From IMG/VR virus record IMGVR_UViG_3300009177_000030, positions 30,721 through 94,720 of that record: a stretch of 64,000 nt of DNA; one strand, given 5' to 3'. The notes under the pieces are model-generated. The model ran no database searches and had not been told where the DNA came from. It worked only from the letters and a program-made list of their open reading frames with translations. The position numbers and the translations under genes were made by a program. The stretch comes from a virus. Numbering within the stretch: the first letter of the stretch is position 1; each line of letters opens with the position of its first letter. Shown here piece by piece: positions 1 through 64,000 of the stretch.

Positions 1-1
1 T

Positions 2-1600
2 GACTTCACGCAGGCTGACATCGCGAAAGCCCTGTCTGGCGCACATGGGGCAACCGCTACGGCCACAGCACCACGTCCCAGTTCACGACTGCCAATGAAT
101 CTGGGGCACATCTATACTCCTCCACTACAGGAGTCTGGCTTCTTCAGCGAGAGCGGTTTCGGTCCCGGCACTTTAGGCAAAGGCATTGGCGAGGTAATTC
201 AGCCCGGTAAGCGGTTGGCCGGGCTGCATGATATTTTCGTGGGCGCAGGAGAGACCGCTTCGCCCGGTGTCCTTCCGTCTTTAGTGGCTGCGCCTGTCGC
301 CACAATCGGAACTCTCGCTGCCGCTGGATTAGGTGGTGCTGTTGGGAAAGTCGGCTCTATGATAGCCGGTGCGAGTCCCGAGGTGTCTGATCTTGCCGGA
401 GACGCCGGAAGCGTCCTCGGCGGTGGCATCGCGTCATCCCCCAAAATCCAGGCATTCACCAAAGGCGCTATCAAGGCCATTCCCGGCGCAATCTCTGAGG
501 GTGGTGGTTATCCCACCCTCTATGGCATCCTGCATGGCAAGACATCACTTCCTGCGGTTCTAGGGACACTGGCAGGCCATGCATTTGGCCACCCCTACGA
601 AGGTGGCGCATTGGGCGTCCTTGGTGGCGCTACCCCGACCGCTATACGTGGTGGACTGGCCGCTGCGGAGAACGCTCCATGGCTTCCTCAACTGTTCCGT
701 GAGCCCATCGTGCGGCCACCGGCGGGATGGCAGCAAGCCGGGGTAGAACCCACTCCGAGCGGAATTTCTCGACGAAGTGGTTCGGCCACGCCTATACTAG
801 CCACTGAAACTCCTACAGGTCGCAAGCCAGGCGGCATCCAAAACCAGACCGCTATTGAGCCCATCGTGCGGCCACCGGCGGCACGTTTTGAGCCGACTCC
901 ACGGCCAGCACCGGATGCTACACCGATACCAGCCACCGAAACCCCCACCGGTCGCAAGCCAGGCGGCATCCAAAACCAGACCACTATCGAACCCATCGTG
1001 CGGCCACCGGCGGCAGAACTTGCCGGCATTGATCCGAACGATCTGGATGCAGCAGCATCGTTGCTGACGAACAACAAAAAGATGTTCAAAGATCTGACCG
1101 GCGCGAATCGTCAGACGGCGATCAATCAGGCCAGGGGATTCTCACAACAGAGGATAGCGTTGCAGGGTAAGCCAGCCGCCGCCATGCAGCCCGTAGCCAC
1201 GTCTGCTCCAGCCACCACCTACATGCCAGACCTGGAGGCTAAGGTGATAGCCGCACCGATTGAGCCACTAGCCTCCGGTGCGCCGATGCAGCCGATTGGC
1301 AACAACATCAACTACCCGGGCCATATCCACGAGCAACTCCACGGAGCCGGTCCTGAAGTAGCCATCACTCACGCATCGAACGCCAGCGCCAAGGATCTCG
1401 CTGTGGCAACGCGCCTGAAGGCGGCCGGAATTACACCAGCAGCAGTGGATGCGATGACCGATGCGGAACTGAACCAGCACTATAAGGCGCTCGGCTATAA
1501 GCCGCTTGGATCAGACTTCAAACCAGGCAAGCGCGTTGGGCGTCCGGCAGATGTGGGGCGCCTGCACTTGAGAACGGTATTGGGGGATCTATGGAAATAG
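2..1600 (+). CDS. Repeat-containing phage protein, 5' end cut by window
   Basis: The frame is open from the first base, so the gene starts outside the window; 532 codons are visible and the first internal ATG is at 95. The N-terminal half is rich in Gly, Ala and Pro with hydrophobic stretches. The middle holds direct repeats: the block TPTGRKPGGIQNQ followed by IEPIVRPPA occurs twice about 132 bp apart (near 803-886 and 936-1015), and the EPIVRPPA part occurs a third time near 702. The C-terminal part is predicted helical. Position beside tail genes and low complexity suggest a virion-associated protein, but I do not recognise the family. Confidence 0.75.
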   Translation, partial: DFTQADIAKALSGAHGATATATAPRPSSRLPMNLGHIYTPPLQESGFFSESGFGPGTLGKGIGEVIQPGKRLAGLHDIFVGAGETASPGVLPSLVAAPVATIGTLAAAGLGGAVGKVGSMIAGASPEVSDLAGDAGSVLGGGIASSPKIQAFTKGAIKAIPGAISEGGGYPTLYGILHGKTSLPAVLGTLAGHAFGHPYEGGALGVLGGATPTAIRGGLAAAENAPWLPQLFREPIVRPPAGWQQAGVEPTPSGISRRSGSATPILATETPTGRKPGGIQNQTAIEPIVRPPAARFEPTPRPAPDATPIPATETPTGRKPGGIQNQTTIEPIVRPPAAELAGIDPNDLDAAASLLTNNKKMFKDLTGANRQTAINQARGFSQQRIALQGKPAAAMQPVATSAPATTYMPDLEAKVIAAPIEPLASGAPMQPIGNNINYPGHIHEQLHGAGPEVAITHASNASAKDLAVATRLKAAGITPAAVDAMTDAELNQHYKALGYKPLGSDFKPGKRVGRPADVGRLHLRTVLGDLWK

Positions 1601-1752
1601 CCGTCAAACCTCTCGCCCCCGAATACCTAACTGCGGTCTGTATTCACTGCGGCCAAGCAGGTCCGCGAACGATTACGAAGAAAGGCCCGGCGCACCTGAA
1701 GTGTGTGCCGCCGTCGGATAAGCGCAATGAGTCCACTCCCGCCACCAGATAA
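1591..1752 (+). CDS. Small zinc-ribbon-like protein
   Basis: 53 codons, ATG start overlapping the end of the upstream gene by 10 bases. One CIHC motif and a later Cys suggest a partial metal site. It overlaps the next gene by 26 bases. Too short to name; support is the tight coupling on both sides. Confidence 0.5.
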   Translation: MEIAVKPLAPEYLTAVCIHCGQAGPRTITKKGPAHLKCVPPSDKRNESTPATR

Positions 1753-1963
1753 GTTTGAACTGAATCGGATGCTGCACGCGCGAGCTCAGGAACTCAATCT
1801 GCCTGGTTCGCCAGCGGGGAAGAATGGGCATCAGATGCTGAGCCTTGCGGCCAGATCCCATTACGGCGTTAAATCACTATCAGAACTGAACGAAGCCCAG
1901 ATGCGGGCTATGTATGACTTCTTAGACAGCAAGAGGCGGTTGCCCGTCAAAGGTGAACTCTAG
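1727..1963 (+). CDS. Small hypothetical protein
   Basis: 78 aa from the ATG at 1727, preferred over a GTG 24 bases upstream. Basic N-terminus, then a helical C-terminal part containing LSELNEAQMRAMYDFL, which faintly recalls phage GemA-type proteins. Ends convergently against the minus-strand gene at 1960. Confidence 0.55.
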   Translation: MSPLPPPDKFELNRMLHARAQELNLPGSPAGKNGHQMLSLAARSHYGVKSLSELNEAQMRAMYDFLDSKRRLPVKGEL

Positions 1964-2265
1964 ACCGCACGCCATTCTGCGCCGAAATACAGGCCATCGA
2001 CAGCCGCACTAATCGAGAAGCCGCCTTTAGCCAATACCGGGCAATCGTCGGAAACTACGGGAATTCGCAATCCCTGAACAATAGCGCATCCTGAGAGGAT
2101 CGGATTTCCCTCGCCGTCAAATACGGACAGAGAAATCGGCGCTCCCGTTACGTTGCTGACCCAGAGACTGTCTATCGTGCAGTCGTAGTTGGCGACAGGT
2201 GTCAGCGCCAGAGGAACAGCAGTGGAGGGGAGTTTAAAAAAACCGTTGGCGTTTATTGCGGTCAT
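1960..2265 (-). CDS. Hypothetical protein, possible virion component
   Basis: 101 aa, predicted mostly beta strand, no signal peptide. The alternating hydrophobic pattern and location beside tail genes fit a small structural or decoration protein; family not recognised. Confidence 0.6.
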   Translation of the reverse strand: MTAINANGFFKLPSTAVPLALTPVANYDCTIDSLWVSNVTGAPISLSVFDGEGNPILSGCAIVQGLRIPVVSDDCPVLAKGGFSISAAVDGLYFGAEWRAV

Positions 2266-2283
2266 GGATTCAGGTTCTCACAT

Positions 2284-2997
2284 TTAGGCAAATAATGCCT
2301 CGTAATCCTTAGTTCCCGGCACACACCCGTACCGCTTCTTGAACATCTGTTTGTTAGCTTCGGCTCCCCGGCGGATACGTGCAGCCTCACCAGGATTAGC
2401 CTGCTTCAGTGTCGACGCGCCATGGTGCAGGAACGGAAGCGATACGCAAACAGCAGGTATCCCGGCATCGTGTAAGGCTTTGTGGTGGAAGCAATCCTCG
2501 AGATAAGCTGGCCAACATTCTTCGTTGAACCAGATGTTTCGATCTGTAACAGATTTGCGAATCATCCAGCTCGAATAATCCGGATGGTTTCTTTTAGAAG
2601 CAATCAGGAACTCAAGACTCGGTTCGGGATCTACCACGAACTGGTCTTCGCCCCCGACTGAAACACAAGTCACGAACGGCCCGTTGATGGCATCAAGAAG
2701 CCTGGCGGTACAGGGCGCGATTTCTACGTCGTTGTTAAGTACCAACGCTCTCGTGTGCCCAGCCTTCCACAATGCCCGCAACGCCACGTTCCAGCACTTA
2801 GCGAGGGACCACTGTTCGCCTGTGTGTATCGTCGCAATAGGTTTTGTCGCCAACCATTGATCGGTGCCGTCCGAACAATCATTCGAGACCACAAGTACCT
2901 CAACCGGGACATCCTGCCTCAGGGCTGAGTTGACCGCTTTTTTTGTTAACGGCAAGCCGTTTCGAGCCACGATAACGATCGGAATCTCAACCCGCAT
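2284..2997 (-). CDS. Family 2 glycosyltransferase
   Basis: 237 aa. GT-A type fold: N-terminal beta strand IPIVIVARNG, then SNDCSDGTD (nucleotide-binding Asp), then VLNNDVE as the DxD-like metal site. It would transfer a sugar from a nucleotide-sugar donor in the cytoplasm. Start chosen at ATG 2997 because it overlaps the stop of the small upstream gene; an earlier GTG at 3012 is less likely. It belongs to the same functional group as the larger sugar cassette at 5.8-11.7 kb, from which the tail gene at 3176 separates it. Confidence 0.85.
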   Translation of the reverse strand: MRVEIPIVIVARNGLPLTKKAVNSALRQDVPVEVLVVSNDCSDGTDQWLATKPIATIHTGEQWSLAKCWNVALRALWKAGHTRALVLNNDVEIAPCTARLLDAINGPFVTCVSVGGEDQFVVDPEPSLEFLIASKRNHPDYSSWMIRKSVTDRNIWFNEECWPAYLEDCFHHKALHDAGIPAVCVSLPFLHHGASTLKQANPGEAARIRRGAEANKQMFKKRYGCVPGTKDYEALFA

Positions 2998-3121
2998 ACA
3001 TCTCGTCCACAACCGGCTCGGTCTCCGAAAGATTCGCCCACTCCTTCACTCGGTCAACGATCTTTCGCATATCAACCGGTTTATTTTCTGGCGGTTCCTC
3101 AATATTCAGTTTCTGCCTCAT
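2987..3121 (-). CDS. Small charged hypothetical protein
   Basis: 44 aa from ATG 3121, highly charged and helical. Overlaps the start of the glycosyltransferase by 11 bases, so it probably leads that two-gene minus-strand unit. The space to the divergent tail gene (3122-3175) would hold both promoters. Confidence 0.5.
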   Translation of the reverse strand: MRQKLNIEEPPENKPVDMRKIVDRVKEWANLSETEPVVDEMYAG

Positions 3122-3175
3122 GTCGTTAATTTTACTTGTATTTCTCGTCACAGTCAAATGCCTTATTATAGAGCC

Positions 3176-5557
3176 ATGCGTCACGTGAAACATATCTGCA
3201 TGATTCTGTTCCTGTTCCCGGCTCTGAGTTTCGCCCGCGGTGCGCTTCTGGGCTACTGCACTCAGGGTGGTCAGGTCATCCATACGAGTTCCGTTCCGTC
3301 AACAACGAAGGTCATGCAATCCTACCCCCAGTGTTCCGTGACGGTCTTCTACACCGGAGGACCGAGCGGCACTGTCACAACATCAGGCACGGCAGTTACC
3401 TTTGTTAGCGGCACGCTTTTTAACGCAAATTCCGGATGGGCTGGACTCCAGATAACGATCAACGGCGTTACCTATACGATTTCGTCTGTGTCGAGCCAAA
3501 CCTCTCTAACACTCACTACCAGTGCTGGAACGCAGTCTTCTCCTGTAGCGTATTCTATGGCATCAACGGCCCCGGCTGCGATATTTAACAGCAACGGATC
3601 AGCCAAAACTAATCCATTCGCATCTTCTCTGACTGGACTCTGGCAGTTTTATGCCGATGATGGAACGTTTGATATCAGATTATCGGGAGGTGGAATTCCT
3701 GCTCCTTTCACATGGGGAGCTCAAAATTTATACACAGGCCAATATCGATTGCCGGTGGCTGGATCGATACTCACCACTGTATCCGCAAAACTTAACTCCT
3801 TCTACGAGGCAGTTGCAGACTTCGGCGCCGACCCGACGAATACCAGCAACTCAACTGCTGCCGCGCAGGCGGCAATAACGGCGGCCATATCCGCACACAA
3901 TTGCGCTTTATTTGTGGGTGGAAGGTACAAACTGAGTTTTTCCTCCGTCGCTTCCCTGGTGCTCCCTTCCAACGCCTGCGTTAAGGGAGAAAGTAATAAC
4001 AATACCGTTTTCCTTGAGTCAACTGCCAACGCAACGATTATGGCGGTAACCGGGCACAATGTGAACCTGAAGGATTTTTATCTGGCATTTGAGACGGGGG
4101 TCACGGCGACCTCTGGGACGGGACTGAGCCTGTACCCAGATGTTACGAGCACCTCTCAGGTGGTTTATACCTACATGGATAATGTTTCCATTGGGTCACG
4201 TTTTTGCGACGAAGACCCAACCAACGCCTGCCAGGCTGCTGCGAATGCAAATAAGTTGCTATATGGGGTGCTGATTCAATCTGGAGTATTCGATACTTTA
4301 TTTATGCATTCGTCTAATCTATTTGTGAGATGGGCAACAAATGGAGTTTATATGATCTCCGGGGGGCTTGCGGGAAGTTCTGGTTTCGGCGGCGTGATTG
4401 CTAATAAATTCGTGGCCACTGAGATGGACGGCATTGTAGATGGATTCACATTAGCTCCGTCTGGTGAGAATTTTTTCCTGTCAACACGCGTTGATGACGC
4501 GACCCATGCGGCATGGCGCTTCATTTCTAATCCAAATGGCGGAACCTATGGCTCTCAGGCAAGTTCACACAATCACATCGAAACCTACGGAGAGGGAAAT
4601 ATAAACCTCGCCGATTTCACGGCAGCAAACAGCAACGTGATCTTCTATGCAGGAGACGAAACCAGCGTATCCACTGGAAATATTCCGGTGATTGGCGCTC
4701 AGAGATCGTCCAATACTGTGTCTGCCCCTGGGATATTCAGTACCGGATTTTATCCAGCGTCAACTATTTCGAGCGGAACATATACTAGCGGCGGAACGTT
4801 TTCCGGGTCTTCCAGTCAGACATGTCTACTGACATTCCCCGGCGGCGTCGGAACAGCCACGGTGGCCCTGACTGGTTCAAATACTATCGCTGGCGGCACA
4901 GCTCTCACATCTATTTCCGTATCTGGGGTATTTACGACTGGGCCAATCACAGCCAGTTTGTCGAGCGGAACGGCAACGTGCTCCGGCACGGCGGTAGTCG
5001 CCACTGTGATAGCGGCATCCGCAACAAGCCTCGACCCATTCATGGCGGCAGGTATTCTGGATTTCAACAACAGCCCGAATCAGGCGACCGTGGACCTGCG
5101 ATCAACCCCAAATAATCCGTACGTCATGCGTATCAGACAGGCCAGTCATCCCACGCTCACCAATTGGGATTTCCTTAATTTGGATTTATCAAAGGGATGG
5201 ATAATTCAGGACGACGCATCATCGCCACTCACTAAGCCAGTGGCTACATTCCAGAAAAACTTCACCACCGGGGCATCACCAAATTCTTTCATCCGCTTCA
5301 CCTCTGGCGTCAACCCTTTGTTCGTGGGTGACGTAGACTGTGGCTTTGTGAACACTGGAGCCGTGGTTACAACTCAATGCAGATTTGGAGTACAAAACTC
5401 TCTCGGAATAGAGAACTACCCATTTACCGTAGTGGGTGACGGCACAGTAAAATATCCAGTGTCTGGCTTTAGTGCCAATAACGTCGTCTGTTTTAAGGCT
5501 TCCGGGGTGCTGGGGTATGCGGTCGTAACGGCGGGGTCTACAGGAACATGCAACTAA
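3176..5557 (+). CDS. Beta-helix tail fibre/tailspike-like protein with signal peptide
   Basis: 793 aa from ATG 3176. The frame opens earlier but that part overlaps the divergent genes, and the ATG at 3176 gives a clear Sec signal peptide (basic start, ILFLFPALSFA). After about residue 205 comes a pectate-lyase-3-like start (FGADPTNTSNSTAA, then alternating QAAITAAI), typical of right-handed beta-helix phage tailspikes. The rest is Ser/Thr/Gly-rich beta repeats. Such proteins bind or cut host polysaccharide. A signal peptide on a virion-type protein is odd and could mean export to the cell surface instead. A TATTAT hexamer lies 6 bases before the ATG. Confidence 0.8.
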   Translation: MRHVKHICMILFLFPALSFARGALLGYCTQGGQVIHTSSVPSTTKVMQSYPQCSVTVFYTGGPSGTVTTSGTAVTFVSGTLFNANSGWAGLQITINGVTYTISSVSSQTSLTLTTSAGTQSSPVAYSMASTAPAAIFNSNGSAKTNPFASSLTGLWQFYADDGTFDIRLSGGGIPAPFTWGAQNLYTGQYRLPVAGSILTTVSAKLNSFYEAVADFGADPTNTSNSTAAAQAAITAAISAHNCALFVGGRYKLSFSSVASLVLPSNACVKGESNNNTVFLESTANATIMAVTGHNVNLKDFYLAFETGVTATSGTGLSLYPDVTSTSQVVYTYMDNVSIGSRFCDEDPTNACQAAANANKLLYGVLIQSGVFDTLFMHSSNLFVRWATNGVYMISGGLAGSSGFGGVIANKFVATEMDGIVDGFTLAPSGENFFLSTRVDDATHAAWRFISNPNGGTYGSQASSHNHIETYGEGNINLADFTAANSNVIFYAGDETSVSTGNIPVIGAQRSSNTVSAPGIFSTGFYPASTISSGTYTSGGTFSGSSSQTCLLTFPGGVGTATVALTGSNTIAGGTALTSISVSGVFTTGPITASLSSGTATCSGTAVVATVIAASATSLDPFMAAGILDFNNSPNQATVDLRSTPNNPYVMRIRQASHPTLTNWDFLNLDLSKGWIIQDDASSPLTKPVATFQKNFTTGASPNSFIRFTSGVNPLFVGDVDCGFVNTGAVVTTQCRFGVQNSLGIENYPFTVVGDGTVKYPVSGFSANNVVCFKASGVLGYAVVTAGSTGTCN

Positions 5558-5778
5558 AAAAATACCGCTTCTTCATTTTGAATGTGACGGCCCTCGTGGG
5601 ATTTGGACTGTATCAGTGGATAAATCGAATGCAGTTCACGGAGTATGTGTACGTGAAGGTTCCAACTCCAGGCATGAAGATGTCTGACTACGAATCTGGT
5701 TGCCTGGCATCACTTACACGGGTAGGCACTATTAACGCTGAAAACCGGATCAAGATTCAGGAACTACAGGGACGTTAA
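5548..5778 (+). CDS. Small single-pass membrane protein
   Basis: 76 aa with one N-terminal membrane helix (FFILNVTALVGFGLY) and a soluble C-terminal tail. Overlaps the tail gene by 10 bases, so it is translated with it. Topology resembles lysis accessory or anchor proteins, but nothing identifies it. Confidence 0.6.
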   Translation: MQLKKYRFFILNVTALVGFGLYQWINRMQFTEYVYVKVPTPGMKMSDYESGCLASLTRVGTINAENRIKIQELQGR

Positions 5779-6308
5779 GCACTTGCCTCGACCGCCAATA
5801 TCCACCAGTCTCGCGCTATATCGGCTCCCGGGATTTCGCGCCAGTCAAACGGCTTGATGCGGGAGAAGTCGCAGGAGAAGAGGAATTCCCTGAGAGACTC
5901 ATAGGTGAAACCCCATTTATGGCGGTCGGCCTCATGATTCATGAATGCGCCGTACACGTTCGTTAGGTAGATCTGATCTGTGATGCGACCCTGCAGCCAC
6001 CCCTTAGCGAGTGCCCGCATGTCGGGTACACAGACAATCAGAGAGCCTTCATCGGACAATATCCTTCGGCATTCGCGTACCATAGGTCCAGATTCTCCGC
6101 AGCCATAGTGCTCGAGGTTATGATGCGACACGATCAGATCTGCTGAGCCATCCGCAAACATCGGCATGCTTGCGCCATCTGCGACGACATCGGGTTTCCA
6201 GCGGGGGTTGATGTCAACGTTCACGAAGTCGTCGAATCGTCGTTGGCCGGATCCAAGATTGATACGTACTCCGGCTCCCGTCGCGTACTTCTTCTTTACT
6301 TTACCCAC
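5775..6308 (-). CDS. SAM-dependent methyltransferase (class I)
   Basis: 177 aa, Methyltransf_11-like. Motif I is INLGSGQRR with the acidic FVNVDI after it; the later SHHNLEHY and CVPDM segments fit motifs IV-VI. Lies at the end of the minus-strand sugar cassette and overlaps the PLOD-like gene by 13 bases, so its substrate is probably a glycan or lipid-linked sugar, by context only. Confidence 0.8.
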   Translation of the reverse strand: MGKVKKKYATGAGVRINLGSGQRRFDDFVNVDINPRWKPDVVADGASMPMFADGSADLIVSHHNLEHYGCGESGPMVRECRRILSDEGSLIVCVPDMRALAKGWLQGRITDQIYLTNVYGAFMNHEADRHKWGFTYESLREFLFSCDFSRIKPFDWREIPGADIARDWWILAVEASA

Positions 6309-6970
6309 GCCAACATCCTTTCATCCCGGCCACAAACCGGATCGCTATAACCGCCGTTGAAATGGACTACGCAAGGGCGCGAACCAGTCACAGCATTAAC
6401 CGGACCCTCTTGAATATCCCCACCACTCATCGACTGAAATACCCGGCATTCAGAATCCAAAACCAGACATTCCATCCTGCCGGCTAGAATCTCCAGCGTT
6501 ATCCACCCCTGGTCGTTGCATTCCGGATGTGAGGCGTATTCCTTCGCCATGAAATTCCATCGGTTCCAGATCCATGGAATCTCGCCCATGAACTGGCCGG
6601 CGCATGGATAGCGCCATGGGCCCACGTCTGGGAATTTATCACCAAGATCACGGAACGGGTAGCAGTCTTTCTCTGCGCTCATCAGGCAGACTGGTGAACC
6701 CAAGGCGATGTACTCTTGCTGGATATCTTCCCATGACCTCACGAATAGACTATCGGTGCCGTCCGTGTAGAGAACGTGGGTATAGCCTTCCTCCATGAGT
6801 TCCTCAAGAACAGGCAGGAGTTTTGTCACCTTAATGTCGCCCCAACCGCCCGGGTTACAACCAATGCCATATGGAGAGAGGGGAACGCCGTGCTTGACCG
6901 CAGAGTCCATCAGAAGGTGGATCATCTGTGTGTCGGGATAGAGGCAGGCCGTGATGGCGGCGAGGGTCAT
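6296..6970 (-). CDS. PLOD/procollagen-type glycosyltransferase
   Basis: 224 aa. The order YTDGTDSLF (DxD metal site), LMSAEKDCYP and YPCAGQFMGE matches the galactosyl/glucosyltransferase domain of procollagen-lysine glycosyltransferases, which add sugar to hydroxylysine; viral homologues are known. Here it sits between a radical SAM enzyme and a methyltransferase with 4-13 base overlaps, so it likely acts in the same decoration pathway. The acceptor is unknown. Confidence 0.75.
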   Translation of the reverse strand: MTLAAITACLYPDTQMIHLLMDSAVKHGVPLSPYGIGCNPGGWGDIKVTKLLPVLEELMEEGYTHVLYTDGTDSLFVRSWEDIQQEYIALGSPVCLMSAEKDCYPFRDLGDKFPDVGPWRYPCAGQFMGEIPWIWNRWNFMAKEYASHPECNDQGWITLEILAGRMECLVLDSECRVFQSMSGGDIQEGPVNAVTGSRPCVVHFNGGYSDPVCGRDERMLAWVK

Positions 6971-8421
6971 TGAGTGGCGTCGGTGCTGTTGAGAATAGTC
7001 TTTGGCAGGAAACTACCACCAGCACCCATGGAGTGCTCGAATGATTGGCCGGTATGGTAGAACGGGATGCCAAGTTCAAGACGTACTTCGTTTTCAACCC
7101 AGTCCCGCATCTCCACCAGGCGTTCCGGCGAAATATGGTCTGTCCATACGTGGCTTATATAGGAACCAGGTTGGCCTTTATAAAACTGGGCCTCAGTCGT
7201 AAAGTCTACATCGTGCATGTAGAGTCTGTCCCCAGACTTCGGAGCCGTGTAGCACCATGAACCATCGGGCATCGTTACTGCGTCGTCGTAGTAGGGTGAA
7301 CCCGGGTAAGGGGTGATGATCGTGCAATCGAAGTCGCTCGGCTTCACGTCAACGAGCCAGTCCCGAATACAACGAATAGTGTCTTCAGACTCGCCAGCAT
7401 GTCCGGTGCTCATCAAAGCCTTCACCTTGAGGCCAGCGTTGTGAGCGATCTTAACCGCCCGCGTGTTGTCAGCCACGGTGGCGTTCTTCTGGATGTTGAG
7501 GAGAATGCGTTCATCGGCAGACTCGAATCCGATCAGGATTTGGCGGAACCCGGCACCGTACATCGCTTCAGCCTGTTCATCAGTGAAAAGCTCTGCCTTG
7601 ATGAATCCGCGGAGTTTCCATTGGATGCCGCGCTCATCGGCTGCAGCCTTGAGTTGACGCATCAGATCGACCATGGAACGGTTGATATTAAGCTCGTCGT
7701 CCATCGCCATGGCGGCCGTAAATCCGTAGGTATCGTAGAGGTGGACCATTTCCGCCACTGCGTTCTCCGAAGAACGTAAGCGAATACGGCGAAGAAAGGC
7801 AGAGTTCCTCCCGGCACAAAACGAGCAAGACATGGGACAGCCCAACTGATGGATCATAGAGGCTGCGGGAGCGCCGTCAATCTGGTAATGATAGGAACTC
7901 ACGTCTATCAAATGCCGTGCAGGCCAACCACTTTCTTCGAATCCTTTATGGGTGAGAAATAACGCGGACTTCGGATCATCTGCATTCACAAGTCCGCGAT
8001 CCATTAGCAACGCTTGGTGGATTGCATCCTCTCCATCACCTGCCACGATTACCTCAGCGTATTGGAATAATCGTTCCATGGCTGCTGCGGCCCGTGTGGA
8101 TTTCTTGATCGCAGCGTGCGTTAGAGTTGCGTGTGGGCCACCAAGAATCCTGGTACCGTGTCCACTTAGACGTTTGAGAATATTCAACGCAGCAGGCATC
8201 TGTGGACTGGTAGCCGTGACACCAAACTTTTTAGTTTCCGGTCGAAGGGTGAGGTAGTCCCCGATCACGTCAACGTAATTCTTGACGCCACTCAGGTCGA
8301 GCATATCGACGATATGGCCTGCACGTTCCAGTGACGTGGCAACCTTGAGAATACCAAGAGCCATAAATACCTTCTCGTCCATGAGGAACGAACTCGGCGG
8401 GATGATCAGGCAGATACGCAC
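6967..8421 (-). CDS. B12-binding-type radical SAM protein
   Basis: 484 aa. N-terminal Rossmann-like domain (about 1-135) with GGPHATL and VAGDGEDA, as in cobalamin-binding radical SAM enzymes of the BchE/MiaB-like class. The radical SAM core has C195xxxC199xxC202 ligating the 4Fe-4S cluster, and LIGFESADE as a SAM-binding strand. The usual DxHxxG B12 ligand is not evident. Such enzymes methylate or rearrange unactivated carbons. It is translationally coupled to glycosyltransferases on both sides and may modify a sugar or lipid. Confidence 0.88.
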   Translation of the reverse strand: MRICLIIPPSSFLMDEKVFMALGILKVATSLERAGHIVDMLDLSGVKNYVDVIGDYLTLRPETKKFGVTATSPQMPAALNILKRLSGHGTRILGGPHATLTHAAIKKSTRAAAAMERLFQYAEVIVAGDGEDAIHQALLMDRGLVNADDPKSALFLTHKGFEESGWPARHLIDVSSYHYQIDGAPAASMIHQLGCPMSCSFCAGRNSAFLRRIRLRSSENAVAEMVHLYDTYGFTAAMAMDDELNINRSMVDLMRQLKAAADERGIQWKLRGFIKAELFTDEQAEAMYGAGFRQILIGFESADERILLNIQKNATVADNTRAVKIAHNAGLKVKALMSTGHAGESEDTIRCIRDWLVDVKPSDFDCTIITPYPGSPYYDDAVTMPDGSWCYTAPKSGDRLYMHDVDFTTEAQFYKGQPGSYISHVWTDHISPERLVEMRDWVENEVRLELGIPFYHTGQSFEHSMGAGGSFLPKTILNSTDATQ

Positions 8422-9197
8422 TATTCGTATAGTACGCCAGGAATCGCCTGTTGCAGCCGAATCTCAGCCCCCGGTGCCAGATTGCCGTTGCTTTGGCGGA
8501 TGCCGGTGTGGGCGACGACGTGAGGATTTATTACGCCGATGCGACCGCCGCCATAGACTTCGATCTGTCCAGCGCGGATCTGTTCTTCGGTGGGCTGGCA
8601 TGGCCCCAGTGGGGCCGTTAACCGCTGACAGAACGTCACATCCTCTCCCTGGCAAACTCCCGGTGTATGGCATTCCAGCGGGCCGTACTTGCGCCATGTG
8701 TCCCAGCGCATCAGCCAAGAGGGGCCGTCGAGCATGGAGTGTTCGGTGAACAGAGGATCAGTGCCGATGGCCTCTTGTAGGGAATTGTTGATCGGCTGGT
8801 GATAGGGATGAACTTGACCACCGAATAACCGATAACCTGAAGGTTCCAGAAACGTTGCTAATTTGGTTAATTTCTCCAGCCACCCCGGCGAAAACCAGAC
8901 ATCATTATCAGACAACGCCAGCCAATCCCCAGCCCCGAAATACTTCTCACTCCAGTACACCGCCAGATTCCGCGCTTGGCCGGTGATGCCTTTGGATGAC
9001 TTGAGCGAAATCAGGGCCATGTTGCGGTGGTCGGCGGCGTAGCGTTCAAGCAAGCGGGTTGTTCTAAAATCCGTGCTGGCGTCTTCAACGCAGGTCAACG
9101 TGAAGGATTTCTTATCGGTGTTTTCGTAGAGCGATCGGAGCGCCTGGTCTGTTAGACGGGGGCGGTCTTTGGCCAAGAGACAGATATTTGTTGTCAT
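8421..9197 (-). CDS. Family 2-like glycosyltransferase
   Basis: 258 aa from ATG 9197, chosen because it forms an ATGA overlap with the upstream stop (an earlier start at 9239 would overlap more). NICLLAKDRPRL, CVEDASTD and ALSDNDVWF (DxD-like) fit a GT-A fold; GPSWLMRWDTW is a likely acceptor-side segment. One of four glycosyltransferases in this cassette. Confidence 0.82.
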   Translation of the reverse strand: MTTNICLLAKDRPRLTDQALRSLYENTDKKSFTLTCVEDASTDFRTTRLLERYAADHRNMALISLKSSKGITGQARNLAVYWSEKYFGAGDWLALSDNDVWFSPGWLEKLTKLATFLEPSGYRLFGGQVHPYHQPINNSLQEAIGTDPLFTEHSMLDGPSWLMRWDTWRKYGPLECHTPGVCQGEDVTFCQRLTAPLGPCQPTEEQIRAGQIEVYGGGRIGVINPHVVAHTGIRQSNGNLAPGAEIRLQQAIPGVLYE

Positions 9198-9889
9198 AGA
9201 GAAATCGGTAAGCAATCCCTGTAGTTTTCGAAAATCCACTTGTGGGGCGCAATATGGTCGCCCTCAAGACTCCCATCATGGAGCCATTTTGCCTGACCAT
9301 AAATCGGCGAAACGCTGGAGCCTCCACCCGAGTGACGGCAACTAAATCCAGCCTGCCAAATCTCCTTGTCATCGCTAGCCGCTTCGCAGGCGATGAAGGC
9401 ATCCAACATATGGTGATTGCAGTGACCTACAGGCCAGCCGCCGCGATTGCGGAGCCAGTCCACCCGCACAGCCATGCAGAATTGTTCTAATACCGCCACG
9501 CGTCGATCCCCAGTGAAATGACCGCCATGAACCTGCCAATCGTCTTGGTTGCTGGCGTATCCAAGGCGGATCATGTTTTGAATTCGGAATGGCTTCCTAT
9601 AGAGATCTTGCGTTCCGAGTCCAACGGCTCCGCCTGGCCCCGCCGCCACACAGTCAGGATTCTCAAATAGATTCGTTAGGCGCGAGAGCCACGCGGGGTC
9701 GTGAATTTCCAAATCATCATGGCAATATACGATCACATCGCTATCCGAGAATTGCTTCAGCAACCGTTGATATGCCTGGCATGGCGTTCGCTTGTTCTTG
9801 CGGTTGTCGAGGCCGTAGACCGTTAGCGATGGATCAGGTTGACGGAAGCCGGGGCCGGAGCACTGGACTGTGGTGATGGTGGTTTTCAT
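9194..9889 (-). CDS. Glycosyltransferase-like protein (StrF/GT2 type)
   Basis: 231 aa from ATG 9889, which overlaps the stop of a 33-codon ORF (TCATGA). VIVYCHDDLEIHDPAWL is the GT-A acidic motif; CVAAGPGGAVGL and WQVHGGHFTG follow as in short bacterial glycosyltransferases. Probably transfers a sugar in the same pathway as its neighbours. Confidence 0.72.
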   Translation of the reverse strand: MKTTITTVQCSGPGFRQPDPSLTVYGLDNRKNKRTPCQAYQRLLKQFSDSDVIVYCHDDLEIHDPAWLSRLTNLFENPDCVAAGPGGAVGLGTQDLYRKPFRIQNMIRLGYASNQDDWQVHGGHFTGDRRVAVLEQFCMAVRVDWLRNRGGWPVGHCNHHMLDAFIACEAASDDKEIWQAGFSCRHSGGGSSVSPIYGQAKWLHDGSLEGDHIAPHKWIFENYRDCLPISL

Positions 9890-9987
9890 GAGAGCCAGTA
9901 AGATTGGTGACAGTAACGGCAAAACCGCCACTCCTTCCTCTTGAGTTGGTGGTGGTTCATAACCTTGCACCAGAACCAGTTCCTCAC
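9886..9987 (-). CDS. 33-codon ORF with Cys motif
   Basis: GTG at 9987 forms a GTGA overlap with the upstream stop, and its own stop overlaps the next ATG (TCATGA). Trp/Cys-rich: FCRYCHQSYW is a CxxC half-site, with a further Cys near the N-terminus. The coupling on both sides is the main support. Confidence 0.45.
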   Translation of the reverse strand: MRNWFWCKVMNHHQLKRKEWRFCRYCHQSYWLS

Positions 9988-10175
9988 ATCACCCGCCACG
10001 TAGAAGGAAAACTATCCCTTAGGACGCTATCCGGATCTTTCCCCGCGAGCCTCTGTGACTCCCGAAAGTATCCTCGGTAGTACGAAAGAAATGTAGACTG
10101 ACGGTTATAGCGTACAAACATAATTACGCAAAGAATAAACAGGATTCCGCAACTACCGGCCAAGAGGTAGTCCAT
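9984..10175 (-). CDS. Small membrane protein
   Basis: 63 aa with one N-terminal membrane helix (GILFILCVIMFV) and a basic cytoplasmic tail. ATG at 10175 overlaps the upstream stop (TGATG). Confidence 0.55.
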   Translation of the reverse strand: MDYLLAGSCGILFILCVIMFVRYNRQSTFLSYYRGYFRESQRLAGKDPDSVLRDSFPSTWRVM

Positions 10176-10522
10176 CACTGAACTACCTTAATCCGGGGTT
10201 CGCCGTCAACCTCTTCGATCCGCGCAAACACTTCGCTGAAGTCCGGAGGGGTAACGGTCGCAGAAGGGTCAGTTTCTGCGGGCGATTTCCATTCAACCTG
10301 CTCAATGATGCGTTGGTCCATGTCTGCGACTTTGCGCATAAAGGCTTTCGTGCTCGGTATGTCTACAAAGGACCGCTGCTCCTGTTGGCGCGGATCTTCA
10401 CCCCACGCGACAGTTAGTCCAACGCATACCGAAATCACCATCCCGTCTTTGTTGCGACTGAGAACGAATTTCTTCTGCGATGCGTAATGCCGGATGGTGT
10501 GAGTGTTGAAATTATTAGGCAT
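10175..10522 (-). CDS. Hypothetical protein
   Basis: 115 aa, soluble, no motif recognised. Lies within the sugar cassette, overlapping the GT4-like gene by 8 bases. Confidence 0.6.
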   Translation of the reverse strand: MPNNFNTHTIRHYASQKKFVLSRNKDGMVISVCVGLTVAWGEDPRQQEQRSFVDIPSTKAFMRKVADMDQRIIEQVEWKSPAETDPSATVTPPDFSEVFARIEEVDGEPRIKVVQ

Positions 10523-11687
10523 GCGTTAAACTCCGAAACCACTTTTCCCAGGGGTGCCGCAACCGGGTCCAGTCCAAATGCGCAACTCCATCCCGCAATT
10601 CCTCCGACCGATACTCCCGATCAGATCGCTTCTTCTCTATCTGTGTGATCGCCGCATTAGCGAATCCGTACCCAGACAGAACGGCGCGTTGCACGTTGAA
10701 AGGCGTGTCCACTCGCATCGTTACCGGCTTGACCCGGCACTCTTCAGGTACGAGCTCCGGCCCAGCCGCATAATCCGTCACCACACACGCTGTTCCACAG
10801 GCCAGCGACTCTGCTATTGGGTAACCAAATCCTTCGGAACCACTCGGCAGCATCGTACAGTCACAAGCCGAATATCGGAGCGCCAGTTCCTCGTCGGTGC
10901 ATTGCTGCGTGACTTCCAGACAATCGCCGAGACCGTAGTCCGCAGCCAGTGCGAACACGTTCCAAGTTCTGATTTGGATGTCAGTGTGCAGCCAGAATCG
11001 GAATCGATTCCCATAGTGCTTCTTCAGGATCGCGGCCGCTTCAAACGCAACCGGGAAATCCTTCCTCGATTGGTTCGCCATGACTGCGCCACAACAAATT
11101 ATGTTTGGATCCGCTCCAAGTTTCAGCGCCGCTTTCATGTCGGGCGCGAACGTCTGCATATTGATTCCGTGCGGCAGCCAGGAGGCGTTTGAATTTCCGC
11201 TATTCCGTAGCACCTGACATCCCCACTCACTCGCTGCCATCAGGCGGTCATAGCCACGCGAGGCGGCGGTCATTTCAACACCGAGAGAGTGGCCGTTGGG
11301 GCCATACGAATCCACTGGCGTGTATCCGGCCTTGAGAAACGTTCTGCCTTCGCCGAGGAACTCCGCAAGGTTTCCGTACATCGCCGGGTTCGCGAACCAT
11401 CCGCGCCGGGACATGTCGTCGGTTGTGAGAATGATTCCTGGTTCGCCGTTGGAGAAATCGTTCCACGCGCCTTCGATCTGGCGCTGGCCCCAGCCTTCGG
11501 ATTCGTGGAAGTCGTAAATGGAAAAGGGAAACTTGCGGTTGTTTCCGCAGCCGCGGGCTAGGACCGCAACGCGATATTCCGGTAAAGTGGCCAGGAGCAT
11601 GGAGAGGTCGCGGGTCACCCGGCTCAAGCCTCCATGCAGGGCGGGGCTGTCGCCCACGACCATGATTGGATTTCCTAAAGCCTTCAC
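10515..11687 (-). CDS. Family 4-like glycosyltransferase (GT-B)
   Basis: 390 aa. N-terminal DSPALHGGLSRVTRDL is the glycine loop of GT4 enzymes; the C-terminal half has LPSGSEGFGYPIAESLACGTACV, the EX7E-type donor-binding motif. Start taken as GTG 11687, which makes a GTGA overlap with the upstream gene; the frame runs open to 11717. Likely retaining glycosyltransferase acting on a nucleotide-sugar; first enzyme of the sugar cassette in transcription order. Confidence 0.85.
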   Translation of the reverse strand: MKALGNPIMVVGDSPALHGGLSRVTRDLSMLLATLPEYRVAVLARGCGNNRKFPFSIYDFHESEGWGQRQIEGAWNDFSNGEPGIILTTDDMSRRGWFANPAMYGNLAEFLGEGRTFLKAGYTPVDSYGPNGHSLGVEMTAASRGYDRLMAASEWGCQVLRNSGNSNASWLPHGINMQTFAPDMKAALKLGADPNIICCGAVMANQSRKDFPVAFEAAAILKKHYGNRFRFWLHTDIQIRTWNVFALAADYGLGDCLEVTQQCTDEELALRYSACDCTMLPSGSEGFGYPIAESLACGTACVVTDYAAGPELVPEECRVKPVTMRVDTPFNVQRAVLSGYGFANAAITQIEKKRSDREYRSEELRDGVAHLDWTRLRHPWEKWFRSLTHA

Positions 11688-11941
11688 GCGCTCACCGCCT
11701 TGCGGGATTGCCACCACTCGTGAAGATGCTGCGTCAGAGACTTCGGTGGCCGTAGGAGTTGTCGTATTTGATCCATTGAAATTGGCTTTACGTGGGATAG
11801 TGCGAACACTCGAACGGCATCCTCGTAATCGTTAACGCTGACATGGATGCACTCTTCGCTGGTGGCACTGGAGACGAACGCATTCATCTTTGCCGCTTCG
11901 TACTTGCTGACTCTATTGCGGTCGGAAACTATGACAAACAT
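11684..11941 (-). CDS. Hypothetical protein
   Basis: 85 aa, N-terminal strand FVIVSDRNRVSKYEA suggests a small alpha/beta domain; C-terminus basic. Coupled to both neighbours. Not recognised. Confidence 0.55.
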   Translation of the reverse strand: MFVIVSDRNRVSKYEAAKMNAFVSSATSEECIHVSVNDYEDAVRVFALSHVKPISMDQIRQLLRPPKSLTQHLHEWWQSRKAVSA

Positions 11942-12174
11942 CAGGCTTCCGCATCTCCACCCAACATCACCGCCGCCTCATCCTCCGTCAACACATGCCC
12001 CGCACTAGCCGTCCCTCGAATCCCAATAGCAGCGCGAAATCCGCACACGGAGCAGTCAACGACGGAATCCTTGCCGGGTTCACATTCGTGCATAATCCAT
12101 GAGGAGTTGTTGCAGGTCGGACACTGGAGACGGGGTAAGCCGCTGGGGGATTCGTGGATCACTTTGTCAGACAT
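11941..12174 (-). CDS. Small zinc-ribbon protein
   Basis: 77 aa with CPTC and CSVC knuckles (about residues 18-45), a four-Cys zinc ribbon. TGATG coupling with the downstream gene. Confidence 0.6.
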   Translation of the reverse strand: MSDKVIHESPSGLPRLQCPTCNNSSWIMHECEPGKDSVVDCSVCGFRAAIGIRGTASAGHVLTEDEAAVMLGGDAEA

Positions 12175-12344
12175 TTATTCAATTCATCTCCCATAGTTTC
12201 ACTAACGAGATAAGCGCAACACTGACCACACGTAACCTTCAGTTGATTAGGATCGAAAGCGTGAGTGACCTCAACGCCGTCTTGCCAGCCCACAAAAGCG
12301 CCACATCGCGCGCCGCCATCAACCATCCAGTGAACCGGCTTCAT
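12159..12344 (-). CDS. Small Cys-containing hypothetical protein
   Basis: 61 aa from ATG 12344, which overlaps the upstream stop by ATGA; the frame is open to 12509 but that stretch lies on the real upstream gene. Contains CGQCC near the C-terminus, a probable metal half-site. Confidence 0.5.
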   Translation of the reverse strand: MKPVHWMVDGGARCGAFVGWQDGVEVTHAFDPNQLKVTCGQCCAYLVSETMGDELNKCLTK

Positions 12345-12577
12345 ACTCCAGGCCAACCAGCATCGCGCAGCTCTCGCAGCACCGGATGATCCGCGCGTAA
12401 TTTGAACTTCATATTTCCGTACGCCACGGCCTGAACAAACTGATGCTTGACTGGCGGCATCAGACGATCCGCAATTCGCTGCATCACGCCGCGATTTGCC
12501 AGCACCCACGCCCTAACGGCTTTGTGTTCTGGCTTGAGTGGTTTCCGTTTTGCCAAGGAAAATAATAACAGAATCAA
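12341..12577 (-). CDS. Small basic protein, first gene of the minus-strand unit
   Basis: 78 aa if the TTG at 12577 is used; a second TTG 18 bases downstream is possible. Basic and helical, unrecognised. It leads the minus-strand run to 5775 and lies directly behind a promoter (TTGACA 12608-12603, TAGAAC 12587-12582) overlapped by a palindrome. Confidence 0.5.
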   Translation of the reverse strand: MILLLFSLAKRKPLKPEHKAVRAWVLANRGVMQRIADRLMPPVKHQFVQAVAYGNMKFKLRADHPVLRELRDAGWPGV

Positions 12578-12633
12578 AAAAGTTCTACAACTACTTGTAG
12601 TATGTCAATGATTCTAAAGGTATAATTCCAGTC
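12578..12633. promoter_or_regulatory. Divergent promoters with palindromic operator
   Basis: Minus-strand promoter: TTGACA (12608-12603), 15 bases, TAGAAC. Between the two boxes lies the palindrome CTACAA-4-TTGTAG (12585-12600). Plus strand: TATAAT at 12621-12626, seven bases before the ATG at 12634, with no Shine-Dalgarno. One repressor could control both directions. Confidence 0.5.
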
Positions 12634-13032
12634 ATGACCCGCACCAAACACCGCTTCCCAGGCATCCCGCTCTGGCTGGTCCTCGGAATAATTCTTCTGA
12701 CCACGGTAGCCTTTTCTGGCGGCCAGGGAATTACAACGATCACGACCGCCGGCACTCCCGTTCAGCTTTATTCCAGCAACCCAGGCACGAAGGCTGTTGG
12801 CTGTACGATCACCGCCGCCTCCACGAATACCGGAACGATTTGGGTTGGGTTTAGTTCAGCGGTTTCGGCCGCCAATAAAATAGGAACACCCCTTGGTCCT
12901 CCTTTGACGGCAGGCCAGCCCGGTGCCAGCTACGCCTGCATGCCTGTAGGAAATACCGCTACGTTCTCTCTCGGGAGCATATTTCTGGATGCCACGGTGT
13001 CTGGGGATAAGGCGAGTTTCTCGTGGTTTTAA
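12634..13032 (+). CDS. Membrane-anchored or exported virion-region protein
   Basis: 132 aa. N-terminal hydrophobic segment IPLWLVLGIILLTTVAFS may be a signal peptide or anchor; the rest is Gly/Ser/Thr-rich beta. No Shine-Dalgarno; TATAAT lies seven bases upstream, suggesting a leaderless message. It begins the second tail-gene run. Confidence 0.6.
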   Translation: MTRTKHRFPGIPLWLVLGIILLTTVAFSGGQGITTITTAGTPVQLYSSNPGTKAVGCTITAASTNTGTIWVGFSSAVSAANKIGTPLGPPLTAGQPGASYACMPVGNTATFSLGSIFLDATVSGDKASFSWF

Positions 13033-13760
13033 AAATACTGGCAGGCGCGCTGGTTGCCACTGGCCTGTGGGCTCAATTGGTTACGCCACCGCCGTATGGA
13101 ACTCCATCCTCCGGTCCAGGCTCAGGCTCAGGGAACTCCACAATCTGCAACGCGAGTGCATCGGCCACGGCACCAACCTGTCCCGGCGTCCCGGTTCCTG
13201 CCTCACTCACTGGACTTACGGGTACATTGGTGATCCAGACGCAGACGAACGGAGCGCCGACAACACTGAATATCGCAGGCTTGGGGGCAAAGAACATATA
13301 CATCAATGGTGCGGTGAGCAGCGCATCTAATGTACTGGCGATTGGTTCGTATCAGTTTTATTACGATGGAACGCAGGTTCAGGTACAAACAGGATTTTCA
13401 GGGAAGATATTGTTGGCCTCATTCGGTATCGATGGTGGCGGGTCCGTAATATCCACCGGCGGTCTCGGAGTATTTCCCATCGCTGGTTCGGCCTGCACGA
13501 TAACCAGAGTAGATTCCAGTGGATCACCGTCAGGATCGGCCACAATGGACATCTGGAAAGCGGCTGGAGCAATCCCGACAGGCTCAGATAAAATCAGTGG
13601 GTCCTCTCCTGCTACCCTATCATCCTCTCAACTTGGCCTGAACAGTTCCCTGTCTGGCTGGACCACTTCGGTTTCAATCGGTGACGTTTGGGGAGCCAGT
13701 GTGGCGACCGCTACTACCGTAACTTCTATGAACGTGTTTATTTGGGGGACGTGTCCGTGA
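13023..13760 (+). CDS. Secreted Gly/Ser-rich tail-region protein
   Basis: 245 aa from GTG 13023, overlapping the upstream gene by 10 bases. Short Sec-type signal (LKILAGALVATGLWAQ) and then Gly/Ser/Thr-rich beta sequence like phage tail fibre accessory proteins. Coupled by GTGA to the tailspike gene. Confidence 0.65.
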   Translation: MVLKILAGALVATGLWAQLVTPPPYGTPSSGPGSGSGNSTICNASASATAPTCPGVPVPASLTGLTGTLVIQTQTNGAPTTLNIAGLGAKNIYINGAVSSASNVLAIGSYQFYYDGTQVQVQTGFSGKILLASFGIDGGGSVISTGGLGVFPIAGSACTITRVDSSGSPSGSATMDIWKAAGAIPTGSDKISGSSPATLSSSQLGLNSSLSGWTTSVSIGDVWGASVATATTVTSMNVFIWGTCP

Positions 13761-15868
13761 AGAAAATTATTCTGGCATTATTGCTTTGCACAGCGCCTGC
13801 TTTTGCGGCGATTTCCGCCAATACGGTTTGGGAGGTCCGCACTACCGGCTCTGACACCAATAGCGGCGGATTTGTTGCTGGTGCATCTGGCACGGACATG
13901 TCGCAGTTCGATAACAAGAACGCTGCGGCTTGCACGTCATGCCAAAGCTCTACCATAAATATTTCCACTACTGACGCGGTAACTGCTGGCACCACTACAG
14001 TCACGAGTGCAACGGCGAACTTCTCGGCGGCTATCGTTGGAAACCTTGTTTACCTCTCAGGTGGAACCGGAAGTATCGCGGGCGCTTGGTATCAGGTGGT
14101 GACTTTCACGAATGTAACCACAATTGTTTTAGACCGTTCGACTGGTCTTTCGGCGGGTACTGGGGCGACCATAAACATAGGCGGGGCACTCGCCACATTT
14201 GGCCAACTTGCCATAAATATGGTTACGAGCAATCAAGCCTACGTGAAGGCGGGAAGTGGCTACACCAGCACCGCAACGAACACTTTCATTGGGACGGTTA
14301 CGCCGGGCCAGATGAATGCCATCCTGGGTTATGGTACGACCCGGGGAGATGGAGGAATGGTTACATTGACTCTCAGCACCAACACAGGATTAAAGGGATT
14401 GACCTCCACGGGAGATGGTTGGCGAATAGAGAATATAACGGTAGATTGCGCCTCTCTTGGTACGAGCACCGCCATGTCTTTCACTGGAAGTTATGGGTCT
14501 ATATTTAATGCCGTAGCTAAAAACTGTACGTCGAATGGAATTATTGCGACGAATAACATCATTGCCCAATCGGAATCATCTGGACAGTCAGGTGGCACCG
14601 GGATAAGCGGAGCATCGGTACTCGACAGTTACGTCCATGATTCTGTTTCTTCCATAAACGGTATAACCATAGGCAATACAGGGTCCGCTATAAACAACTT
14701 GGTCACAAATTTGGCTGGTTCAAATTCGGTAGGTATTCGCCTTGGTGGGTACAGTTCGATCGCGCGTAATAATACGATGTACTCGATAGGGGGAAGTTGC
14801 ATGTTGACATTCATTTCTTTCCCAATACCAGCCTATATCCGCAACAACATCATGGAAAAATGCAGCGCTGCTGCCGGAAGTGCGTGGGGGATAGCAGCCA
14901 CGAATGCCATGCCAGCGCAGCCGTTGTTGGATGGAAATTATTATCTTAAATGGTTTGCTCTGTCAAATAGACATAACATTGATGACGTTTCTGGAGTCAA
15001 TGCGGCGGGTCCGTATACCAACACTCTCGACAGGATCGGCTCCGCTGAACCCTTTAATAATTCATCTGGAGGGGTGTTTTCCTTAAATAACGCGGTCGGC
15101 GGTGGGCATGAAATACGTGGCTATTCCGTCCCTTCAAAACAGCAGGGTGTATCTGGATTTCAGGGATATGCTGATATGGGGGCTACTCAGCATTGGTCCA
15201 ACCCGCTATCGTCAGCGGGGGCTGCTGTACATGTAGCGCCATTTGTAAGCAGCACAGCGCCTCCTCCCCCCATAACCTACGCCGCTGAGGGAGATTCAAT
15301 AACGTCTGGATCGGGTACTATGACTCTTGTTTTGACATACCCCGCCGACGCGTTGGATGGGAATATTGCCAGTGGGCTTGGTGCGACGGCCATCACCAGT
15401 TACATGAATTACACTAATACCGGAACGGCGGGGAAGAAATGTAGTGAGTTGACGGCCCGTTATTCTTCCACGGTGGCTCCGCTGTATAACGCCTCAAGCT
15501 CCAAAAATGTAGCCAGCATCATGTGTGGGTCCAATGCTGAGTCTGGTGGCTTGGCATCATCAGCCTACACGCAAATTCAGGCATGGGTGTCTGCGGCTAA
15601 GGCAACGGGATTTACGGTGTTGGTTGGATTAGTCCCCAACGCAACTGGGTCGGACGCCTATGATGCGACATTGAACGGCCTTATCATTGCCGGGGCTGGC
15701 GCTGGCGGCTATACGGTTTTTGGGTCTTCCGGCACATCTCCCATGTATTGCAATGGGTGCGCTGCCAACACTACGTATTTTCAGGATGGACTACATCCAA
15801 CTCCACTGGGAGCTACGTACATTGCAGCTTACGAAACGCTAGCCTTTGCTGCAATTGGAATCAATTAA
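13757..15868 (+). CDS. Tailspike: beta-helix plus SGNH hydrolase
   Basis: 703 aa from GTG 13757 (GTGA overlap), preferred because it starts the signal peptide KKIILALLLCTAPAFA. WEVRTTGSDTNSGGF is the usual opening of right-handed beta-helix polysaccharide-binding proteins; the helix fills the middle. From about residue 510 a C-terminal SGNH/GDSL domain has AEGDSITSG (block I Ser) and DGLHPTPLG (Asp-His of the triad). It likely binds and deacetylates host surface polysaccharide. As with the other fibre genes, the signal peptide is unexpected for a virion part. Confidence 0.85.
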   Translation: MKKIILALLLCTAPAFAAISANTVWEVRTTGSDTNSGGFVAGASGTDMSQFDNKNAAACTSCQSSTINISTTDAVTAGTTTVTSATANFSAAIVGNLVYLSGGTGSIAGAWYQVVTFTNVTTIVLDRSTGLSAGTGATINIGGALATFGQLAINMVTSNQAYVKAGSGYTSTATNTFIGTVTPGQMNAILGYGTTRGDGGMVTLTLSTNTGLKGLTSTGDGWRIENITVDCASLGTSTAMSFTGSYGSIFNAVAKNCTSNGIIATNNIIAQSESSGQSGGTGISGASVLDSYVHDSVSSINGITIGNTGSAINNLVTNLAGSNSVGIRLGGYSSIARNNTMYSIGGSCMLTFISFPIPAYIRNNIMEKCSAAAGSAWGIAATNAMPAQPLLDGNYYLKWFALSNRHNIDDVSGVNAAGPYTNTLDRIGSAEPFNNSSGGVFSLNNAVGGGHEIRGYSVPSKQQGVSGFQGYADMGATQHWSNPLSSAGAAVHVAPFVSSTAPPPPITYAAEGDSITSGSGTMTLVLTYPADALDGNIASGLGATAITSYMNYTNTGTAGKKCSELTARYSSTVAPLYNASSSKNVASIMCGSNAESGGLASSAYTQIQAWVSAAKATGFTVLVGLVPNATGSDAYDATLNGLIIAGAGAGGYTVFGSSGTSPMYCNGCAANTTYFQDGLHPTPLGATYIAAYETLAFAAIGIN

Positions 15869-15880
15869 AGGTCAAAAGAA

Positions 15881-15958
15881 ATGAAAACCGCAATCATGCT
15901 GTGCCGTCTCGCCTGCTGGTGTGTGGCTGCTGCTGTATTTGAGTTCAGGAGACCGTAA
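15881..15958 (+). CDS. 25-aa hydrophobic ORF
   Basis: ATG 15881, stop directly followed by the next ATG (TAAATG). Cys- and Ala-rich hydrophobic peptide, possible membrane or lipoprotein-like peptide; purine-rich GTCAAAAGAA precedes it. Confidence 0.35.
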   Translation: MKTAIMLCRLACWCVAAAVFEFRRP

Positions 15959-16309
15959 ATGCCCGATCTCGTAGGCGGACTTGGCGACAAACTGACAGCG
16001 ATCTCCGACAAGTTGGTGGCGGCGATACCGGGAATCGAGAAGCCAATACTGGATGAGTTGCACGCCGATATTGCATCGCTCGTTCAAGCTGAAAAGGACG
16101 GCATTACCCAGATCGGCGAAACCGAAAAGCAGGTCATCGACTACGCTCTGCAAAAGGCCGCGGTGCTCCTGAATTCACAGCGGGCCGCTCTGCTCAACGA
16201 TATTGATCGGCGCTTCGTGGCGCTCGGTGCGATTCTTGAGGCACTCGGCCAAGCGATGCAGAAGAATGGCACAGTGACATCCAATGACCCGCTACCGCCG
16301 CAATCCTGA
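15959..16309 (+). CDS. Helical hypothetical protein
   Basis: 116 aa, amphipathic helices throughout (LTAISDKLVAAIPG, QVIDYALQKAAVLL). Tail-region position suggests a virion or lysis accessory role; not recognised. Confidence 0.6.
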   Translation: MPDLVGGLGDKLTAISDKLVAAIPGIEKPILDELHADIASLVQAEKDGITQIGETEKQVIDYALQKAAVLLNSQRAALLNDIDRRFVALGAILEALGQAMQKNGTVTSNDPLPPQS

Positions 16310-16379
16310 CTCGACTGCCCTGATGGTCATCGTGGCGCTCGGGCTGTTCGCTATCGGGATGGCGGTTGTGATCCGCTGA
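16284..16379 (+). CDS. 31-aa membrane peptide
   Basis: ATG 16284 inside the previous gene, stop 16377-16379. Basic N-terminus then one membrane helix (LMVIVALGLFAIGMAVV). Followed by a terminator, so it would be the last gene of the tail operon. Confidence 0.45.
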   Translation: MTRYRRNPDSTALMVIVALGLFAIGMAVVIR

Positions 16380-16422
16380 AAGTATGATATTCTGAAATTC
16401 GCAAGGGTACGAGCCACTGAAG

Positions 16423-16470
16423 CCGTCTGCCGATCTGGACCATCGGAACAACAGACGGTTTCTTTTTTTG
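16423..16470 (+). terminator. Rho-independent terminator
   Basis: CCGTCTG (16423-16429) pairs with CAGACGG (16452-16458), with a nested CCGAT/ATCGG hairpin inside, followed by TTTCTTTTTTT. Ends the tail operon that began at 12634. Confidence 0.8.
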
Positions 16471-16595
16471 ATACAATGATATTGGCTCAGTATGTGGCGT
16501 CCACCACAAACCGAATTCCCATCCACATACCTTAGCCGTGCTCTGCCCTTCGATTCTCCCAGTATGGGAGCGGTTTGGCTCCACAGGTAAAGCCT
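16471..16595. other. Intergenic region after terminator
   Basis: No ORF I would defend. It leads into a possible 48-aa ORF at 16596 preceded by AGGTAAAG. A promoter for that ORF should lie here but is not clear. Confidence 0.3.
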
Positions 16596-16742
16596 ATGTG
16601 TCCCCGAAAAAACAACCCCTGTTCAAAGACTACGGAAATAAGCGCCGATAACGAAGAGAGTCAGCGAAACCCAAGCAACGGAGCGGTAGTCGATCCGCTA
16701 TTCACGCCTACGTCTTGGTCCATCCGCATCCTCGATTACTAA
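16596..16742 (+). CDS. Possible 48-aa protein
   Basis: ATG 16596 with AGGTAAAG about seven bases upstream; polar, two Cys near the N-terminus. It stands alone between a terminator and an apparently non-coding stretch, so it could be spurious. Confidence 0.3.
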   Translation: MCPRKNNPCSKTTEISADNEESQRNPSNGAVVDPLFTPTSWSIRILDY

Positions 16743-16975
16743 GCTCGTCGAACTTCGTTAAGAGTCTGATTGTCGAAAGGGAAGAAAAGGGAAAACAACT
16801 GCAAACCCTATAGGAATGCGGAGGGAAGGCGTGTTGTCTTTAAGGATTCTCAACGCATCCCCTTCGGATACCGCAGCCCCTCCAGCCAGTGCTTGAACAG
16901 GTTCCAGTACAACCATAGAGCGAATTTCATAATCAACTCATCGGCTGAAAATGATATTCTTTTAGAGAGGAAACC
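16743..16975. other. Intergenic region with two weak antisense ORFs
   Basis: Two doubtful ORFs overlap here. A plus-strand frame (16770-16979, TTG start) runs into the next gene. A minus-strand 26-codon ORF (16850-16930) is rich in Trp and Leu. Neither has good start signals. A GAGAGG Shine-Dalgarno lies just before the ATG at 16976. Confidence 0.3.
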
Positions 16976-17494
16976 ATGAAACTCGCACTTCTCGCCGCAT
17001 TTCTCGCCCTGCCACTGGCCGCACAGCCCGCATTCCCTGATCTGGCTATCGGCGGTGGACTTCAATACTCGCAGCAGTCGCAACCGCAATCTCAGGGGCT
17101 GGCGTTCGTTGCCAAGCTCGCCGATAAGACGCACGGCATCTACAACTACAACCTCCTGCGAATCACGGCGGTGACCTTCGACAAGAAGACGCACGCGATC
17201 GGAGTCCAAAAGCAGGCGGAAACGGGGGTGGCGATCTACATCAATTCGTTCAACCTCGGGCCGTCCCTGGGTACGTGGGATTGCTTCACCGCGGTCACTG
17301 GTGGCGCTGCTTTGGTCGGCGGCAGTGTTGGGGCCTCCGCAAGCGGCACGCCATTCTGTGCGCGTCCTCTGGGCAAAGGCTGGTATCTGGATGTGTTCGG
17401 TGGGGTGTCGTATTCTGCGCTGGCGAATGGCGGCGGATCGGCGGGTGTCTCGTACCCGGCTGGACTGGCGTTTCATTGGGGAGGAAAGCTGTAA
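16976..17494 (+). CDS. Secreted outer-membrane-like protein
   Basis: 172 aa with a clear signal peptide ending LPLAAQP. The mature part alternates hydrophobic and polar residues with many Gly and aromatics and ends in GLAFHWGGKL, like a small outer-membrane beta-barrel. GAGAGG lies five bases before the ATG. A phage-made outer-membrane protein could alter receptor access; that is inference. Confidence 0.6.
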   Translation: MKLALLAAFLALPLAAQPAFPDLAIGGGLQYSQQSQPQSQGLAFVAKLADKTHGIYNYNLLRITAVTFDKKTHAIGVQKQAETGVAIYINSFNLGPSLGTWDCFTAVTGGAALVGGSVGASASGTPFCARPLGKGWYLDVFGGVSYSALANGGGSAGVSYPAGLAFHWGGKL

Positions 17495-17706
17495 TGGATA
17501 ATCCACGCGGCCTAGCAGATTTTCAGGTACGTGACATTCTCTACGCGGATCGGTGCCCAGTTTGTGAAACCGGAAACCTTGATACGGGATGGGAATGCAA
17601 CTCATGCAATGTGGACTGTAAGCCACTGGTAGACCGACTGTCACCGTTGGCCCCATCTCCGACAGCGCACTATCCACATCCAGGCTATCGCGATCACATC
17701 ATGTAG
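17494..17706 (+). CDS. Small zinc-ribbon protein
   Basis: 70 aa; CPVC and CNSC knuckles (about residues 21-39) form a four-Cys zinc ribbon. TAATG overlap with the upstream gene. Confidence 0.65.
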   Translation: MDNPRGLADFQVRDILYADRCPVCETGNLDTGWECNSCNVDCKPLVDRLSPLAPSPTAHYPHPGYRDHIM

Positions 17707-17834
17707 CGGCATCCTGAACAAGTTTGGCGGCGATATAGCCGCACACGACGCGGGGCGAAGGCAATCTGTGACAGGGTGCGCCGGGAAATAGGCGAGTCAA
17801 CGTGGTTAGAGTGGCAGTCACCCCATTTAATATC

Positions 17835-17865
17835 GGGTCTGCGGGAAACCGTAGGCCCGTTTTTA
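17835..17865 (+). terminator. Rho-independent terminator
   Basis: GGGTCTGCGG pairs with CCGTAGGCCC through a GAAA tetraloop (10 bp with two wobbles), followed by GTTTTTA. Ends the unit containing 16976-17706. Confidence 0.8.
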
Positions 17866-17932
17866 CGTTATGATGGGATTCAGGCGGCTTCGGGATGAAG
17901 TGATCCGATGACCGAACCTTGAGGTAGTGAAA

Positions 17933-18196
17933 ATGGTACGAGCGAAGTTTGTAGTTGAAAGTTACGAAACCCGCAAAAGCAATACCCGCGACCCTGAATC
18001 CGAAGAACTCCGAACACTGAAACTGGTTGCGGTTTCTGATGGCAGCGAAGAAAACAAGAAGTTCTTCCGCTGGACCCCAAACGGCACCATCAGTATCGGT
18101 GTGCTGAACCCTGAAGCATGGAAGCAATTGGAACTCGGCAAGAGTTACTACGTTGACTTCACGGAAGTGATTGACACTTCGGTGCCCAATGGATAG
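17933..18196 (+). CDS. Conserved phage hypothetical protein
   Basis: 87 aa from ATG 17933, with GAGGT at good spacing; a GTG six bases earlier is less likely. The pattern LKLVAVSDGSEENKKFF, then WTPNGTISI and ELGKSYYVDF, is one I recall from many phages as an unnamed family, usually near DNA metabolism or lysis genes. Predicted beta-rich, possibly OB-like; no function claimed. Confidence 0.7.
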   Translation: MVRAKFVVESYETRKSNTRDPESEELRTLKLVAVSDGSEENKKFFRWTPNGTISIGVLNPEAWKQLELGKSYYVDFTEVIDTSVPNG

Positions 18197-18392
18197 CCCG
18201 GTAATTCACGGAGATCCATTCACACCGGAACGTCTGAAGGAGTTAATGGCCCAGGTTCGCGACTTCGGCAAAGAATCTAATATCACTCCGCACGCGAGAT
18301 TTATTGACCATGCGAAAGAGTCTGGATTTAGCGATTCGCAAGCGGAATTTCTCTGGGGTCTGCATCTGATGCCACCGATTCGGCTTTTCTGA
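18189..18392 (+). CDS. Small hypothetical protein
   Basis: 67 aa from ATG 18189, overlapping the previous gene by 8 bases. Acidic and helical; unrecognised. Confidence 0.55.
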   Translation: MDSPVIHGDPFTPERLKELMAQVRDFGKESNITPHARFIDHAKESGFSDSQAEFLWGLHLMPPIRLF

Positions 18393-18401
18393 TTCACTTG
18401 A

Positions 18402-18441
18402 GCCGGGAATCCTTAACGGGGTTTCCGGCTTTCGTGCTTTT
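18402..18441 (+). terminator. Rho-independent terminator
   Basis: Eleven-pair stem (18402-18412 with 18419-18429, two G-T wobbles) and a six-base loop, followed by TTTCGTGCTTTT. Confidence 0.75.
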
Positions 18442-18460
18442 ACGGTAGAATAATCACATT

Positions 18461-18670
18461 ATGAAGTCTCTCAGCCAAGACGCCACCCGCATGTGCTTCG
18501 GCTTTCTCCTGCTGACAATTCTGGTAGGCCTGGCGATTGCCATCGCTCTCGGACACGTTGAGGAGCGCACCAGCTACGGCCTGATGCCCCTGTTGATGGG
18601 AGTCTCGAATCTGGCGACTCAGTTTGCATCGTGGGCATTCAGCAAGCCGAAATCGAAGGATGAAGAATGA
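18461..18670 (+). CDS. Small two-helix membrane protein
   Basis: 69 aa with membrane helices FGFLLLTILVGLAIAIAL and a weaker second one, and a charged C-terminal tail (KPKSKDEE). Holin-like topology next to another holin-like gene. No Shine-Dalgarno; TAGAAT lies nine bases upstream, so the message may be leaderless. Confidence 0.6.
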   Translation: MKSLSQDATRMCFGFLLLTILVGLAIAIALGHVEERTSYGLMPLLMGVSNLATQFASWAFSKPKSKDEE

Positions 18671-18999
18671 AAACCACAACGCAGATCCTGAACAATCTCT
18701 ACAGCCTGGTGTGCGTCTTGTGCGCTGTATGGGCAGAGATGCCACCCGCCGCGCTTGACGTGCTCCCCGCACCGTGGAAGCATTACGTTACGGTCGGAGC
18801 TATGGCTGCGATGTGGATCAAGGGCCACTATAACCTGTTTATTACACCGAATGGCGCGAAACTCCAGCAGTTCGTCAACGTTGGATCTCAGCCGGGAGTT
18901 GTGAGTTACGCCAGCGGCCAGGTCGCGCAAGAGGCTCCAGGTATTCCGCCGGTTCCAACCGAGGTGAAGGTTTCGGCTGATCCCAAGGTGGCAGAGTGA
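18667..18999 (+). CDS. Holin-like membrane protein (candidate)
   Basis: 110 aa. Hydrophobic segment at 9-23, an interrupted second one around 38-52, then YNLFITPNGAK; this arrangement resembles small phage holins, which end in a NPDG-type turn. ATGA overlap with the upstream small membrane protein. No endolysin is nearby, so the lysis role is a guess. Confidence 0.5.
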   Translation: MKTTTQILNNLYSLVCVLCAVWAEMPPAALDVLPAPWKHYVTVGAMAAMWIKGHYNLFITPNGAKLQQFVNVGSQPGVVSYASGQVAQEAPGIPPVPTEVKVSADPKVAE

Positions 19000-19238
19000 A
19001 AATGTCCGAAGTCAAACCGGGAATGCGGTTGCGTTCAACGGTTTCGTATCATGGCGCGCCCGATGAATTCGCCAACGTCACGGAGCTGACTGATAAGGGA
19101 TTCCGTTACTCGTTGGATGCTGCCTATTCAATGATCCCGCGCTGGGGAATGTCTGTGAATAAAGACGGGCACGAGCATTTCGGGCTGTTGGGCGATGCGC
19201 TTTTTGAACTGGCTGATCCAAAGGTAGTGACAGAATGA
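18996..19238 (+). CDS. Small hypothetical protein
   Basis: 80 aa from GTG 18996 (GTGA overlap); ATG at 19002 is an alternative. Beta-rich, KPGMRLRSTVSY start resembles small SH3-like folds. Not recognised. Confidence 0.55.
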   Translation: MKMSEVKPGMRLRSTVSYHGAPDEFANVTELTDKGFRYSLDAAYSMIPRWGMSVNKDGHEHFGLLGDALFELADPKVVTE

Positions 19239-19399
19239 AAATTCCAAATTTTTGCGGTTTTTGCTGGCTCCTGATCCCACTCGAAGAATTCACCAGACCG
19301 GGCGAAGGACTTCACGTTACCGGGCACGTTTGTCTGGCTGATCGTGGGGCCAATGTTCCGTTCGATGACGATTACCATAAACGAGCATTCGCGTCATGA
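19235..19399 (+). CDS. 54-aa Cys-containing protein
   Basis: ATG 19235 overlaps the upstream stop and its own stop overlaps the next ATG (TCATGA). FCGFCW and a later HVC suggest a small zinc site. Confidence 0.5.
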   Translation: MKIPNFCGFCWLLIPLEEFTRPGEGLHVTGHVCLADRGANVPFDDDYHKRAFAS

Positions 19400-19584
19400 C
19401 CGGCGCAATCTCCCCAATCGAAACGCTCTTGCGCTCGATCTCCAATCTGGACGTGGAAAAGTCGCTGGACCATTCGACGAAATCGGAACTTCTTAAGCGG
19501 GCGGATGATCTCGAATCCATCGCTAAGGGAATTCGGGACTACGCGGGGCAACCGAATCCCCCCGCAGTTAACGATCCTTCTTGA
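19396..19584 (+). CDS. Small helical protein
   Basis: 62 aa, amphipathic helices, Pro-rich tail. Last plus-strand gene before a convergent minus-strand operon; the ends overlap by 17 bases. Confidence 0.5.
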   Translation: MTGAISPIETLLRSISNLDVEKSLDHSTKSELLKRADDLESIAKGIRDYAGQPNPPAVNDPS

Positions 19585-19741
19585 CTGGTCGATCTTTCCG
19601 CACTCGCCGGCGCATCTGCGAAACCCAACCTGTTTTGGCTAATTTAGGCGGATCAGGTGGCGGCGTGGCAAGTCTGGCTATGTTCGTTTGATTGGGCTTG
19701 TAGATGCGCACGTTCGGGCACGGCTTAAATTCTTCGCTCAC
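19568..19741 (-). CDS. Small basic protein
   Basis: 57 aa from GTG 19741 (GTGA overlap with the upstream gene). Pro-rich centre and very basic C-terminus (RRRVRKDRPVKKDR), suggesting nucleic-acid contact. Last gene of the minus-strand run. Confidence 0.5.
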   Translation of the reverse strand: MSEEFKPCPNVRIYKPNQTNIARLATPPPDPPKLAKTGWVSQMRRRVRKDRPVKKDR

Positions 19742-20481
19742 TTCGTCTCCTTGTCTACTGGGGAGTCTGTCCACTGTCCCGCTGGGATGCGCCATCGCTT
19801 TGATAATTCCCGCATAGGGAGATTCTTGATATATGAATCGCAATCCGACTCGCGACTTGTGACGAGAACCGCAAATCCGCCTTCAAATACGCTCCACTCC
19901 CACTCCGTTTGCCGCTCAACTGGAGGGGCCTGCTTCATGGCGACACCGTCGATGATTGCCATGTCGTCATCGTTGAACATCGTCAACTTAACCAGAGCAT
20001 CCATGTTCTCCCATAACTTGGAAATAAGGAGGTATGCGGCAATCAACTTGGCCTCAATAACGGAAATGTAGGGTTTGCGCCGATCCGATTCCGCTGCTTT
20101 GGACTCTGCCGCATCTGCACGCCATGCTTCCGCTTGTGCCTGATTCCGAGCTTCGTCTCTTTCCCGCTCCGCAACTTCCAGTCGCTCGCGTTCGGCGGCT
20201 AGCTCGGCCTGTGCTTTATCGATCATTTCCCTGAACGAGTGCAACTCGCAGGCGAATCCGTTTTCCCGGTCTCCGTGGGCGCAACCATAGATTCGATGTG
20301 GGTCCATCGGGTCCGACTGGCAGATTTGATGCGCCCCGTCGAGTACAAACGGATTTCCGCCGCAGTTCGCCCACTTCGTGACGGTTGCCACCTTTCCCTG
20401 TGCTGCTTGCAGCGCAGCGCGGAGGGCGGCATTCTCTCGGGCCAGCCCATCCATTATTTCCACGTCAGTATTTTCACTCAC
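19738..20481 (-). CDS. Coiled-coil protein
   Basis: 247 aa. An early short coiled coil, a Cys/His-containing middle (CQSD, GCAHGDR, CELH), then a long charged coiled coil at about 90-130 and an alpha/beta C-terminus. No family recognised; coupled to its upstream neighbour. Confidence 0.6.
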   Translation of the reverse strand: MSENTDVEIMDGLARENAALRAALQAAQGKVATVTKWANCGGNPFVLDGAHQICQSDPMDPHRIYGCAHGDRENGFACELHSFREMIDKAQAELAAERERLEVAERERDEARNQAQAEAWRADAAESKAAESDRRKPYISVIEAKLIAAYLLISKLWENMDALVKLTMFNDDDMAIIDGVAMKQAPPVERQTEWEWSVFEGGFAVLVTSRESDCDSYIKNLPMRELSKRWRIPAGQWTDSPVDKETK

Positions 20482-20797
20482 TTGTTTTCTCCTTGCCCTC
20501 GGCGCGGCGGATGGCTTCTATGGATCTCGCTCGGCGGCACGTAAAGCAGATGCAGGTTCCGAAACACACAGTTTTTTGGCAGGTTCCAGCAAGACGCGCA
20601 AAATCCGAAATCTCATCTTTCAGCGCCGCCAGCAGTTCCGCTTTCTGCTTACGTATGGCCTGAAGCTCCAAGAGCGCGTTCAGATTGTCTTCGCCTGCAA
20701 CACGAGCCGCCGCGACTGCGCAATACTTCCTAACGTACTCCCGCTTGTTGGCTATCAACTCCTCCAGCCGCGCGTCGCTGATGGGTTCACTGGGCAT
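20474..20797 (-). CDS. Helical protein with Cys cluster
   Basis: 107 aa from ATG 20797, preferred over a start at 20830 because of operon spacing. Helical N-terminal two thirds; the C-terminal CQKTVCFGTCICFTC holds five Cys, probably a metal site. Confidence 0.55.
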   Translation of the reverse strand: MPSEPISDARLEELIANKREYVRKYCAVAAARVAGEDNLNALLELQAIRKQKAELLAALKDEISDFARLAGTCQKTVCFGTCICFTCRRARSIEAIRRAEGKEKTSE

Positions 20798-20978
20798 TGG
20801 CGATCCTTTTGCGGGCTTCTTTCCAGTCAACCCACTCGCGTCGGGCGGTCAACAGTTTTGCATAAACATCAATCGTCAGCATAGCTAGAAGACCGAACAG
20901 GAACAGAAATAATCCGGCCAGCATCGGCCCCACAAGCCACTCGTGTCGTGTTAGAAACTCTGTGAATAATTTACTCAT
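20787..20978 (-). CDS. Small membrane protein
   Basis: 63 aa from ATG 20978, which has GGAGG upstream. One membrane helix (GPMLAGLFLFLFGLLAMLTI) and a basic tail; Rz/spanin-like or holin-like topology possible. Confidence 0.6.
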   Translation of the reverse strand: MSKLFTEFLTRHEWLVGPMLAGLFLFLFGLLAMLTIDVYAKLLTARREWVDWKEARKRIANAQ

Positions 20979-21015
20979 CTCTTTCCTCCCCATAAGGCTG
21001 CGTGTGCGGAGCGGG

Positions 21016-21240
21016 TCACTGAATCGACCGCCTGAGTTCCGAAATCTCCATGTGCCGCTTGTCATAAAACTCCGCGCACATCTCCAGAAAGTCTTCGCGC
21101 GACATCTTCAGTATGTTGGCACTCGTGTTCGACGCCAGCGACATCAGGACCGTAATCGTGTCGAGAATATTCAGCCCAGGCAGAATGGCTAGCACTTTCG
21201 TCTGAACCGCTTCCATCTGTAAATCACGTTCGCTTTTCAA
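21016..21240 (-). CDS. Small hypothetical protein
   Basis: 74 aa if the TTG at 21240 is used; this choice is made because GGAGAGG sits six bases upstream. ATG 21216 would give 66 aa. Amphipathic helices; one hydrophobic stretch VLAILPGLNILDTITVL. Confidence 0.5.
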   Translation of the reverse strand: MKSERDLQMEAVQTKVLAILPGLNILDTITVLMSLASNTSANILKMSREDFLEMCAEFYDKRHMEISELRRSIQ

Positions 21241-21303
21241 GTTCGTCCTCTCCCGGCAGTATGCCGGATTACCTAACAATGGGAATTATATACATGAGTA
21301 CAG

Positions 21304-21432
21304 TTAGCCTTTCTTTGCAGCACGTTTGGCCCTCTTTTTTTCGCGGCGCTTCGATGCCTTCTGTTTGTCCTTCGGCTTGTAGTTCAGGACTACATCGGAG
21401 ATCAGGTCTAACTCTTTTGGGGTGGTTGTCAT
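21304..21432 (-). CDS. 42-aa lysine/arginine-rich protein
   Basis: ATG 21432 overlaps the stop of the DNA methyltransferase (ATGA). The second half is almost entirely Lys, Arg and Ala, so it probably binds nucleic acid. Confidence 0.5.
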   Translation of the reverse strand: MTTTPKELDLISDVVLNYKPKDKQKASKRREKKRAKRAAKKG

Positions 21433-22226
21433 ATAAAACTCAAAACCTCTTGAGAAAGTCTCTTTGCTGCAATCTCACAGTAGCGTTCCTCGATTTCGAT
21501 TCCAATGGCGGGACGCCCTGTTTCCTTGGCCGCTCGGAGAGTTGTACCACTGCCAGAAAACGGATCTACTACCAGACCTGGCTTTGTCGTTTCCATGGCA
21601 CGCAGCGGCAGTCCGATTGGAAACGGAGCCGGGTGCTCTGTGCCGGATTCTTGCGGTACGTACCAAACATCCCCGACTCCGCTTGCGCCCTTATCGCGGA
21701 GCCTGAAGGCAGGTTTTGCCAGAATCATAATCCACTCGTGGGTGGGAACGTAGTGCGTGGGCGCGAAGTTTATTCCACCGGCCCGTTGCCAGATGACAAT
21801 CTGCCTAAGTGGCAACCCTGGATTCAAGGACGTAGGGAGCCACACTTCGCAACTCTGCGCGCGTGGTTTGTGGTTATAGTAAATCGCGCCTTCCTCTGTC
21901 AATTGCGAGTAGCAGAGCGTAAGTATGTCGCGTTGCCACGCTTCATACTCCGGCCATGGCATAGCGTCGGTGCAGACGCCGTAACCGTCCGCGAGTGCCC
22001 CACCAGACCATTTACCGCACCCGCCGCGCGCCTTCCCCATCCTCGCGTCATCGGAGTAATGACCGTGATTGCGAACGAATTTAGAGGCAAACCCACCGCC
22101 CGTGGTGACTCCAAGATTGTACGGCGGCGACGTGAATATCAAATCCGCCGGCGGCAGTGTTGGGAGAACCTCACGACAGTCTCCGTGGTAGATCGTGATA
22201 TCGCCATGCTGGTAATACGGCTTCAC
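21429..22226 (-). CDS. DNA N4/N6 methyltransferase (beta class)
   Basis: 265 aa. Motif IV SPPY at residues 33-36 near the N-terminus and motif I DPFSGSGTT at about 219-227 near the C-terminus, the order of beta-class amino-methyltransferases; the target-recognition part lies between. It methylates adenine N6 or cytosine N4 in a DNA site not deducible here. No partner restriction gene is visible, so it is probably a protective orphan. Its ATG overlaps the transposase stop by four bases. Confidence 0.9.
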   Translation of the reverse strand: MKPYYQHGDITIYHGDCREVLPTLPPADLIFTSPPYNLGVTTGGGFASKFVRNHGHYSDDARMGKARGGCGKWSGGALADGYGVCTDAMPWPEYEAWQRDILTLCYSQLTEEGAIYYNHKPRAQSCEVWLPTSLNPGLPLRQIVIWQRAGGINFAPTHYVPTHEWIMILAKPAFRLRDKGASGVGDVWYVPQESGTEHPAPFPIGLPLRAMETTKPGLVVDPFSGSGTTLRAAKETGRPAIGIEIEERYCEIAAKRLSQEVLSFI

Positions 22227-22969
22227 GCGATCACCTTCGCAATCAACTGCTCATATGTGAGGCGCTTCCCGACAATGGCGTCGATGAACGACTCCAGCCG
22301 CCTCATGGTGTGGCGCTTCACATCGCCCTCGTTCAGCCGGAACGTGAATTCGTCAACGTATCGGTGCAGATGCTTCGGAGACACCTGATGGTAAACGCCA
22401 TGAATGCCACGCTTCAGAACCGCCCAGACCGATTCAATCGAGTTGGTGTTAGCCAGACCCCGCGCATACTCCCCGGCGCTGTGGTTGACGCTCTCGTGCG
22501 AATAGAAAAGGCCGTCCAGATCGTTAAACACCATGTGGTCATCGGTGTAAAGCTGGCTACCCACTTCCACGTTGGCGTGAATCTCGCCGTGGATAAAGTC
22601 CAGCGACCGTTGCTCCACGACTTGCGCCCGCGTTCGACCGCCACGCTCCCGCATTCCGAGCACGGCGACCTTGCCGACCGCGCCGCGTCCGGCCTTCAGT
22701 TTCTTCGATTCGTGCTTGTTCTTTTCCTTGCCGCCTACAAACGTCTCATCAATTTCGATGATGCCGCGAAGTTTGTCGATGTTGTCAGGGCTGGAGCACG
22801 CCTCACGCAACCGGCCCAGAATGAACCATGCAGTTTTCTGCGTGACTCCGATCTCCTTCGCCAGTTGCATCGAACTGATACCCTTGCGTGCCGTGACAAC
22901 AAGATACATGGCGTAGACCCATTTGTGAAGCGGAACCTTAGACCGCTCGAACACCGTTCCGGTGCGCAC
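22223..22969 (-). CDS. IS1595-type transposase, N-terminus missing
   Basis: 248 aa from GTG 22969. DDE core: IEIDETFVGG (first Asp), LYTDDHMVF (second), and NSIESVWAVLKRGIHGVYH (Asn/Glu box), as in IS1595. Upstream in frame FRCNACNFDF (second half of the family zinc finger) is present, but a TGA then closes the frame and the first CPxCG half is gone. No terminal inverted repeats are evident: the 3' end runs by ATGA into the DNA methyltransferase, and the 5' end abuts a divergent phage gene. So this looks like a decayed or domesticated remnant. Confidence 0.8.
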   Translation of the reverse strand: MRTGTVFERSKVPLHKWVYAMYLVVTARKGISSMQLAKEIGVTQKTAWFILGRLREACSSPDNIDKLRGIIEIDETFVGGKEKNKHESKKLKAGRGAVGKVAVLGMRERGGRTRAQVVEQRSLDFIHGEIHANVEVGSQLYTDDHMVFNDLDGLFYSHESVNHSAGEYARGLANTNSIESVWAVLKRGIHGVYHQVSPKHLHRYVDEFTFRLNEGDVKRHTMRRLESFIDAIVGKRLTYEQLIAKVIA

Positions 22970-23016
22970 CGTAAAATCGAAGTTGCAGGCATTGCAGCGG
23001 AAAGCCGGTGCGCTTG

Positions 23017-23229
23017 ATGCTCAGTAAATTCGAGCAACTGAAAGACCGCCGAATTCGAATGGACAGGTTGATAACGAAAGCTAAGTCCAAGTTGGATAGG
23101 GTAAACGCCATGATCAAGAAACATTCGGCGGAAATGGAACCAGCCAAATCGGCTGAAATTACTGAGTCAATAAAATCGTTTCTTGCCGTCTTGGATGGGA
23201 TGCATCGGATGGTGGCGGAATCCAAATGA
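23017..23229 (+). CDS. Small helical protein
   Basis: 70 aa from ATG 23017 (a GTG at 23008 is possible). Highly basic helical N-terminal half. Begins the long plus-strand run; its 5' end overlaps the truncated zinc-finger part of the transposase on the other strand. Confidence 0.5.
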   Translation: MLSKFEQLKDRRIRMDRLITKAKSKLDRVNAMIKKHSAEMEPAKSAEITESIKSFLAVLDGMHRMVAESK

Positions 23230-23420
23230 CCCTCCCCCAAGAAAAATACCCAACCTGCTCCAAACGCTTTCTGTTCAACAGCGCCATATCGTTCCATGAA
23301 GCGCAGGAGAACGCCTTCCGTGGGTTCACCCGCCGGAACTCTCGTTATAACGGTCAGCGGATCGGATGGGCGGCTACGAAGTTTATTCTGGAGGAGATGT
23401 TTTGGAGGGAGCCTCGTTAA
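23226..23420 (+). CDS. Small hypothetical protein
   Basis: 64 aa, ATGA overlap with the upstream gene. Basic; contains SISFHEAQ-like helical start. Unrecognised. Confidence 0.5.
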   Translation: MTLPQEKYPTCSKRFLFNSAISFHEAQENAFRGFTRRNSRYNGQRIGWAATKFILEEMFWREPR

Positions 23421-23421
23421 A

Positions 23422-23766
23422 ATGGAAGTCTACATCTCCAATCTAGTCATCCGCCCCTTGAACGAATCCCCGTTTAGCCAGGAGCACGCGAAGAAGACAG
23501 AAGGTTCCGCTGAAAAAGTCTGCTGGATCTGCACTCTTCCATTGGGCCGCAAGAAAGGTCCGCAGCATCTTCGAAAGTCACGCGATCACGTAATTCCGCA
23601 AGTCAAGGGAGGTAGATTTATTCTCGGAAATATTCGGTGGGCTCATTGCTGGTGCAATAGCGCGCGCGGCCATCATGATTTGACGCCGGAGATTGTTTCT
23701 CTCTGTCAGGACAAAATTCGGAAATCGCTTCAGGCTTTGGGATGGAATGGAGGGCCGTGGTGTTGA
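23422..23766 (+). CDS. HNH endonuclease
   Basis: 114 aa from ATG 23422, one base after the upstream stop. Zinc ligands C34 and C37, the catalytic DH at 55-56 followed by VIPQVKGG, then the structural N70 and CWCNSARG. This is the compact HNH nuclease seen in phages; roles include packaging partner or DNA repair, undetermined here. Confidence 0.8.
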   Translation: MEVYISNLVIRPLNESPFSQEHAKKTEGSAEKVCWICTLPLGRKKGPQHLRKSRDHVIPQVKGGRFILGNIRWAHCWCNSARGHHDLTPEIVSLCQDKIRKSLQALGWNGGPWC

Positions 23767-23954
23767 GTAGATGGGCCGAAGAAAACGGAAATAACGGAGC
23801 ATGCGAGTGTTGCGGTCGCAAGATCTGGATCGAATCGGGATGCGCTCCCCGTTGTGATGCGTGTGGCGACTGCGACCCGGAACAGGGCTGCAGTTTAGAT
23901 CGAGGGCCGCAGACTCTCGCTGACGTTGGAATGTGTGAGGACGATTTTAGATGA
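23763..23954 (+). CDS. Cysteine-rich small protein
   Basis: 63 aa from TTG 23763 (TTGA overlap with the HNH stop); GTG 23760 is also possible. Two Cys clusters (CECCG and CAPRCDACGDC) suggest one or two zinc sites. Confidence 0.5.
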   Translation: MSRWAEENGNNGACECCGRKIWIESGCAPRCDACGDCDPEQGCSLDRGPQTLADVGMCEDDFR

Positions 23955-24004
23955 GAAATACTTTGGACGCCGTTCGGGCAGAGTTGGGGAGGTTTAACTT
24001 ATGA
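23951..24004 (+). CDS. 17-codon coupling ORF
   Basis: ATGA overlaps at both ends. It may only carry ribosomes to the TIM-barrel gene; GGGGAGG lies inside it, 7-9 bases before ATG 24001, and serves as that gene's Shine-Dalgarno. Confidence 0.3.
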   Translation: MRNTLDAVRAELGRFNL

Positions 24005-24678
24005 GTCTTGACAGAGTAACAATAACTGGCGCAGACGACAATACGTCGATTGAAGAACTGTTCAGCCTGAGCCTTGAATTCCCGTTCGTGGAGTTCGGTA
24101 TCCTGGTATCGAGTTCAAGGGAAGGCTCACCACGATATCCTTCACGTGACTGGTGTCGGCGTCTCAATGACAAGATTGACGGCCGAACGCGGATCTCGGT
24201 CCATGTCTGCGGTTTATGGGCGCGTGAGATATTCGCGGGGACTGCGGACTTTCGGAAATTTCCTACTTTGTATCCAGCCCGGATGCAGATCAACGGAACG
24301 ACTGCGACCGAAGGGTTTACAACGAGGTCGATTGACCAATTTCCGAATACCCAGTTCATCATTCAGTATCCGCGATCTCAGGATTTTCTGGAAGCCGCCC
24401 GCATACAGGGAGTCAACATAGTCCCGCTATTTGATGAATCGGGCGGAGAAGGTAAACGACGGGAGTCATGGCCCCTGCCAGTTCCGGACTTCTATTGTGG
24501 GTTCGCGGGAGGAATCGGCCTTGATAATGTGGCCACGGTGGTCCGGGATCTATCCGAAAAGTGCTCCACGCAGTTCTGGATTGACATGGAGGGGCGAGTA
24601 CGCGACGAAAAGGACAGGATGGATCTGGATTGCGTTGGACAGATTTTGGGCGTCTGCGCTCCGTTGGTGGTTGCATGA
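24001..24678 (+). CDS. TIM-barrel protein, phosphoribosylanthranilate-isomerase-like
   Basis: 225 aa. Repeated strand-loop units (FVEFGILVSS, ISVHVCGLWAREI, QFIIQYP, VNIVPLFDESGG, FYCGFAGGIGLDN) follow a TIM barrel, and the end GGIGLDNV resembles the phosphate-binding strand of TrpF-like enzymes. I recall similar phage genes annotated this way without a shown function. No trp genes are near, so tryptophan synthesis is unlikely; a nucleotide or nicotinamide role is possible. Confidence 0.6.
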   Translation: MSLDRVTITGADDNTSIEELFSLSLEFPFVEFGILVSSSREGSPRYPSRDWCRRLNDKIDGRTRISVHVCGLWAREIFAGTADFRKFPTLYPARMQINGTTATEGFTTRSIDQFPNTQFIIQYPRSQDFLEAARIQGVNIVPLFDESGGEGKRRESWPLPVPDFYCGFAGGIGLDNVATVVRDLSEKCSTQFWIDMEGRVRDEKDRMDLDCVGQILGVCAPLVVA

Positions 24679-25862
24679 GAAACCCCCAAGAGCAATCAGA
24701 CTTCATGGCCAGTCGCCAGCACGGGATCGGCGGCAGCGACATCGGATCCCTTTTGTCAAACCAGATTCCGGTTGAGTACGGCTGTGAGCGCAGGCTCTGG
24801 CTTCGCCTTTCTGGCTATCCCACCGACGGCCCGGACCATTCCACAGAGCCGATGATTTTAGGCCAAATATTGGAAAAGTACATAGTCCGTGCCTATCAGG
24901 ACCGCACCGGCAACACAGTAAAACAGTTCGGACTCAAGAAACACCCGACCGTCGACTGCCTGCAGTACCACGACGACGGCGAGATATTTCCTCACGCCGA
25001 CCATCCGCGCAAAACCAACGGCGTCTTGGAATGCAAAGGCATCGGGCGCGAGATGATGGCGAAGGTTCATGAGTTCGGAATTATCCCGGACTACATTCTG
25101 CAGGCACAGTCGGGGATGGCAGCGTTCAAATTAGATTGGGCGGCCTTCGCGGTCGGCATGCGCGAAGACCTTATGCCGTTGGTGGTCATCGAAATGGCCG
25201 CAATCATCGCCGGCGAACCAATACCAACGCTCCCGCGGCAACCGAAGATTGTCACGTTCGAAGTGGAGCGGGACGACGCGATCTGCAATGCGATTGAATC
25301 TTACGCCCCGAAGTTCTGGGGCACACTGAAAGACGAATCAAAGATCCCGCCGCGGGAAGAACCGGAATCTCCCAAGTGCCAACGATGTCCGTATGCCAAG
25401 CAATGCCAGGGTGCCGCCGTAATGGAAGGCATCCAGACAGAGCACGGAGTCCCTGAACGCCGCGACCTTGATCTGCTGATTCAGGAATACCGGGATCGAT
25501 CGGCATTGCTGGAAGAGGCCACCGACCTCGTTAACGAGACGCAGCGAAAGTTCAAAAACGCGCTCGACAAGACGACCGCCGTCAAGGTCAACATCGAAGG
25601 CAAGTGGAAGAACATCATTTACCGCATCCGCAAGGGTGCTGAGCGCGTTGATGGTAAGCGGATGGCTGCGCAGTACGATGCGTTGCGCAGGGCTGCTATT
25701 GAGGCTGGAGTGGCTGGTGCTGAGCTCGTGCCGCCGTCTGGGCAGTTCATTAATGTTGGGATGCCGTCGAGACCTTTATTACTTTCATCGGTATTGCCGA
25801 AAAAAGAGAAAAAACCCGGCGAGGTGCCGGAGACGGATGAGGAAAGTTACGAGGATCTGTAA
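24675..25862 (+). CDS. YqaJ-type (lambda exonuclease-like) recombination nuclease
   Basis: 395 aa from ATG 24675 (ATGA overlap). RQHGIGGSDIGSLL is the YqaJ N-terminal motif; ADHPRKTNGVLECKGIG supplies the D-(E)xK metal site, and QAQSGMA follows. A C-terminal Cys group (CQRCPYAKQC) may bind an Fe-S cluster, as in Cas4-like relatives. It would resect double-strand ends 5' to 3' for phage recombination, with the Gp3-like protein and the Rad50-like ATPase nearby. Confidence 0.82.
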   Translation: MRNPQEQSDFMASRQHGIGGSDIGSLLSNQIPVEYGCERRLWLRLSGYPTDGPDHSTEPMILGQILEKYIVRAYQDRTGNTVKQFGLKKHPTVDCLQYHDDGEIFPHADHPRKTNGVLECKGIGREMMAKVHEFGIIPDYILQAQSGMAAFKLDWAAFAVGMREDLMPLVVIEMAAIIAGEPIPTLPRQPKIVTFEVERDDAICNAIESYAPKFWGTLKDESKIPPREEPESPKCQRCPYAKQCQGAAVMEGIQTEHGVPERRDLDLLIQEYRDRSALLEEATDLVNETQRKFKNALDKTTAVKVNIEGKWKNIIYRIRKGAERVDGKRMAAQYDALRRAAIEAGVAGAELVPPSGQFINVGMPSRPLLLSSVLPKKEKKPGEVPETDEESYEDL

Positions 25863-25907
25863 AATAATCCTTGCAACCAGAACACTCTCGGGCTACACTA
25901 TCCTTTC
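25863..25907 (+). other. Short gap before the amber-interrupted gene
   Basis: 45 bases without an ORF between YqaJ and ATG 25908; no clear promoter or Shine-Dalgarno. Confidence 0.4.
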
Positions 25908-26174
25908 ATGGCAGATTTACTAAAAGCCTCCTCGCTCTCCGAATAGCAACTCCGCAAGAGCGCCAAGCGTCTGGTCGCTTCCCGACTGAAATGTGAAGAA
26001 GACGAAGCGGCGATGCTGTCTAATCTGCACGTGTACCTGAAACTGAACGGTACGGGTGCTGCTACCCGGCTGTGCAGTAATTGCGGGATCGTTAAGGCTC
26101 GGTTGTCGGAGCTCGTAAACGGTAAGCGTGGGGTTCCGGTGGACATGGCTCGACGGATTGCGGGGCTGAAGTGA
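25908..26174 (+). pseudogene. Cro/YdaS-like HTH gene interrupted by in-frame TAG
   Basis: One frame of 89 codons from ATG 25908 to TGA 26172-26174, broken only by TAG at 25944-25946 (codon 13). After the amber it reads QLRKSAKRLVAS and then a DNA-binding helix-turn-helix (GAATRLCSNCGIVKARLSELV, then NGKRGVPVDMARRI), the Cro/YdaS pattern. The end couples by GTGA to the next gene, so the frame is maintained. Either a nonsense mutation, read-through, or use of the internal ATG at codon 34 to make a shorter repressor. Confidence 0.6.
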
Positions 26175-26446
26175 CCAAGCACGAAGGAATCGCCCCGTAC
26201 CGCAAGGCTGACAATCCCCGCGAGCGAATATTTGCAGAAGAGTGGGATCGCCAGAATAATCCTCCGAACAATCAGCCAGGAACTCTCCAGTGGTTGCTCC
26301 ATTCGAACGGAAGCCGCGTTGATGGGAATCCGTGTTCTGGCGAAGAGATCAAGATTGCCGCTACCGTAATCCAGTGGCTCGGTTCGCCGGTTGGATTCTC
26401 GTGGCTCACGCAGGTTATGGAAAAGATTGAAAAGGAAGTTAAATAA
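26171..26446 (+). CDS. Hypothetical protein
   Basis: 91 aa from GTG 26171 (GTGA overlap). Mixed helix; directly followed by the Gp3-like gene. Unrecognised. Confidence 0.6.
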   Translation: MTKHEGIAPYRKADNPRERIFAEEWDRQNNPPNNQPGTLQWLLHSNGSRVDGNPCSGEEIKIAATVIQWLGSPVGFSWLTQVMEKIEKEVK

Positions 26447-27958
26447 ATGAGCACCCAACCACTATTAGGCACAACCCCACGCCCCAACACAATGATCGGA
26501 ATCACCCACACGTCCGACGGGCGTAAGGTGATCCGCGAGTCCAAAGCCCTCAAGGTAGGCATCGGCTATCCCCGCGGGAAAGCTGCCGATGTGTTCGTGG
26601 ACACTGACGGCGCGTGGAATATCCGAGTCGGCAAGTACGGCTCCGACAAGAAAATGAAATGGGAGACGGTGGCGAAGTTCCCCACGAAAGATACACTACC
26701 CGGCGAGTCCCGGGCCAAGGCCGAGAAAGCCTTCCGCCAGGCATGGAAGGATTCCGACGTTTGCACGTATCCGCGCAAGGTGGCCTTCTTTCAATTCACA
26801 AAACCGATCATGGGCGAAGACGGGGCCGAGATCTACGTTCCTGACTTCGATGCTATCGAGGCGTACTCGTTCAGGAAGGACCGCTCTGGCCCTCCGACCG
26901 AGATTGACATCATCTTTCTCGATGATGAGCCCTTCACTGGTGGCTACCAAATGTGGAGTGCATCCGAACTGAAGTGCTCCGGCGACGGCGAGAACGCATT
27001 GCGGGTTCTGTCAATGGCTTCCACCCCGGAAGAGAAAGCATTGGCCGAGGAGGCCGCCAAAACCGGCAAGAAGCATTTCCCAGTTGTTGGCGGCTGCTGG
27101 ACCTGCAACTGCCCGTACGCGAAAGAAACAGCCGGTCCGCGTGGCCCGCAGCCAGCACCTTGCAAACCAGGCGCCGACATCAAGTTCCAGTTGATGGGGA
27201 GTATGCTAATGCGCGTGGGCGGCACGGCGTTCTTCCACACGTCCAGCTTCCGCAGCATCTCTCAGATTTTCAGTTCAATCGAACGCATTAAGGAATTGAC
27301 CGGCGGGCGGATCGCTGGCATTCCTCTCAAGATGATGGTCCGGTCGCACAAGACCAACCATAACGGCCAAGCCGCTATTCAGCAGAACGTTGCCATCGAG
27401 TTCCGCGCGAGCGATATTGATGACCTGCGCAAGAACCTGATTGAGCAGGCCTGGAAGTTCCGGCAGGCAACCGGAATTATTCTACCTGCTCCCGCGCGCA
27501 TGATCGAGGCAGCGCCGACGGAAGAAGAGACGCCAATGAGCGCTTCCGCGATGGCGTCTGAGTTCTATCCTGAGGCGGATGATGACCAGCCCGAGCAGGA
27601 GCCAGCCTCCCCCGCCGCCACAGCCACAGCCGCAAAAACGGAAGCGCTGAGCGACAAGCTGAAGAACGCGAAGAAAGCAGATAAACCAGCGGAAGCCGCG
27701 AAAGACCCGGGTGCGGCGCAGAACGAGGTTCAGCAGGCCACTCCCGCACCCGCCGCCGGTAAATGGCCCGACCGCCAGGCAATGAACGCCGACTTCAACA
27801 AACAGAAGGCGCGGATCGGGGAACCAGCATTCGAGGCAATCCGACAGAAGCATGACGTTCTGATGGGTGGACTGAAGTTTGATGATCCGAAGGCCGTTGC
27901 GATGTTTGAGGAGATGGCTGCGGCGCCGATGGCGGTTACTTCCGAGGATGTATTTTAG
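26447..27958 (+). CDS. Gp3-like protein (recombination directionality factor family)
   Basis: 503 aa. The order KVGIGYPRGK, a beta-rich middle, YQMWSASELKCSGDG, a Cys knuckle (CWTCNCPYA, then CKPG), and a domain reading FFHTSSFRSISQI and IPLKMMVRSHK matches the Gp3-like family of phage phiC31, which controls serine-integrase direction; many members are annotated only as metal-binding. A low-complexity Ala/Pro/Glu linker (about 370-435) leads to a short helical end. It follows YqaJ, so a general recombination role is equally possible. Confidence 0.6.
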   Translation: MSTQPLLGTTPRPNTMIGITHTSDGRKVIRESKALKVGIGYPRGKAADVFVDTDGAWNIRVGKYGSDKKMKWETVAKFPTKDTLPGESRAKAEKAFRQAWKDSDVCTYPRKVAFFQFTKPIMGEDGAEIYVPDFDAIEAYSFRKDRSGPPTEIDIIFLDDEPFTGGYQMWSASELKCSGDGENALRVLSMASTPEEKALAEEAAKTGKKHFPVVGGCWTCNCPYAKETAGPRGPQPAPCKPGADIKFQLMGSMLMRVGGTAFFHTSSFRSISQIFSSIERIKELTGGRIAGIPLKMMVRSHKTNHNGQAAIQQNVAIEFRASDIDDLRKNLIEQAWKFRQATGIILPAPARMIEAAPTEEETPMSASAMASEFYPEADDDQPEQEPASPAATATAAKTEALSDKLKNAKKADKPAEAAKDPGAAQNEVQQATPAPAAGKWPDRQAMNADFNKQKARIGEPAFEAIRQKHDVLMGGLKFDDPKAVAMFEEMAAAPMAVTSEDVF

Positions 27959-28094
27959 TTTCGCCGGCTGATAATTGCGCTTCCCCTCGACGCGCAGGTC
28001 ATATACAGAAATCCGGCGATGTTGTAAGCCTGAAAGGGTAAAGGGAAGCCCCGGCGGAGAATCTCGGGGGAGACGACCAAAGGGGCTCGAATTT
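27959..28094 (+). other. Structured leader without gene
   Basis: 136 bases. AGCCCC and GGGGCT can pair around an inner stem, and GGGGAGAC occurs at 28067-28074. Could be a leader or small RNA; see the later GGGGAGAC copies. Confidence 0.3.
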
Positions 28095-28430
28095 ATGCCA
28101 CAAATTTACACACAAAAAGACCTCGGCTATCCCAGAACGCCAACTACGGCATTGTTCCGCGTGGAAATGGAAGACAAGTCGCTCTGGGACGTTCCGGTGC
28201 AGGCGATTGTTGACAGCCGGGATGAGCACTACGCTAGCGATAAAGAAGACACCATAGGATTTATACACGAAGGTGGACTCTCTGATGTCGAGATCTTCGA
28301 CTGGGCCGGGAACAACATGAACTGGGATGACGTGAAGGAGTTCGCGGTTCAGGTGCCATCACCCAAGGTCGAGATTGACTGGGAAGAGGGCTGGAACTCT
28401 GGCGAGAAGGAGATTGTGGGGAAGGTTTAG
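28095..28430 (+). CDS. Acidic hypothetical protein
   Basis: 111 aa from ATG 28095, after AAAGGGG; the frame is open upstream but non-coding in character. Acidic, Trp-rich C-terminus (DWEEGWNSGEKE). Not recognised. Confidence 0.55.
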   Translation: MPQIYTQKDLGYPRTPTTALFRVEMEDKSLWDVPVQAIVDSRDEHYASDKEDTIGFIHEGGLSDVEIFDWAGNNMNWDDVKEFAVQVPSPKVEIDWEEGWNSGEKEIVGKV

Positions 28431-28708
28431 GTTTTATGCACCCGGCATCCCGCAAGGGGTGGCTCTGTCTCACGATGGGGTGGTGGTTCCCGGGTGCTCC
28501 AGTTCTGGCGGCGGCGTGGATGCTCAAACGGAGTAATCCGCTCTTACAATGAGCGGGGAGACACGCGGGAATGGTGGCCCATTCCATCGGTGGTGACGCA
28601 GGGGATGAGATGCCCCACGAAACGCAGAAATGCGGGGAGACGTTACAAGGCCACAAATCGATAGCCCGTTAGATTCGGGACCGCCAGATTAAATTTTTAG
28701 GGGATGAA
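28431..28708 (+). other. Mostly non-coding region with GGGGAGAC repeats and mini-ORFs
   Basis: 278 bases. A 38-codon hydrophobic ORF (28436-28552) is followed by overlapping 15- and 23-codon ORFs (28549-28596, 28593-28664). GGGGAGAC occurs at 28555-28562 and 28634-28641. The sequence can fold strongly. Either very small genes or a structured RNA. Confidence 0.35.
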
Positions 28709-28930
28709 ATGAAAGTCACAAAAGACAAAGATTCGGTAGTCGTTAAATGCAGCGCCAAGGAAGCTCGGTTGATGGCGGCTGCCTGCGCTCAGGCGGCAGA
28801 AAAGCAGTATACCAGCGGGACGGAAGCCAAGATGGATTCATTGGCTAAGATCGCCCTTCAGGTGTCCAGCGAGTACAATGCCATAGCCGTTAAGATCCTG
28901 AGCGAGGCATCGTTCTGCGAGAACGTTTAA
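28709..28930 (+). CDS. Small hypothetical protein
   Basis: 73 aa; AGGGGATGAA precedes the ATG. Basic N-terminus, Ala-rich helical rest. Unrecognised. Confidence 0.55.
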   Translation: MKVTKDKDSVVVKCSAKEARLMAAACAQAAEKQYTSGTEAKMDSLAKIALQVSSEYNAIAVKILSEASFCENV

Positions 28931-29190
28931 ATGTTTCCACTCACTTAGCCTGCGCTCGTGAGTGGCCCCGGCTTACCGGCTGGGGGAGAATTCTGGCGGT
29001 GATCGGGATGACTGACGGCTCCCCGATGAAAAGGTAATCGTTGGAGGTATGATGTGCGCCTCATGAAACAAGCCGCCAGAGCAAGACCCTCGAAAGAGGT
29101 ACGGCAGGGATTGCGTATCTGAAGCGCAAGATCCTCCTCCCACGTTCCACCTCCGTGCGCCGGGAAGAGGTGGGTAAATTTGAGGAGATT
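28931..29190 (+). other. Intergenic leader of the alpha-CTD gene
   Basis: 260 bases with no defensible gene. CCCCGGC and GGCTGGGG can form a hairpin near 28965-28985. GAGGAG lies four bases before ATG 29191. Confidence 0.4.
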
Positions 29191-29811
29191 ATGCCAGCGT
29201 TGTCGTTTACCGTCGAGTTTGTGATTGAAGAGTGCTGTGCTTGCCATATGATGTTCGCCGTGAGCAAGGACTTTCAGCGCCGCAAGCAAGTGGACCATGG
29301 GTCGTTTCACTGCCCAGAGGGACATACTATGTCCTATACCGGAAAGACCGAACTGGATCGCTTACGGGAGTCAACTACTGCAGCACAGCAGGCTCTTCAG
29401 GCCAAACTTAATGAGGCCAATCACGCGAAGTTGGTAGCTGAAAAAGAGCGCAATCAAATCGCCGCCGAGAAGAAGCGCATGGAAGCGCGTGCCGCGGCTG
29501 GTGTTTGCTTGTGCTGTAACCGTACCTTTGAAGATCTCGCACGCCATATGGAAAGTAAGCATTCCGGCGTTCTTGGCCCTGGGAAAGAGCAACGCCAGAT
29601 TGAGGGCGAGAGGGCAATGCCTGTAATGGTGGAGGAGTTGGAATTAGGTGTACGGGCATACAACTGTCTGAAGAACGCTGGCATTGACACTATTCAGGAG
29701 CTACTTGCGGCTCCATGCGCCACTTTATTTCAAATGAAAAACTTCGGCAAAAAATCAATGGATGAAATTAACGCAGAGTTGGGTCGACTTGGCCTGCCGG
29801 TGAAAAAATAA
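29191..29811 (+). CDS. Zinc-finger/coiled-coil protein fused to an RNA polymerase alpha-CTD
   Basis: 206 aa from ATG 29191 (GAGGAG upstream). Three parts. (a) 1-50: zinc ribbon C15xxC18 with CPEGH at 41-45. (b) 50-125: charged coiled coil, then a C2H2 finger (CLCCNRTF, H119, H124); parts a and b together match a common unnamed phage family. (c) 145-206: an alpha-subunit C-terminal domain, ELGVRAYNCLKNAGI then NFGKKS. R155, N158, G186, K188 and S189 align with E. coli alpha R265, N268, G296, K298 and S299, which contact UP-element DNA. It could recruit or redirect host polymerase. Confidence 0.88.
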   Translation: MPALSFTVEFVIEECCACHMMFAVSKDFQRRKQVDHGSFHCPEGHTMSYTGKTELDRLRESTTAAQQALQAKLNEANHAKLVAEKERNQIAAEKKRMEARAAAGVCLCCNRTFEDLARHMESKHSGVLGPGKEQRQIEGERAMPVMVEELELGVRAYNCLKNAGIDTIQELLAAPCATLFQMKNFGKKSMDEINAELGRLGLPVKK

Positions 29812-29813
29812 CC

Positions 29814-30023
29814 ATGTCCCAAAAAACCAAACCCCGCACCCGCGTAATCATCGAACCCAAGAAAGTAGTCGAGCTCGGAGTCTATGTCTCCGCCGGGCAA
29901 TTGTCCAGGCTGGAGAAGATACTGAGCAACTGGAGCATTAAGTATTCGGTGCTGCCGGAGCCGGATGAGCCGTATGCGGATTTGAGTGAGTGGTATGAGG
30001 AGTGTAAATATGAGTCCGCTTAA
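29814..30023 (+). CDS. Small hypothetical protein
   Basis: 69 aa, three bases after the alpha-CTD gene. Basic N-terminus (RTRVIIEPKKVVELGVYV), acidic C-terminus. Unrecognised. Confidence 0.55.
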   Translation: MSQKTKPRTRVIIEPKKVVELGVYVSAGQLSRLEKILSNWSIKYSVLPEPDEPYADLSEWYEECKYESA

Positions 30024-30276
30024 TAACGTCTCCGCCAGTGTTCCGGATAAGCTCGTAAAACCCGAGACCGCCCGCGTTCTCCGTGAAGAGATGAACTACC
30101 GGAACAAGAGCGAGAGTTGCAAGACTTGTGCCAACCACAAGGAAATCGACGATCCACACTTAGACCGTAGTTGGATGCAGGTGTGCGCTTTGTTCGAGAA
30201 GCAGTTGGGGCTTATCACCATCGAAGTCACTGGCATCTGCAAGCACTGGAAGGAACCGGAATCGCCATGCGCATAG
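30010..30276 (+). CDS. Cys-cluster protein
   Basis: 88 aa from ATG 30010, overlapping the previous gene. SCKTCANH, a central VCALF and GICKHW supply four Cys plus His, probably one metal site (zinc or Fe-S). Confidence 0.6.
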   Translation: MSPLNNVSASVPDKLVKPETARVLREEMNYRNKSESCKTCANHKEIDDPHLDRSWMQVCALFEKQLGLITIEVTGICKHWKEPESPCA

Positions 30277-31622
30277 TTTCATTATCGGCCGAAAACATCA
30301 AACGCCTGAAGGTGGTAGAGATCACCCCGAAAGGTGACGTGGTTCAGATCACGGGCAGGAACGCGAGCGGCAAGAGTTCAGTCCTTGATTCAATTATGTA
30401 CGCCCTTGGCGGCGAGAAGTCAATCCCCGGTAAGCCAGTCCGCGAAGGCTGCGATAAGGCCAAGATCAAACTGAACCTCGGCACCGTGGTAGTCGAGCGC
30501 CGGTTCACACCGTCCGGAACGACCATCAGCGTCACGAGCGCAGACGGTGCCACCTACAAGTCTCCACAGAAGATGCTGGACGATCTCCTCGGGGCGCTGA
30601 CGTTCGATCCTCTCGCATTCTCACGTCAGAAGCCTCGGGATCAGTTTGATACGCTCCGCAAACTGGTAAATCTGCCGATCGACATCGACGCGCTGAACGC
30701 AGCGAACCAGAACGACTACGAATACCGCACGGAGATCAACCGGCAGACGAAGCAATTTCGAACGCAGGCAGAAGCCATAAGGGTGCCGGATAGCACTCCG
30801 GTGGAACCAGAAGACGAGTCCGCCTTTTTGGATGGAATTGAGCGCGCCGGAACTGTCAATGCAGATATTCAGCGGCGGCAGGCGAACCGGGAAAAGGCGG
30901 TTAAGGACGTTGCAGATTTACGAGCCAGGGCGGTTGCCGTCCGGGATGCATTCTTAAACGCGACCAGTGAAGCGGGCGAGCGCATTACTGATCTGCAAAA
31001 ACAAATCGAGGATATCAAGGCACGTCTCCAGCGAGACGCTAAGGCTGCTGATGAATCGGCGGCGGCCAGCGAATCGGCTGCGAATGCTCTGGAAGCTAAG
31101 CTATTATCTGCCCCGCTACTGCCCGAACCGGTATCCATCTCCGACCTCCGAACCAAACTCGACGCTGCGAAGATCCGCAACGTTGCCGTGGCTGAACGCA
31201 AACGCCGGGAAGCCCTGCTCGAGCAGGCCCAACAGTCCGAAGCCGTGGCGAAGTCCCTCACCGACGCCATGGAGGTGCGCGACAAGCAAAAAGAGGACGC
31301 TATCAAGGCGGCCACTATGCCGGTGTCTGGACTTGGATTCGGAAGCGATCACGTCACGTATAACGGGATCCCGTTCGATCAGGCGAGCTCGGCTGAGAAG
31401 TTGAGGGTATCCGCCGCTATCGCTATGGCTGGGAATCCGAAGTTGCGGGTGATCCGGATTCAGGATGGATCGTTGCTGGACGAGGACGGCCTGAAGATCA
31501 TCAGCGACATGGCCGCAGAGAAAGACTATCAGGTGTGGCTCGAAGCCGTGGATTCGACCGGTAAGGTCGGCATCTACATGGAGGATGGCGAGGTTGCGGC
31601 GGTGAATGAGGCGAAGGCGTGA
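30267..31622 (+). CDS. Rad50/SMC-like ATPase
   Basis: 451 aa from ATG 30267, overlapping the previous stop. Walker A GRNASGKSS at 30-38, a coiled-coil middle (about 180-350), and a C-terminal half with ASSAEKLRVS (signature-like) and LRVIRIQDGSLLDEDG (Walker B-like). Short arms compared with SbcC. With YqaJ and the helicase it fits DNA end processing, like phage SbcC/gp46 analogues; a separate SbcD-type nuclease is not seen. Confidence 0.8.
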   Translation: MRIVSLSAENIKRLKVVEITPKGDVVQITGRNASGKSSVLDSIMYALGGEKSIPGKPVREGCDKAKIKLNLGTVVVERRFTPSGTTISVTSADGATYKSPQKMLDDLLGALTFDPLAFSRQKPRDQFDTLRKLVNLPIDIDALNAANQNDYEYRTEINRQTKQFRTQAEAIRVPDSTPVEPEDESAFLDGIERAGTVNADIQRRQANREKAVKDVADLRARAVAVRDAFLNATSEAGERITDLQKQIEDIKARLQRDAKAADESAAASESAANALEAKLLSAPLLPEPVSISDLRTKLDAAKIRNVAVAERKRREALLEQAQQSEAVAKSLTDAMEVRDKQKEDAIKAATMPVSGLGFGSDHVTYNGIPFDQASSAEKLRVSAAIAMAGNPKLRVIRIQDGSLLDEDGLKIISDMAAEKDYQVWLEAVDSTGKVGIYMEDGEVAAVNEAKA

Positions 31623-31990
31623 CCCATCAGCAGTTAGAAATCCTCCAGCACGCGCTGGGTGTAGACGAATATGGCCGGGGCCAACAATACCGGGACCACT
31701 TCGCGGCTGGCGGGGAAGACATACCCATTTGCCAGGAACTGATCGCTCTCGGCTACATGCGCCAAGTCGCAACGACTGCGGTGTTTCAGGACTTCAACTG
31801 CCGGGTCACCGAGGAAGGCAAAGCGGCCATGCTCCGGGAGAGTCCGGCGCCGCCCGTACTGACCCGGGGACAGAAACGATATCGGCACTGGCTGAAGGTT
31901 TCGGATTGCTTCCCGGATTGGAAGTTTGGGGATTATCTAAAGAAGTATGTGCGGCCTGAGGCTGGTGGCGTGCTGGGGGATTATCTGTGA
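31619..31990 (+). CDS. Hypothetical protein
   Basis: 123 aa from GTG 31619 (GTGA). Contains a YRDHFAAGG segment and helices with Trp/Tyr near the end; I recall similar phage genes without function. Confidence 0.6.
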   Translation: MTHQQLEILQHALGVDEYGRGQQYRDHFAAGGEDIPICQELIALGYMRQVATTAVFQDFNCRVTEEGKAAMLRESPAPPVLTRGQKRYRHWLKVSDCFPDWKFGDYLKKYVRPEAGGVLGDYL

Positions 31991-32241
31991 AATCCACCCG
32001 CACCTCAGACCGCGAATTTACGCAATCCGTAGGCATCAAACAGGACTGCGAAATGTGCGAACTCCTGCACATCGACATCGAACGCCAGAAGGACGAGACC
32101 ACCCATAGGGAACAGGTCTGCTGGTTCCTGATTCAGGTTGCCTTGAGCCGAGAGAGTCGTCTGCGAACGTGGAAGTTGGCTGCGTTTGGTGGCTGGGTTA
32201 TGGCGGTCCTGCTGGGGATTGCGAGCCTTCATCATGCCTAA
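31987..32241 (+). CDS. Small membrane-anchored protein
   Basis: 84 aa from GTG 31987 (GTGA). CEMCELLH in the N-terminal half and one C-terminal membrane helix (FGGWVMAVLLGIASL). Confidence 0.55.
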   Translation: MKSTRTSDREFTQSVGIKQDCEMCELLHIDIERQKDETTHREQVCWFLIQVALSRESRLRTWKLAAFGGWVMAVLLGIASLHHA

Positions 32242-32623
32242 AATCCACAACCGTATCGAACGCACCAAAATGGAACACATCCGTATGCAGGCGGCTCGGT
32301 GCTTTGCGGTGGGCAGCACGCAGGCTGATATAACGCGGCTGTATAACGTAAGCCGAACGACGGCTATGAAGTGGCACCGGGCCTGGAAGCGTGGCGGCGC
32401 GAAGGCACTCGAGCAGCGCAAAGCTACCGGGCGGCCGAGATTTGTGGGGATTGAGGCTATCCGGGAGTTTATCGAAAGCTTAGATATGGAAGGCCAGACG
32501 ACGGAGTCGATGGTTGCGGAACTCAGCATGCGTTTCGGGGTGGAGTACGACAAGGATCACGTGGGGCGGATTTTGAATCGGTTGGGGTATCGGTGGATCG
32601 GGAGGGGGTGGGGGCGTGGATAA
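32234..32623 (+). CDS. Helix-turn-helix protein, transposase-derived type
   Basis: 129 aa from ATG 32234. QADITRLYNVSRTTAMKWH and KATGRPRF are the two winged-helix modules found at the N-terminus of IS630-type transposases; the catalytic DDE part is absent. Length and coupling to neighbours suggest a stand-alone DNA-binding regulator rather than a fragment. Confidence 0.65.
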   Translation: MPKIHNRIERTKMEHIRMQAARCFAVGSTQADITRLYNVSRTTAMKWHRAWKRGGAKALEQRKATGRPRFVGIEAIREFIESLDMEGQTTESMVAELSMRFGVEYDKDHVGRILNRLGYRWIGRGWGRG

Positions 32624-32786
32624 CTATATTGCACCTGAAGGAACTGAATGGGTCTGTGGCGCATGCGGTCGGCACGGTTCGGACCGGACCAGAATTGGTG
32701 ATGAGTCCTGTTTCCTGAATGCGGTTCTGTGTCGCAAGAAGCTGGTCGTTGGGGAAGATGGTTGTGAGTGGGAGGCGGTAGAATGA
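32616..32786 (+). CDS. 56-aa Cys-rich protein
   Basis: GTG 32616 overlaps the upstream stop; its stop overlaps the next ATG (ATGA). CGACGRHG with three later Cys suggests a zinc site. Confidence 0.5.
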   Translation: MDNYIAPEGTEWVCGACGRHGSDRTRIGDESCFLNAVLCRKKLVVGEDGCEWEAVE

Positions 32787-33040
32787 TCCACCGCCGCATC
32801 GACGACAACGAACTGAACAAAGACGCCAAGTTTGAGTGCGGCATCGCATGGCCGTTGCCGGAAGGCGATCTGTACGTCTGGGACAGCGAGTTATTCATGA
32901 CCCATCGGATTACGTGCGAGGGCTGCGGAGGTGGACCGCCAAGGCCAATCGGAACTCCGATATCCGAACTCTCAGGCCAGCCGGGGCATCCCGGCTATAA
33001 AAAGTTCTGCGACATCGCCCGATCGTGGGGGTACGAATGA
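32783..33040 (+). CDS. Hypothetical protein
   Basis: 85 aa from ATG 32783. CEGCGGGP near the middle; Pro/Gly-rich second half. Unrecognised. Confidence 0.5.
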   Translation: MIHRRIDDNELNKDAKFECGIAWPLPEGDLYVWDSELFMTHRITCEGCGGGPPRPIGTPISELSGQPGHPGYKKFCDIARSWGYE

Positions 33041-33237
33041 GCAAAATGACTCAGGAGGAATTTATCGCAATCCTCTTTGCGGACTTAAATTATGACACCG
33101 CCGCCCAGCGCAAAGGTTGGCTGCAACTCCGGTTTCAGGTGAACTTTCCGGATGAGTTGACGGTGGCCCAGAAGTCTCGGGCTATTGAGATGTTGAAGGC
33201 GGAGAAGAGCGGAGAGCCGGAGGATGAGGATGATTGA
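33037..33237 (+). CDS. Small hypothetical protein
   Basis: 66 aa from ATG 33037 (ATGA overlap), acidic C-terminus. Confidence 0.5.
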   Translation: MSKMTQEEFIAILFADLNYDTAAQRKGWLQLRFQVNFPDELTVAQKSRAIEMLKAEKSGEPEDEDD

Positions 33238-33394
33238 ATTTTTTTGGTGTACGCTGGCAGCGGGATCCGCATTCTGGATCTGCGCCGCCCTTCACGAGAT
33301 CCACCAAGACCTGGTTCGCATCGGCGACATCCTGCGCGACAAGCAGTTGGAGATACCGAGTCCGTTGATGGTTGAAAGGTATGAAAGCAAATGA
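33230..33394 (+). CDS. 54-aa membrane protein
   Basis: ATG 33230 inside the previous gene; stop overlaps the next ATG. One N-terminal membrane helix (FFWCTLAAGSAFWICAAL) then a charged helix. Confidence 0.5.
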   Translation: MIEFFWCTLAAGSAFWICAALHEIHQDLVRIGDILRDKQLEIPSPLMVERYESK

Positions 33395-33720
33395 ATAATC
33401 CAAAACTATACCGAGAGATGTCCGAGCCGCACGCGACTGCTGCCGAAGTTAACGCTTCCCTCCAGGCGTTTTTCGATGATCTTGGCGAACTGCGCAAGAA
33501 ACACAAATTGCGCGATATCGTCGCTATCGTAAACACCTCCTACTTGGCCAGCGACGGCATCGAAGAGATTGACGGCGGCTCGTGGTTTGGATACGGGAAT
33601 TCCATGAATTACGAAATAATGCTGGCGCACACCTTGGGCATCGTTCAGACTGAACGGCAGGAAATGCTAGCTCGGGCTATGTCTGCGCCTCTCCGGAAGG
33701 GCGGATCGACTCATGGCTAG
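33391..33720 (+). CDS. Hypothetical protein
   Basis: 109 aa, helical, ATGA coupling. Middle part DIVAIVNTSYLASDG then GGSWFGYGNS. Unrecognised. Confidence 0.55.
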   Translation: MNNPKLYREMSEPHATAAEVNASLQAFFDDLGELRKKHKLRDIVAIVNTSYLASDGIEEIDGGSWFGYGNSMNYEIMLAHTLGIVQTERQEMLARAMSAPLRKGGSTHG

Positions 33721-34000
33721 CCACCTCAAAATCATCGAAACCCACGACACAGGAAAGACGAAAGTCTTCACGGTCCATCCGGCGGCTGGTGGCGGCGCTA
33801 TCGGTCGCATCCTCTGGTACTCCCAATGGCGGCGGTACACGCTTCAGCCGGCGAGCGCTACGGTGTGGGATTCCTCGTGCCTGCTGGAAGTGCGGGATTT
33901 TATTGACCGGTTGATGCTGGACCGGGATCCGCGGCATCAGAAACTCGTTAAAGAGGCGGCTGCGGCCATGGTGGCCGATATGTATGGGGACGGGGATTGA
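33713..34000 (+). CDS. Hypothetical protein
   Basis: 95 aa; beta strands with GRILWYSQWRRYTLQP in the middle then helical, a pattern I recall from phage genes of unknown role. Confidence 0.55.
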   Translation: MASHLKIIETHDTGKTKVFTVHPAAGGGAIGRILWYSQWRRYTLQPASATVWDSSCLLEVRDFIDRLMLDRDPRHQKLVKEAAAAMVADMYGDGD

Positions 34001-34221
34001 TGGAAAATCCTCCTATCCAAAGCATTTCCGCTGCCGCCAAAATGCGCGACAATCTGTCGGCCGAGATAACTGCACTTGTCGTTAAGTACGAGCAGCAGAC
34101 GGGCTTGACTATCAACGGACTACCGATTCTTCGAACTATTCTAAAGGACCGGCGCGGTTACAAAACAAATCAGATGCGTGTGGGCGTTAATGCTCAGTTG
34201 CCTGGAAATGGGGCGGAATAA
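34000..34221 (+). CDS. Small helical protein
   Basis: 73 aa from ATG 34000; a TTG three bases upstream would make a TTGA overlap. Unrecognised. Confidence 0.5.
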   Translation: MENPPIQSISAAAKMRDNLSAEITALVVKYEQQTGLTINGLPILRTILKDRRGYKTNQMRVGVNAQLPGNGAE

Positions 34222-34454
34222 TGCTGCAACTCTGGCGCATAACGATGCGGAAACTGGCCTATGTTGAATCGGGGCGATTCATTCACGCAAAGGAAATCGC
34301 CATAAAATCCCGTTCCGAAATTGAGGCCGTAGCGTTTGCAAAGAAGAATATCCACTCGCCGGAATGGTGGGAAGGCTACATCATTACTGAAGTGAAGTGG
34401 ATCGGCGAACTGTGGGCGGCGGAAGGCTTTACCTGTCCGATGGAGGAAGATTAG
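34221..34454 (+). CDS. Small alpha/beta protein
   Basis: 77 aa, TAATG overlap. Strand-helix-strand-like; Trp-rich second half. Confidence 0.5.
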   Translation: MLQLWRITMRKLAYVESGRFIHAKEIAIKSRSEIEAVAFAKKNIHSPEWWEGYIITEVKWIGELWAAEGFTCPMEED

Positions 34455-35060
34455 ATGAAAGAGCGCGGCATTCTATTCTCAGCCCCAATGGTGCGCGCGA
34501 ATCGGGCCGGAGTTAAGACGCAAACCAGACGCACGCGCGGGCTGGATAAGATCAACGAAGCGCCGGATTCATGGTCATACGAATACGCTGGTGGCGTTGA
34601 TAATGCGTGGCATACGTTTGTTCAGATTGGGCACAACCCTGACGCTCTGAAAATTCGATGCCCCTATGGTGTTCCATGTGACCGGCTGTGGGTTCGCGAA
34701 ACATGGACTGGCTCGTGGGCGTACGAAACAATGCACATCGTCTACGCTGCCGATGGCGCAGAACGCGATCTAGAGATTCCAGACGTTCCCGCCGATTACC
34801 AATTACCGAAAGCCGCTCTCAAGCCGCTCAACTGGGTTTCTCCGCTATTTCTGCCGCGCTGGGCATCTCGCGACACGCTGGAGGTGGTGAGCGCTCGACC
34901 TGAGCGATTACAGGACATCACGGAGGCGGATGCGCTCGCGGAAGGCTTCGGCCCACGGCAGTCAATTGCTCTGTTTCGTGGAACGTGGTCGGTTATTAAC
35001 GGCCTCGAATCGTGGAATTTAAATCCTTGGGTCTGGCGCGTGGAGTACCGCCGCTTATGA
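34455..35060 (+). CDS. ASCH-type phage protein
   Basis: 201 aa. GILFSAPMVRANRAGVKTQTRR and CPYGVPCDRLWVRETW are the hallmark of a phage family with an ASCH/PUA-like fold, which suggests RNA or modified-nucleotide binding. LEVVSARPERLQDITEADAL is its second conserved block. Directly follows the previous stop. Confidence 0.75.
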   Translation: MKERGILFSAPMVRANRAGVKTQTRRTRGLDKINEAPDSWSYEYAGGVDNAWHTFVQIGHNPDALKIRCPYGVPCDRLWVRETWTGSWAYETMHIVYAADGAERDLEIPDVPADYQLPKAALKPLNWVSPLFLPRWASRDTLEVVSARPERLQDITEADALAEGFGPRQSIALFRGTWSVINGLESWNLNPWVWRVEYRRL

Positions 35061-35551
35061 GCAACCTCTTCCTCGACTCCGGCGCCACCTTCAGCGAGGA
35101 CCGGAAATACCGAAGTTTGCTGTGGAGGATTTGGGATAATTCTATGCCATTGTTGTGCGTAGTGCTTTTGAACCCGAGCGTTGCGGCTGAAGAAGAATCA
35201 GACAGCACGGTGACCCGCCAGATCGAACGCGCACACCGGATGGGATGCGGTGGTCTACTGGTCGTGAATGCCTACGACTTTGTATCGACAGATCCAAAGT
35301 ACATGAAAGCTCAGGATGTGCCGTCTAGCCTGGAGAACGATGCCGCTATCCTTGCAGCCTGTAAACGGGCTGTGGACTCCGGCGGCATGGTGATCTGTGG
35401 CTGGGGCGGTAATTGCACACAGGCGCGGCACAATGAACTTGTGCGGTTGCTTCAGGGGATACCGCTCCATGCGTTGAAAGTGAATGCTGACGGCTCGCCT
35501 CAGCATCCGTTATATTTGGGATATTCCGTGCAGCCTGTGAGGTGGCCATAA
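35057..35551 (+). CDS. DUF1643 protein
   Basis: 164 aa from ATG 35057 (ATGA). LLNPSVAAEEESDSTV, LLVVNAYDFVSTDP, VICGWGGN and HPLYLGY match DUF1643, common in phages and near DNA-modification genes; function unknown. Confidence 0.8.
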   Translation: MSNLFLDSGATFSEDRKYRSLLWRIWDNSMPLLCVVLLNPSVAAEEESDSTVTRQIERAHRMGCGGLLVVNAYDFVSTDPKYMKAQDVPSSLENDAAILAACKRAVDSGGMVICGWGGNCTQARHNELVRLLQGIPLHALKVNADGSPQHPLYLGYSVQPVRWP

Positions 35552-35889
35552 TGCTCAACCCCAACCACGCATGGATCTCCAAGATCAAGAAAGGCGACGT
35601 CCTGCGATCCGGAACCGGCATGCTCCGAATTGTCCGCCGGGTGAGCCATTCCTTCATTAAATACTACGGCATCCGAACGTCAGTGACGTTCACAATTCAG
35701 GCTTGCTCATGGACCGGCAGGCCCTATACCGTCCTCACTGGCAACGATCTGGTGCAGATGGGGTACATTCCGATGCGTGGGAGATTTGCGCTGAAGACTA
35801 AATTCGACAGGACGCTGGAGCGGGATTTTTCGGCCGATACGGCGGCGGACTGTGAATTAACGTGTTGTGATGTGAAAGGAGTAGCATGA
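35551..35889 (+). CDS. Hypothetical protein
   Basis: 112 aa from ATG 35551 (TAATG). Beta-rich N-terminal half (GDVLRSGTGMLRIVRRV). Confidence 0.55.
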   Translation: MLNPNHAWISKIKKGDVLRSGTGMLRIVRRVSHSFIKYYGIRTSVTFTIQACSWTGRPYTVLTGNDLVQMGYIPMRGRFALKTKFDRTLERDFSADTAADCELTCCDVKGVA

Positions 35890-36311
35890 GCCGGCACGGC
35901 TACAACGACGATATCGACAACTGGGCCATGATTAAATGGCGTGGTCAGGTAGCAAGCGCTATTCGAGGCCGGCGTGGACAGAAACTCCTCACTGATCTAC
36001 TCGCAGCCTTAGATGCCATGCCAGAGAAACGCCTCATCGCTCATGAGTTAGAGGAAGTAGACGGCGAAGTGTGCGCGCTCGGTGCTTTGGGTAAAGCGCG
36101 CGGCATGGACATGAAGGAACTCGACCCGGAGGAGCCGGAGTCCGTAGCTGCCGCGTTTGACATCGCGCCGCAGTTGGCGCGGGAGATCGTTTACGAGAAC
36201 GATGAGTATGACTGGATTTATGTGGATTCTGGTCGCCGGGAAGTAACTCCTGAAGAACGGTGGGCTTATATGCGGAAGTGGGTAGTGGGGCGGATTAAGG
36301 TGACCGCATGA
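35886..36311 (+). CDS. Conserved phage hypothetical protein
   Basis: 141 aa. MIKWRGQVASAIRGRRGQKLL, ALDAMPEKRLIAHEL and GEVCALGALGKARG are a block I recall from many unrelated phages; unnamed. Likely helical and soluble. Confidence 0.7.
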   Translation: MSRHGYNDDIDNWAMIKWRGQVASAIRGRRGQKLLTDLLAALDAMPEKRLIAHELEEVDGEVCALGALGKARGMDMKELDPEEPESVAAAFDIAPQLAREIVYENDEYDWIYVDSGRREVTPEERWAYMRKWVVGRIKVTA

Positions 36312-36817
36312 TCGCCAAACTAATAACTGCTTACGGAAAACCAACCATCCTCGCGTGCGATGCTCAGTGCGGATTGGCGTGGGGTATCCAAAATCGTCCG
36401 CGCGTTCGTTTTGACGATGAGGACGATTACGCCTTCCTGTCTGACATTGAAGCCCTGGCTTCTACAGGGCCAGCGCCGGAAGACCCTGGCACCTACGAAG
36501 GTCCTGACGGAAAACCTGTTGGTGATGAAGATCGTCTGAATCGGTGGTGCTTTCGGGAATGTGAGCGTTCCGTGTCTACCTCGGGGCACGGGTTGATTCA
36601 ACTGGATGATTGGTCGCGGCGTGTTTATAATCAGCCGGGCAAGCATCGGGATGAGCGGGAAGCGGAGAAACCAGAACCCCTGCCGGAGCGAATGGACCAC
36701 TGCCATGCAGGTCGGGACGGAGAATGCAACTGGAAGGCTTGCCCGCAAATCCGCGACAACGAGCCGACTGCCACCGGGCGGCATTGCCCTCTTGATGTTT
36801 GGAGGGAGGAAGATTGA
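36308..36817 (+). CDS. Hypothetical protein with Cys/His motifs
   Basis: 169 aa. Early CDAQC, a central RWCFRECERS and a C-terminal C-x-H group (DHCHAGRDGECNWKAC, HCPLD) suggest two metal sites. Coupled by TTGA to the helicase. Confidence 0.55.
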   Translation: MIAKLITAYGKPTILACDAQCGLAWGIQNRPRVRFDDEDDYAFLSDIEALASTGPAPEDPGTYEGPDGKPVGDEDRLNRWCFRECERSVSTSGHGLIQLDDWSRRVYNQPGKHRDEREAEKPEPLPERMDHCHAGRDGECNWKACPQIRDNEPTATGRHCPLDVWREED

Positions 36818-38451
36818 GTTTCACGCTCCGGCCATACCAAGACCATGACTTCAGCGAACTTCGGCAGCAACTGAGGCACTTTCGCTCGGTACTGTATTGC
36901 CTTCCCACCGGCGGAGGTAAGGGCACCGTTATCGCGCAGATGGTTGCGAATGCGGTCGCTAAGAAAAAGTTCGTAATCTTCGCGGTCAGGGGCCTCGCCC
37001 TCTGCCACGACATGAGCCGTCGACTGACAAAGCTAGGGATCAAGCACGGCGTTCTTATGGGAGGCCATAAGCGCGAGCGGTGGTATCCAGTACAGGTCGC
37101 AAGCATTGACACCCTGCACCGGATAAAGCATAAACCGCAGTGTGACCTGCTGATAATAGACGAGGCCCGCACGTTCATGAGCGCCACCGGGCGTATGGTT
37201 CTCCAGGAATATCCTAACGCCAAGATCGTTGGTATGGATGCCACGCCCGCCCTCCTGAACGGGCAGGGACTCGGTGTTTCAACTGGCGGAATATTTGAAT
37301 CCATGGTGACTGGGCCCACTGAGCAGGCCCTGATTGACATGAAATTCTTATCCCCGTCCATCCCTATCGGGACTCAGGATCCGATCGACGTCAGCGGCAT
37401 TGAAAAGACTGGTGGCGACTTCAATCAAAAGAAACTGGCCGAGGTTTGCGACAAAGTAAAGTTGGTCGGCGACATCGTAGAGAACTGGTTGCGCCACGGA
37501 GAATATCGAAAATCTCTGGCCTTCGGTGTGGACCAGAAGCACGCTAAGCATATTCAGGAGCAGTTTGTCTCTGCGGGCGTCCAGTTCGAGTACGTCGACG
37601 CTTCCACGCCGGACGACGAGCGCGAGGATATATACGATCGACTGGACCGTGGGCCTTTGGTCGGGATATCGAACTGCATGATAGCGGGGGTTGGGTTCGA
37701 TCACCCGGTCATATCCTGCGTAATCGCCGCTAGGCCAACCGCCTCGTTAACGCTGTGGCGCCAGATGATAGGCCGCGGCGGACGTATTTGCCCGGACTGT
37801 GCGCAGCATGGCAAGTGCAAATTCCACCCAACAGGAAAGAAGAATTTTATCATTCTTGACCACGCCGGGAATGGCATTCGCCACTGGCCGTATGGATTTT
37901 TCGAAACGCCGCCGATATGGACTCTCGATGGGCCACAAAAGCCACCTAAGGATGGCAACAAGGCGGCTCCGGTGTCGATGTGTAAGCGTCCAGTCCCGAT
38001 ACCTGAAACTGGAGTTCCTTCTTTTTTCAAGGGCCCAATATCGAAGGATGGAAAATTCATGTTGCCCGGTTTTCATCAATTCCGTGCCGGTCCAGAGATT
38101 TGCCCGTACTGCGGAATCCCGCTACGTGGGCCCGGTCGCGACATCGAAGTCGAGGCTGGGCAACTCACGGACCTGTCTGCACTACGCGAGCAGGCCAAGA
38201 CTGAGGTCAAAGAAAAAAGCGCGAAGATGGTAGCGTATGAAGAACGAATGCGCCGACGCTATCTGGAATTGGTGAAGACCGCCATGACATCCACCAAGAA
38301 AGACGGCTCACCGTTTTCGAAAAACTACCCGAGCATGGCCTTTGAAATCGAGTTTCACCGCTGGCCGAAAAAGGAATGGAAGGAAGAGGCGATTAAGTTG
38401 TACGGCGGCCCGGTGGTGGTGAAAGAATACTTGCAGGAGTCATTGATATGA
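36814..38451 (+). CDS. SF2 DNA helicase
   Basis: 545 aa from TTG 36814 (TTGA overlap with the previous stop). RPYQ as Q-like motif, Walker A PTGGGKG (31-37), DEAR box (116-119), GMDATPA (motif III), and RQMIGRGGR (motif VI). A Cys knuckle CPDCAQHGKCKFHP follows motif VI and another (CPYCGIPL) lies near 440. This is the phage DEAD/DEAH-type replication or recombination helicase; ATP-driven unwinding in the cytoplasm. Confidence 0.9.
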   Translation: MSFTLRPYQDHDFSELRQQLRHFRSVLYCLPTGGGKGTVIAQMVANAVAKKKFVIFAVRGLALCHDMSRRLTKLGIKHGVLMGGHKRERWYPVQVASIDTLHRIKHKPQCDLLIIDEARTFMSATGRMVLQEYPNAKIVGMDATPALLNGQGLGVSTGGIFESMVTGPTEQALIDMKFLSPSIPIGTQDPIDVSGIEKTGGDFNQKKLAEVCDKVKLVGDIVENWLRHGEYRKSLAFGVDQKHAKHIQEQFVSAGVQFEYVDASTPDDEREDIYDRLDRGPLVGISNCMIAGVGFDHPVISCVIAARPTASLTLWRQMIGRGGRICPDCAQHGKCKFHPTGKKNFIILDHAGNGIRHWPYGFFETPPIWTLDGPQKPPKDGNKAAPVSMCKRPVPIPETGVPSFFKGPISKDGKFMLPGFHQFRAGPEICPYCGIPLRGPGRDIEVEAGQLTDLSALREQAKTEVKEKSAKMVAYEERMRRRYLELVKTAMTSTKKDGSPFSKNYPSMAFEIEFHRWPKKEWKEEAIKLYGGPVVVKEYLQESLI

Positions 38452-38618
38452 CCGTCCGCGAACTAATCACCGAACTCCAGGCACTGCCCGATCAGAACAA
38501 ACGAGCCATGTATCCGTACAAGTACTTCCAGGACGACAGCAAAGGAAACGTGGTGGAATTCGAGACTGAGGAGATAACGGATCTTGAGGTTACCGACACT
38601 GAGGTGCGTTTAATATGA
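38448..38618 (+). CDS. 56-aa acidic protein
   Basis: ATGA coupling at both ends. Begins MTVRELITELQALP, then acidic beta; resembles a short phage family seen beside helicase and nuclease genes. Confidence 0.55.
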   Translation: MTVRELITELQALPDQNKRAMYPYKYFQDDSKGNVVEFETEEITDLEVTDTEVRLI

Positions 38619-38950
38619 CCAACCGCGAAGCCCACGAACAAGCCGCCGGCATGGGGCTGGAAGAATCGTTTTTTCGTTTTAACGGGATTGATCCGGAGGG
38701 GGAGTATGGCCCACAGGTGGCGCATCCGAAACCAAGAACCATCGACGATCTGGTATTGGAGCGGGCCTTCATCTACAATACAATCCACCACCGCGACATG
38801 CAGCCGTATGAGTATTCTTACGCGCTCGAGGTGGAACTGGCTCGGGTGCGGTTGGTGTTGCGGAAGATACAGGCAGAGTCGCGCCCGTCGGGTGAAGACT
38901 TCGGGAATAGCGCTGTGCTGAAGTTGGCGGAGGAAGGGTTGAAGTGCTGA
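38615..38950 (+). CDS. Hypothetical protein
   Basis: 111 aa, charged, helical second half; ATGA coupling. Unrecognised. Confidence 0.55.
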   Translation: MTNREAHEQAAGMGLEESFFRFNGIDPEGEYGPQVAHPKPRTIDDLVLERAFIYNTIHHRDMQPYEYSYALEVELARVRLVLRKIQAESRPSGEDFGNSAVLKLAEEGLKC

Positions 38951-39168
38951 AGAAAGCCTGGCTCACGCCGCACACCCCAGAACTGAGCACACTTACGCTG
39001 GAATCATTAAACCTGACGCCGGAACACATGCGGTTATCGGCTGACCAGCGCACATTCCCGGCCGCCAATCCAGAGCATCACGTAACCGTTATCGGGCTGC
39101 TTTATGATAACGATTTGCGGCAGATCATGTTTGCTATCAAGGATTATCTGGACGGTAAGGATGCCTGA
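38944..39168 (+). CDS. Small hypothetical protein
   Basis: 74 aa from GTG 38944, overlapping the previous gene by 7 bases. Unrecognised. Confidence 0.5.
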   Translation: MLKKAWLTPHTPELSTLTLESLNLTPEHMRLSADQRTFPAANPEHHVTVIGLLYDNDLRQIMFAIKDYLDGKDA

Positions 39169-39553
39169 CAAACCACCCACCGCGAACCAAATTACGGCCG
39201 AGCTCCTGCTGAAGATACCGCGGGCAATACCGAACGTGTGGGTGTGGCGTAATAACCGTATCGACGCGAAGGCTGTCGGCAGAAACGGCAAGATGCGTCA
39301 TGTTTCGGCTGGCATTAACGGGCAGGGTGACTTGAGCGGAATGGCTACGATCGATATGTTCACGTCCACTGGCGCGCGAAAAAAGGTTGCCGTTCGGGTT
39401 GAGTTAGAAGTAAAATCGCACAATGATCACATCCGGCTATCGCAAGAAGCCTTTGGCGGAAAAGTGAAATCGATGGGCGGAATCTACTTAATCGTGTCAG
39501 ACCCCGAACAGGGGATTGCGGATTTGCGGGAGGAGTTGTGCCAACTCTCGTAA
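39161..39553 (+). CDS. VRR-NUC nuclease
   Basis: 130 aa from ATG 39161. GQGDLSGM (metal Asp), VELEVKSH (E-x-K) and QEAFGGKV give the PD-(D/E)XK VRR-NUC core, a Holliday-junction or structure-specific nuclease in many phages. Sits next to the helicase. Confidence 0.85.
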   Translation: MPDKPPTANQITAELLLKIPRAIPNVWVWRNNRIDAKAVGRNGKMRHVSAGINGQGDLSGMATIDMFTSTGARKKVAVRVELEVKSHNDHIRLSQEAFGGKVKSMGGIYLIVSDPEQGIADLREELCQLS

Positions 39554-40614
39554 TCGGACCGTCAACTACTCGGAAATACTGCGTAGACGTTAAATGCCAA
39601 CGGTGCGGGGCGATCAGAACTGCCGAAAATCGTCGAAACAGAATACCTGCTTTCTGTCGGGATTGCATTCGCACAAAGGACCGTGTTCACCTAACGTGTC
39701 CCGTCTGCTCAAAGGAATGGTCGGTGAAGAAGTCTCACGCGCCGCGCACTAAATACTGTTCTAAGGCGTGCGAGGCTGTTGGATACAGGGATCAAATGCG
39801 GAATGACTCCAACCCGAACTGGAGGGGCGGAGATGTAGTTGTTAAATGCCAACAGTGTGAACGTGATTATAAGGTCCGTAGGTCCGTAGCGTCCCGAGCT
39901 AAATGCTGTTCCCGTTCATGCCTGTCGTCCTACCGCTCTGTATTGATGAAGGGCAGACCCAACCCAATCCATAAAAAACGCGTTACGCGACCGAAACCAG
40001 ATAAGGCACCGAAACCAAGTCGGTCGAGCAATCTAGACGCAAAAACTTATACTGGAAATTGCCCTAAGTGTAATGTGCGAAGAAAAATAACCAAGGGCTG
40101 TGATCCGCTCTGTCAAATATGCCGAAGGGAGGGAAAGCAGCCGATAAAGCCTTGCTTACTGTGCAATACGCCTCGTTCGTGGAACGGTACTTCTGGAATA
40201 TGCTCAAGGTGCTACAGATCCTCAAGATTAGGGGCGTCTAACCCGAACTGGAAAGGCGGAATCACCCCAGCCAACAAGAAATTAAGGGCCTCTCCCGAAT
40301 ATAAGGCGTGGCGGATAGCCGTTTTTGAAAGAGACAGTTACACATGTCAAAAATGCGGTCAAGTGGGATGGACGCTTCACGCTCACCACCTCATACCGTT
40401 TTCTGCAGATCCAGAATTTAGGCTCGAAGTGTCAAATGGCCAGACGTTATGCGAGCCATGCCACAGAAAAACGGATTCATTTTTGGGGAAAGCAAAAACG
40501 TGGGGAAAAAGTCGCTTGCAGCGCAGTTTTTCGTTTGCAGTAGAACGGCCCGTTGAGTGGGGAGAACCCGATATCTCGGCCACGCTGGAGAAATTGAAGC
40601 AGGCGATTGGGTAG
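39538..40614 (+). CDS. Multi-zinc-finger HNH endonuclease, probable homing enzyme
   Basis: 358 aa from GTG 39538, overlapping VRR-NUC by 16 bases. At least five CxxC pairs in the first 240 residues (CQRC, CPVC, CQQC, CPKC, CSRC), two NPNW(R/K)GG blocks (NUMOD-like DNA contact), then HNH: CQKCGQVGW, HAHHLIPFS, NGQTLCEPCH. The coding stretch is more A/T-rich than its neighbours, as expected of an inserted homing gene. Its end runs directly into the C5 methyltransferase (TAGTG). Confidence 0.8.
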   Translation: MPTLVIGPSTTRKYCVDVKCQRCGAIRTAENRRNRIPAFCRDCIRTKDRVHLTCPVCSKEWSVKKSHAPRTKYCSKACEAVGYRDQMRNDSNPNWRGGDVVVKCQQCERDYKVRRSVASRAKCCSRSCLSSYRSVLMKGRPNPIHKKRVTRPKPDKAPKPSRSSNLDAKTYTGNCPKCNVRRKITKGCDPLCQICRREGKQPIKPCLLCNTPRSWNGTSGICSRCYRSSRLGASNPNWKGGITPANKKLRASPEYKAWRIAVFERDSYTCQKCGQVGWTLHAHHLIPFSADPEFRLEVSNGQTLCEPCHRKTDSFLGKAKTWGKSRLQRSFSFAVERPVEWGEPDISATLEKLKQAIG

Positions 40615-41759
40615 TGGTCTACTACAACGAGCTCGACAGGAAGAAAGCTGCATGGCTACGCGAACTGATAAAAGTAAACGCCATAGCAAAAGGTGAAGTA
40701 GATGAGCGATCAATTACCGATGTTCAACCAGGAGACCTTGACGGATTCGACCAGTGCCACTTCTTCGCCGGCATTGGAATCTGGAGCTACGCACTCCGGT
40801 GCGCCGGATGGCCAGACGAAGCGCAGGCTTGGACTGGTTCATGCCCGTGCCAACCGTTCAGCGTTGCTGGAAAGGGTGAAGGAACCGAGGATAGACGACA
40901 CCTTTGGCCAGCTTGGTTTAGACTCATCCGCGAGCGAAAGCCTGGGGTGGTCTTTGGCGAACAGGTTTCGTCTCCGGACGCACTCGCTTGGCTCGACATT
41001 GTTTTCGATGACATGGAAGGCTCGGCGTACACCATCGGGGCGGCGGATTTATGCGCTCCGGGCGTCGGCGCGCCCCACATCCGAAACCGTACTTTCTTCG
41101 TGGGCGACGCCCCGGACGCAAACGGGGGGGGCGGAATCTGGAGCAAGGAAGAAGGAACTCGGCCGGATGGAATCAGGCGGCGGGGATCTGGAGAGTCAGG
41201 CACTTCTTGCCAGTTGGCCGACACCGAGAGCGGAAGATTCGGAATCGAGCGGGATGATAGTATCCAGGGGAACAGCGGACACGTTAACGGCTGTAGCGAG
41301 TCTAACGGGATGGGCAACACCCACGAAACGGGATCACAAAGACGGAGCCAGCGAGGGAGCAGTGGAAGTAAACGCGCTTTTGGGTCGGCAAGTGTGGCTG
41401 GCAGCATGGCCAACGCCGAACGCAAATCCGGATGCTCCAAATATGAGCAAGAACCGAGGATCGGATCACGGCGGGGATCGGCGTCGATATACGTTGCAGG
41501 GTTTGGGGGAAGCGGCGAAGAATATCGACGTGGACCTGTTAACGGGTTCTGGGAAGATGCCGTGTGGATTCCATGCAGATCCGAAAGAGAAGGCGAAGAA
41601 GGACGGTATCGGCCAATTGAATCCTGCTCATTCCCGTTGGCTTATGGGACTCCCCAGCGTGTGGGACGACTGCGGGGTTACGGCGATGGAATCGTTGCGC
41701 CCCTTGCGCAAGCATTCATCGAGTGTTACATCGAAGAGTGCGACATAGTCTTCGCATGA
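40614..41759 (+). CDS. C5-cytosine DNA methyltransferase (frame 1 of a dual-coding locus)
   Basis: 381 aa from GTG 40614, the last base of the HNH stop; the frame opens earlier but conserved sequence starts here (YYNELDRKKAAWL). Motif I HFFAGIGIWS, motif IV GSCPCQPFS with catalytic C79, and the EQV equivalent of ENV. The middle is a polar low-complexity part and the end (GRLRGYGDGIVAPLAQAF) is motif X. It makes 5-methylcytosine to shield phage DNA. Nearly all of it overlaps a second gene in the +1 frame. Confidence 0.88.
   Translation: MVYYNELDRKKAAWLRELIKVNAIAKGEVDERSITDVQPGDLDGFDQCHFFAGIGIWSYALRCAGWPDEAQAWTGSCPCQPFSVAGKGEGTEDRRHLWPAWFRLIRERKPGVVFGEQVSSPDALAWLDIVFDDMEGSAYTIGAADLCAPGVGAPHIRNRTFFVGDAPDANGGGGIWSKEEGTRPDGIRRRGSGESGTSCQLADTESGRFGIERDDSIQGNSGHVNGCSESNGMGNTHETGSQRRSQRGSSGSKRAFGSASVAGSMANAERKSGCSKYEQEPRIGSRRGSASIYVAGFGGSGEEYRRGPVNGFWEDAVWIPCRSEREGEEGRYRPIESCSFPLAYGTPQRVGRLRGYGDGIVAPLAQAFIECYIEECDIVFA
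40702..41748 (+). CDS. Overlapping +1-frame gene within the C5 methyltransferase
   Basis: 348 aa, wholly inside the methyltransferase gene in another frame. Recognisable features: STLFSMTWK, RRIYALRASARPTS, a W(A/P)TP repeat (SWATPR, SWPTPR, GWATPT, AWPTPN), and GQLNPAHSRWLMGLP then WDDC, like the C-terminal recognition part of C5 methyltransferases. I recall stand-alone homologues beside phage cytosine methyltransferases, so I treat both frames as real. It may be a partner or specificity protein. Confidence 0.75.
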   Translation: MSDQLPMFNQETLTDSTSATSSPALESGATHSGAPDGQTKRRLGLVHARANRSALLERVKEPRIDDTFGQLGLDSSASESLGWSLANRFRLRTHSLGSTLFSMTWKARRTPSGRRIYALRASARPTSETVLSSWATPRTQTGGAESGARKKELGRMESGGGDLESQALLASWPTPRAEDSESSGMIVSRGTADTLTAVASLTGWATPTKRDHKDGASEGAVEVNALLGRQVWLAAWPTPNANPDAPNMSKNRGSDHGGDRRRYTLQGLGEAAKNIDVDLLTGSGKMPCGFHADPKEKAKKDGIGQLNPAHSRWLMGLPSVWDDCGVTAMESLRPLRKHSSSVTSKSAT

Positions 41760-42073
41760 CCTTCACCCTCCACCGCCGCCACCCCGGCAACACATTCTCC
41801 GGCCAGCGCATCTTACACAACCTAAAAGACAATCTACCGTTCACTGTAGACGTCGAAGGCCCCATCCCGCGCACCGACTACGCCGCAACGTGCAAATGCA
41901 CAGAGGTGTATCGGATCAACGCCGAGTCCGTGTCGTGGCTCAGGAAGAATGAGATGCTGCGTAAGGGGTTGAGGAATAACCCTTGCGTATGTGCGTGTCA
42001 GGGGGTTTTGGGTGGGGAGGTGGTTGATGTGGAGAAGCGGGGGTATCGGAGTCACTACAGGAAGCTAAAATAA
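41756..42073 (+). CDS. Hypothetical protein
   Basis: 105 aa from ATG 41756 (ATGA overlap). One CKC and a CVCAC group suggest a metal site. Last gene before the ABC/OmpA operon promoter. Confidence 0.55.
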   Translation: MTFTLHRRHPGNTFSGQRILHNLKDNLPFTVDVEGPIPRTDYAATCKCTEVYRINAESVSWLRKNEMLRKGLRNNPCVCACQGVLGGEVVDVEKRGYRSHYRKLK

Positions 42074-42089
42074 CAATTCCACAAAAATG

Positions 42090-42118
42090 TTGACATCGTA
42101 TGTGGGTATCTGTATACT
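42090..42118 (+). promoter_or_regulatory. Near-consensus sigma70 promoter
   Basis: TTGACA (42090-42095), 17 bases, TATACT (42113-42118). The ATG at 42127 is eight bases further on with no Shine-Dalgarno, so transcription would start at or just before the start codon. The best promoter in the window; drives the ABC/OmpA operon. Confidence 0.8.
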
Positions 42119-42126
42119 CGCTTTGT

Positions 42127-42291
42127 ATGCCAAACATCAACGTAAAAGATGACGTTCACAAGCGCCTTAAGCAATTGGCGCTAGACACCGGCGAAACCCT
42201 CTGCAACGTGGTCCATAACGCTTGCATGGACACACTATCGGCCGCCGAAAAGAAGGTCGCCGAAGTCAAGAAGAAGAGCACCCGCAAATGA
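42127..42291 (+). CDS. Ribbon-helix-helix regulator
   Basis: 54 aa from ATG 42127, probably leaderless. NINVKDDVHKRLKQLALDTGETL is a ribbon-helix-helix pattern (short strand, two helices, GETL turn), with a basic tail. As first gene behind a strong promoter it is likely an autoregulator of the operon. Confidence 0.7.
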   Translation: MPNINVKDDVHKRLKQLALDTGETLCNVVHNACMDTLSAAEKKVAEVKKKSTRK

Positions 42292-42878
42292 GCTGGCTCG
42301 CCCAAATTCAGGATCTAGTATTCGAGCCTGAAGAGATGAAGCCGACTCCGACAGCATCCGCAGCGCCAGCAACAACGACTGCATCGCCTGCATATGTTCC
42401 GTCGATTCCACCGGCTTGCGGGCCGATGGACGGATTTCTCGCCAAACTCCGCTCCAAACTTCAATCACCCGGATCGCCAGTAGAGAAGTTCGAAGCAACC
42501 CTGAACTCTTTAACTGCCATCGCGGACATCGGCACGCGGGTTACCGCGGCAGCCAGCGTTCTGAAGGCAACCGCTGGTATCGACGCCACTCAAATCAGGG
42601 CTGCGTACAATGACCGTCTGAACGCAATCGAGGTGCAGTGTGGTCAATTCAAGACGGCTCTCGACGGGCAACACCAGCAAGTGGAGCAGATGACGGCTGA
42701 TATCGATGCGAAGAACCGTGATATCCAAGCACTAACGCAACAGCGGGATTCGCTGAACGCGGATATCGCGTCTATACGAACGAAGATCGCGACAGCGCAG
42801 GCAGGTTTCGACAGCGCGGTCGCTACCGTTCGAAACGAAATTCAGGAAGCTATGAACAGATTGAAAGGGGTTCAGTAA
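42288..42878 (+). CDS. Coiled-coil protein
   Basis: 196 aa from ATG 42288 (ATGA). Pro/Ala/Thr-rich linker at about 14-45, then helical sequence; 105-196 is a long coiled coil (QVEQMTADIDAKNRDIQAL). No membrane helix. Probable structural partner of the next protein. Confidence 0.65.
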   Translation: MSWLAQIQDLVFEPEEMKPTPTASAAPATTTASPAYVPSIPPACGPMDGFLAKLRSKLQSPGSPVEKFEATLNSLTAIADIGTRVTAAASVLKATAGIDATQIRAAYNDRLNAIEVQCGQFKTALDGQHQQVEQMTADIDAKNRDIQALTQQRDSLNADIASIRTKIATAQAGFDSAVATVRNEIQEAMNRLKGVQ

Positions 42879-43861
42879 TGGAAACGGCAACACACGGATA
42901 TTTTTCAGGCCCGGAAGGCAAGGTTAACGCTACGACGTGGGGAGCACTCGGGCTCGGGCTCGCGGTCGTTATTTACTTGATGGGTGGATCGGTCGGCGAA
43001 TATCTTGTCAACGCGGCCGACAACACGATGCACCTCGTTATCGTGGGGTGTGCGCTGGCGTTTGTTCTGGCTGCGCTCATGGACCCGAAGAAACGGCTCT
43101 GGTACGTCTACCGCGGCATTGTCCGCTGGCTGATGAGTTTCTGGATCGAACTTGATCCGATCGGTATCCGCAAGTCCTACGTGGAGCGTCTGAAGGCCAA
43201 GCAGGAGAAGTTCATCGAAGCCGTTGGTACTCTGCGCGGTCAGTTGATCGGCATGAAGCGGGACGCCGCCGGGAATCAGATGGAACTGGAACGGCATGAG
43301 GCGCTATTCAAAGAGGCTATGAAGGTCGGCGATCAGCGGGCGCAGGTCTCCAACAGTAAAGACATGCAGCGCTGCCAGATACTGGCCAAGCAATACGCCG
43401 GCGGGATTGAAAATCTGACCAAGATGCAGACCGTTGTGGTTCGGTACCAGGAGATCTGCGCTGACGAGATAGCCGACAAGGAATCTGACATCGTATTCCG
43501 CCAGAAGCAGTTGAAGTTGTCGAAGGCGACCGGCAGTATCAGCGGGGCTATCAAAGGCATCCTCAGCGGGCTTCCCGAGAAGGATCTGTACGACGAAGCC
43601 GGAAACGTTCTGGACGCGATGTACGATCAGACGCTCGGCGAGTTCGACAATGCCTTGGACATCACGAAGGATGTTCTGAGTAACGCCAATTTGGCCGACA
43701 GTGCGGCTCTTCAGGCTGCACTATCCAGATTCGAAAACAACAATTCAAAAGTTCTGGTAGGGAAGACAACGAAAGAAGAAATTCTTCGTCAGATTCCGGC
43801 GGCAATTCCGGCCCCACGGGCGACTACGTCGACATCCACGGACTACTCCGACCTGCTGTAG
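42878..43861 (+). CDS. Two-helix membrane protein with long coiled coil
   Basis: 327 aa (TAATG overlap). Two membrane helices at about 22-37 and 50-68, then a cytoplasmic helical/coiled-coil part with a PspA/Toxic-anion-like look and an Ala/Pro/Thr-rich tail. Lies between the coiled-coil protein and the substrate-binding/OmpA fusion, so it may tie the complex to the inner membrane. Confidence 0.7.
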   Translation: METATHGYFSGPEGKVNATTWGALGLGLAVVIYLMGGSVGEYLVNAADNTMHLVIVGCALAFVLAALMDPKKRLWYVYRGIVRWLMSFWIELDPIGIRKSYVERLKAKQEKFIEAVGTLRGQLIGMKRDAAGNQMELERHEALFKEAMKVGDQRAQVSNSKDMQRCQILAKQYAGGIENLTKMQTVVVRYQEICADEIADKESDIVFRQKQLKLSKATGSISGAIKGILSGLPEKDLYDEAGNVLDAMYDQTLGEFDNALDITKDVLSNANLADSAALQAALSRFENNNSKVLVGKTTKEEILRQIPAAIPAPRATTSTSTDYSDLL

Positions 43862-43903
43862 TAGTCACTTTTTAACTAGAATTTTGAGGAGATGAGGAAA
43901 ACT

Positions 43904-45694
43904 ATGTCAAAAATTAAAACGGCACCGAAATTGGTAATTGGGCTGGCCCTGATCGTGGGCGGCTTGCTGGAATTGAAGCATCTCGTTTACGTTGGAGTGA
44001 TCCCGCGGCCTAGCGCCATGAAGACGGTAATTCCGATCAAGGCGGAAGAATTGAGCGCTACGGTTTTATCCGGTGGAACGGTGGCAGCGAAGCCACTGCC
44101 AACCGCCACTCCCATGCAGGTTTGCATGGACGGAAACACCAGTAACTGCGTCAATTCCACGCCCGTGGAAATGGAAACATGGGCATGGAACGGGAACATT
44201 GGATTGCTGTACTCTATCGGGGGTCCGCAGACCACCAAGGGTTCTATCACGGCCTCACATGGACTGATGGTCAGCACAAGGCGGCAAGACGACACCGGCC
44301 AGATGAACAACGACTTACTGGACACAGCCCAAAAACTTCAATCTGATCCAAATGCGCCGGGCGTCAAGCTCATCACCATCATGGGCGATGGAGCAGCGGC
44401 TGAACTTGCCGCAATTAACCCGAAACTCCAGAAGGTTTGTCCGGATTGCGGGCTGAAGGTGGTTGGCGTCATGGGCTACTCCCGGGGTGAGGATGTTTTC
44501 ATGGGGCCTGCCGATTGGAAGGCAGACCCGCAGAAATCCCGCGGTGGCCTGGTGATCGGGGTATTGCGCGACGGCGACTGGAATATAGCGCTGAAATGGC
44601 TTGGCCAAAACGGCATCCCAAACAACCCGGACGACACCTCCTACGATCCGAGCGCTCTCAACTGGATCAATTCCGATTCCTACACTAAGGCCGCAGGCGA
44701 CTTTGCTACCGGGAATGCCTGCGTGGATATTCCCGTAAAAGGCAAACTGGGCGGAGCAAAGGTGCATAAATGCGCTGACGCTGTGGTCACGTGGACACCT
44801 GGCGACGTTACCGTGGCGAAGAAGCGGGGCGGTGTAGTGCCGATTGCATCGACGGCTCAATACGTATTCCAGATGCCGTGCGTTATTCTCGGCATTGACC
44901 GGTGGATGAAGTCCCACCGCGGTGAAGTTCAGAATTTACTCGCGTCCGCATTCGAAGGTGCCGACCAGATCCGCTCCAATTCCGCCGCGCTGCAAAAGGC
45001 TGGCGAAATCTCCGCTAAAATATACAACGAGGAAAACGCGGACTACTGGGTCAAGTACTTCAAAGGGGTGACCGAACCCGATGCTCAGGGAATCCGGGTA
45101 CACCTCGGAGGAAGCGCGGTCGCCAACCTTGCCGATAACCTCCAAGCGTTCGGACTCAACGGTGGACCTTCGCTGTTCGCCGCAACGTACACGACATTCG
45201 GCAAGATCGTAGTCCAGCAGTATCCGCGACTGGTGCCGAGTTTCCCAACGGCCGAAGGTATTGTGGACACGTCATATTTGGCTGCACTTAAGGGGACGAT
45301 GACCGCGCCGGCAGAAGACATCATCAAGGCGTCTACGGCTCCGATGAAATCGATTGCCGGGAAGCGTAACTACAGTATTCAGTTTGCCGTGGGCAGTGCC
45401 CAACCACTCTCATCGTCCTACGCTGACTTGGAGCAACTTGCCGCCGATATCAGTCTGACAAACTACATCGTTGCGTTGCATTCTCACACAGACAACACGG
45501 GAAGCGCCGAAGCCAATATGGATTTGAGTCAACGCCGTGGCGATAGCGTGGCCGCATATCTGAAGCAAAAGGGCGTCCGGAATACGATACGAAGCTATGC
45601 TCATGGTTCTGAAGAGCCGTTGCCTGGCAACGATCCCAATTCCGTGGCTGGCCGCGCTAAGAATCGCAGAGTTCAGGTAGTTTTAGGAGAATAA
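43904..45694 (+). CDS. Substrate-binding protein fused to an OmpA-like domain
   Basis: 596 aa from ATG 43904, chosen for GAGG six bases upstream; ATG 43892 is too close to its own. N-terminal anchor (LVIGLALIVGGLLELK). About 60-455: periplasmic binding protein of the NMT1/SsuA type (two-lobe alpha/beta; GLVIGVLRDGDWNIAL). About 485-596: OmpA/MotB peptidoglycan-binding domain (ALHSHTDNTGSAEANMDLS, QRRGDSVAAYL, GRAKNRRVQV). Such an anchored receptor would hold the ABC importer to the cell wall. Ligand unknown; Cys pairs (CMDG, CVNS, CPDC) may be disulphides. Confidence 0.85.
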   Translation: MSKIKTAPKLVIGLALIVGGLLELKHLVYVGVIPRPSAMKTVIPIKAEELSATVLSGGTVAAKPLPTATPMQVCMDGNTSNCVNSTPVEMETWAWNGNIGLLYSIGGPQTTKGSITASHGLMVSTRRQDDTGQMNNDLLDTAQKLQSDPNAPGVKLITIMGDGAAAELAAINPKLQKVCPDCGLKVVGVMGYSRGEDVFMGPADWKADPQKSRGGLVIGVLRDGDWNIALKWLGQNGIPNNPDDTSYDPSALNWINSDSYTKAAGDFATGNACVDIPVKGKLGGAKVHKCADAVVTWTPGDVTVAKKRGGVVPIASTAQYVFQMPCVILGIDRWMKSHRGEVQNLLASAFEGADQIRSNSAALQKAGEISAKIYNEENADYWVKYFKGVTEPDAQGIRVHLGGSAVANLADNLQAFGLNGGPSLFAATYTTFGKIVVQQYPRLVPSFPTAEGIVDTSYLAALKGTMTAPAEDIIKASTAPMKSIAGKRNYSIQFAVGSAQPLSSSYADLEQLAADISLTNYIVALHSHTDNTGSAEANMDLSQRRGDSVAAYLKQKGVRNTIRSYAHGSEEPLPGNDPNSVAGRAKNRRVQVVLGE

Positions 45695-45695
45695 T

Positions 45696-45902
45696 ATGGA
45701 AAAGCCACTCGCAATCAACGGCCCGATCATAATCAATCCGGCCAAGGTCCTTTGGGCCAACATCGAAGCCGTGCTTCCAAAAGGAACCGGCGTACAAATT
45801 CAGTTCGAAGGGCAGTCTGCTCCTTCTAACTTTTACGACGGGGATGCTGGCGCCGCAGCTTCTATCCTTGTCGCCTCATCTCAGGAGGCTCCGAATGCGT
45901 AA
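45696..45902 (+). CDS. Small hypothetical protein
   Basis: 68 aa, one base after the previous stop. Beta-rich, no signal peptide. Part of the operon; unrecognised. Confidence 0.55.
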   Translation: MEKPLAINGPIIINPAKVLWANIEAVLPKGTGVQIQFEGQSAPSNFYDGDAGAAASILVASSQEAPNA

Positions 45903-46395
45903 AGCAATTCTTTCTTTATTTGCTCTGGTATTGGCCGCCTGCGGTCCTGCCTACGTTCAGCCGGTTCAATCTGGATGGAACGGAGACCCCTGCGACCAGT
46001 CATACTTTGACGCCATGGCATGCCGGACCGCAATCGGTCTCGGAGGATGGTACCTGAATGGCGTGCTGGTTCCGCACTATTACGGCGGATATGGATACGA
46101 TCATTACTATCAAGCGAACCACGTCTACATCCTGCATGGCGGCCACGTGAATTCCTACAGCCAGTCCGTGAGAACGGTGCGTCCGGTCCAGCCTGCCAGT
46201 TCGGTGAATTCAGCATCGAAAGCCTATATTCCTCCATCACAACGCGCTCCCGCTGGATCTGCCGCATCGGCTTCGAAACCATACACTCCACCGAGCCGAC
46301 CGGCTAGCAGTTATAGTCCGCCGTCCAGACCTGCAAGCAGTTACAGTCCGCCGTCTCGGCCGTCCAGCAGTTACTCGTCGCCGAGGCGAAAGTGA
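45895..46395 (+). CDS. Lipoprotein with PPSRPASSYS repeats
   Basis: 166 aa from ATG 45895. Signal peptide with lipobox LAAC (Cys16). A Gly/Tyr/His-rich middle (VPHYYGGYGYDHYY) and a C-terminal tail of about three tandem PPSRPASSYS units. Predicted to sit in the outer (or inner) membrane facing the periplasm; the Pro/Ser tail could span to the cell wall. Confidence 0.75.
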   Translation: MRKAILSLFALVLAACGPAYVQPVQSGWNGDPCDQSYFDAMACRTAIGLGGWYLNGVLVPHYYGGYGYDHYYQANHVYILHGGHVNSYSQSVRTVRPVQPASSVNSASKAYIPPSQRAPAGSAASASKPYTPPSRPASSYSPPSRPASSYSPPSRPSSSYSSPRRK

Positions 46396-46592
46396 ACCGG
46401 GACACCTTATTCTCCCGCGGGATCACCATGGCTAACGTCGTGCTGATCCTGCTGGGAATCTGGTTATGCTATCTCGCGTTCTCATTCGTTCGCGTAGTCG
46501 CGTTCTGGATTCTTTTTCATGTGTTTGGGATTGCCGCATCCTTGGCGGCTATAGCGGTTGTGTTTTTCTGGTGGAAAGCAAAACGCAAATGA
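46392..46592 (+). CDS. Small membrane protein
   Basis: 66 aa from GTG 46392 (GTGA). Two close hydrophobic segments (VVLILLGIWLCYLAFSF and ILFHVFGIAASLAAIAVVFF) and a basic end. ATGA coupling to the permease. Confidence 0.65.
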   Translation: MNRDTLFSRGITMANVVLILLGIWLCYLAFSFVRVVAFWILFHVFGIAASLAAIAVVFFWWKAKRK

Positions 46593-47449
46593 TGGGCTTC
46601 TTGATCGCCGAATACGAAAAACGCCGGGATGCTGAGCACGGCCACGGTCCGATCCACGACCGCGAGCGATACCTGTCTCACTGGATAACGCCGAACGGAA
46701 GCCTGCATAATACCGGGTTTACAATCCTGCTCGCTACATGGATCGGACTGTTTCTGGTCGTGTGGGTCTCCGCCGGTGCCAGTTACCTGCCTTCCCCGTT
46801 TGAAGTTGTGCGGGCACTCCCTGGACTCTGGAATGAAGACGGATTGGGCGTTCAGATATGGACGAGCTTGGAACTTAATCTCGAGGCCGTAATTTTGACT
46901 TTCATCGCATCCCTGTTGATCGCTTACGCCACCGTGCTGCCACTATTCCGACCGCTGGCGACACTCGTATCATCAGGCAGGTTCAACGGGATGGTGGGGC
47001 TTCCGCTGGTTTTTCTGAGCCTCCTGCATAATCCGCACTGGGTGAAGGTCGCGCTCCTGGTATTCGGGACTGGCGTATTTATGGTCCTGTCTCTCGTGCG
47101 AATGATCGAGAATATCCCGACTGAGTTATTTGATCACTCAAGAACGCTCGGAATGTCGGAGTGGCGCGTGGCGTGGGAGGTTGTGGTGCTCGGCCAGTTC
47201 GATCAGGTGCTCGACATATTTCGCGGATCGGCAGCAATGACTTGGGTATTGCTCCCGATGGTGGAGGGATACTTCCGGTTTGAGGGCGGCGTCGGCACTC
47301 TGATGCTAACAGAAGCGAAGCATCTGAACCTGGATGCGGTCTTCGCCATCATGTTTGTTGTGCTGGCGATCGGATTTGCTCAGGACTGGATATTCGGGAA
47401 GGTGCGAAATTTGATATGTCCGTGGGCGGATTTGGGGGTGAGGAAATGA
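46589..47449 (+). CDS. ABC transporter permease (SsuC/TauC type)
   Basis: 286 aa from ATG 46589; ATG 46592 is equivalent. A soluble N-terminal part (about 1-40), then about six membrane helices. The cytoplasmic loop FDHSRTLGMSEWRVAWEVV matches the EAA coupling loop of importers of nitrate, sulfonate or taurine type, which the ATPase contacts. Half-transporter, so it would dimerise. Confidence 0.82.
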   Translation: MMGFLIAEYEKRRDAEHGHGPIHDRERYLSHWITPNGSLHNTGFTILLATWIGLFLVVWVSAGASYLPSPFEVVRALPGLWNEDGLGVQIWTSLELNLEAVILTFIASLLIAYATVLPLFRPLATLVSSGRFNGMVGLPLVFLSLLHNPHWVKVALLVFGTGVFMVLSLVRMIENIPTELFDHSRTLGMSEWRVAWEVVVLGQFDQVLDIFRGSAAMTWVLLPMVEGYFRFEGGVGTLMLTEAKHLNLDAVFAIMFVVLAIGFAQDWIFGKVRNLICPWADLGVRK

Positions 47450-47982
47450 TAGCTTTATTCATAGTCCTGGCTGCGGTTTTTATCGTGATTGTCGCCATTG
47501 CATCGCAGGAGAAATCTACCCGGAGCATCGACCTCACAAGCGTAAGGGACGCAATGGTAAGCAGACACGGATGGACACCCGAGAGGGCCGATGCCGCCCG
47601 GGGCGAATACCTGAAATTTCTAGCGATCCTCCGCAAGAAGCCAGATTTTCCAGTAGTTCCATGGCTAACCGACGGGAGGGACGATCTTGATCAATTTTGG
47701 CATCAGCACATTCTGGACACCGCCAAATACTCCCGAGACTGTCATTACCTGTTCGGAAAACTGGTCCATCACGATCCTCACTTAAAAAAAGGTTCGAAGG
47801 AAGAACTTTCGGCCGCGCAAAGGACACAGGCCGCTTACGTAGACTCTTGTGGTGGGGTCATTGAAGGCTCCGCCCCTGGACATCATTGCGATAGTTCCCA
47901 TAGCGACTCTTCTCACAGTTGCAGTACCCATAGTTGCTCAAGTCATAGTTGCGGCGGCCACGGATGTGGAGGCGGCCATTGA
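47446..47982 (+). CDS. GRDP-like membrane protein with His/Cys-rich tail
   Basis: 178 aa from ATG 47446 (ATGA). N-terminal membrane helix. DQFWHQHILDTAKYSRDCHYL is the DxxWHxHxL signature of the glycine-rich-domain protein family. The last 35 residues repeat SHSC/THSC/GHGC units with many His and Cys, a probable metal-binding tail. Its place between permease and ATPase suggests a metal-related accessory subunit. Confidence 0.7.
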   Translation: MIALFIVLAAVFIVIVAIASQEKSTRSIDLTSVRDAMVSRHGWTPERADAARGEYLKFLAILRKKPDFPVVPWLTDGRDDLDQFWHQHILDTAKYSRDCHYLFGKLVHHDPHLKKGSKEELSAAQRTQAAYVDSCGGVIEGSAPGHHCDSSHSDSSHSCSTHSCSSHSCGGHGCGGGH

Positions 47983-48800
47983 TAGCCACCCGTACCGATA
48001 CCCTGCTGTCCGTAGAGAAAGTCTGCCTATCCTACGGCGATAACGTTGTACTGCGCAATGTAAACCTACAGATCAATGATCTCGTGATTCCGGGACGCAT
48101 TACCGGCCAAATTGTCGGAATTCTAGGTCCCAGTGGCGTAGGTAAAACTTCACTTATCAGCATTATTGCCGGGCTACAGCGGCCGACTTCCGGGTCTGTT
48201 CTTATCGGGCGCGAGCAGTCTCCAGTACGCGCTGGAAACGTTGGTGTAGTGAGTCAGAACTACATCGTTTACCGGAACAAGGAAGTGATCGACAATTTAC
48301 TTGTGGCCGCAATGCAGGCAAAAGATAAGCCTGGCCGCAAAGAGGCACTGCAGCGCTCTGTCGACATGCTCAGCGATTTCGGGCTACTCGACAAAGCCCA
48401 CCTTTACCCGGCGCAACTATCTGGTGGCCAACGCCAGCGTGTGGCAATCGCTCAGCAGATTTTAGCCAGCGGCGATTTTCTTGTCTTCGACGAACCTACC
48501 GCCGGGCTGGACCCGGCTTCGAAGGACAAGACATGCGAACTGATTACGCGGTTGGCGCATCGCTCCGAAACCGAAACGATATTGATCGTTAGCCACGACA
48601 TCCCGTCTGTGGTCGCACTCTGCGACACTATCGTCCTGATGGGCCGATCCAAAGACCAGCCGGGCGCCAACGTGGCCGCTGAGTTGGACATGATCTCTCG
48701 TGGGTTGGTTCTAAATGGTGGCGGCGTACACAGTCTGCGCCGTAAACCTGAGTTCCGGGAGACCGTGGATGAGATTCAGGATATGTTTGCAACTTTATAA
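47979..48800 (+). CDS. ABC transporter ATPase (SsuB/TauB type)
   Basis: 273 aa from TTG 47979 (TTGA overlap). Walker A GPSGVGKTS (50-58), Q-loop Q93, signature LSGGQ (147-151), Walker B FLVFDE (167-172), H206 switch. All key residues present, so it should be active. With the permease and the SBP/OmpA fusion it completes a phage-encoded importer-type ABC system. Confidence 0.92.
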   Translation: MIATRTDTLLSVEKVCLSYGDNVVLRNVNLQINDLVIPGRITGQIVGILGPSGVGKTSLISIIAGLQRPTSGSVLIGREQSPVRAGNVGVVSQNYIVYRNKEVIDNLLVAAMQAKDKPGRKEALQRSVDMLSDFGLLDKAHLYPAQLSGGQRQRVAIAQQILASGDFLVFDEPTAGLDPASKDKTCELITRLAHRSETETILIVSHDIPSVVALCDTIVLMGRSKDQPGANVAAELDMISRGLVLNGGGVHSLRRKPEFRETVDEIQDMFATL

Positions 48801-48811
48801 AGGAGAAAGCC

Positions 48812-48976
48812 ATGAAAGTATTGAAGTGCAAGAAATGCGGCGACTGTGCTCATTGGGAAGTAATCCAGCGCGAGGGCGAAACGAGCCTGAAGAGCGTCAC
48901 ATGCAAGGGCGAGTATAAGGCCACCGTGACGGTTGACCCGCACGAGCATCTGCATTACGTGAAGCATGCGGAGTGA
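48812..48976 (+). CDS. 54-aa zinc-ribbon-like protein
   Basis: AAAGGAGAAAG before ATG 48812. CKKCGDC and a later Cys, plus HEHLHYVKH. Metal binding likely; role unknown. Confidence 0.6.
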   Translation: MKVLKCKKCGDCAHWEVIQREGETSLKSVTCKGEYKATVTVDPHEHLHYVKHAE

Positions 48977-49172
48977 CACCGACCGCATAAACGCATTAGA
49001 ATCCTTCGCCCCGCCAAACAGCGTGTGGATCAGAAACCAGGTGCGGGATAAGTTGATTTTAAGCAACGTGGTGGTGCCTGTGCGGCCGGTTCCGAGAGGA
49101 TACGCGGTGGATTTTCGGGTGCCGTTTTGGGAGACGTTGAGAGAGGCGATTGATGGATTTGAGGAGACGTAA
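48966..49172 (+). CDS. Small hypothetical protein
   Basis: 68 aa from ATG 48966 inside the previous gene. Unrecognised; followed directly by the next ATG. Confidence 0.5.
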   Translation: MRSDTDRINALESFAPPNSVWIRNQVRDKLILSNVVVPVRPVPRGYAVDFRVPFWETLREAIDGFEET

Positions 49173-49898
49173 ATGACACAGGTACCAGTAGACGAAAATA
49201 TCTTGCCCGGCGAGACAATTACCACCGCCGCGCACAAGGCTCTGGAGTTGCTGGCAACATATGGCGATCAAGACGTGGAGATCACATTCACGTTCAACGA
49301 CACGCCTGCGTTCGCTCGCAAGGGGGATACGGCAGAGGTGGTAGTTGAACGCTGGTCCGCTGACATGGAAGCGGCGTCGAAAGCCTACCGGGAATCGCCG
49401 GAGTACATCGAGCGCCAAAAACGGGAAGCCGAAGAACTGGAGCGCAAGACGAACGCGGTTATGCTGGAGTCCGCTACGGGCGAGACGGCAATGCGAGACG
49501 CCTCCGTTCCGTGGCCCTACACCATGAAGCAACTCGCCGAGTATGTGGAGTCGGTCACGAAACGCCAACACGACTACGGAACCTGCGTATACGCGATGAG
49601 CATGGCTGCAACTGCTGCGTTCTACTACGTCGCGCACCAGTTGGGCGTCACCGGGTTTCAGTCGTCCTGCGCGGACATGGACATCCTCCGGCGCACGCGG
49701 TCAATCAAAGGACCGTGGATGATCCTCAAAGCCGAAGATGCGCTCTATCCACAGTACGATCTGAAGGCGAAACTTTCAGAGATGCTGGAGTCGGGCGAGA
49801 CGAGGCAATGGCTCAAGGAAGAAGCCACTAAGAAATTGGCAGAAAACGCTGGCGCTCATCCGAACGTTATCGCGCATTGGAAGAAACTGGCCGAATAG
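49173..49898 (+). CDS. Conserved phage hypothetical protein
   Basis: 241 aa. KRQHDYGTCVYAMSMAATAAFYYVAHQLG and GFQSSCADMDILRRTR then KAEDALYPQYDL form a block I recall from many phages; unnamed. An N-terminal helical part with a charged coiled coil at about 70-100. Confidence 0.7.
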   Translation: MTQVPVDENILPGETITTAAHKALELLATYGDQDVEITFTFNDTPAFARKGDTAEVVVERWSADMEAASKAYRESPEYIERQKREAEELERKTNAVMLESATGETAMRDASVPWPYTMKQLAEYVESVTKRQHDYGTCVYAMSMAATAAFYYVAHQLGVTGFQSSCADMDILRRTRSIKGPWMILKAEDALYPQYDLKAKLSEMLESGETRQWLKEEATKKLAENAGAHPNVIAHWKKLAE

Positions 49899-49900
49899 CC

Positions 49901-50083
49901 ATGTACGAACCATCCGAAGACGAAACCGCAAGGCGCCAGATCCGGTACGACTACGACGAGCGGCAGGAAGAGATAAACCACGGCATTTACCCCATCGTGG
50001 TGCATCGCGGGAAGGCTCCGGCACCTGTGAAGTTGGGGTGGTGGAAGCGGTTTACCTTGCGTTTTCGTGGCGTTTTGAAGTAG
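49901..50083 (+). CDS. Small basic protein
   Basis: 60 aa from ATG 49901. Charged N-terminus, Trp/Arg-rich end (LGWWKRFTLRFRG). Confidence 0.5.
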   Translation: MYEPSEDETARRQIRYDYDERQEEINHGIYPIVVHRGKAPAPVKLGWWKRFTLRFRGVLK

Positions 50084-50127
50084 ACTTGAATTCGAGCGCA
50101 GACCAACGGATCGCCACCGCTGCCTCA

Positions 50128-50181
50128 TGCTAGCCACCGGCCTGGATTTGGATCTCCTCATCTGGACCAGGCCTGCTAGCA
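50128..50181 (+). promoter_or_regulatory. Strong leader hairpin before a Shine-Dalgarno
   Basis: TGCTAGC (50128-50134) pairs with GCTAGCA (50175-50181), and GGCCTGG (50139-50145) with CCAGGCC (50167-50173). The GAGGA ribosome site at 50186-50190 starts five bases after the stem. No T-run follows, so control of translation of the gene at 50196 is more likely than termination. Confidence 0.6.
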
Positions 50182-50195
50182 CCCCGAGGATAAAA

Positions 50196-50927
50196 ATGTT
50201 TTCACCCGCCGAGATCGGTAGTCGAATCGTTGCCGATAACCAGAAGAATGATCACTTTACCGCTGATCCTATATTCATGGTCCAGAAGTTGCACCGGATC
50301 TTTGGAATCGATACCGGGTTAACGGATAACGTCCTGTGGCAGCACGGCGACGAATATACGGAACTTCCGGTTAACCTCACTGAGGCATGTGAGGCATTTT
50401 ATCAAGAGAACTTTCTAGCCCCGGTCTGTATTATGGACGGCGTTCTCTATGGTCGCGGCGACGAACTACCGGATACCAGTGAAGTAGACGAGTACTTTTC
50501 CGACATTCGGCGCATCGGATATTACGATGAGTGGGATAACGTCCAGCCATTTTTCACCAAGGCTGGCGCTGAGCGGTACATCGAAGAGAACGGCCACAAC
50601 CTGAAGAAACCGCGCATTTACGTGGAGTGCGCCTATCGAAACCGGGAATGGCTGGCGATGCGAAAGCACCTTATCGGATGCTCGCGAGCTCTGGAATTAG
50701 CACTAGCCATCGAACGCCACTGCCCCTGCGGCGCCCGGCCTGAATCACCAAATACCCATGCCCACGTTCCTGGCTGTGAGGTGGCCGAGCTTATTCAGGT
50801 ACTGGGTGGGGAGTGCGCTACTGTAGCGGGAAATTATCAGAAGGCGGTAGAACCCGATTGTTACCCTGACACTAAAAACCTCAGGCTCAAAGCCCAATTG
50901 GCTGAAGCATCGGGGGCGACGGCGTGA
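50196..50927 (+). CDS. Hypothetical protein
   Basis: 243 aa from ATG 50196 (GAGGA upstream; the earlier in-frame ATG at 50127 lies in the hairpin). Mixed alpha/beta; C-terminal CPCGARPESPNTHAHVPGC is a probable zinc site. Unrecognised. Confidence 0.6.
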   Translation: MFSPAEIGSRIVADNQKNDHFTADPIFMVQKLHRIFGIDTGLTDNVLWQHGDEYTELPVNLTEACEAFYQENFLAPVCIMDGVLYGRGDELPDTSEVDEYFSDIRRIGYYDEWDNVQPFFTKAGAERYIEENGHNLKKPRIYVECAYRNREWLAMRKHLIGCSRALELALAIERHCPCGARPESPNTHAHVPGCEVAELIQVLGGECATVAGNYQKAVEPDCYPDTKNLRLKAQLAEASGATA

Positions 50928-51424
50928 ATATGGCACCCCGCCGAAACACGTTATGGCTCGACGATATACGCCTGGCAGAACGCCCCGGCACCGAACACGA
51001 AGGCATCGTAGCGCGGGAGATGCTAAAGAAACTGGAGGCTAAATCAGGCTCATTCGCTGACAAGCTTCGCAACGGCACATTGAAATCCTTCGAAGAGATA
51101 CTGCGTGAGCATGGTGTTCCAACTGATGTAACGTGTCCTTGCGGGAAGTCACGGAAGATTTTTGCTGGTCTGTGCCCGAACATCTCCGGCCACATGGAGA
51201 TCAACGCAAAGATCCGCGATACTTTCACGCGCGGCGACCGGGTTTTTTACAACTATTGGGCGTATCCACCAAACTGCCCGGGGAAGATTGCGCGGCACGT
51301 TCCGCTCGGGCGTGAGTCTACTTGGCATTGGATATCGGTGAAGTTCGACCATCTCAAGAATGCCCGGCAGGTTCCGATTTTGAATGATGCCGGGGTTTGG
51401 TGTTTGACGAAGGAGCGGAAGTGA
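50924..51424 (+). CDS. Hypothetical protein with Cys pairs
   Basis: 166 aa from GTG 50924 (GTGA); ATG 50930 possible. CPCGKSRK and later CPN; Trp/Tyr-rich second half (FYNYWAYPPNCPG). Unrecognised. Confidence 0.55.
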   Translation: MNMAPRRNTLWLDDIRLAERPGTEHEGIVAREMLKKLEAKSGSFADKLRNGTLKSFEEILREHGVPTDVTCPCGKSRKIFAGLCPNISGHMEINAKIRDTFTRGDRVFYNYWAYPPNCPGKIARHVPLGRESTWHWISVKFDHLKNARQVPILNDAGVWCLTKERK

Positions 51425-51591
51425 GCACCCCCGCCGCAGTAGCCCAACGAGCACTGGAAGACGGCCAGACGCAAGCCCTCATCGGTGAGGAGTTCCAAGC
51501 GTTGAAGATTCTTCTATCCGCGCTCCACCACATCGCGTCCGGCGGTAAGCGCGATGCTGAGAGATGGGATGGGCTGAGGTTAAATTCATGA
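51421..51591 (+). CDS. Small helical protein
   Basis: 56 aa from GTG 51421 (GTGA). Unrecognised. Confidence 0.5.
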   Translation: MSTPAAVAQRALEDGQTQALIGEEFQALKILLSALHHIASGGKRDAERWDGLRLNS

Positions 51592-51731
51592 CCCAAATCC
51601 AACGTATGGACCGCCCGGTATCCATCACCCTCCCGAGCGCGGACTGGGATATCATTCAGGGGCTGCTTACCGGCGAGCGTAACGCGGTACGGGATGAAGG
51701 AACCAGGCCGGAGTATTTGAAGACTTTGTAA
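51588..51731 (+). CDS. 47-aa protein
   Basis: ATG 51588, overlapping the previous stop. RPVSITLPSADWDIIQGLL resembles the opening of small phage strand-helix proteins. Last gene before a new leader. Confidence 0.5.
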   Translation: MTQIQRMDRPVSITLPSADWDIIQGLLTGERNAVRDEGTRPEYLKTL

Positions 51732-51771
51732 CGCATTAGACAAACCCTCATAGACGGTAACCCGTAAGATG

Positions 51772-51883
51772 TATAATTCATTTGTCACGGACCGGTTGAT
51801 CACCACCGAGACACGCAGGGGAGCCAGGCCGGTAACGTCCTTACCGTTCCGGCCCTCACCTGCACGCCCGTAAGGAGGCAAAA
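51772..51883 (+). promoter_or_regulatory. Promoter and hairpin leader of the primase operon
   Basis: TATAAT at 51772-51777 (weak upstream -35). Hairpin 51827-51854: GGCCGG pairs with CCGGCC and AACG with CGTT, one bulge. AAGGAGG follows, then six bases to the TTG start at 51884. The leader probably controls the two replication genes. Confidence 0.6.
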
Positions 51884-52165
51884 TTGAAGGTTTCAAATTG
51901 GAAGTCTATTAACAAAAACAGCCTGATCGGCTCTTTCGACCTGGAACTATCTTCCGGGTTTTTTATTCAGGGCGCAATGCTCCTGGGTAAGGAAGGACGC
52001 CAGTGGATCTCATTTCCCGGGATCCCAATGTACAAAGACAATCAGCCGATGATGAAGGACGGTAAACAGCAATACCGTAACGTCTTTTCTATCCCGGACC
52101 GCGAACGCCGTGACAAATTTTCCGAACAGGTAATTTCAGTACTTCAGTCTGCGGGGCATCTCTGA
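51884..52165 (+). CDS. Small phage protein before primase
   Basis: 93 aa from TTG 51884 (AAGGAGG six bases upstream, the strongest Shine-Dalgarno in this region). Beta strands with SGFFIQGAMLLGKEGRQW and a C-terminal FSEQVISVL helix; I recall this unnamed family beside phage primases. Could be a DNA-binding partner. Confidence 0.65.
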   Translation: MKVSNWKSINKNSLIGSFDLELSSGFFIQGAMLLGKEGRQWISFPGIPMYKDNQPMMKDGKQQYRNVFSIPDRERRDKFSEQVISVLQSAGHL

Positions 52166-52169
52166 TTCT

Positions 52170-55112
52170 GTGCCAACCGTCCTCCGTCCAGACATCGATG
52201 AAATCCGCCGGTCAGTCGCCCTCTTCATGGAGCCGGGCGGCATTGTGGAACTTCGTGTGCCGAACGCCGGATTTGATGGCACGATCTCGGGATACTTCGC
52301 AGATACCGAAAAGCTGATTCAAGCGGCTGTCGCGGTAAATGGTAAAGGACCGGGCGTCTATGTCACGATCAATCGGATCAAGACTGATCTGCTAGCTCGG
52401 GCGGCTAACCGGACGCAAACCAGAGCAAAAAACACGACTGGCGATGATGACGTTCTGCGTAGACGCTGGCTGTTATTGGACTTCGACCCAAAGCGTCCCT
52501 CGGGAATATCCAGCACTGAATCTGAGCACGACGCAGCTCTGCAGGTCGCTCATAGCGCCAAAGACACCCTTGATATTTTAGGCTGGCCGGTTCCCATCCT
52601 GGCTGATTCCGGTAACGGCGGCCATCTTCTGTACTCGATCGATCTCCCCTCAAAGGAATCGACAGAACTGCTCAAGGGACTCCTGAAGGCCGCCGCGGTC
52701 AAGTTCGGCACGCCGGAGGTGACGGTTGATGTCTCAGTCTTCAACGCCTCCCGTATCTCCAAACTCTACGGCACCGTAGCAGCCAAGGGCGACTCTACCG
52801 CCGATCGGCCGCATCGGCTGAGCCGAATGCTGGATATCCCGGAAACCTTAGAACCGGTTAGTTTTAAACTCCTCGAGGATTTCGCTGGCAAGCCAGAACC
52901 TCCGCCGCAACGAGCGCCGTCTCACTCTACCAGTTTCAATCTTGGAGACTGGATATCCCGCCATGGGGTGCAGGTTCACCGCGGCCCCGTGCCGGATAAC
53001 GGATCTGATAAATGGGTGCTCAAAGCATGTCCGTTTAACCCGGACCATACGGCGCCGGATGCAGCGCTGTTTCAAAATCCCTCCGGAGCTCTGATTTTCA
53101 AGTGCTTTCACTCATCCTGTGCTGATAAGAAGTGGCAGGATTTTCGCGCGGTATATGAGCCTGAATCCGTAAATCGGGTTAGTCGGCAACAGAGGGTTAA
53201 TGGTTCGCCGGCATACAGCGGAACTTCCAGTGCTGTTCCGGCTCCAGTTCCGGAACAGCCAGAACCCCAAACTCCGAAAACTCAGTCAGCACTTGAACGC
53301 GCCGAGGAACTTCTCAACGCCGCCATTGATTCCAAAGATCCGATGATGATTCTCGGTGTAGGTTTAACCCCCTCAGAACTCATTCAAGCCCTCGCACAGA
53401 ATGAAATCAGCAAAACTCAGCGGGTTGAGGCTAAGTCCAGAATAAAGAAGAATTTCAAGGCTATTGACGTTTCTCTTCGTGAATTTGACACTCGATTAGC
53501 TGATGAAATTCAAAAAAACCGCGGGCTGTTCGCGGTAGAATTTCAGCCGGCAGTATCTGGGCTGCCTCAAATCATGACTACCTCCCGGCAATTGCGGGAT
53601 ATAACTTCAGAAGCCCTCGCTACAGTAAATCCTCCAGACGCTCCCGTTATTTTTATTCGTTCCGGAGATCTTGTTCATGTGGTCAGGGACGAAGGCGGCA
53701 GGCCATCCGTATCGCCAGCTTCGGAAACGTGGATACGAAGTGTTCTCGCACGCTCGGCTGACTGGATGAAGTACAACCAGTTTGGCGAAGTAAAGCCAAC
53801 CTTCCCCCCTATGGATGTAGTTCGGGACATGTCCGTGCTGAGCGATCTTCCGTTTCCGGCCCTCACATCGGTTACTGAAGTTCCAACCCTTAGCCCTGCC
53901 GGGACGATTATCAGTGAGCCCGGGTACGATCAGGATTCAGGGGTTTATTATGCTCCTTCTCCAAACCTGAAACACTTTCCACTTCCGGCTGACCCCACTC
54001 GAGAGCAGGTCAGCGCGGCCATTGAAAATATCAATGATGCGATTGGCGAATTCCCGTATGAAGATGAGGCCAGCCGCGCTAATGTGTTTGGACTGCTGTT
54101 AACTCCCGTACTCCGTCCGTCTATCATCGGATGCACGCCATTGGCTGTAGTAGACGCGCCGCAAGCCGGCACCGGTAAATCTCTCCTGATTGACGTCCTG
54201 TCGATCATTACCACCGGGCGCCCATCGGCCATGGTCCCTTACCCGTACAAAGAAGAGGAAATGCAAAAACAGATCGGTGCAAGCCTTGCCGCCGGCCGTC
54301 AGCTTATTGCGTTCGACAACCTCGAGGGAGAACTACGATCTCCATGCTTGGCATTGGCTCTGACCGCTAAAGAATACGAAGCCCGTATTCTGGGATTCTC
54401 TCGCAATATGACCGTCCCGAACGTGTCCACCTGGATCGTCACCGGCAATAATATCCGACCCGCCGGCGACATGCCGCGGCGCTGCTATCAAATCCGCCTG
54501 AATGCTAAACAGGCAGTTCCTTATCGCGGACGGGAATTCAAGCACCCAGACCTGCTGAAGTGGGTATTTTCCAATCGCTCAGAACTCCTTCACTCGCTGT
54601 TGGTTATATCTCGATTCTGGTTCTCCCGAGGATGTCCTGAAGGAACTTCAGGGCCCGCTATTGGATCGTTTGAGGACTGGCACCGAAAGGTGAGTGGTAT
54701 TCTCCGCGCTGCGCAAGTGAAGGGTTTTCTCGCGAACTATACGGCATTCATTGAGCAGGAAGATGAATCTCCGCGGCAGTGGGAGGGTTTTCTGGAACAG
54801 TTGCACGAAACCCTGCCAGGCGGAGAAGACAAATCTTGCTCGGGGTGGTTCGCGGTTTCAGACTTGCTCCCAATGATAGGCGGAACAATGTCATCGCCCT
54901 TGCGAGATTGCATTCCGGCTGAAATTGCAGACTGCCTGGATCGCAAGGTTAACCACCTGATCGTTATTGGAAAGATGTTTCGCTCTCGGCGAGAACGCCG
55001 GTTCGGCCCGTACTGCCTCGAGCGAAACACTGAGGATGGGAAGCACAAAGGCGCTGCCTCTTGGCGAGTTCGGAAGCACGCTCCTGGTCAACCCGACACG
55101 GATTCGTTATAA
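52170..55112 (+). CDS. Primase-helicase fusion
   Basis: 980 aa from GTG 52170. N-terminal archaeo-eukaryotic-type primase: LLLDFDP (D104, D106) with GGHLLYSIDLP (H152) and VDVSVFNASRISKLYG. A zinc site around 290-325 (CPFNPDH, CFHSSC) resembles the primase zinc-binding domain. A linker and helical middle follow, then an AAA-type helicase: APQAGTGKS (about 665-673), LIAFDNLEG (Walker B), and VTGNNIRPAGDMPRR (sensor/Arg finger). It would prime and unwind at the phage origin. No separate polymerase in this window. Confidence 0.85.
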   Translation: MPTVLRPDIDEIRRSVALFMEPGGIVELRVPNAGFDGTISGYFADTEKLIQAAVAVNGKGPGVYVTINRIKTDLLARAANRTQTRAKNTTGDDDVLRRRWLLLDFDPKRPSGISSTESEHDAALQVAHSAKDTLDILGWPVPILADSGNGGHLLYSIDLPSKESTELLKGLLKAAAVKFGTPEVTVDVSVFNASRISKLYGTVAAKGDSTADRPHRLSRMLDIPETLEPVSFKLLEDFAGKPEPPPQRAPSHSTSFNLGDWISRHGVQVHRGPVPDNGSDKWVLKACPFNPDHTAPDAALFQNPSGALIFKCFHSSCADKKWQDFRAVYEPESVNRVSRQQRVNGSPAYSGTSSAVPAPVPEQPEPQTPKTQSALERAEELLNAAIDSKDPMMILGVGLTPSELIQALAQNEISKTQRVEAKSRIKKNFKAIDVSLREFDTRLADEIQKNRGLFAVEFQPAVSGLPQIMTTSRQLRDITSEALATVNPPDAPVIFIRSGDLVHVVRDEGGRPSVSPASETWIRSVLARSADWMKYNQFGEVKPTFPPMDVVRDMSVLSDLPFPALTSVTEVPTLSPAGTIISEPGYDQDSGVYYAPSPNLKHFPLPADPTREQVSAAIENINDAIGEFPYEDEASRANVFGLLLTPVLRPSIIGCTPLAVVDAPQAGTGKSLLIDVLSIITTGRPSAMVPYPYKEEEMQKQIGASLAAGRQLIAFDNLEGELRSPCLALALTAKEYEARILGFSRNMTVPNVSTWIVTGNNIRPAGDMPRRCYQIRLNAKQAVPYRGREFKHPDLLKWVFSNRSELLHSLLVISRFWFSRGCPEGTSGPAIGSFEDWHRKVSGILRAAQVKGFLANYTAFIEQEDESPRQWEGFLEQLHETLPGGEDKSCSGWFAVSDLLPMIGGTMSSPLRDCIPAEIADCLDRKVNHLIVIGKMFRSRRERRFGPYCLERNTEDGKHKGAASWRVRKHAPGQPDTDSL

Positions 55113-55261
55113 GCCTTAATGGCCGCGGTCCGACTAATCCCCAACCGCTTAGCAATCTCCTCCCACGTCCACCGCTCCGGCGCCCGTCTGAGGTCGACCA
55201 CCGCTTGAGGGTCTATCTGTAACCGCGGCCGGCCGGGTTTACGCTTTATCGTGCTCGACAT
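55088..55261 (-). CDS. Small helix-turn-helix protein
   Basis: 57 aa from ATG 55261. RWTWEEIAKRLGISRTAAIKAYN is a helix-turn-helix like the resolvase DNA-binding end; basic N-terminus KRKPGRPR. Converges with the primase gene, overlapping its end by 25 bases. Confidence 0.65.
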   Translation of the reverse strand: MSSTIKRKPGRPRLQIDPQAVVDLRRAPERWTWEEIAKRLGISRTAAIKAYNESVSG

Positions 55262-55490
55262 ATCTCACCATGCCCAACCGCTGAGCGATTTGACCCAGCG
55301 GGAATTTATTCTTGTGGCGCGACCAGAAACCTCTGCAGCATGCTGTGTCTGAGTGATGACAGATCCGATGGCCTACAAAACCGCCGTACGGATCGGCTAT
55401 CTGGCGTTCCAGCGCCTTCAGATCCAGCGGGCTATCTTTGCGGTATATGCAGGTTGCGCACTGGCGTTTTTGGACTTCGAAGCCGGTCAC
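55239..55490 (-). CDS. Conserved phage Cys/His protein
   Basis: 83 aa from GTG 55490 (GTGA overlap). QCATCIYRKDSPLDLKALE, ICHHSD and CCRGFWSRHKN form a metal-binding phage family I recall, of unknown role; the family also ends with LGQIAQRLG and VRYV. Confidence 0.72.
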   Translation of the reverse strand: MTGFEVQKRQCATCIYRKDSPLDLKALERQIADPYGGFVGHRICHHSDTACCRGFWSRHKNKFPLGQIAQRLGMVRYVEHDKA

Positions 55491-55591
55491 AGGTGCCACC
55501 ACTCTGCCGTCGCCACCCACACAACCAGCATCACGGCAATACCAGCCCACACCCACGGCCACCGGTTCCGCTTCCGCTTCGCCCCTAGCAT
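55487..55591 (-). CDS. 34-aa membrane peptide
   Basis: ATG 55591 overlaps the upstream stop. Basic start then one helix (WPWVWAGIAVMLVVWVATAEWW). Confidence 0.45.
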   Translation of the reverse strand: MLGAKRKRNRWPWVWAGIAVMLVVWVATAEWWHL

Positions 55592-55737
55592 CTCGACACC
55601 AGAACCGCTGCGTATATCAGCAGCACTATCACCCACAACGCGAAACCAGTCTTCCGCACGTGGCACCTGAACCAATGCTGCGGGGTGAGTTTCGCCGCCC
55701 TTCCGTGGAGGTGCCAGCATACGCGACAGTGGGTCAT
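55585..55737 (-). CDS. 50-aa zinc-ribbon and membrane-helix protein
   Basis: ATG 55737 forms an ATGA overlap with the upstream stop. CRVCWHLHG and FRCHVRK, then a membrane helix (FALWVIVLLIYAAVLV). Consistent with its coupled neighbours. Confidence 0.55.
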   Translation of the reverse strand: MTHCRVCWHLHGRAAKLTPQHWFRCHVRKTGFALWVIVLLIYAAVLVSRC

Positions 55738-56099
55738 CTTGGCACCCCGGTAATACCGGGCATGTCGCCTCCGGAAACCATTATTGCGTCGGCGTATGCC
55801 TCTCGGAACGGCTTCGTTGCCTCATTCATGAACGCGCCGATAACGCGATTAAGTTCGTGTTCGAAGTAGCGTAGTGATTCGTATTCGTCGATCATCTCGC
55901 GGATTTCGGATGGGTGGTCGTAACCATCCTTACCTTCCCGGACCATCCTGTCCCGATCAGCGTCTATTGCCGCCTGTATTGTGGCCTTCAGTTCAGCGGA
56001 ACGTCGTTCGGCAATCGTTACGAACTTCTTGCGAAACTCCGTCAGCAAATCGAGTGCTGATGGACCCTCGAATCCGCGCATTGCTTCTATTGCGTTCAT
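55734..56099 (-). CDS. Helical protein
   Basis: 121 aa, charged amphipathic helices, ATGA coupling. Unrecognised. Confidence 0.55.
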   Translation of the reverse strand: MNAIEAMRGFEGPSALDLLTEFRKKFVTIAERRSAELKATIQAAIDADRDRMVREGKDGYDHPSEIREMIDEYESLRYFEHELNRVIGAFMNEATKPFREAYADAIMVSGGDMPGITGVPR

Positions 56100-56365
56100 C
56101 CCTCAGCCCTCCTTATCACATCCCGCGCCCGGTCAAACTCCACCGTTGCGCGGTCAGCCACAGCCACCACGCCTTTCAGAGCCTCCAGCATCTCAGCACG
56201 CAGATCCGGCTCAATCTCTCCCGCTACGATTGCGCGCTGGATGATTTGTTTCGTTTCGATGGCCTCTGCTAAGCGTGACGCATTAGAGGGCGTCTGGAGC
56301 ATGTGTATTTCGGCCAAGACGAAACGTTCGGCTGACTTCAAAGCACTTAACTGTAAACTTTTCAT
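56096..56365 (-). CDS. Helical protein
   Basis: 89 aa from ATG 56365 (ATGA). All-helical, no motif. Confidence 0.55.
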   Translation of the reverse strand: MKSLQLSALKSAERFVLAEIHMLQTPSNASRLAEAIETKQIIQRAIVAGEIEPDLRAEMLEALKGVVAVADRATVEFDRARDVIRRAEG

Positions 56366-56685
56366 TTGTACGCCGCCTCTCCCTCGCAAGCCTTAATCTC
56401 TGCGTCCGTCAACGGCTTCAGCGCCGCCAGCCGCCGCATATGCCGGTTCCACTCTTCACCGTTCACAGCACCGTTCAGGCGGTTTACGGGACACACCACC
56501 TTGGCTTCCGTTCCCCATCGCAGGTAGGGACGCTCAAACAGGATTTCCGCTTTGTCCGGCTTGTTGATCGCTGAGACGATAGCGGACGCGTCCAGGTCCA
56601 GCCTTGCAGCCGTGCGGGTGATTTCCTCGCTCACGCGCTTTACGTGGTTCTCTCTGACTTCGCCCTGCAGTTCTTTACGTGCCAT
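56362..56685 (-). CDS. Hypothetical protein
   Basis: 107 aa, helical with a central CPVNRLNGAVNG segment. Unrecognised. Confidence 0.55.
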   Translation of the reverse strand: MARKELQGEVRENHVKRVSEEITRTAARLDLDASAIVSAINKPDKAEILFERPYLRWGTEAKVVCPVNRLNGAVNGEEWNRHMRRLAALKPLTDAEIKACEGEAAYK

Positions 56686-56709
56686 ACTTTTCTGCGGATC
56701 CTCAACCGC

Positions 56710-56877
56710 TTACCTCTTTACTCTCCCCGCATTCCTCCGGGCCAACCCCACCTCGAGCAGCCCGACCGCTTCACTGTACCTGTCTTCCGGCACGTACCAG
56801 ACGCCGCGGTCGTAGATACCGCCTAATGCGCGTAGCTCGCGCCTCACATGCCAAGTTTTGCCGGTTATCCGCCTCAC
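56710..56877 (-). CDS. 55-aa phage domain protein
   Basis: GTG 56877 (GTGA overlap). ITGKTWHVRRELRALGG then GVWYVPEDRYSEAV is a small conserved phage domain that I recall from helicase-adjacent proteins. Confidence 0.6.
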   Translation of the reverse strand: MRRITGKTWHVRRELRALGGIYDRGVWYVPEDRYSEAVGLLEVGLARRNAGRVKR

Positions 56878-57125
56878 CAGTCACTATCCCGCATCGGGTA
56901 CCCAGTTCCGCTGCAAATATCTCGTACGTACTCCTCAGCCTCCGGCGTCAGTTTAACGCCATTCTTTCGAGCCTCAGCCAGATCTGCCTGCATTTGCAAC
57001 GAGCCGTTTCGTTTTACGTCTTCTTTCAGGATGTCCAGCGTTATGCAGCCTGTGGCGAGGTCCGTTATTACCGGCCGCTTGGGGAATTCGCAGACCTCGC
57101 CCGATCCGCTGGCTACCCAATCCTG
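56874..57125 (-). CDS. ORF without a canonical start codon
   Basis: 83 codons between a TAA (57128-57126) and TGA (56876-56874). The protein looks real (KRPVITDLATGCITLDILKE, then LTPEAEEYVRDICSG), and its stop couples to the next GTG, but the first ATG/GTG/TTG is TTG 56999, well inside. Directly upstream is a hairpin with AGGAGG in its loop. It may be the second half of a split gene, or use a rare start. Confidence 0.5.
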   Translation of the reverse strand, partial: QDWVASGSGEVCEFPKRPVITDLATGCITLDILKEDVKRNGSLQMQADLAEARKNGVKLTPEAEEYVRDICSGTGYPMRDSDW

Positions 57126-57178
57126 TTACCGGGCTGTTACCCGGAACCTCCTCAGCCGGTAACGCTGGGGTAACAGTT
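57123..57178 (-). promoter_or_regulatory. GTTACC-repeat hairpin holding a Shine-Dalgarno
   Basis: Two GTTACC and two GGTAAC copies form a large inverted repeat: CTGTTACC (57123-57130) faces GGTAACAG, and GTTACCCGG faces CCGGTAAC. The loop reads CTGAGGAGG on the minus strand. It lies between two same-strand ORFs (57152-57259 and 56874-57125). Confidence 0.55.
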
Positions 57179-57259
57179 TTCTGTGCTGCAGCCCTTTAAC
57201 TGTCTACCTATGGCGTTATACAGGGCTATTTCTGACCGGGCGGATTTGCGTTTACGCAT
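57152..57259 (-). CDS. 35-aa basic protein
   Basis: ATG 57259 overlaps the upstream stop by 8 bases. Basic start RKRKSARSEIALYNAIG then CSTENCYPSV. Possibly the first half of a gene split by the hairpin. Confidence 0.45.
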   Translation of the reverse strand: MRKRKSARSEIALYNAIGRQLKGCSTENCYPSVTG

Positions 57260-57485
57260 ATTTCCTCGATATTTCCGCTGCCTCAATAGCAGCGCGTACT
57301 TTCTGAGGTGATTTCCCTGTCTCTTTCGCTACGCGTCGGACTGTAGCCTCGTATTCCAGATTCCCTGCCTTGCGCCGCAACCAGTCTGCTACGCGTTTAC
57401 GGGAATCAGACTCGCCGTCCGTGCCTTCGTTCACGTCGAGCCATTCCGCGGCTGTCCGTAGATCTTCCGAGAGAGGCTGGCTCAT
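57252..57485 (-). CDS. Small helical protein
   Basis: 77 aa; VRRVAKETGKSPQKVRAAIEAAE has a helix-turn-helix look. ATGA coupled. Confidence 0.5.
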   Translation of the reverse strand: MSQPLSEDLRTAAEWLDVNEGTDGESDSRKRVADWLRRKAGNLEYEATVRRVAKETGKSPQKVRAAIEAAEISRKYA

Positions 57486-57688
57486 ATCCTCCCCTCCAGC
57501 AAATCATCCACCCGCGCGCTCAGAACGATTCCGAACATAGCGCCATTGTCGATATTAACGATCTCCCGAAAGTCTCCGCTTTGGCTCAGTTGAAATTGCG
57601 CTTCTGATTCGACGGTCCCCTGCCACACACACCCGCCATTCCCGCGCGACCACAGGAAATTCCACTGGGAGAGGGTGAGGTTACGCAT
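57482..57688 (-). CDS. Small hypothetical protein
   Basis: 68 aa; Trp-rich start (SQWNFLWSRG), beta-like rest. Unrecognised. Confidence 0.5.
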   Translation of the reverse strand: MRNLTLSQWNFLWSRGNGGCVWQGTVESEAQFQLSQSGDFREIVNIDNGAMFGIVLSARVDDLLEGRI

Positions 57689-57845
57689 TTACGACCTCAC
57701 ACATCGCCACGCTGACGACACCCTGCACCCAACGCTGAATTTCAAGCTGCAGCAGCCCGTTAGCCATGCGGTCGCGGCCTGTTGCTACGTTCAGCGCGTT
57801 AACGGCGGAGTGCTCCCGTAGCCATTCGAGCATTTCGTCGCTCAC
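57681..57845 (-). CDS. 54-aa protein
   Basis: GTG 57845 (GTGA overlap); stop overlaps the next ATG. Helical, unrecognised. Confidence 0.5.
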   Translation of the reverse strand: MSDEMLEWLREHSAVNALNVATGRDRMANGLLQLEIQRWVQGVVSVAMCEVVNA

Positions 57846-58201
57846 TTCGTCACCTCCGCCAGTTTCGCTTCCATCGCCGTACCCGCCTGCGTGAGGTATT
57901 CTCCCAACATCGGAGTATCCTCAGTCAGCATCGATTTACCGATCGCGTAATAGATCGGGCGCGCGGCAGACGACATCAGGCTAGCCCGCTCTGCTTCCAT
58001 GCACTCCGATAGCGCTTTAGTGAGCCTGACCTGAACCGACATAAGCGCCTGCAGCCGCGCGTAGCTGTCGTATTCGTGGTTCAGGGACTCTACCAGTTCA
58101 CAGGCGATACCCTGCACATCGCGCGACGCCCACGCGCCGAACGGGATCGCGTTAATTGCTTCCATGGCCTTGTCGACCGCTTGCGGGATGCCTTTACGCA
58201 T
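57842..58201 (-). CDS. Helical protein
   Basis: 119 aa, helical, overlaps the upstream gene by 8 bases. Unrecognised. Confidence 0.55.
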   Translation of the reverse strand: MRKGIPQAVDKAMEAINAIPFGAWASRDVQGIACELVESLNHEYDSYARLQALMSVQVRLTKALSECMEAERASLMSSAARPIYYAIGKSMLTEDTPMLGEYLTQAGTAMEAKLAEVTK

Positions 58202-58601
58202 TTACAGCCTCGTTCAGTTCATCAAACACCCCGGGATAATCGCGGCGTGCGCAAAAATCCCCCAACAGAACCGCCCAAACGCATTGCTGACAGTGAGACT
58301 CAACGAACGAGATCACGTCATCAGTGCGGTATTCCTGACGCTCCCCGGCGGTGAACCAATCCCAGATAGATTGGCAGGCTTGCCGCAGGCACAGCTCGTA
58401 GCGCTTGCGTTTGCTGATGTGCTGGCCGGTGCGCTCGTAATGAGCGGTCAGTTCCCGGATGTTCGATAGCACCGAGGTTTCCGACCTCCCGGTCAGCGCC
58501 GCAAACATGCGGGCGAAATCGAAGTCTATGCCGTAGTTAGATGTGGTCTCGTGCAACCGCTCGATGATTGCTTCGCGCGGGTCTTTCTGTGTGTTTTCCA
58601 T
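58194..58601 (-). CDS. Hypothetical protein
   Basis: 135 aa, helical; HCQQCVWAVLLGDFC near the C-terminus. First gene of this coupled run with GAGG upstream. Confidence 0.55.
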   Translation of the reverse strand: MENTQKDPREAIIERLHETTSNYGIDFDFARMFAALTGRSETSVLSNIRELTAHYERTGQHISKRKRYELCLRQACQSIWDWFTAGERQEYRTDDVISFVESHCQQCVWAVLLGDFCARRDYPGVFDELNEAVNA

Positions 58602-58651
58602 TTCCTCGCCTCCTCAAGCGATCCCGGGGATTACCCCGGATTTTACAACTC

Positions 58652-58993
58652 TTACCGCTGATGACAGACACAACCACAATGCCCGGTAACCGCTTCGCCG
58701 GTCGCAGCCGCCAATGCCTCGGCGCAATCCGTTGCACCCTGCAAGCCAGCGCCGCCAGGGAGATCGCAGTTACAGTTTGCCGGTATCGGCGCGGGATATA
58801 ATTTCTTCACCACCACTTCACCACTAACGGTCAACTTTCCATCTCCGATTAGTCCATTCATTATGTACTTACGAACAACATCAGAGCGAGAAACATACTC
58901 TTTCGTGAGCCCATCAAGCAACTGAATGTACACTTTCGGAACATCAACCGCCAGCCTAGCCCCGACCTTGTCTGTCTTGTTTGTGTTCTTCAT
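58652..58993 (-). CDS. Ribbon-helix-helix-like protein with Cys-rich tail
   Basis: 113 aa from ATG 58993, probably leaderless. LAVDVPKVYIQLLDGLTKEY then SRSDVVRKYI is a ribbon-helix-helix pattern; the C-terminus has CNCDLPGG and CGCVCHQ. Possible autoregulator of the small-gene operon. Confidence 0.55.
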   Translation of the reverse strand: MKNTNKTDKVGARLAVDVPKVYIQLLDGLTKEYVSRSDVVRKYIMNGLIGDGKLTVSGEVVVKKLYPAPIPANCNCDLPGGAGLQGATDCAEALAAATGEAVTGHCGCVCHQR

Positions 58994-58999
58994 GTACAC

Positions 59000-59027
59000 A
59001 GTGTATCACAATACAAGCAACTGTTAA
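59000..59027 (-). promoter_or_regulatory. Promoter for 58993 gene
   Basis: Minus strand TTAACA (59027-59022), 16 bases, TACACT (59005-59000). ATG 58993 is six bases downstream, so the message is probably leaderless. Confidence 0.55.
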
Positions 59028-59034
59028 TACCTAT

Positions 59035-59967
59035 TTACTGTACCGCCTGTGACAACACAGTAGGCACATTAACCGGTCTTGCATACTTCGCCTCCCGCTT
59101 AGCCCGCCGCCCGGCCTCGTGCCGCTCCTGAACCCGGTACGCTTCCATGACAGCTGGATACAGCGGATGATTCGAGCAAACCCGAATATGGTCGTTATCG
59201 TGATAGTCCGTCTGGAGGTCTGAATTATTACTCACCACGAAACAACCCTTGACCTCCGCCGAAAACGATCGCCAGTCCCGAGCGTTGATGCTCAACGTAT
59301 CCTCAGGATAATCATACAGATTCCCTAAGCTATAATACGCCTTCTGCAGCCCACCGCCGTTAACCTTAATCCCGTTCCAATAGAACCGTAGCCCGTGATC
59401 CGCACTCACTACAGGCGGATTCGATATCTCATGAGCAATCCGTGCTTGACGTTCTGCCACCCGCGCGGCAGCTTCGTCTTTCTCACGTTCTTGACGGGTA
59501 CGTCCTTCCGCCATCCCATCCGCAGCGAAACCCACGTACCGGGCGTAATTATAGCCCTGAGGGTCAACGTACACCCGGGCGCCAGCACAAACCACCTCGA
59601 CGACCAGCAGGTACATGGTCGAGTGATACCGGGCCCAGTCTGCTTTCGACCACGCGCCGGTGTGCTCCAACTCCAGTGCGGCATATTCCGGATTCCAATT
59701 ACTCGCGCCACCCTTCCCTGCCAACCATTCGCGATCCTCAAGCAATCCCCGCATGAATGCGTTCCAGTCCGCTACTGAAAGCACTACGGTCTCGGTTACC
59801 TCTACCCACTGGATGTCGTAGTCACGGCTGGGGATCTGCTTTAGATACTCCTCGATCCAGTCGCATTTGTTCAACCGCGGCATGGCTACGCGGATTAACC
59901 CCGCCGGTCTCTCTACGTTCAACGACGGCATCACGGCTAAATTACCGACCTCAGATAAATTCCTCAT
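59035..59967 (-). CDS. Hypothetical protein
   Basis: 310 aa. Mixed alpha/beta with a charged coiled coil at about 155-180 (RTRQEREKDEAAARVAERQ). Unrecognised. Preceded by its own promoter and GAGGAG. Confidence 0.6.
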   Translation of the reverse strand: MRNLSEVGNLAVMPSLNVERPAGLIRVAMPRLNKCDWIEEYLKQIPSRDYDIQWVEVTETVVLSVADWNAFMRGLLEDREWLAGKGGASNWNPEYAALELEHTGAWSKADWARYHSTMYLLVVEVVCAGARVYVDPQGYNYARYVGFAADGMAEGRTRQEREKDEAAARVAERQARIAHEISNPPVVSADHGLRFYWNGIKVNGGGLQKAYYSLGNLYDYPEDTLSINARDWRSFSAEVKGCFVVSNNSDLQTDYHDNDHIRVCSNHPLYPAVMEAYRVQERHEAGRRAKREAKYARPVNVPTVLSQAVQ

Positions 59968-59999
59968 TCGCTTTCACCGCTCCTCAACGGTATGAAACT

Positions 60000-60028
60000 A
60001 GTATATGGGATACAAAAAGGGAATACAA
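60000..60028 (-). promoter_or_regulatory. Promoter for 59967 gene
   Basis: Minus strand TTGTAT (60028-60023), 17 bases, TATACT (60005-60000). Leader of about 30 bases. Confidence 0.6.
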
Positions 60029-60035
60029 GGGGAAT

Positions 60036-60263
60036 TTATTCAACACACCAAATTCTGTAACCTTTTTCCGGCTCGTGGCAGGTTCGTTGAGTGAAATCCT
60101 TCTTTGCTCTGCGAAACGCTAAACGCAGGCACCTGGCTTCGTTATGCGTTCTAACGAAGATGCTCTGACCGGGTTCTATAGAACTCACTGCGCGGACCCA
60201 GTCTCCTCCCTTACGACCTCTTTTACTCGTTGGGATTGGAATCCCTGATGTTATCTCTATCAT
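60036..60263 (-). CDS. Small basic protein
   Basis: 75 aa from ATG 60263. IPTSKRGRKGGDWVRAV, ARCLRLAFRRAKKDF and CHEPEKGYRIW resemble small phage regulatory proteins. Probably leaderless (TATATT seven bases before ATG). Confidence 0.55.
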   Translation of the reverse strand: MIEITSGIPIPTSKRGRKGGDWVRAVSSIEPGQSIFVRTHNEARCLRLAFRRAKKDFTQRTCHEPEKGYRIWCVE

Positions 60264-60270
60264 GCTCCCA

Positions 60271-60300
60271 AATATACCATAAATAGAAACATAGGGACAA
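60271..60300 (-). promoter_or_regulatory. Promoter for 60263 gene
   Basis: Minus strand TTGTCC (60300-60295), 18 bases, TATATT (60276-60271), seven bases before ATG 60263. Confidence 0.6.
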
Positions 60301-60332
60301 TAGGGAAAATCCTCGGATAGACCAGATATCTT

Positions 60333-60600
60333 CACTCCCCCGTTTATCGTCCATTTTAGACCACTCCCCCTCCATTCCCCATTTTTTATCTGATTTGTTA
60401 TCTTATAGTTACATGTTTTTTTGGGGAGTGAGGTAGTGGGGGAGTGTATCTACGGTTATGGGTAAAACCAAATGAATACGATATTTCCTCTCGTGTGTAT
60501 CATCGCGTGTGTGTATCGTAGCGGCACCGGCGAACTGAAACCCCCCGATTCCCCACATTTGTTGCAAGCACACATAGTTATCCGGGGGGAGTGCATTTTT
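60333..60600. other. Origin-like region: iterons around an AT-rich core
   Basis: CACTCCCCC at 60333-60341 and 60362-60370; GGGGAGTG at 60423-60430, GGGGGAGTG at 60438-60446 and again at 60585-60593; plus TTCCCCA-type elements at 60375, 60549 and 60620. The first copies face the later ones across an AT-rich core (60381-60422). No convincing gene; a TTG-started 85-codon minus-strand frame (60409-60666) overlaps it. Candidate replication origin or operator array. Confidence 0.5.
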
Positions 60601-60737
60601 TGCGCGATTTTCTGGTTTATTCCCCAAGTGCTGTATAAGTAAATCTAATTTGCTGTGTGATGCCAATATGTATAAAATGAACTTATTGCCGATCCATTAA
60701 GGACCTGAGGAATTTACAGCCATCAACGGATTGTGAT
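60601..60737. other. Non-coding flank of the origin-like region
   Basis: No gene supported. One more TTCCCCA element lies near 60620; the rest is AT-rich leader toward the gene at 60738. Confidence 0.35.
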
Positions 60738-60926
60738 ATGTCGATACGTGGAATACATGCTTCGGACTGGCGCTGCGGGTGTGGAGCCTGGAACGGGGAT
60801 AAGCGCAAATCCTGCCGCAAATGCGCGCGCGTCTCTCTACCTCTCGCGCGTTATTCCCGCGCTCGCCTGCGCGAACTGAACGCAGAGCGTAAGACCGATG
60901 AGATACTGAGGCGGTTTGGGCTTTAG
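60738..60926 (+). CDS. Small RanBP2-like zinc-finger protein
   Basis: 62 aa from ATG 60738. WRCGCGAWNGDKRKSCRKC has the W-xC-xC-xxN-xxxxxxxC-xxC layout of RanBP2-type zinc ribbons; basic tail. Single plus-strand gene in a minus-strand region. Confidence 0.65.
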   Translation: MSIRGIHASDWRCGCGAWNGDKRKSCRKCARVSLPLARYSRARLRELNAERKTDEILRRFGL

Positions 60927-60934
60927 GACTTCAG

Positions 60935-61576
60935 TTAATCCAGCCGCGCTAAAATCTTCCGAATCGTCTCTGGGCGCCAGTCCAGCCCGTACCGCGTTTT
61001 GTATCCACGGCGATTTAATCCGTCTGCTATTTCGGCCGCCGGCTGAGATCTCATCCCGCAGATGACCTCGAGTATAGCGGCTTCGCCATCCCGCGCGCCA
61101 TAAGGTTTTCGCCCCTCACAACGGCCTGTTTCATCCTTCTTACGCTGGCGGGCGCCGCGGAGTTTGAGCACGATCGACTGGCGTTCGTATTGAGCAAAGC
61201 CGGCAAGCATGACGCGGAATAACTGGCGCTCGGGTGAGTCATCGTCTGTATCGTCTCCGCTTGAGCTGAGCAAACGTACTTGGCGTTTCTTCAGGTCAGC
61301 GAGAATGAGCTCCTGTATTAAAACGGCGCGCGCCACGCGGTCTAGTTTCTCAACGATAATCGTCCTACAGCCGTTGACGCGCGCTGCCATTGCGGACCAG
61401 CCCGGGCGATCCTGCCATTCGTCTTTGCCGGTTTGCGTGTCCTGAAACCATTCGGTAATGGTAAATCCGTTAGCGTCCGCGTATTTTTGGATAGCCAGGC
61501 GCTGGCGTTCGAATCCGTCTTTACCGTCTCCGGCTTGACCGCGGCCGGAGACTCGCATGTAGGCGAGTGCGTTCAT
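60935..61576 (-). CDS. Serine recombinase (resolvase/invertase)
   Basis: 213 aa. Catalytic S10 in YMRVSGRGQ, the EKLDRVAR arginine block (about 76-83), ERQ helix and a C-terminal helix-turn-helix (EIADGLNRRGYKTRYG then WRPETIRKIL). Length is that of small resolvases rather than large integrases. It could resolve genome dimers or integrate. Confidence 0.88.
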   Translation of the reverse strand: MNALAYMRVSGRGQAGDGKDGFERQRLAIQKYADANGFTITEWFQDTQTGKDEWQDRPGWSAMAARVNGCRTIIVEKLDRVARAVLIQELILADLKKRQVRLLSSSGDDTDDDSPERQLFRVMLAGFAQYERQSIVLKLRGARQRKKDETGRCEGRKPYGARDGEAAILEVICGMRSQPAAEIADGLNRRGYKTRYGLDWRPETIRKILARLD

Positions 61577-61818
61577 GCGGATTCCTCCGCAATCTTAACG
61601 AGACCCATAATGAGCAATTCCTCGAGCCCATAGACTTTCATCTGCCTGCAATCCTCACACGCGTAACGCCTTGCGTCTGGTTCACAGCAGCCTTGCGTGT
61701 TTCCGCACGCGAGACAAAAGCCAGTATAGTTTTCCGATTCCGCGCGGAATTCTGCCTCCGAGATGACCAGGCGAAACTGAGTCTCGCCCGTGCGCGTGGT
61801 ATAGGTTTCACGCTGCAT
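61573..61818 (-). CDS. Phage zinc-finger protein
   Basis: 81 aa; FCLACGNTQGCCEP and YACEDCRQMKVYGLEELL form a four-Cys ribbon with a short helix, a small family I recall from phages. Coupled to the serine recombinase (ATGA). Confidence 0.68.
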   Translation of the reverse strand: MQRETYTTRTGETQFRLVISEAEFRAESENYTGFCLACGNTQGCCEPDARRYACEDCRQMKVYGLEELLIMGLVKIAEESA

Positions 61819-61987
61819 TGGTCCCCTCCGTCATGAATGAGCGTCCCCAGCCGCTATCCCAAATTGACTGGGCACAAATCCAGCCGATCCACTCGCCTGT
61901 TATGGTGTTCTGTTGATAGATGTATCGGTCGGGATCGAACCAATACGAGTATTTGCCTTCGTGTGAGGTGGCAACCAATTTACGCAT
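61808..61987 (-). CDS. 59-aa Trp-rich protein
   Basis: ATG 61987 overlaps the upstream stop by 8 bases. YSYWFDPDRYIYQQNTITGEW is WW-like; then WICAQSIWDSGWG. Confidence 0.55.
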   Translation of the reverse strand: MRKLVATSHEGKYSYWFDPDRYIYQQNTITGEWIGWICAQSIWDSGWGRSFMTEGTNAA

Positions 61988-62855
61988 GAACCACCTCCGT
62001 CAGCAGCGCTTTGCGTGTGTGGATATCGGCCAATCCGTCAATCGTCAGCATCCATGTGGTGGGCCCAAACTTCGTCACCGATCCACCACGCGTGTCTAAC
62101 AGATGGTTGTAGCAGGCTTTGCATATAGTCACTGCGTCCGAAGTCATCTCGTGATCCCGACGAAGCTGGAACGTCGCATAGGCGCGCGTGTAATTAGCCT
62201 GGTAGAATTCGTGCTGATGGTTGTCTATTCCCTGTTCACAGCAGGGACAAATACGTCTCATGCTGTGGCTGTGGATATCCTTCGTGCCTGCCGCATTGCG
62301 GCCGTCGACCATCAGCGCGCCTGCCGCATTCAGGAGTTTGCGCTCAATCAGGGCAATCTTGGCAAAGTCCCATTCATTGCGCGTGATCCCCAGGTACTCA
62401 TTGGCCTGGGCAAAACGATAATCCTTTATGCCGGCATAACTGGACTTCAGACCACGCGTGGCAATCAAAACGACCTGCTCTGCCCAACTAACAGACTCAG
62501 ACTTCGGAAGCAATGCTGTCGCATTGGATGCGTGAATGTGGATCGTGATCCCGAGATTCTCGCCTCGGACCATTGAAGACTCAATCACAGCAAAATCTGC
62601 CGCGGGTAAAGGTAGATCGATCCCGAATCCAAACGCGTCGTATCCCGAGCCATTCTGGGGAACTACTAGCGCCTTCATGGTGGATAACTGCAGGATCATG
62701 AAGGTATCGCGTGATCCACCATCCCAATAGGAGGCGAGATTCATACCGCCGGATTCGTGCACCTGGAGTTTAAACGTCTTTGTGTTGCTTCGGAAGGTGA
62801 CCGCATTAATACGCTGGGCAGTCGGATCGGAAGGCTGTAAGTGAATGGTCTGCAT
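61980..62855 (-). CDS. Hypothetical protein with zinc site
   Basis: 291 aa. N-terminal and middle beta/alpha; C-terminal CPCCEQG, HQHEFYQANY and CKACYNH give a four-Cys/His site. Unrecognised. Confidence 0.6.
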   Translation of the reverse strand: MQTIHLQPSDPTAQRINAVTFRSNTKTFKLQVHESGGMNLASYWDGGSRDTFMILQLSTMKALVVPQNGSGYDAFGFGIDLPLPAADFAVIESSMVRGENLGITIHIHASNATALLPKSESVSWAEQVVLIATRGLKSSYAGIKDYRFAQANEYLGITRNEWDFAKIALIERKLLNAAGALMVDGRNAAGTKDIHSHSMRRICPCCEQGIDNHQHEFYQANYTRAYATFQLRRDHEMTSDAVTICKACYNHLLDTRGGSVTKFGPTTWMLTIDGLADIHTRKALLTEVVHA

Positions 62856-63247
62856 TAGAGTGTCACCTCCGAATTCTTCAAAACGGACGCCATCTGCTCG
62901 AGCGCAAGTTCAGCCTTGACCACGCGTTCATACTTCGAGTCACCATAGGAACCACCGAGAGACTGGACTACTTTGCCGGATTCGTCGTACATCAGAGTCT
63001 GCCATGCGGTTCCAGACCATTCAGCCTTATAGTCCGCGACTTCTGCCGGAGTGTCGCCAATGTCATCCATGAAGGACTCATCTGTATCGGGATCAGGCGA
63101 GATGTAAAAGGAATAGCCGTTGACCACTGCCCACACCTCAGCCTTAGCCAGTTCACGGGCTGAGCGTTTATGTCCCTGCTCGGTGGTCTCACCCTTAGCT
63201 ACGCTGTAGCCTGCGTTGTCGTAGAAGAACTGTTCTTGCTTTGTCAT
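62855..63247 (-). CDS. Hypothetical protein
   Basis: 130 aa from ATG 63247; frame opens to 63259. Charged N-terminus, Trp/Tyr-rich centre. First gene of the recombinase operon. TAATG overlap with the next gene. Confidence 0.55.
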   Translation of the reverse strand: MTKQEQFFYDNAGYSVAKGETTEQGHKRSARELAKAEVWAVVNGYSFYISPDPDTDESFMDDIGDTPAEVADYKAEWSGTAWQTLMYDESGKVVQSLGGSYGDSKYERVVKAELALEQMASVLKNSEVTL

Positions 63248-63277
63248 GTCGTTAGTCACTCCTCAATGACTGATCCA

Positions 63278-63306
63278 ATCTTATTAGATTAGCTTCCATA
63301 CGTCAA
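63278..63306 (-). promoter_or_regulatory. Promoter of the recombinase operon
   Basis: Minus strand TTGACG (63306-63301), 17 bases, TAAGAT (63283-63278); GAGGAG follows before ATG 63247. Confidence 0.65.
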
Positions 63307-63542
63307 GTCTTTTTTGCGGAATTATATTTTTCGGTACTTTGGTACTTACTCCGTGGTGCCGCGGCAACACATCGAGACCCGGGGTCGACCTGGGGTGGGG
63401 TCTGGAGTGGGGTAGTTGGTTCCTGATTGTTTTACGGGTGTAGTGGGTGGGTCGCCCACAACTCGCCGAATGTAGGCTCAGATTTTACCCAAAAAAGTAA
63501 TTTTTAGTGAAAAATTTTTATAGACATGATAGCCTTGTAATT
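63307..63542. other. Divergent intergenic region
   Basis: AT-rich at both ends, G-rich in the middle (GGGGTGGGG-type runs near 63390-63415). GTGGG and CCCAC around 63445-63460 can pair. No gene. It separates the minus-strand recombinase operon from the plus-strand gene at 63543. Confidence 0.4.
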
Positions 63543-63929
63543 ATGAAAAGAGGACCTAAGCCAAAGTGGTGTTACGTGTGCCAGAAGAATCCACCATGCT
63601 CCTACGGATCACCATGTCAGAGGCTGACCGGTAAGGAAAAAGCGCAAGCATATGCGGTCGGCTACACGGCAAAACATGGAGATAAGTTGCGTAAAAACGC
63701 GGCCGACTACTACCGGAAGAATAACCCAAACGCTGAGCCGTATAAGCCACAGGAAATCAGATCCAGCGTGGCTGAGCAGAAAGAATCTGAACGCGTAAGA
63801 AAGCAGCGAGAGAGGGAGGAAGGGTGGCGATTAAATACTCTTCTGAATGGCGACAAGCGTACGCGGTGGAAGAAGACCTTGCGAGTGCGTAGCGGCAGAA
63901 AACAAGCCGATCAGGAGGCAGATAGATAA
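63543..63929 (+). CDS. Basic zinc-finger protein
   Basis: 128 aa from ATG 63543, the only good start near the shift to coding sequence. CYVCQKNPPCSYGSPC supplies four Cys; the rest is strongly basic (KKTLRVRSGRK). Probably binds nucleic acid. Confidence 0.6.
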   Translation: MKRGPKPKWCYVCQKNPPCSYGSPCQRLTGKEKAQAYAVGYTAKHGDKLRKNAADYYRKNNPNAEPYKPQEIRSSVAEQKESERVRKQREREEGWRLNTLLNGDKRTRWKKTLRVRSGRKQADQEADR

Positions 63930-64000
63930 ACTCCGAAAAAAGTACTTTAATAAATTGGTCGCATCCTGGTATGCGTGGGATATTGCTGAAGCGCAGAGGG
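63847..64000 (+). CDS. Partial gene running off the window
   Basis: Frame open from ATG 63847 to the window end, in a different frame from the overlapping zinc-finger gene. The last 35 codons (PIRRQIDKLRKKYFNKLVAS) look coding; the true start may be later. Confidence 0.4.
   Translation, partial: MATSVRGGRRPCECVAAENKPIRRQIDKLRKKYFNKLVASWYAWDIAEAQR

Follow-up and report, generated by a model that had tools for sequence, protein, structure and literature searches.

An operon on a phage contig from IMG/VR contains a core of five genes, encoding a soluble coiled-coil protein (CC), a membrane-anchored coiled-coil protein (MCC), a substrate-binding protein fused to an OmpA-like domain, an ABC permease and an ABC ATPase. 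The anatomy of this cassette (gene content, gene order, fold classes, intact motifs and location in a phage) is well supported. We judge it about an even bet (probability roughly 0.5) that the cassette is a trimmed bacterial envelope system carried by phages, in which ABC transport is coupled to membrane scaffolding in the service of envelope maintenance during infection; the scaffolding, its coupling to the transporter and the benefit to the phage are the parts that we infer.

Results

Operon layout and phage setting

The window, that is the whole stretch of 64,000 nucleotides analysed here, comprises bases 30721-94720 of the 94,720-base IMG/VR record IMGVR_UViG_3300009177_000030. Ten genes lie open on one strand between 42090 and 48800, at intergenic distances of -4, -1, +30, +1, -8, -4, -1, -4 and -4 bases in gene order; the ten genes, short overlaps and near-consensus promoter of the original prediction are all present. 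The features are as follows.

42090-42118, plus strand: sigma-70-like promoter, TTGACA-17-TATACT, matching 11 of 12 consensus positions
42127-42291, plus strand: small RHH/CopG-like regulator, 54 aa, accessory; weak Pfam RHH_5 match (E 0.05)
42288-42878, plus strand: core gene 1, soluble coiled-coil protein (CC), first in the fixed order
42878-43861, plus strand: core gene 2, putative membrane-anchored PspA/ESCRT-III-like protein (MCC), by hhalign profile and AF2 fold matches
43892-45694, plus strand: core gene 3, transmembrane (TM) anchor, NitT/TauT-type substrate-binding domain and OmpA-like domain (PF00691, AF2, Foldseek)
45696-45902, plus strand: small protein, 68 aa, accessory; no family match and no homologue in other loci
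45895-46395, plus strand: Pro/Ser/Tyr-rich protein, accessory, with a lipoprotein-like signal (hydrophobic N-terminus, then LAAC); no homologue in other loci
46392-46592, plus strand: small membrane protein, 66 aa, accessory, one predicted TM helix; homologue in locus L002 56% identical
46592-47449, plus strand: core gene 4, ABC permease (BPD_transp_1, PF00528; NrtB/CmpB-like)
47446-47982, plus strand: membrane-anchored His/Cys-rich protein, GRDP-like, accessory, with an N-terminal TM helix; PF07173 E 0.03, below the cutoff
47979-48800, plus strand: core gene 5, ABC ATPase, TTG start at 47979 (PF00005, E 5e-25)
48812-48976, plus strand: Zn-ribbon-like protein, 54 aa, probably a further operon member

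The promoter is the best of six promoter-like matches in the region, where shuffled sequences average 4.3 of any quality, and since only 9 bases separate its -10 box from the regulator ATG at 42127, the mRNA would be nearly leaderless. The regulator has a homologue at the same place in L002 (45% identical). Core gene 3 may alternatively start at the ATG at 43904. As the gene for the Zn-ribbon-like protein starts 11 bases past the ATPase, and its homologues adjoin the operon in L002 (67%) and in phage L051 (41%), the operon probably comprises more than ten genes.

The operon is real, intact and phage-borne. It occupies 72.8-79.5 kb of the 94.7-kb phage contig, with a methyltransferase on one side and a polymerase on the other; genes for a RecE-like exonuclease, a helicase and a polymerase/primase border the region, and matches to portal and major head proteins fall in the first 31 kb. 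Its GC content (0.546) is close to that of its flanks (0.549 and 0.555). A plasmid-borne origin was considered and rejected, as plasmid matches were to the OmpA domain only and none spanned 80% of the protein.

The transporter

The prediction of a complete, phage-borne and envelope-spanning ABC importer is borne out in the form of a NitT/TauT-type set, with ATPase, permease and binding-protein fold each recognizable. Walker A, signature, Walker B, D-loop and H-loop are all intact in the window ATPase, as had been claimed, and 51 of 51 viral homologues retain the catalytic residues, a single position, the signature Q, being M in two of them. The permease scores 27.8 bits against PF00528 (cutoff 26.4), and its nearest PDB profile matches are CmpB and NrtB (E about 1e-6). 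For the binding domain, sequence alone yields a weak Pfam NMT1_2 hint only; the AF2 model of the protein (pLDDT 86) matches TauA, CmpA, NrtA, SsuA and OmpA domains in Foldseek (TauA E 1e-9, TM-score 0.74 on the target).

The OmpA-like domain is recognized by PF00691 in the window protein (E 4e-13) and in 34 of 34 sequences checked, its peptidoglycan-site residues T533, D534, N542, L545 and R549 are invariant, and an N-terminal TM anchor is found in 55 of 56 binding proteins. Strong conservation of cleft-type residues in the binding domain (W99, D133, G165-D166-G167, D227-G228-D229, T300-D305) suggests that a ligand is probably still bound.

The coiled-coil proteins

MCC was originally described as a membrane coiled-coil protein. 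This label is corrected here: on profile comparison and AlphaFold fold matching, MCC is a membrane-anchored relative of PspA and ESCRT-III. N-terminal TM helices precede a long helical hairpin (residues 94-229), and the family profile aligns with bacterial PspA in hhalign at E 1.5e-6 (8.2e-7 for the window group alone), the alignment centring on the 'DP' motif that opens the PspA hairpin. As controls, reversed profiles gave E 0.4-0.5, and none of 30 heptad-block shuffles scored better than 1.1e-3. The AF2 model is of moderate confidence overall (pLDDT 70, pTM 0.45), with a hairpin above 90 and poorly modelled C-terminal helices; every one of its 19 best PDB matches is Vipp1, PspA, CHMP1B/IST1 or Asgard ESCRT-III, and it superposes on Vipp1 (6zvs) at 2.3 A over 131 residues. 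A PDB sequence search with the MCC profile returned generic coiled coils only, and the reading of MCC as a generic coiled coil is rejected on the reversed and heptad-block-shuffled controls together with the fold search.

At the Pfam PspA_IM30 gathering score the window MCC has no match, and 3 of 35 relatives match (best E 2e-4). The MCC subgroup of huge phages has no direct match to PspA (E 0.1) and is linked to it only through the window group (profile E 7.9e-9; Lak MCC members E 1.8e-39). A bacterial membrane coiled-coil family encoded downstream of the ATPase was considered as an MCC homologue and found no profile support. The CC profile matches bacterial CC families encoded beside PspA and the binding-protein/OmpA fusion (E 8e-10 and 2e-7).

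Recurrence in viruses

Viral contigs were gathered by searches with the binding protein and the permease, and core order was established with profiles of the five core proteins. The cassette is carried by 69 distinct IMG/VR contigs, of which 12 reach or exceed 200 kb. Wherever all five genes are held (56 contigs), they follow the order CC, MCC, binding-protein/OmpA fusion, permease, ATPase on one strand (56/56); partial contigs carry consistent subsets, in many cases with the cassette truncated at a contig end. The same order is found in the 462-kb LR756500, in the 735-kb phage LR756501, and in the Lak megaphages MK250020 and MK250016. Among phage records, the permease found no match beyond LR756500, LR756501/LR756503 and the Lak genomes. 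The order persists despite approximately 30% identity, and its recurrence in every fully covered IMG/VR contig argues that the five-gene operon is not a product of chance.

The ten-gene unit originally proposed is thus reduced to this core, as the other five genes are accessory. Clear relatives of the accessory window genes, confined to close cousins, were found for the regulator, the 66-aa membrane protein and the 54-aa gene only. Other phages place different small envelope genes in the same gaps: in 16 loci the product is small, secreted and apparently beta-rich, its gene mostly separating those for binding protein and permease, and in 27 loci the ATPase is followed by a membrane protein.

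Bacterial counterparts

A scan of bacterial genomes confirmed 385 relatives of the binding protein, of which the best 80 were analysed. These 80 belong mainly to Acidobacteriota, Armatimonadota, Myxococcota and Bacteroidota, and most encode binding protein, permease and ATPase in that order; chromosomal homologues are spread over many phyla. True PspA (PF04012, E 1.8e-16) is among the proteins encoded near the bacterial loci, as are coiled-coil proteins and an AAA+ ATPase (PF00004, E 3.5e-20). In Acidobacteriota the order is CC, PspA, binding protein, permease, ATPase, with PspA directly upstream of the binding protein, in the slot of the phage MCC. The TM-anchored MCC of the phage type occurs in ten bacterial loci, including that of the isolate Xanthocytophaga flavus, which is clearly chromosomal by its neighbours. 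The AAA+ ATPase accompanies PspA in several bacterial loci and is absent from many others; a profile of it has no match anywhere on the phage contig, inside the window or outside it.

Bacterial operons combining PspA/TM-Snf7, AAA+, ABC ATPase, permease and PBPB-OmpA have been described, and membrane remodelling linked to solute transport was proposed for them (Ravi et al., 2024, PMC11237479); the cassette is therefore not unique to phages. Neither phage genomes nor bacteriophages are mentioned in the main text of that study (PMC11237479), and the bacterial counterpart is a published gene-context prediction, for which we found no experiment in the literature. In a quick tree the phage proteins form at least two groups, one near bacterial proteins, with phage L051 inside an Acidobacteriota group. 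Several exchanges have thus probably occurred, in a number blurred by long branches.

Discussion

If the cassette maintains the envelope of the infected cell, then permease and ATPase would work with a binding protein held in the inner membrane by its TM helix and at the peptidoglycan by its OmpA domain, and the ESCRT-like MCC, with soluble CC, might build a scaffold at these wall-pinned sites, lining the host inner membrane on its cytoplasmic side. Occupancy of the binding protein and ATP hydrolysis may drive or regulate the scaffold, and the membrane of the infected cell would be kept sealed and energised while the large phage genome replicates. Physical coupling of transporter and scaffold is an assumption, made from gene order alone. 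An envelope machine of this kind is favoured by the fixed order, the profile and fold match between MCC and PspA, the slot shared with PspA in bacteria, the TM anchor of the binding protein, the invariant OmpA and ATPase residues, and the published bacterial association (PMC11237479). Against it stand the score of MCC below the PspA_IM30 cutoff, the indirect link of the huge-phage subgroup, the moderate MCC model, and the failure to find an AAA+ partner on the phage contig. More tentatively, the cassette could be a dedicated ATP-powered membrane-remodelling machine of giant and other large phages, in which a scaffold of the ESCRT-III type is anchored in the host inner membrane, is tied to the wall by way of the binding protein, and reshapes or seals the envelope during infection; we regard this stronger version as conceivable rather than probable.

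An auxiliary metabolic importer, taking up a limiting small ligand with coiled-coil proteins that merely organise or anchor it, is likewise possible, if doubtful. Taurine/sulfonate, nitrate/bicarbonate and thiamine-precursor are the ligand classes that come into question. The resemblance of binding domain and permease to TauA, SsuA, NrtA/CmpA and NrtB/CmpB, and the strongly conserved cleft, accord with such a role; yet ordinary NitT/TauT importers have neither an OmpA fusion nor a PspA-like partner, and all fully covered phage contigs retain the two coiled-coil genes beside the transporter. Moreover, phages with widely differing habitats and hosts share the set, which speaks against a single limiting nutrient.

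Superinfection exclusion or envelope defence, in which the complex would block or repair membrane damage caused by DNA injection from competing phages, seems to us unlikely. PspA proteins do answer envelope stress and limit proton leakage (PMC11237479), and Al-Shayeb et al. raised the possibility that huge phages, through their membrane or surface proteins, influence susceptibility towards other phages (PMC7162821). However, defence cassettes usually vary and are swapped between phages, whereas here the order is conserved across very distant phages, and homologues lie in the chromosomes of many phyla. There is still less reason to favour membrane remodelling for phage replication or release, be it through vesicles, inner-membrane reshaping or a scaffold that times lysis: the ESCRT-III superfamily fold, the OmpA wall anchoring and the presence of the cassette in Lak and 735-kb phages would suit it, but the cassette also occurs in bacterial chromosomes, which points to a general role in the envelope. 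Finally, that a host chromosomal cassette was misassembled into a viral contig at a mis-joined edge is extremely improbable, for although bacterial chromosomes commonly carry the family (385 stretches encode relatives), the operon lies 72.8-79.5 kb into its 94.7-kb contig, at uniform GC and between polymerase/primase and helicase genes, shares its contig with portal and major head genes, and recurs on 69 viral contigs and in complete circular Lak genomes.

As in the bacterial PspA-ABC-PBPB/OmpA operon, a PspA/Snf7-type gene, ABC ATPase, permease and PBPB-OmpA protein stand together in the phages. The phage PspA-like protein, in contrast, has a TM anchor of its own, and neither the AAA+ ATPase nor a second membrane coiled-coil protein was found with the phage cassette, which adds small envelope proteins specific to phages. 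Permease, ATPase and binding-protein fold are shared with the NitT/TauT importers TauABC, SsuABC, NrtABCD and CmpABCD, from which the phage set differs in its OmpA-fused, membrane-anchored binding protein and its two coiled-coil partners. With the PspA/Vipp1/ESCRT-III superfamily, MCC shares the predicted helical-hairpin fold and the DP/NP motif at the hairpin start, but it carries an N-terminal TM hairpin and scores below the Pfam gathering threshold. BFVD lists a phage PspA/IM30 protein, that of Acinetobacter phage vB_AbaM_ME3.

Open-licence full texts yielded nothing relevant on phage-encoded ESCRT-III/PspA with an ABC transporter or in megaphages, and the main texts of the huge-phage, Lak and mobilome-ATPase papers mention neither OmpA, PspA nor ESCRT. 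The kind of system is already known from bacterial gene-context work, as are lone annotated phage PspA proteins. In the open-licence literature searched, no account was found of the phage-borne form, AAA+-free and anchored by TM helices, of its fixed order or of its occurrence in megaphages, although an earlier report elsewhere is possible.

Most genes of megaphages are of unknown function, and here a fixed module with recognisable parts is common to a 735-kb phage, the Lak phages and many phages from the environment. The module suggests that, by means of transport-coupled proteins of the ESCRT-III type, large phages maintain the envelope of the host or alter its shape. Should the cassette indeed be a dedicated remodelling machine, it would constitute a viral ESCRT-III system operating in bacteria, and drawing its energy from an ABC ATPase rather than from AAA+. 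The compact phage version may, moreover, offer a tractable entry to both the phage and the bacterial cassettes.

Accessory genes of the cassette

Homing-endonuclease-like genes lie within or adjoin the cassette in many phages, and in some they separate the binding protein from the permease. This set, which comprises the L003 and L008 examples and neighbour-gene clusters 3, 6 and 17, includes GIY-YIG, HNH and LAGLIDADG types, the last judged by eye.

Genes accompanying the cassette (L-numbers denote loci that carry it)
L003:11799-12548 (-), homing-endonuclease-like gene
L008:11850-12518 (-), homing-endonuclease-like gene
L083:4355-4810, small secreted, apparently beta-barrel-like protein; 15 further viral loci, mostly in the binding protein/permease gap
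L016:13859-14767, viral-only membrane protein downstream of the ATPase; 26 further viral loci
window 47446-47982, His/Cys-rich protein; weak GRDP-like match
L158:8799-9830, membrane-anchored Ppx/GppA-like protein (actin/ASKHA-fold) of Xanthocytophaga flavus, between the PspA-like and binding-protein genes

The small secreted protein, an addition to the cassette in 16 phage loci and apparently beta-barrel-like, had no match in a Pfam search, and could be an outer-membrane component. The viral-only membrane protein (27 loci), frequently present in tandem copies, carries a UVR-like motif at its C-terminus. The His/Cys-rich protein, whose C-terminal tail is CSSHSCGGHGCGGGH, is possibly a metal binder; its only relative near the cassette is a weak one (26%) in L024/L025.

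Possible relation to a Lak phage annotation

Lak-specific core families include one annotated as 'magnesium transporter K03284' (PMC8346664). As four members of the PspA-like membrane protein family match CorA weakly in a Pfam search, this annotation may correspond to the cassette's PspA-like membrane protein.
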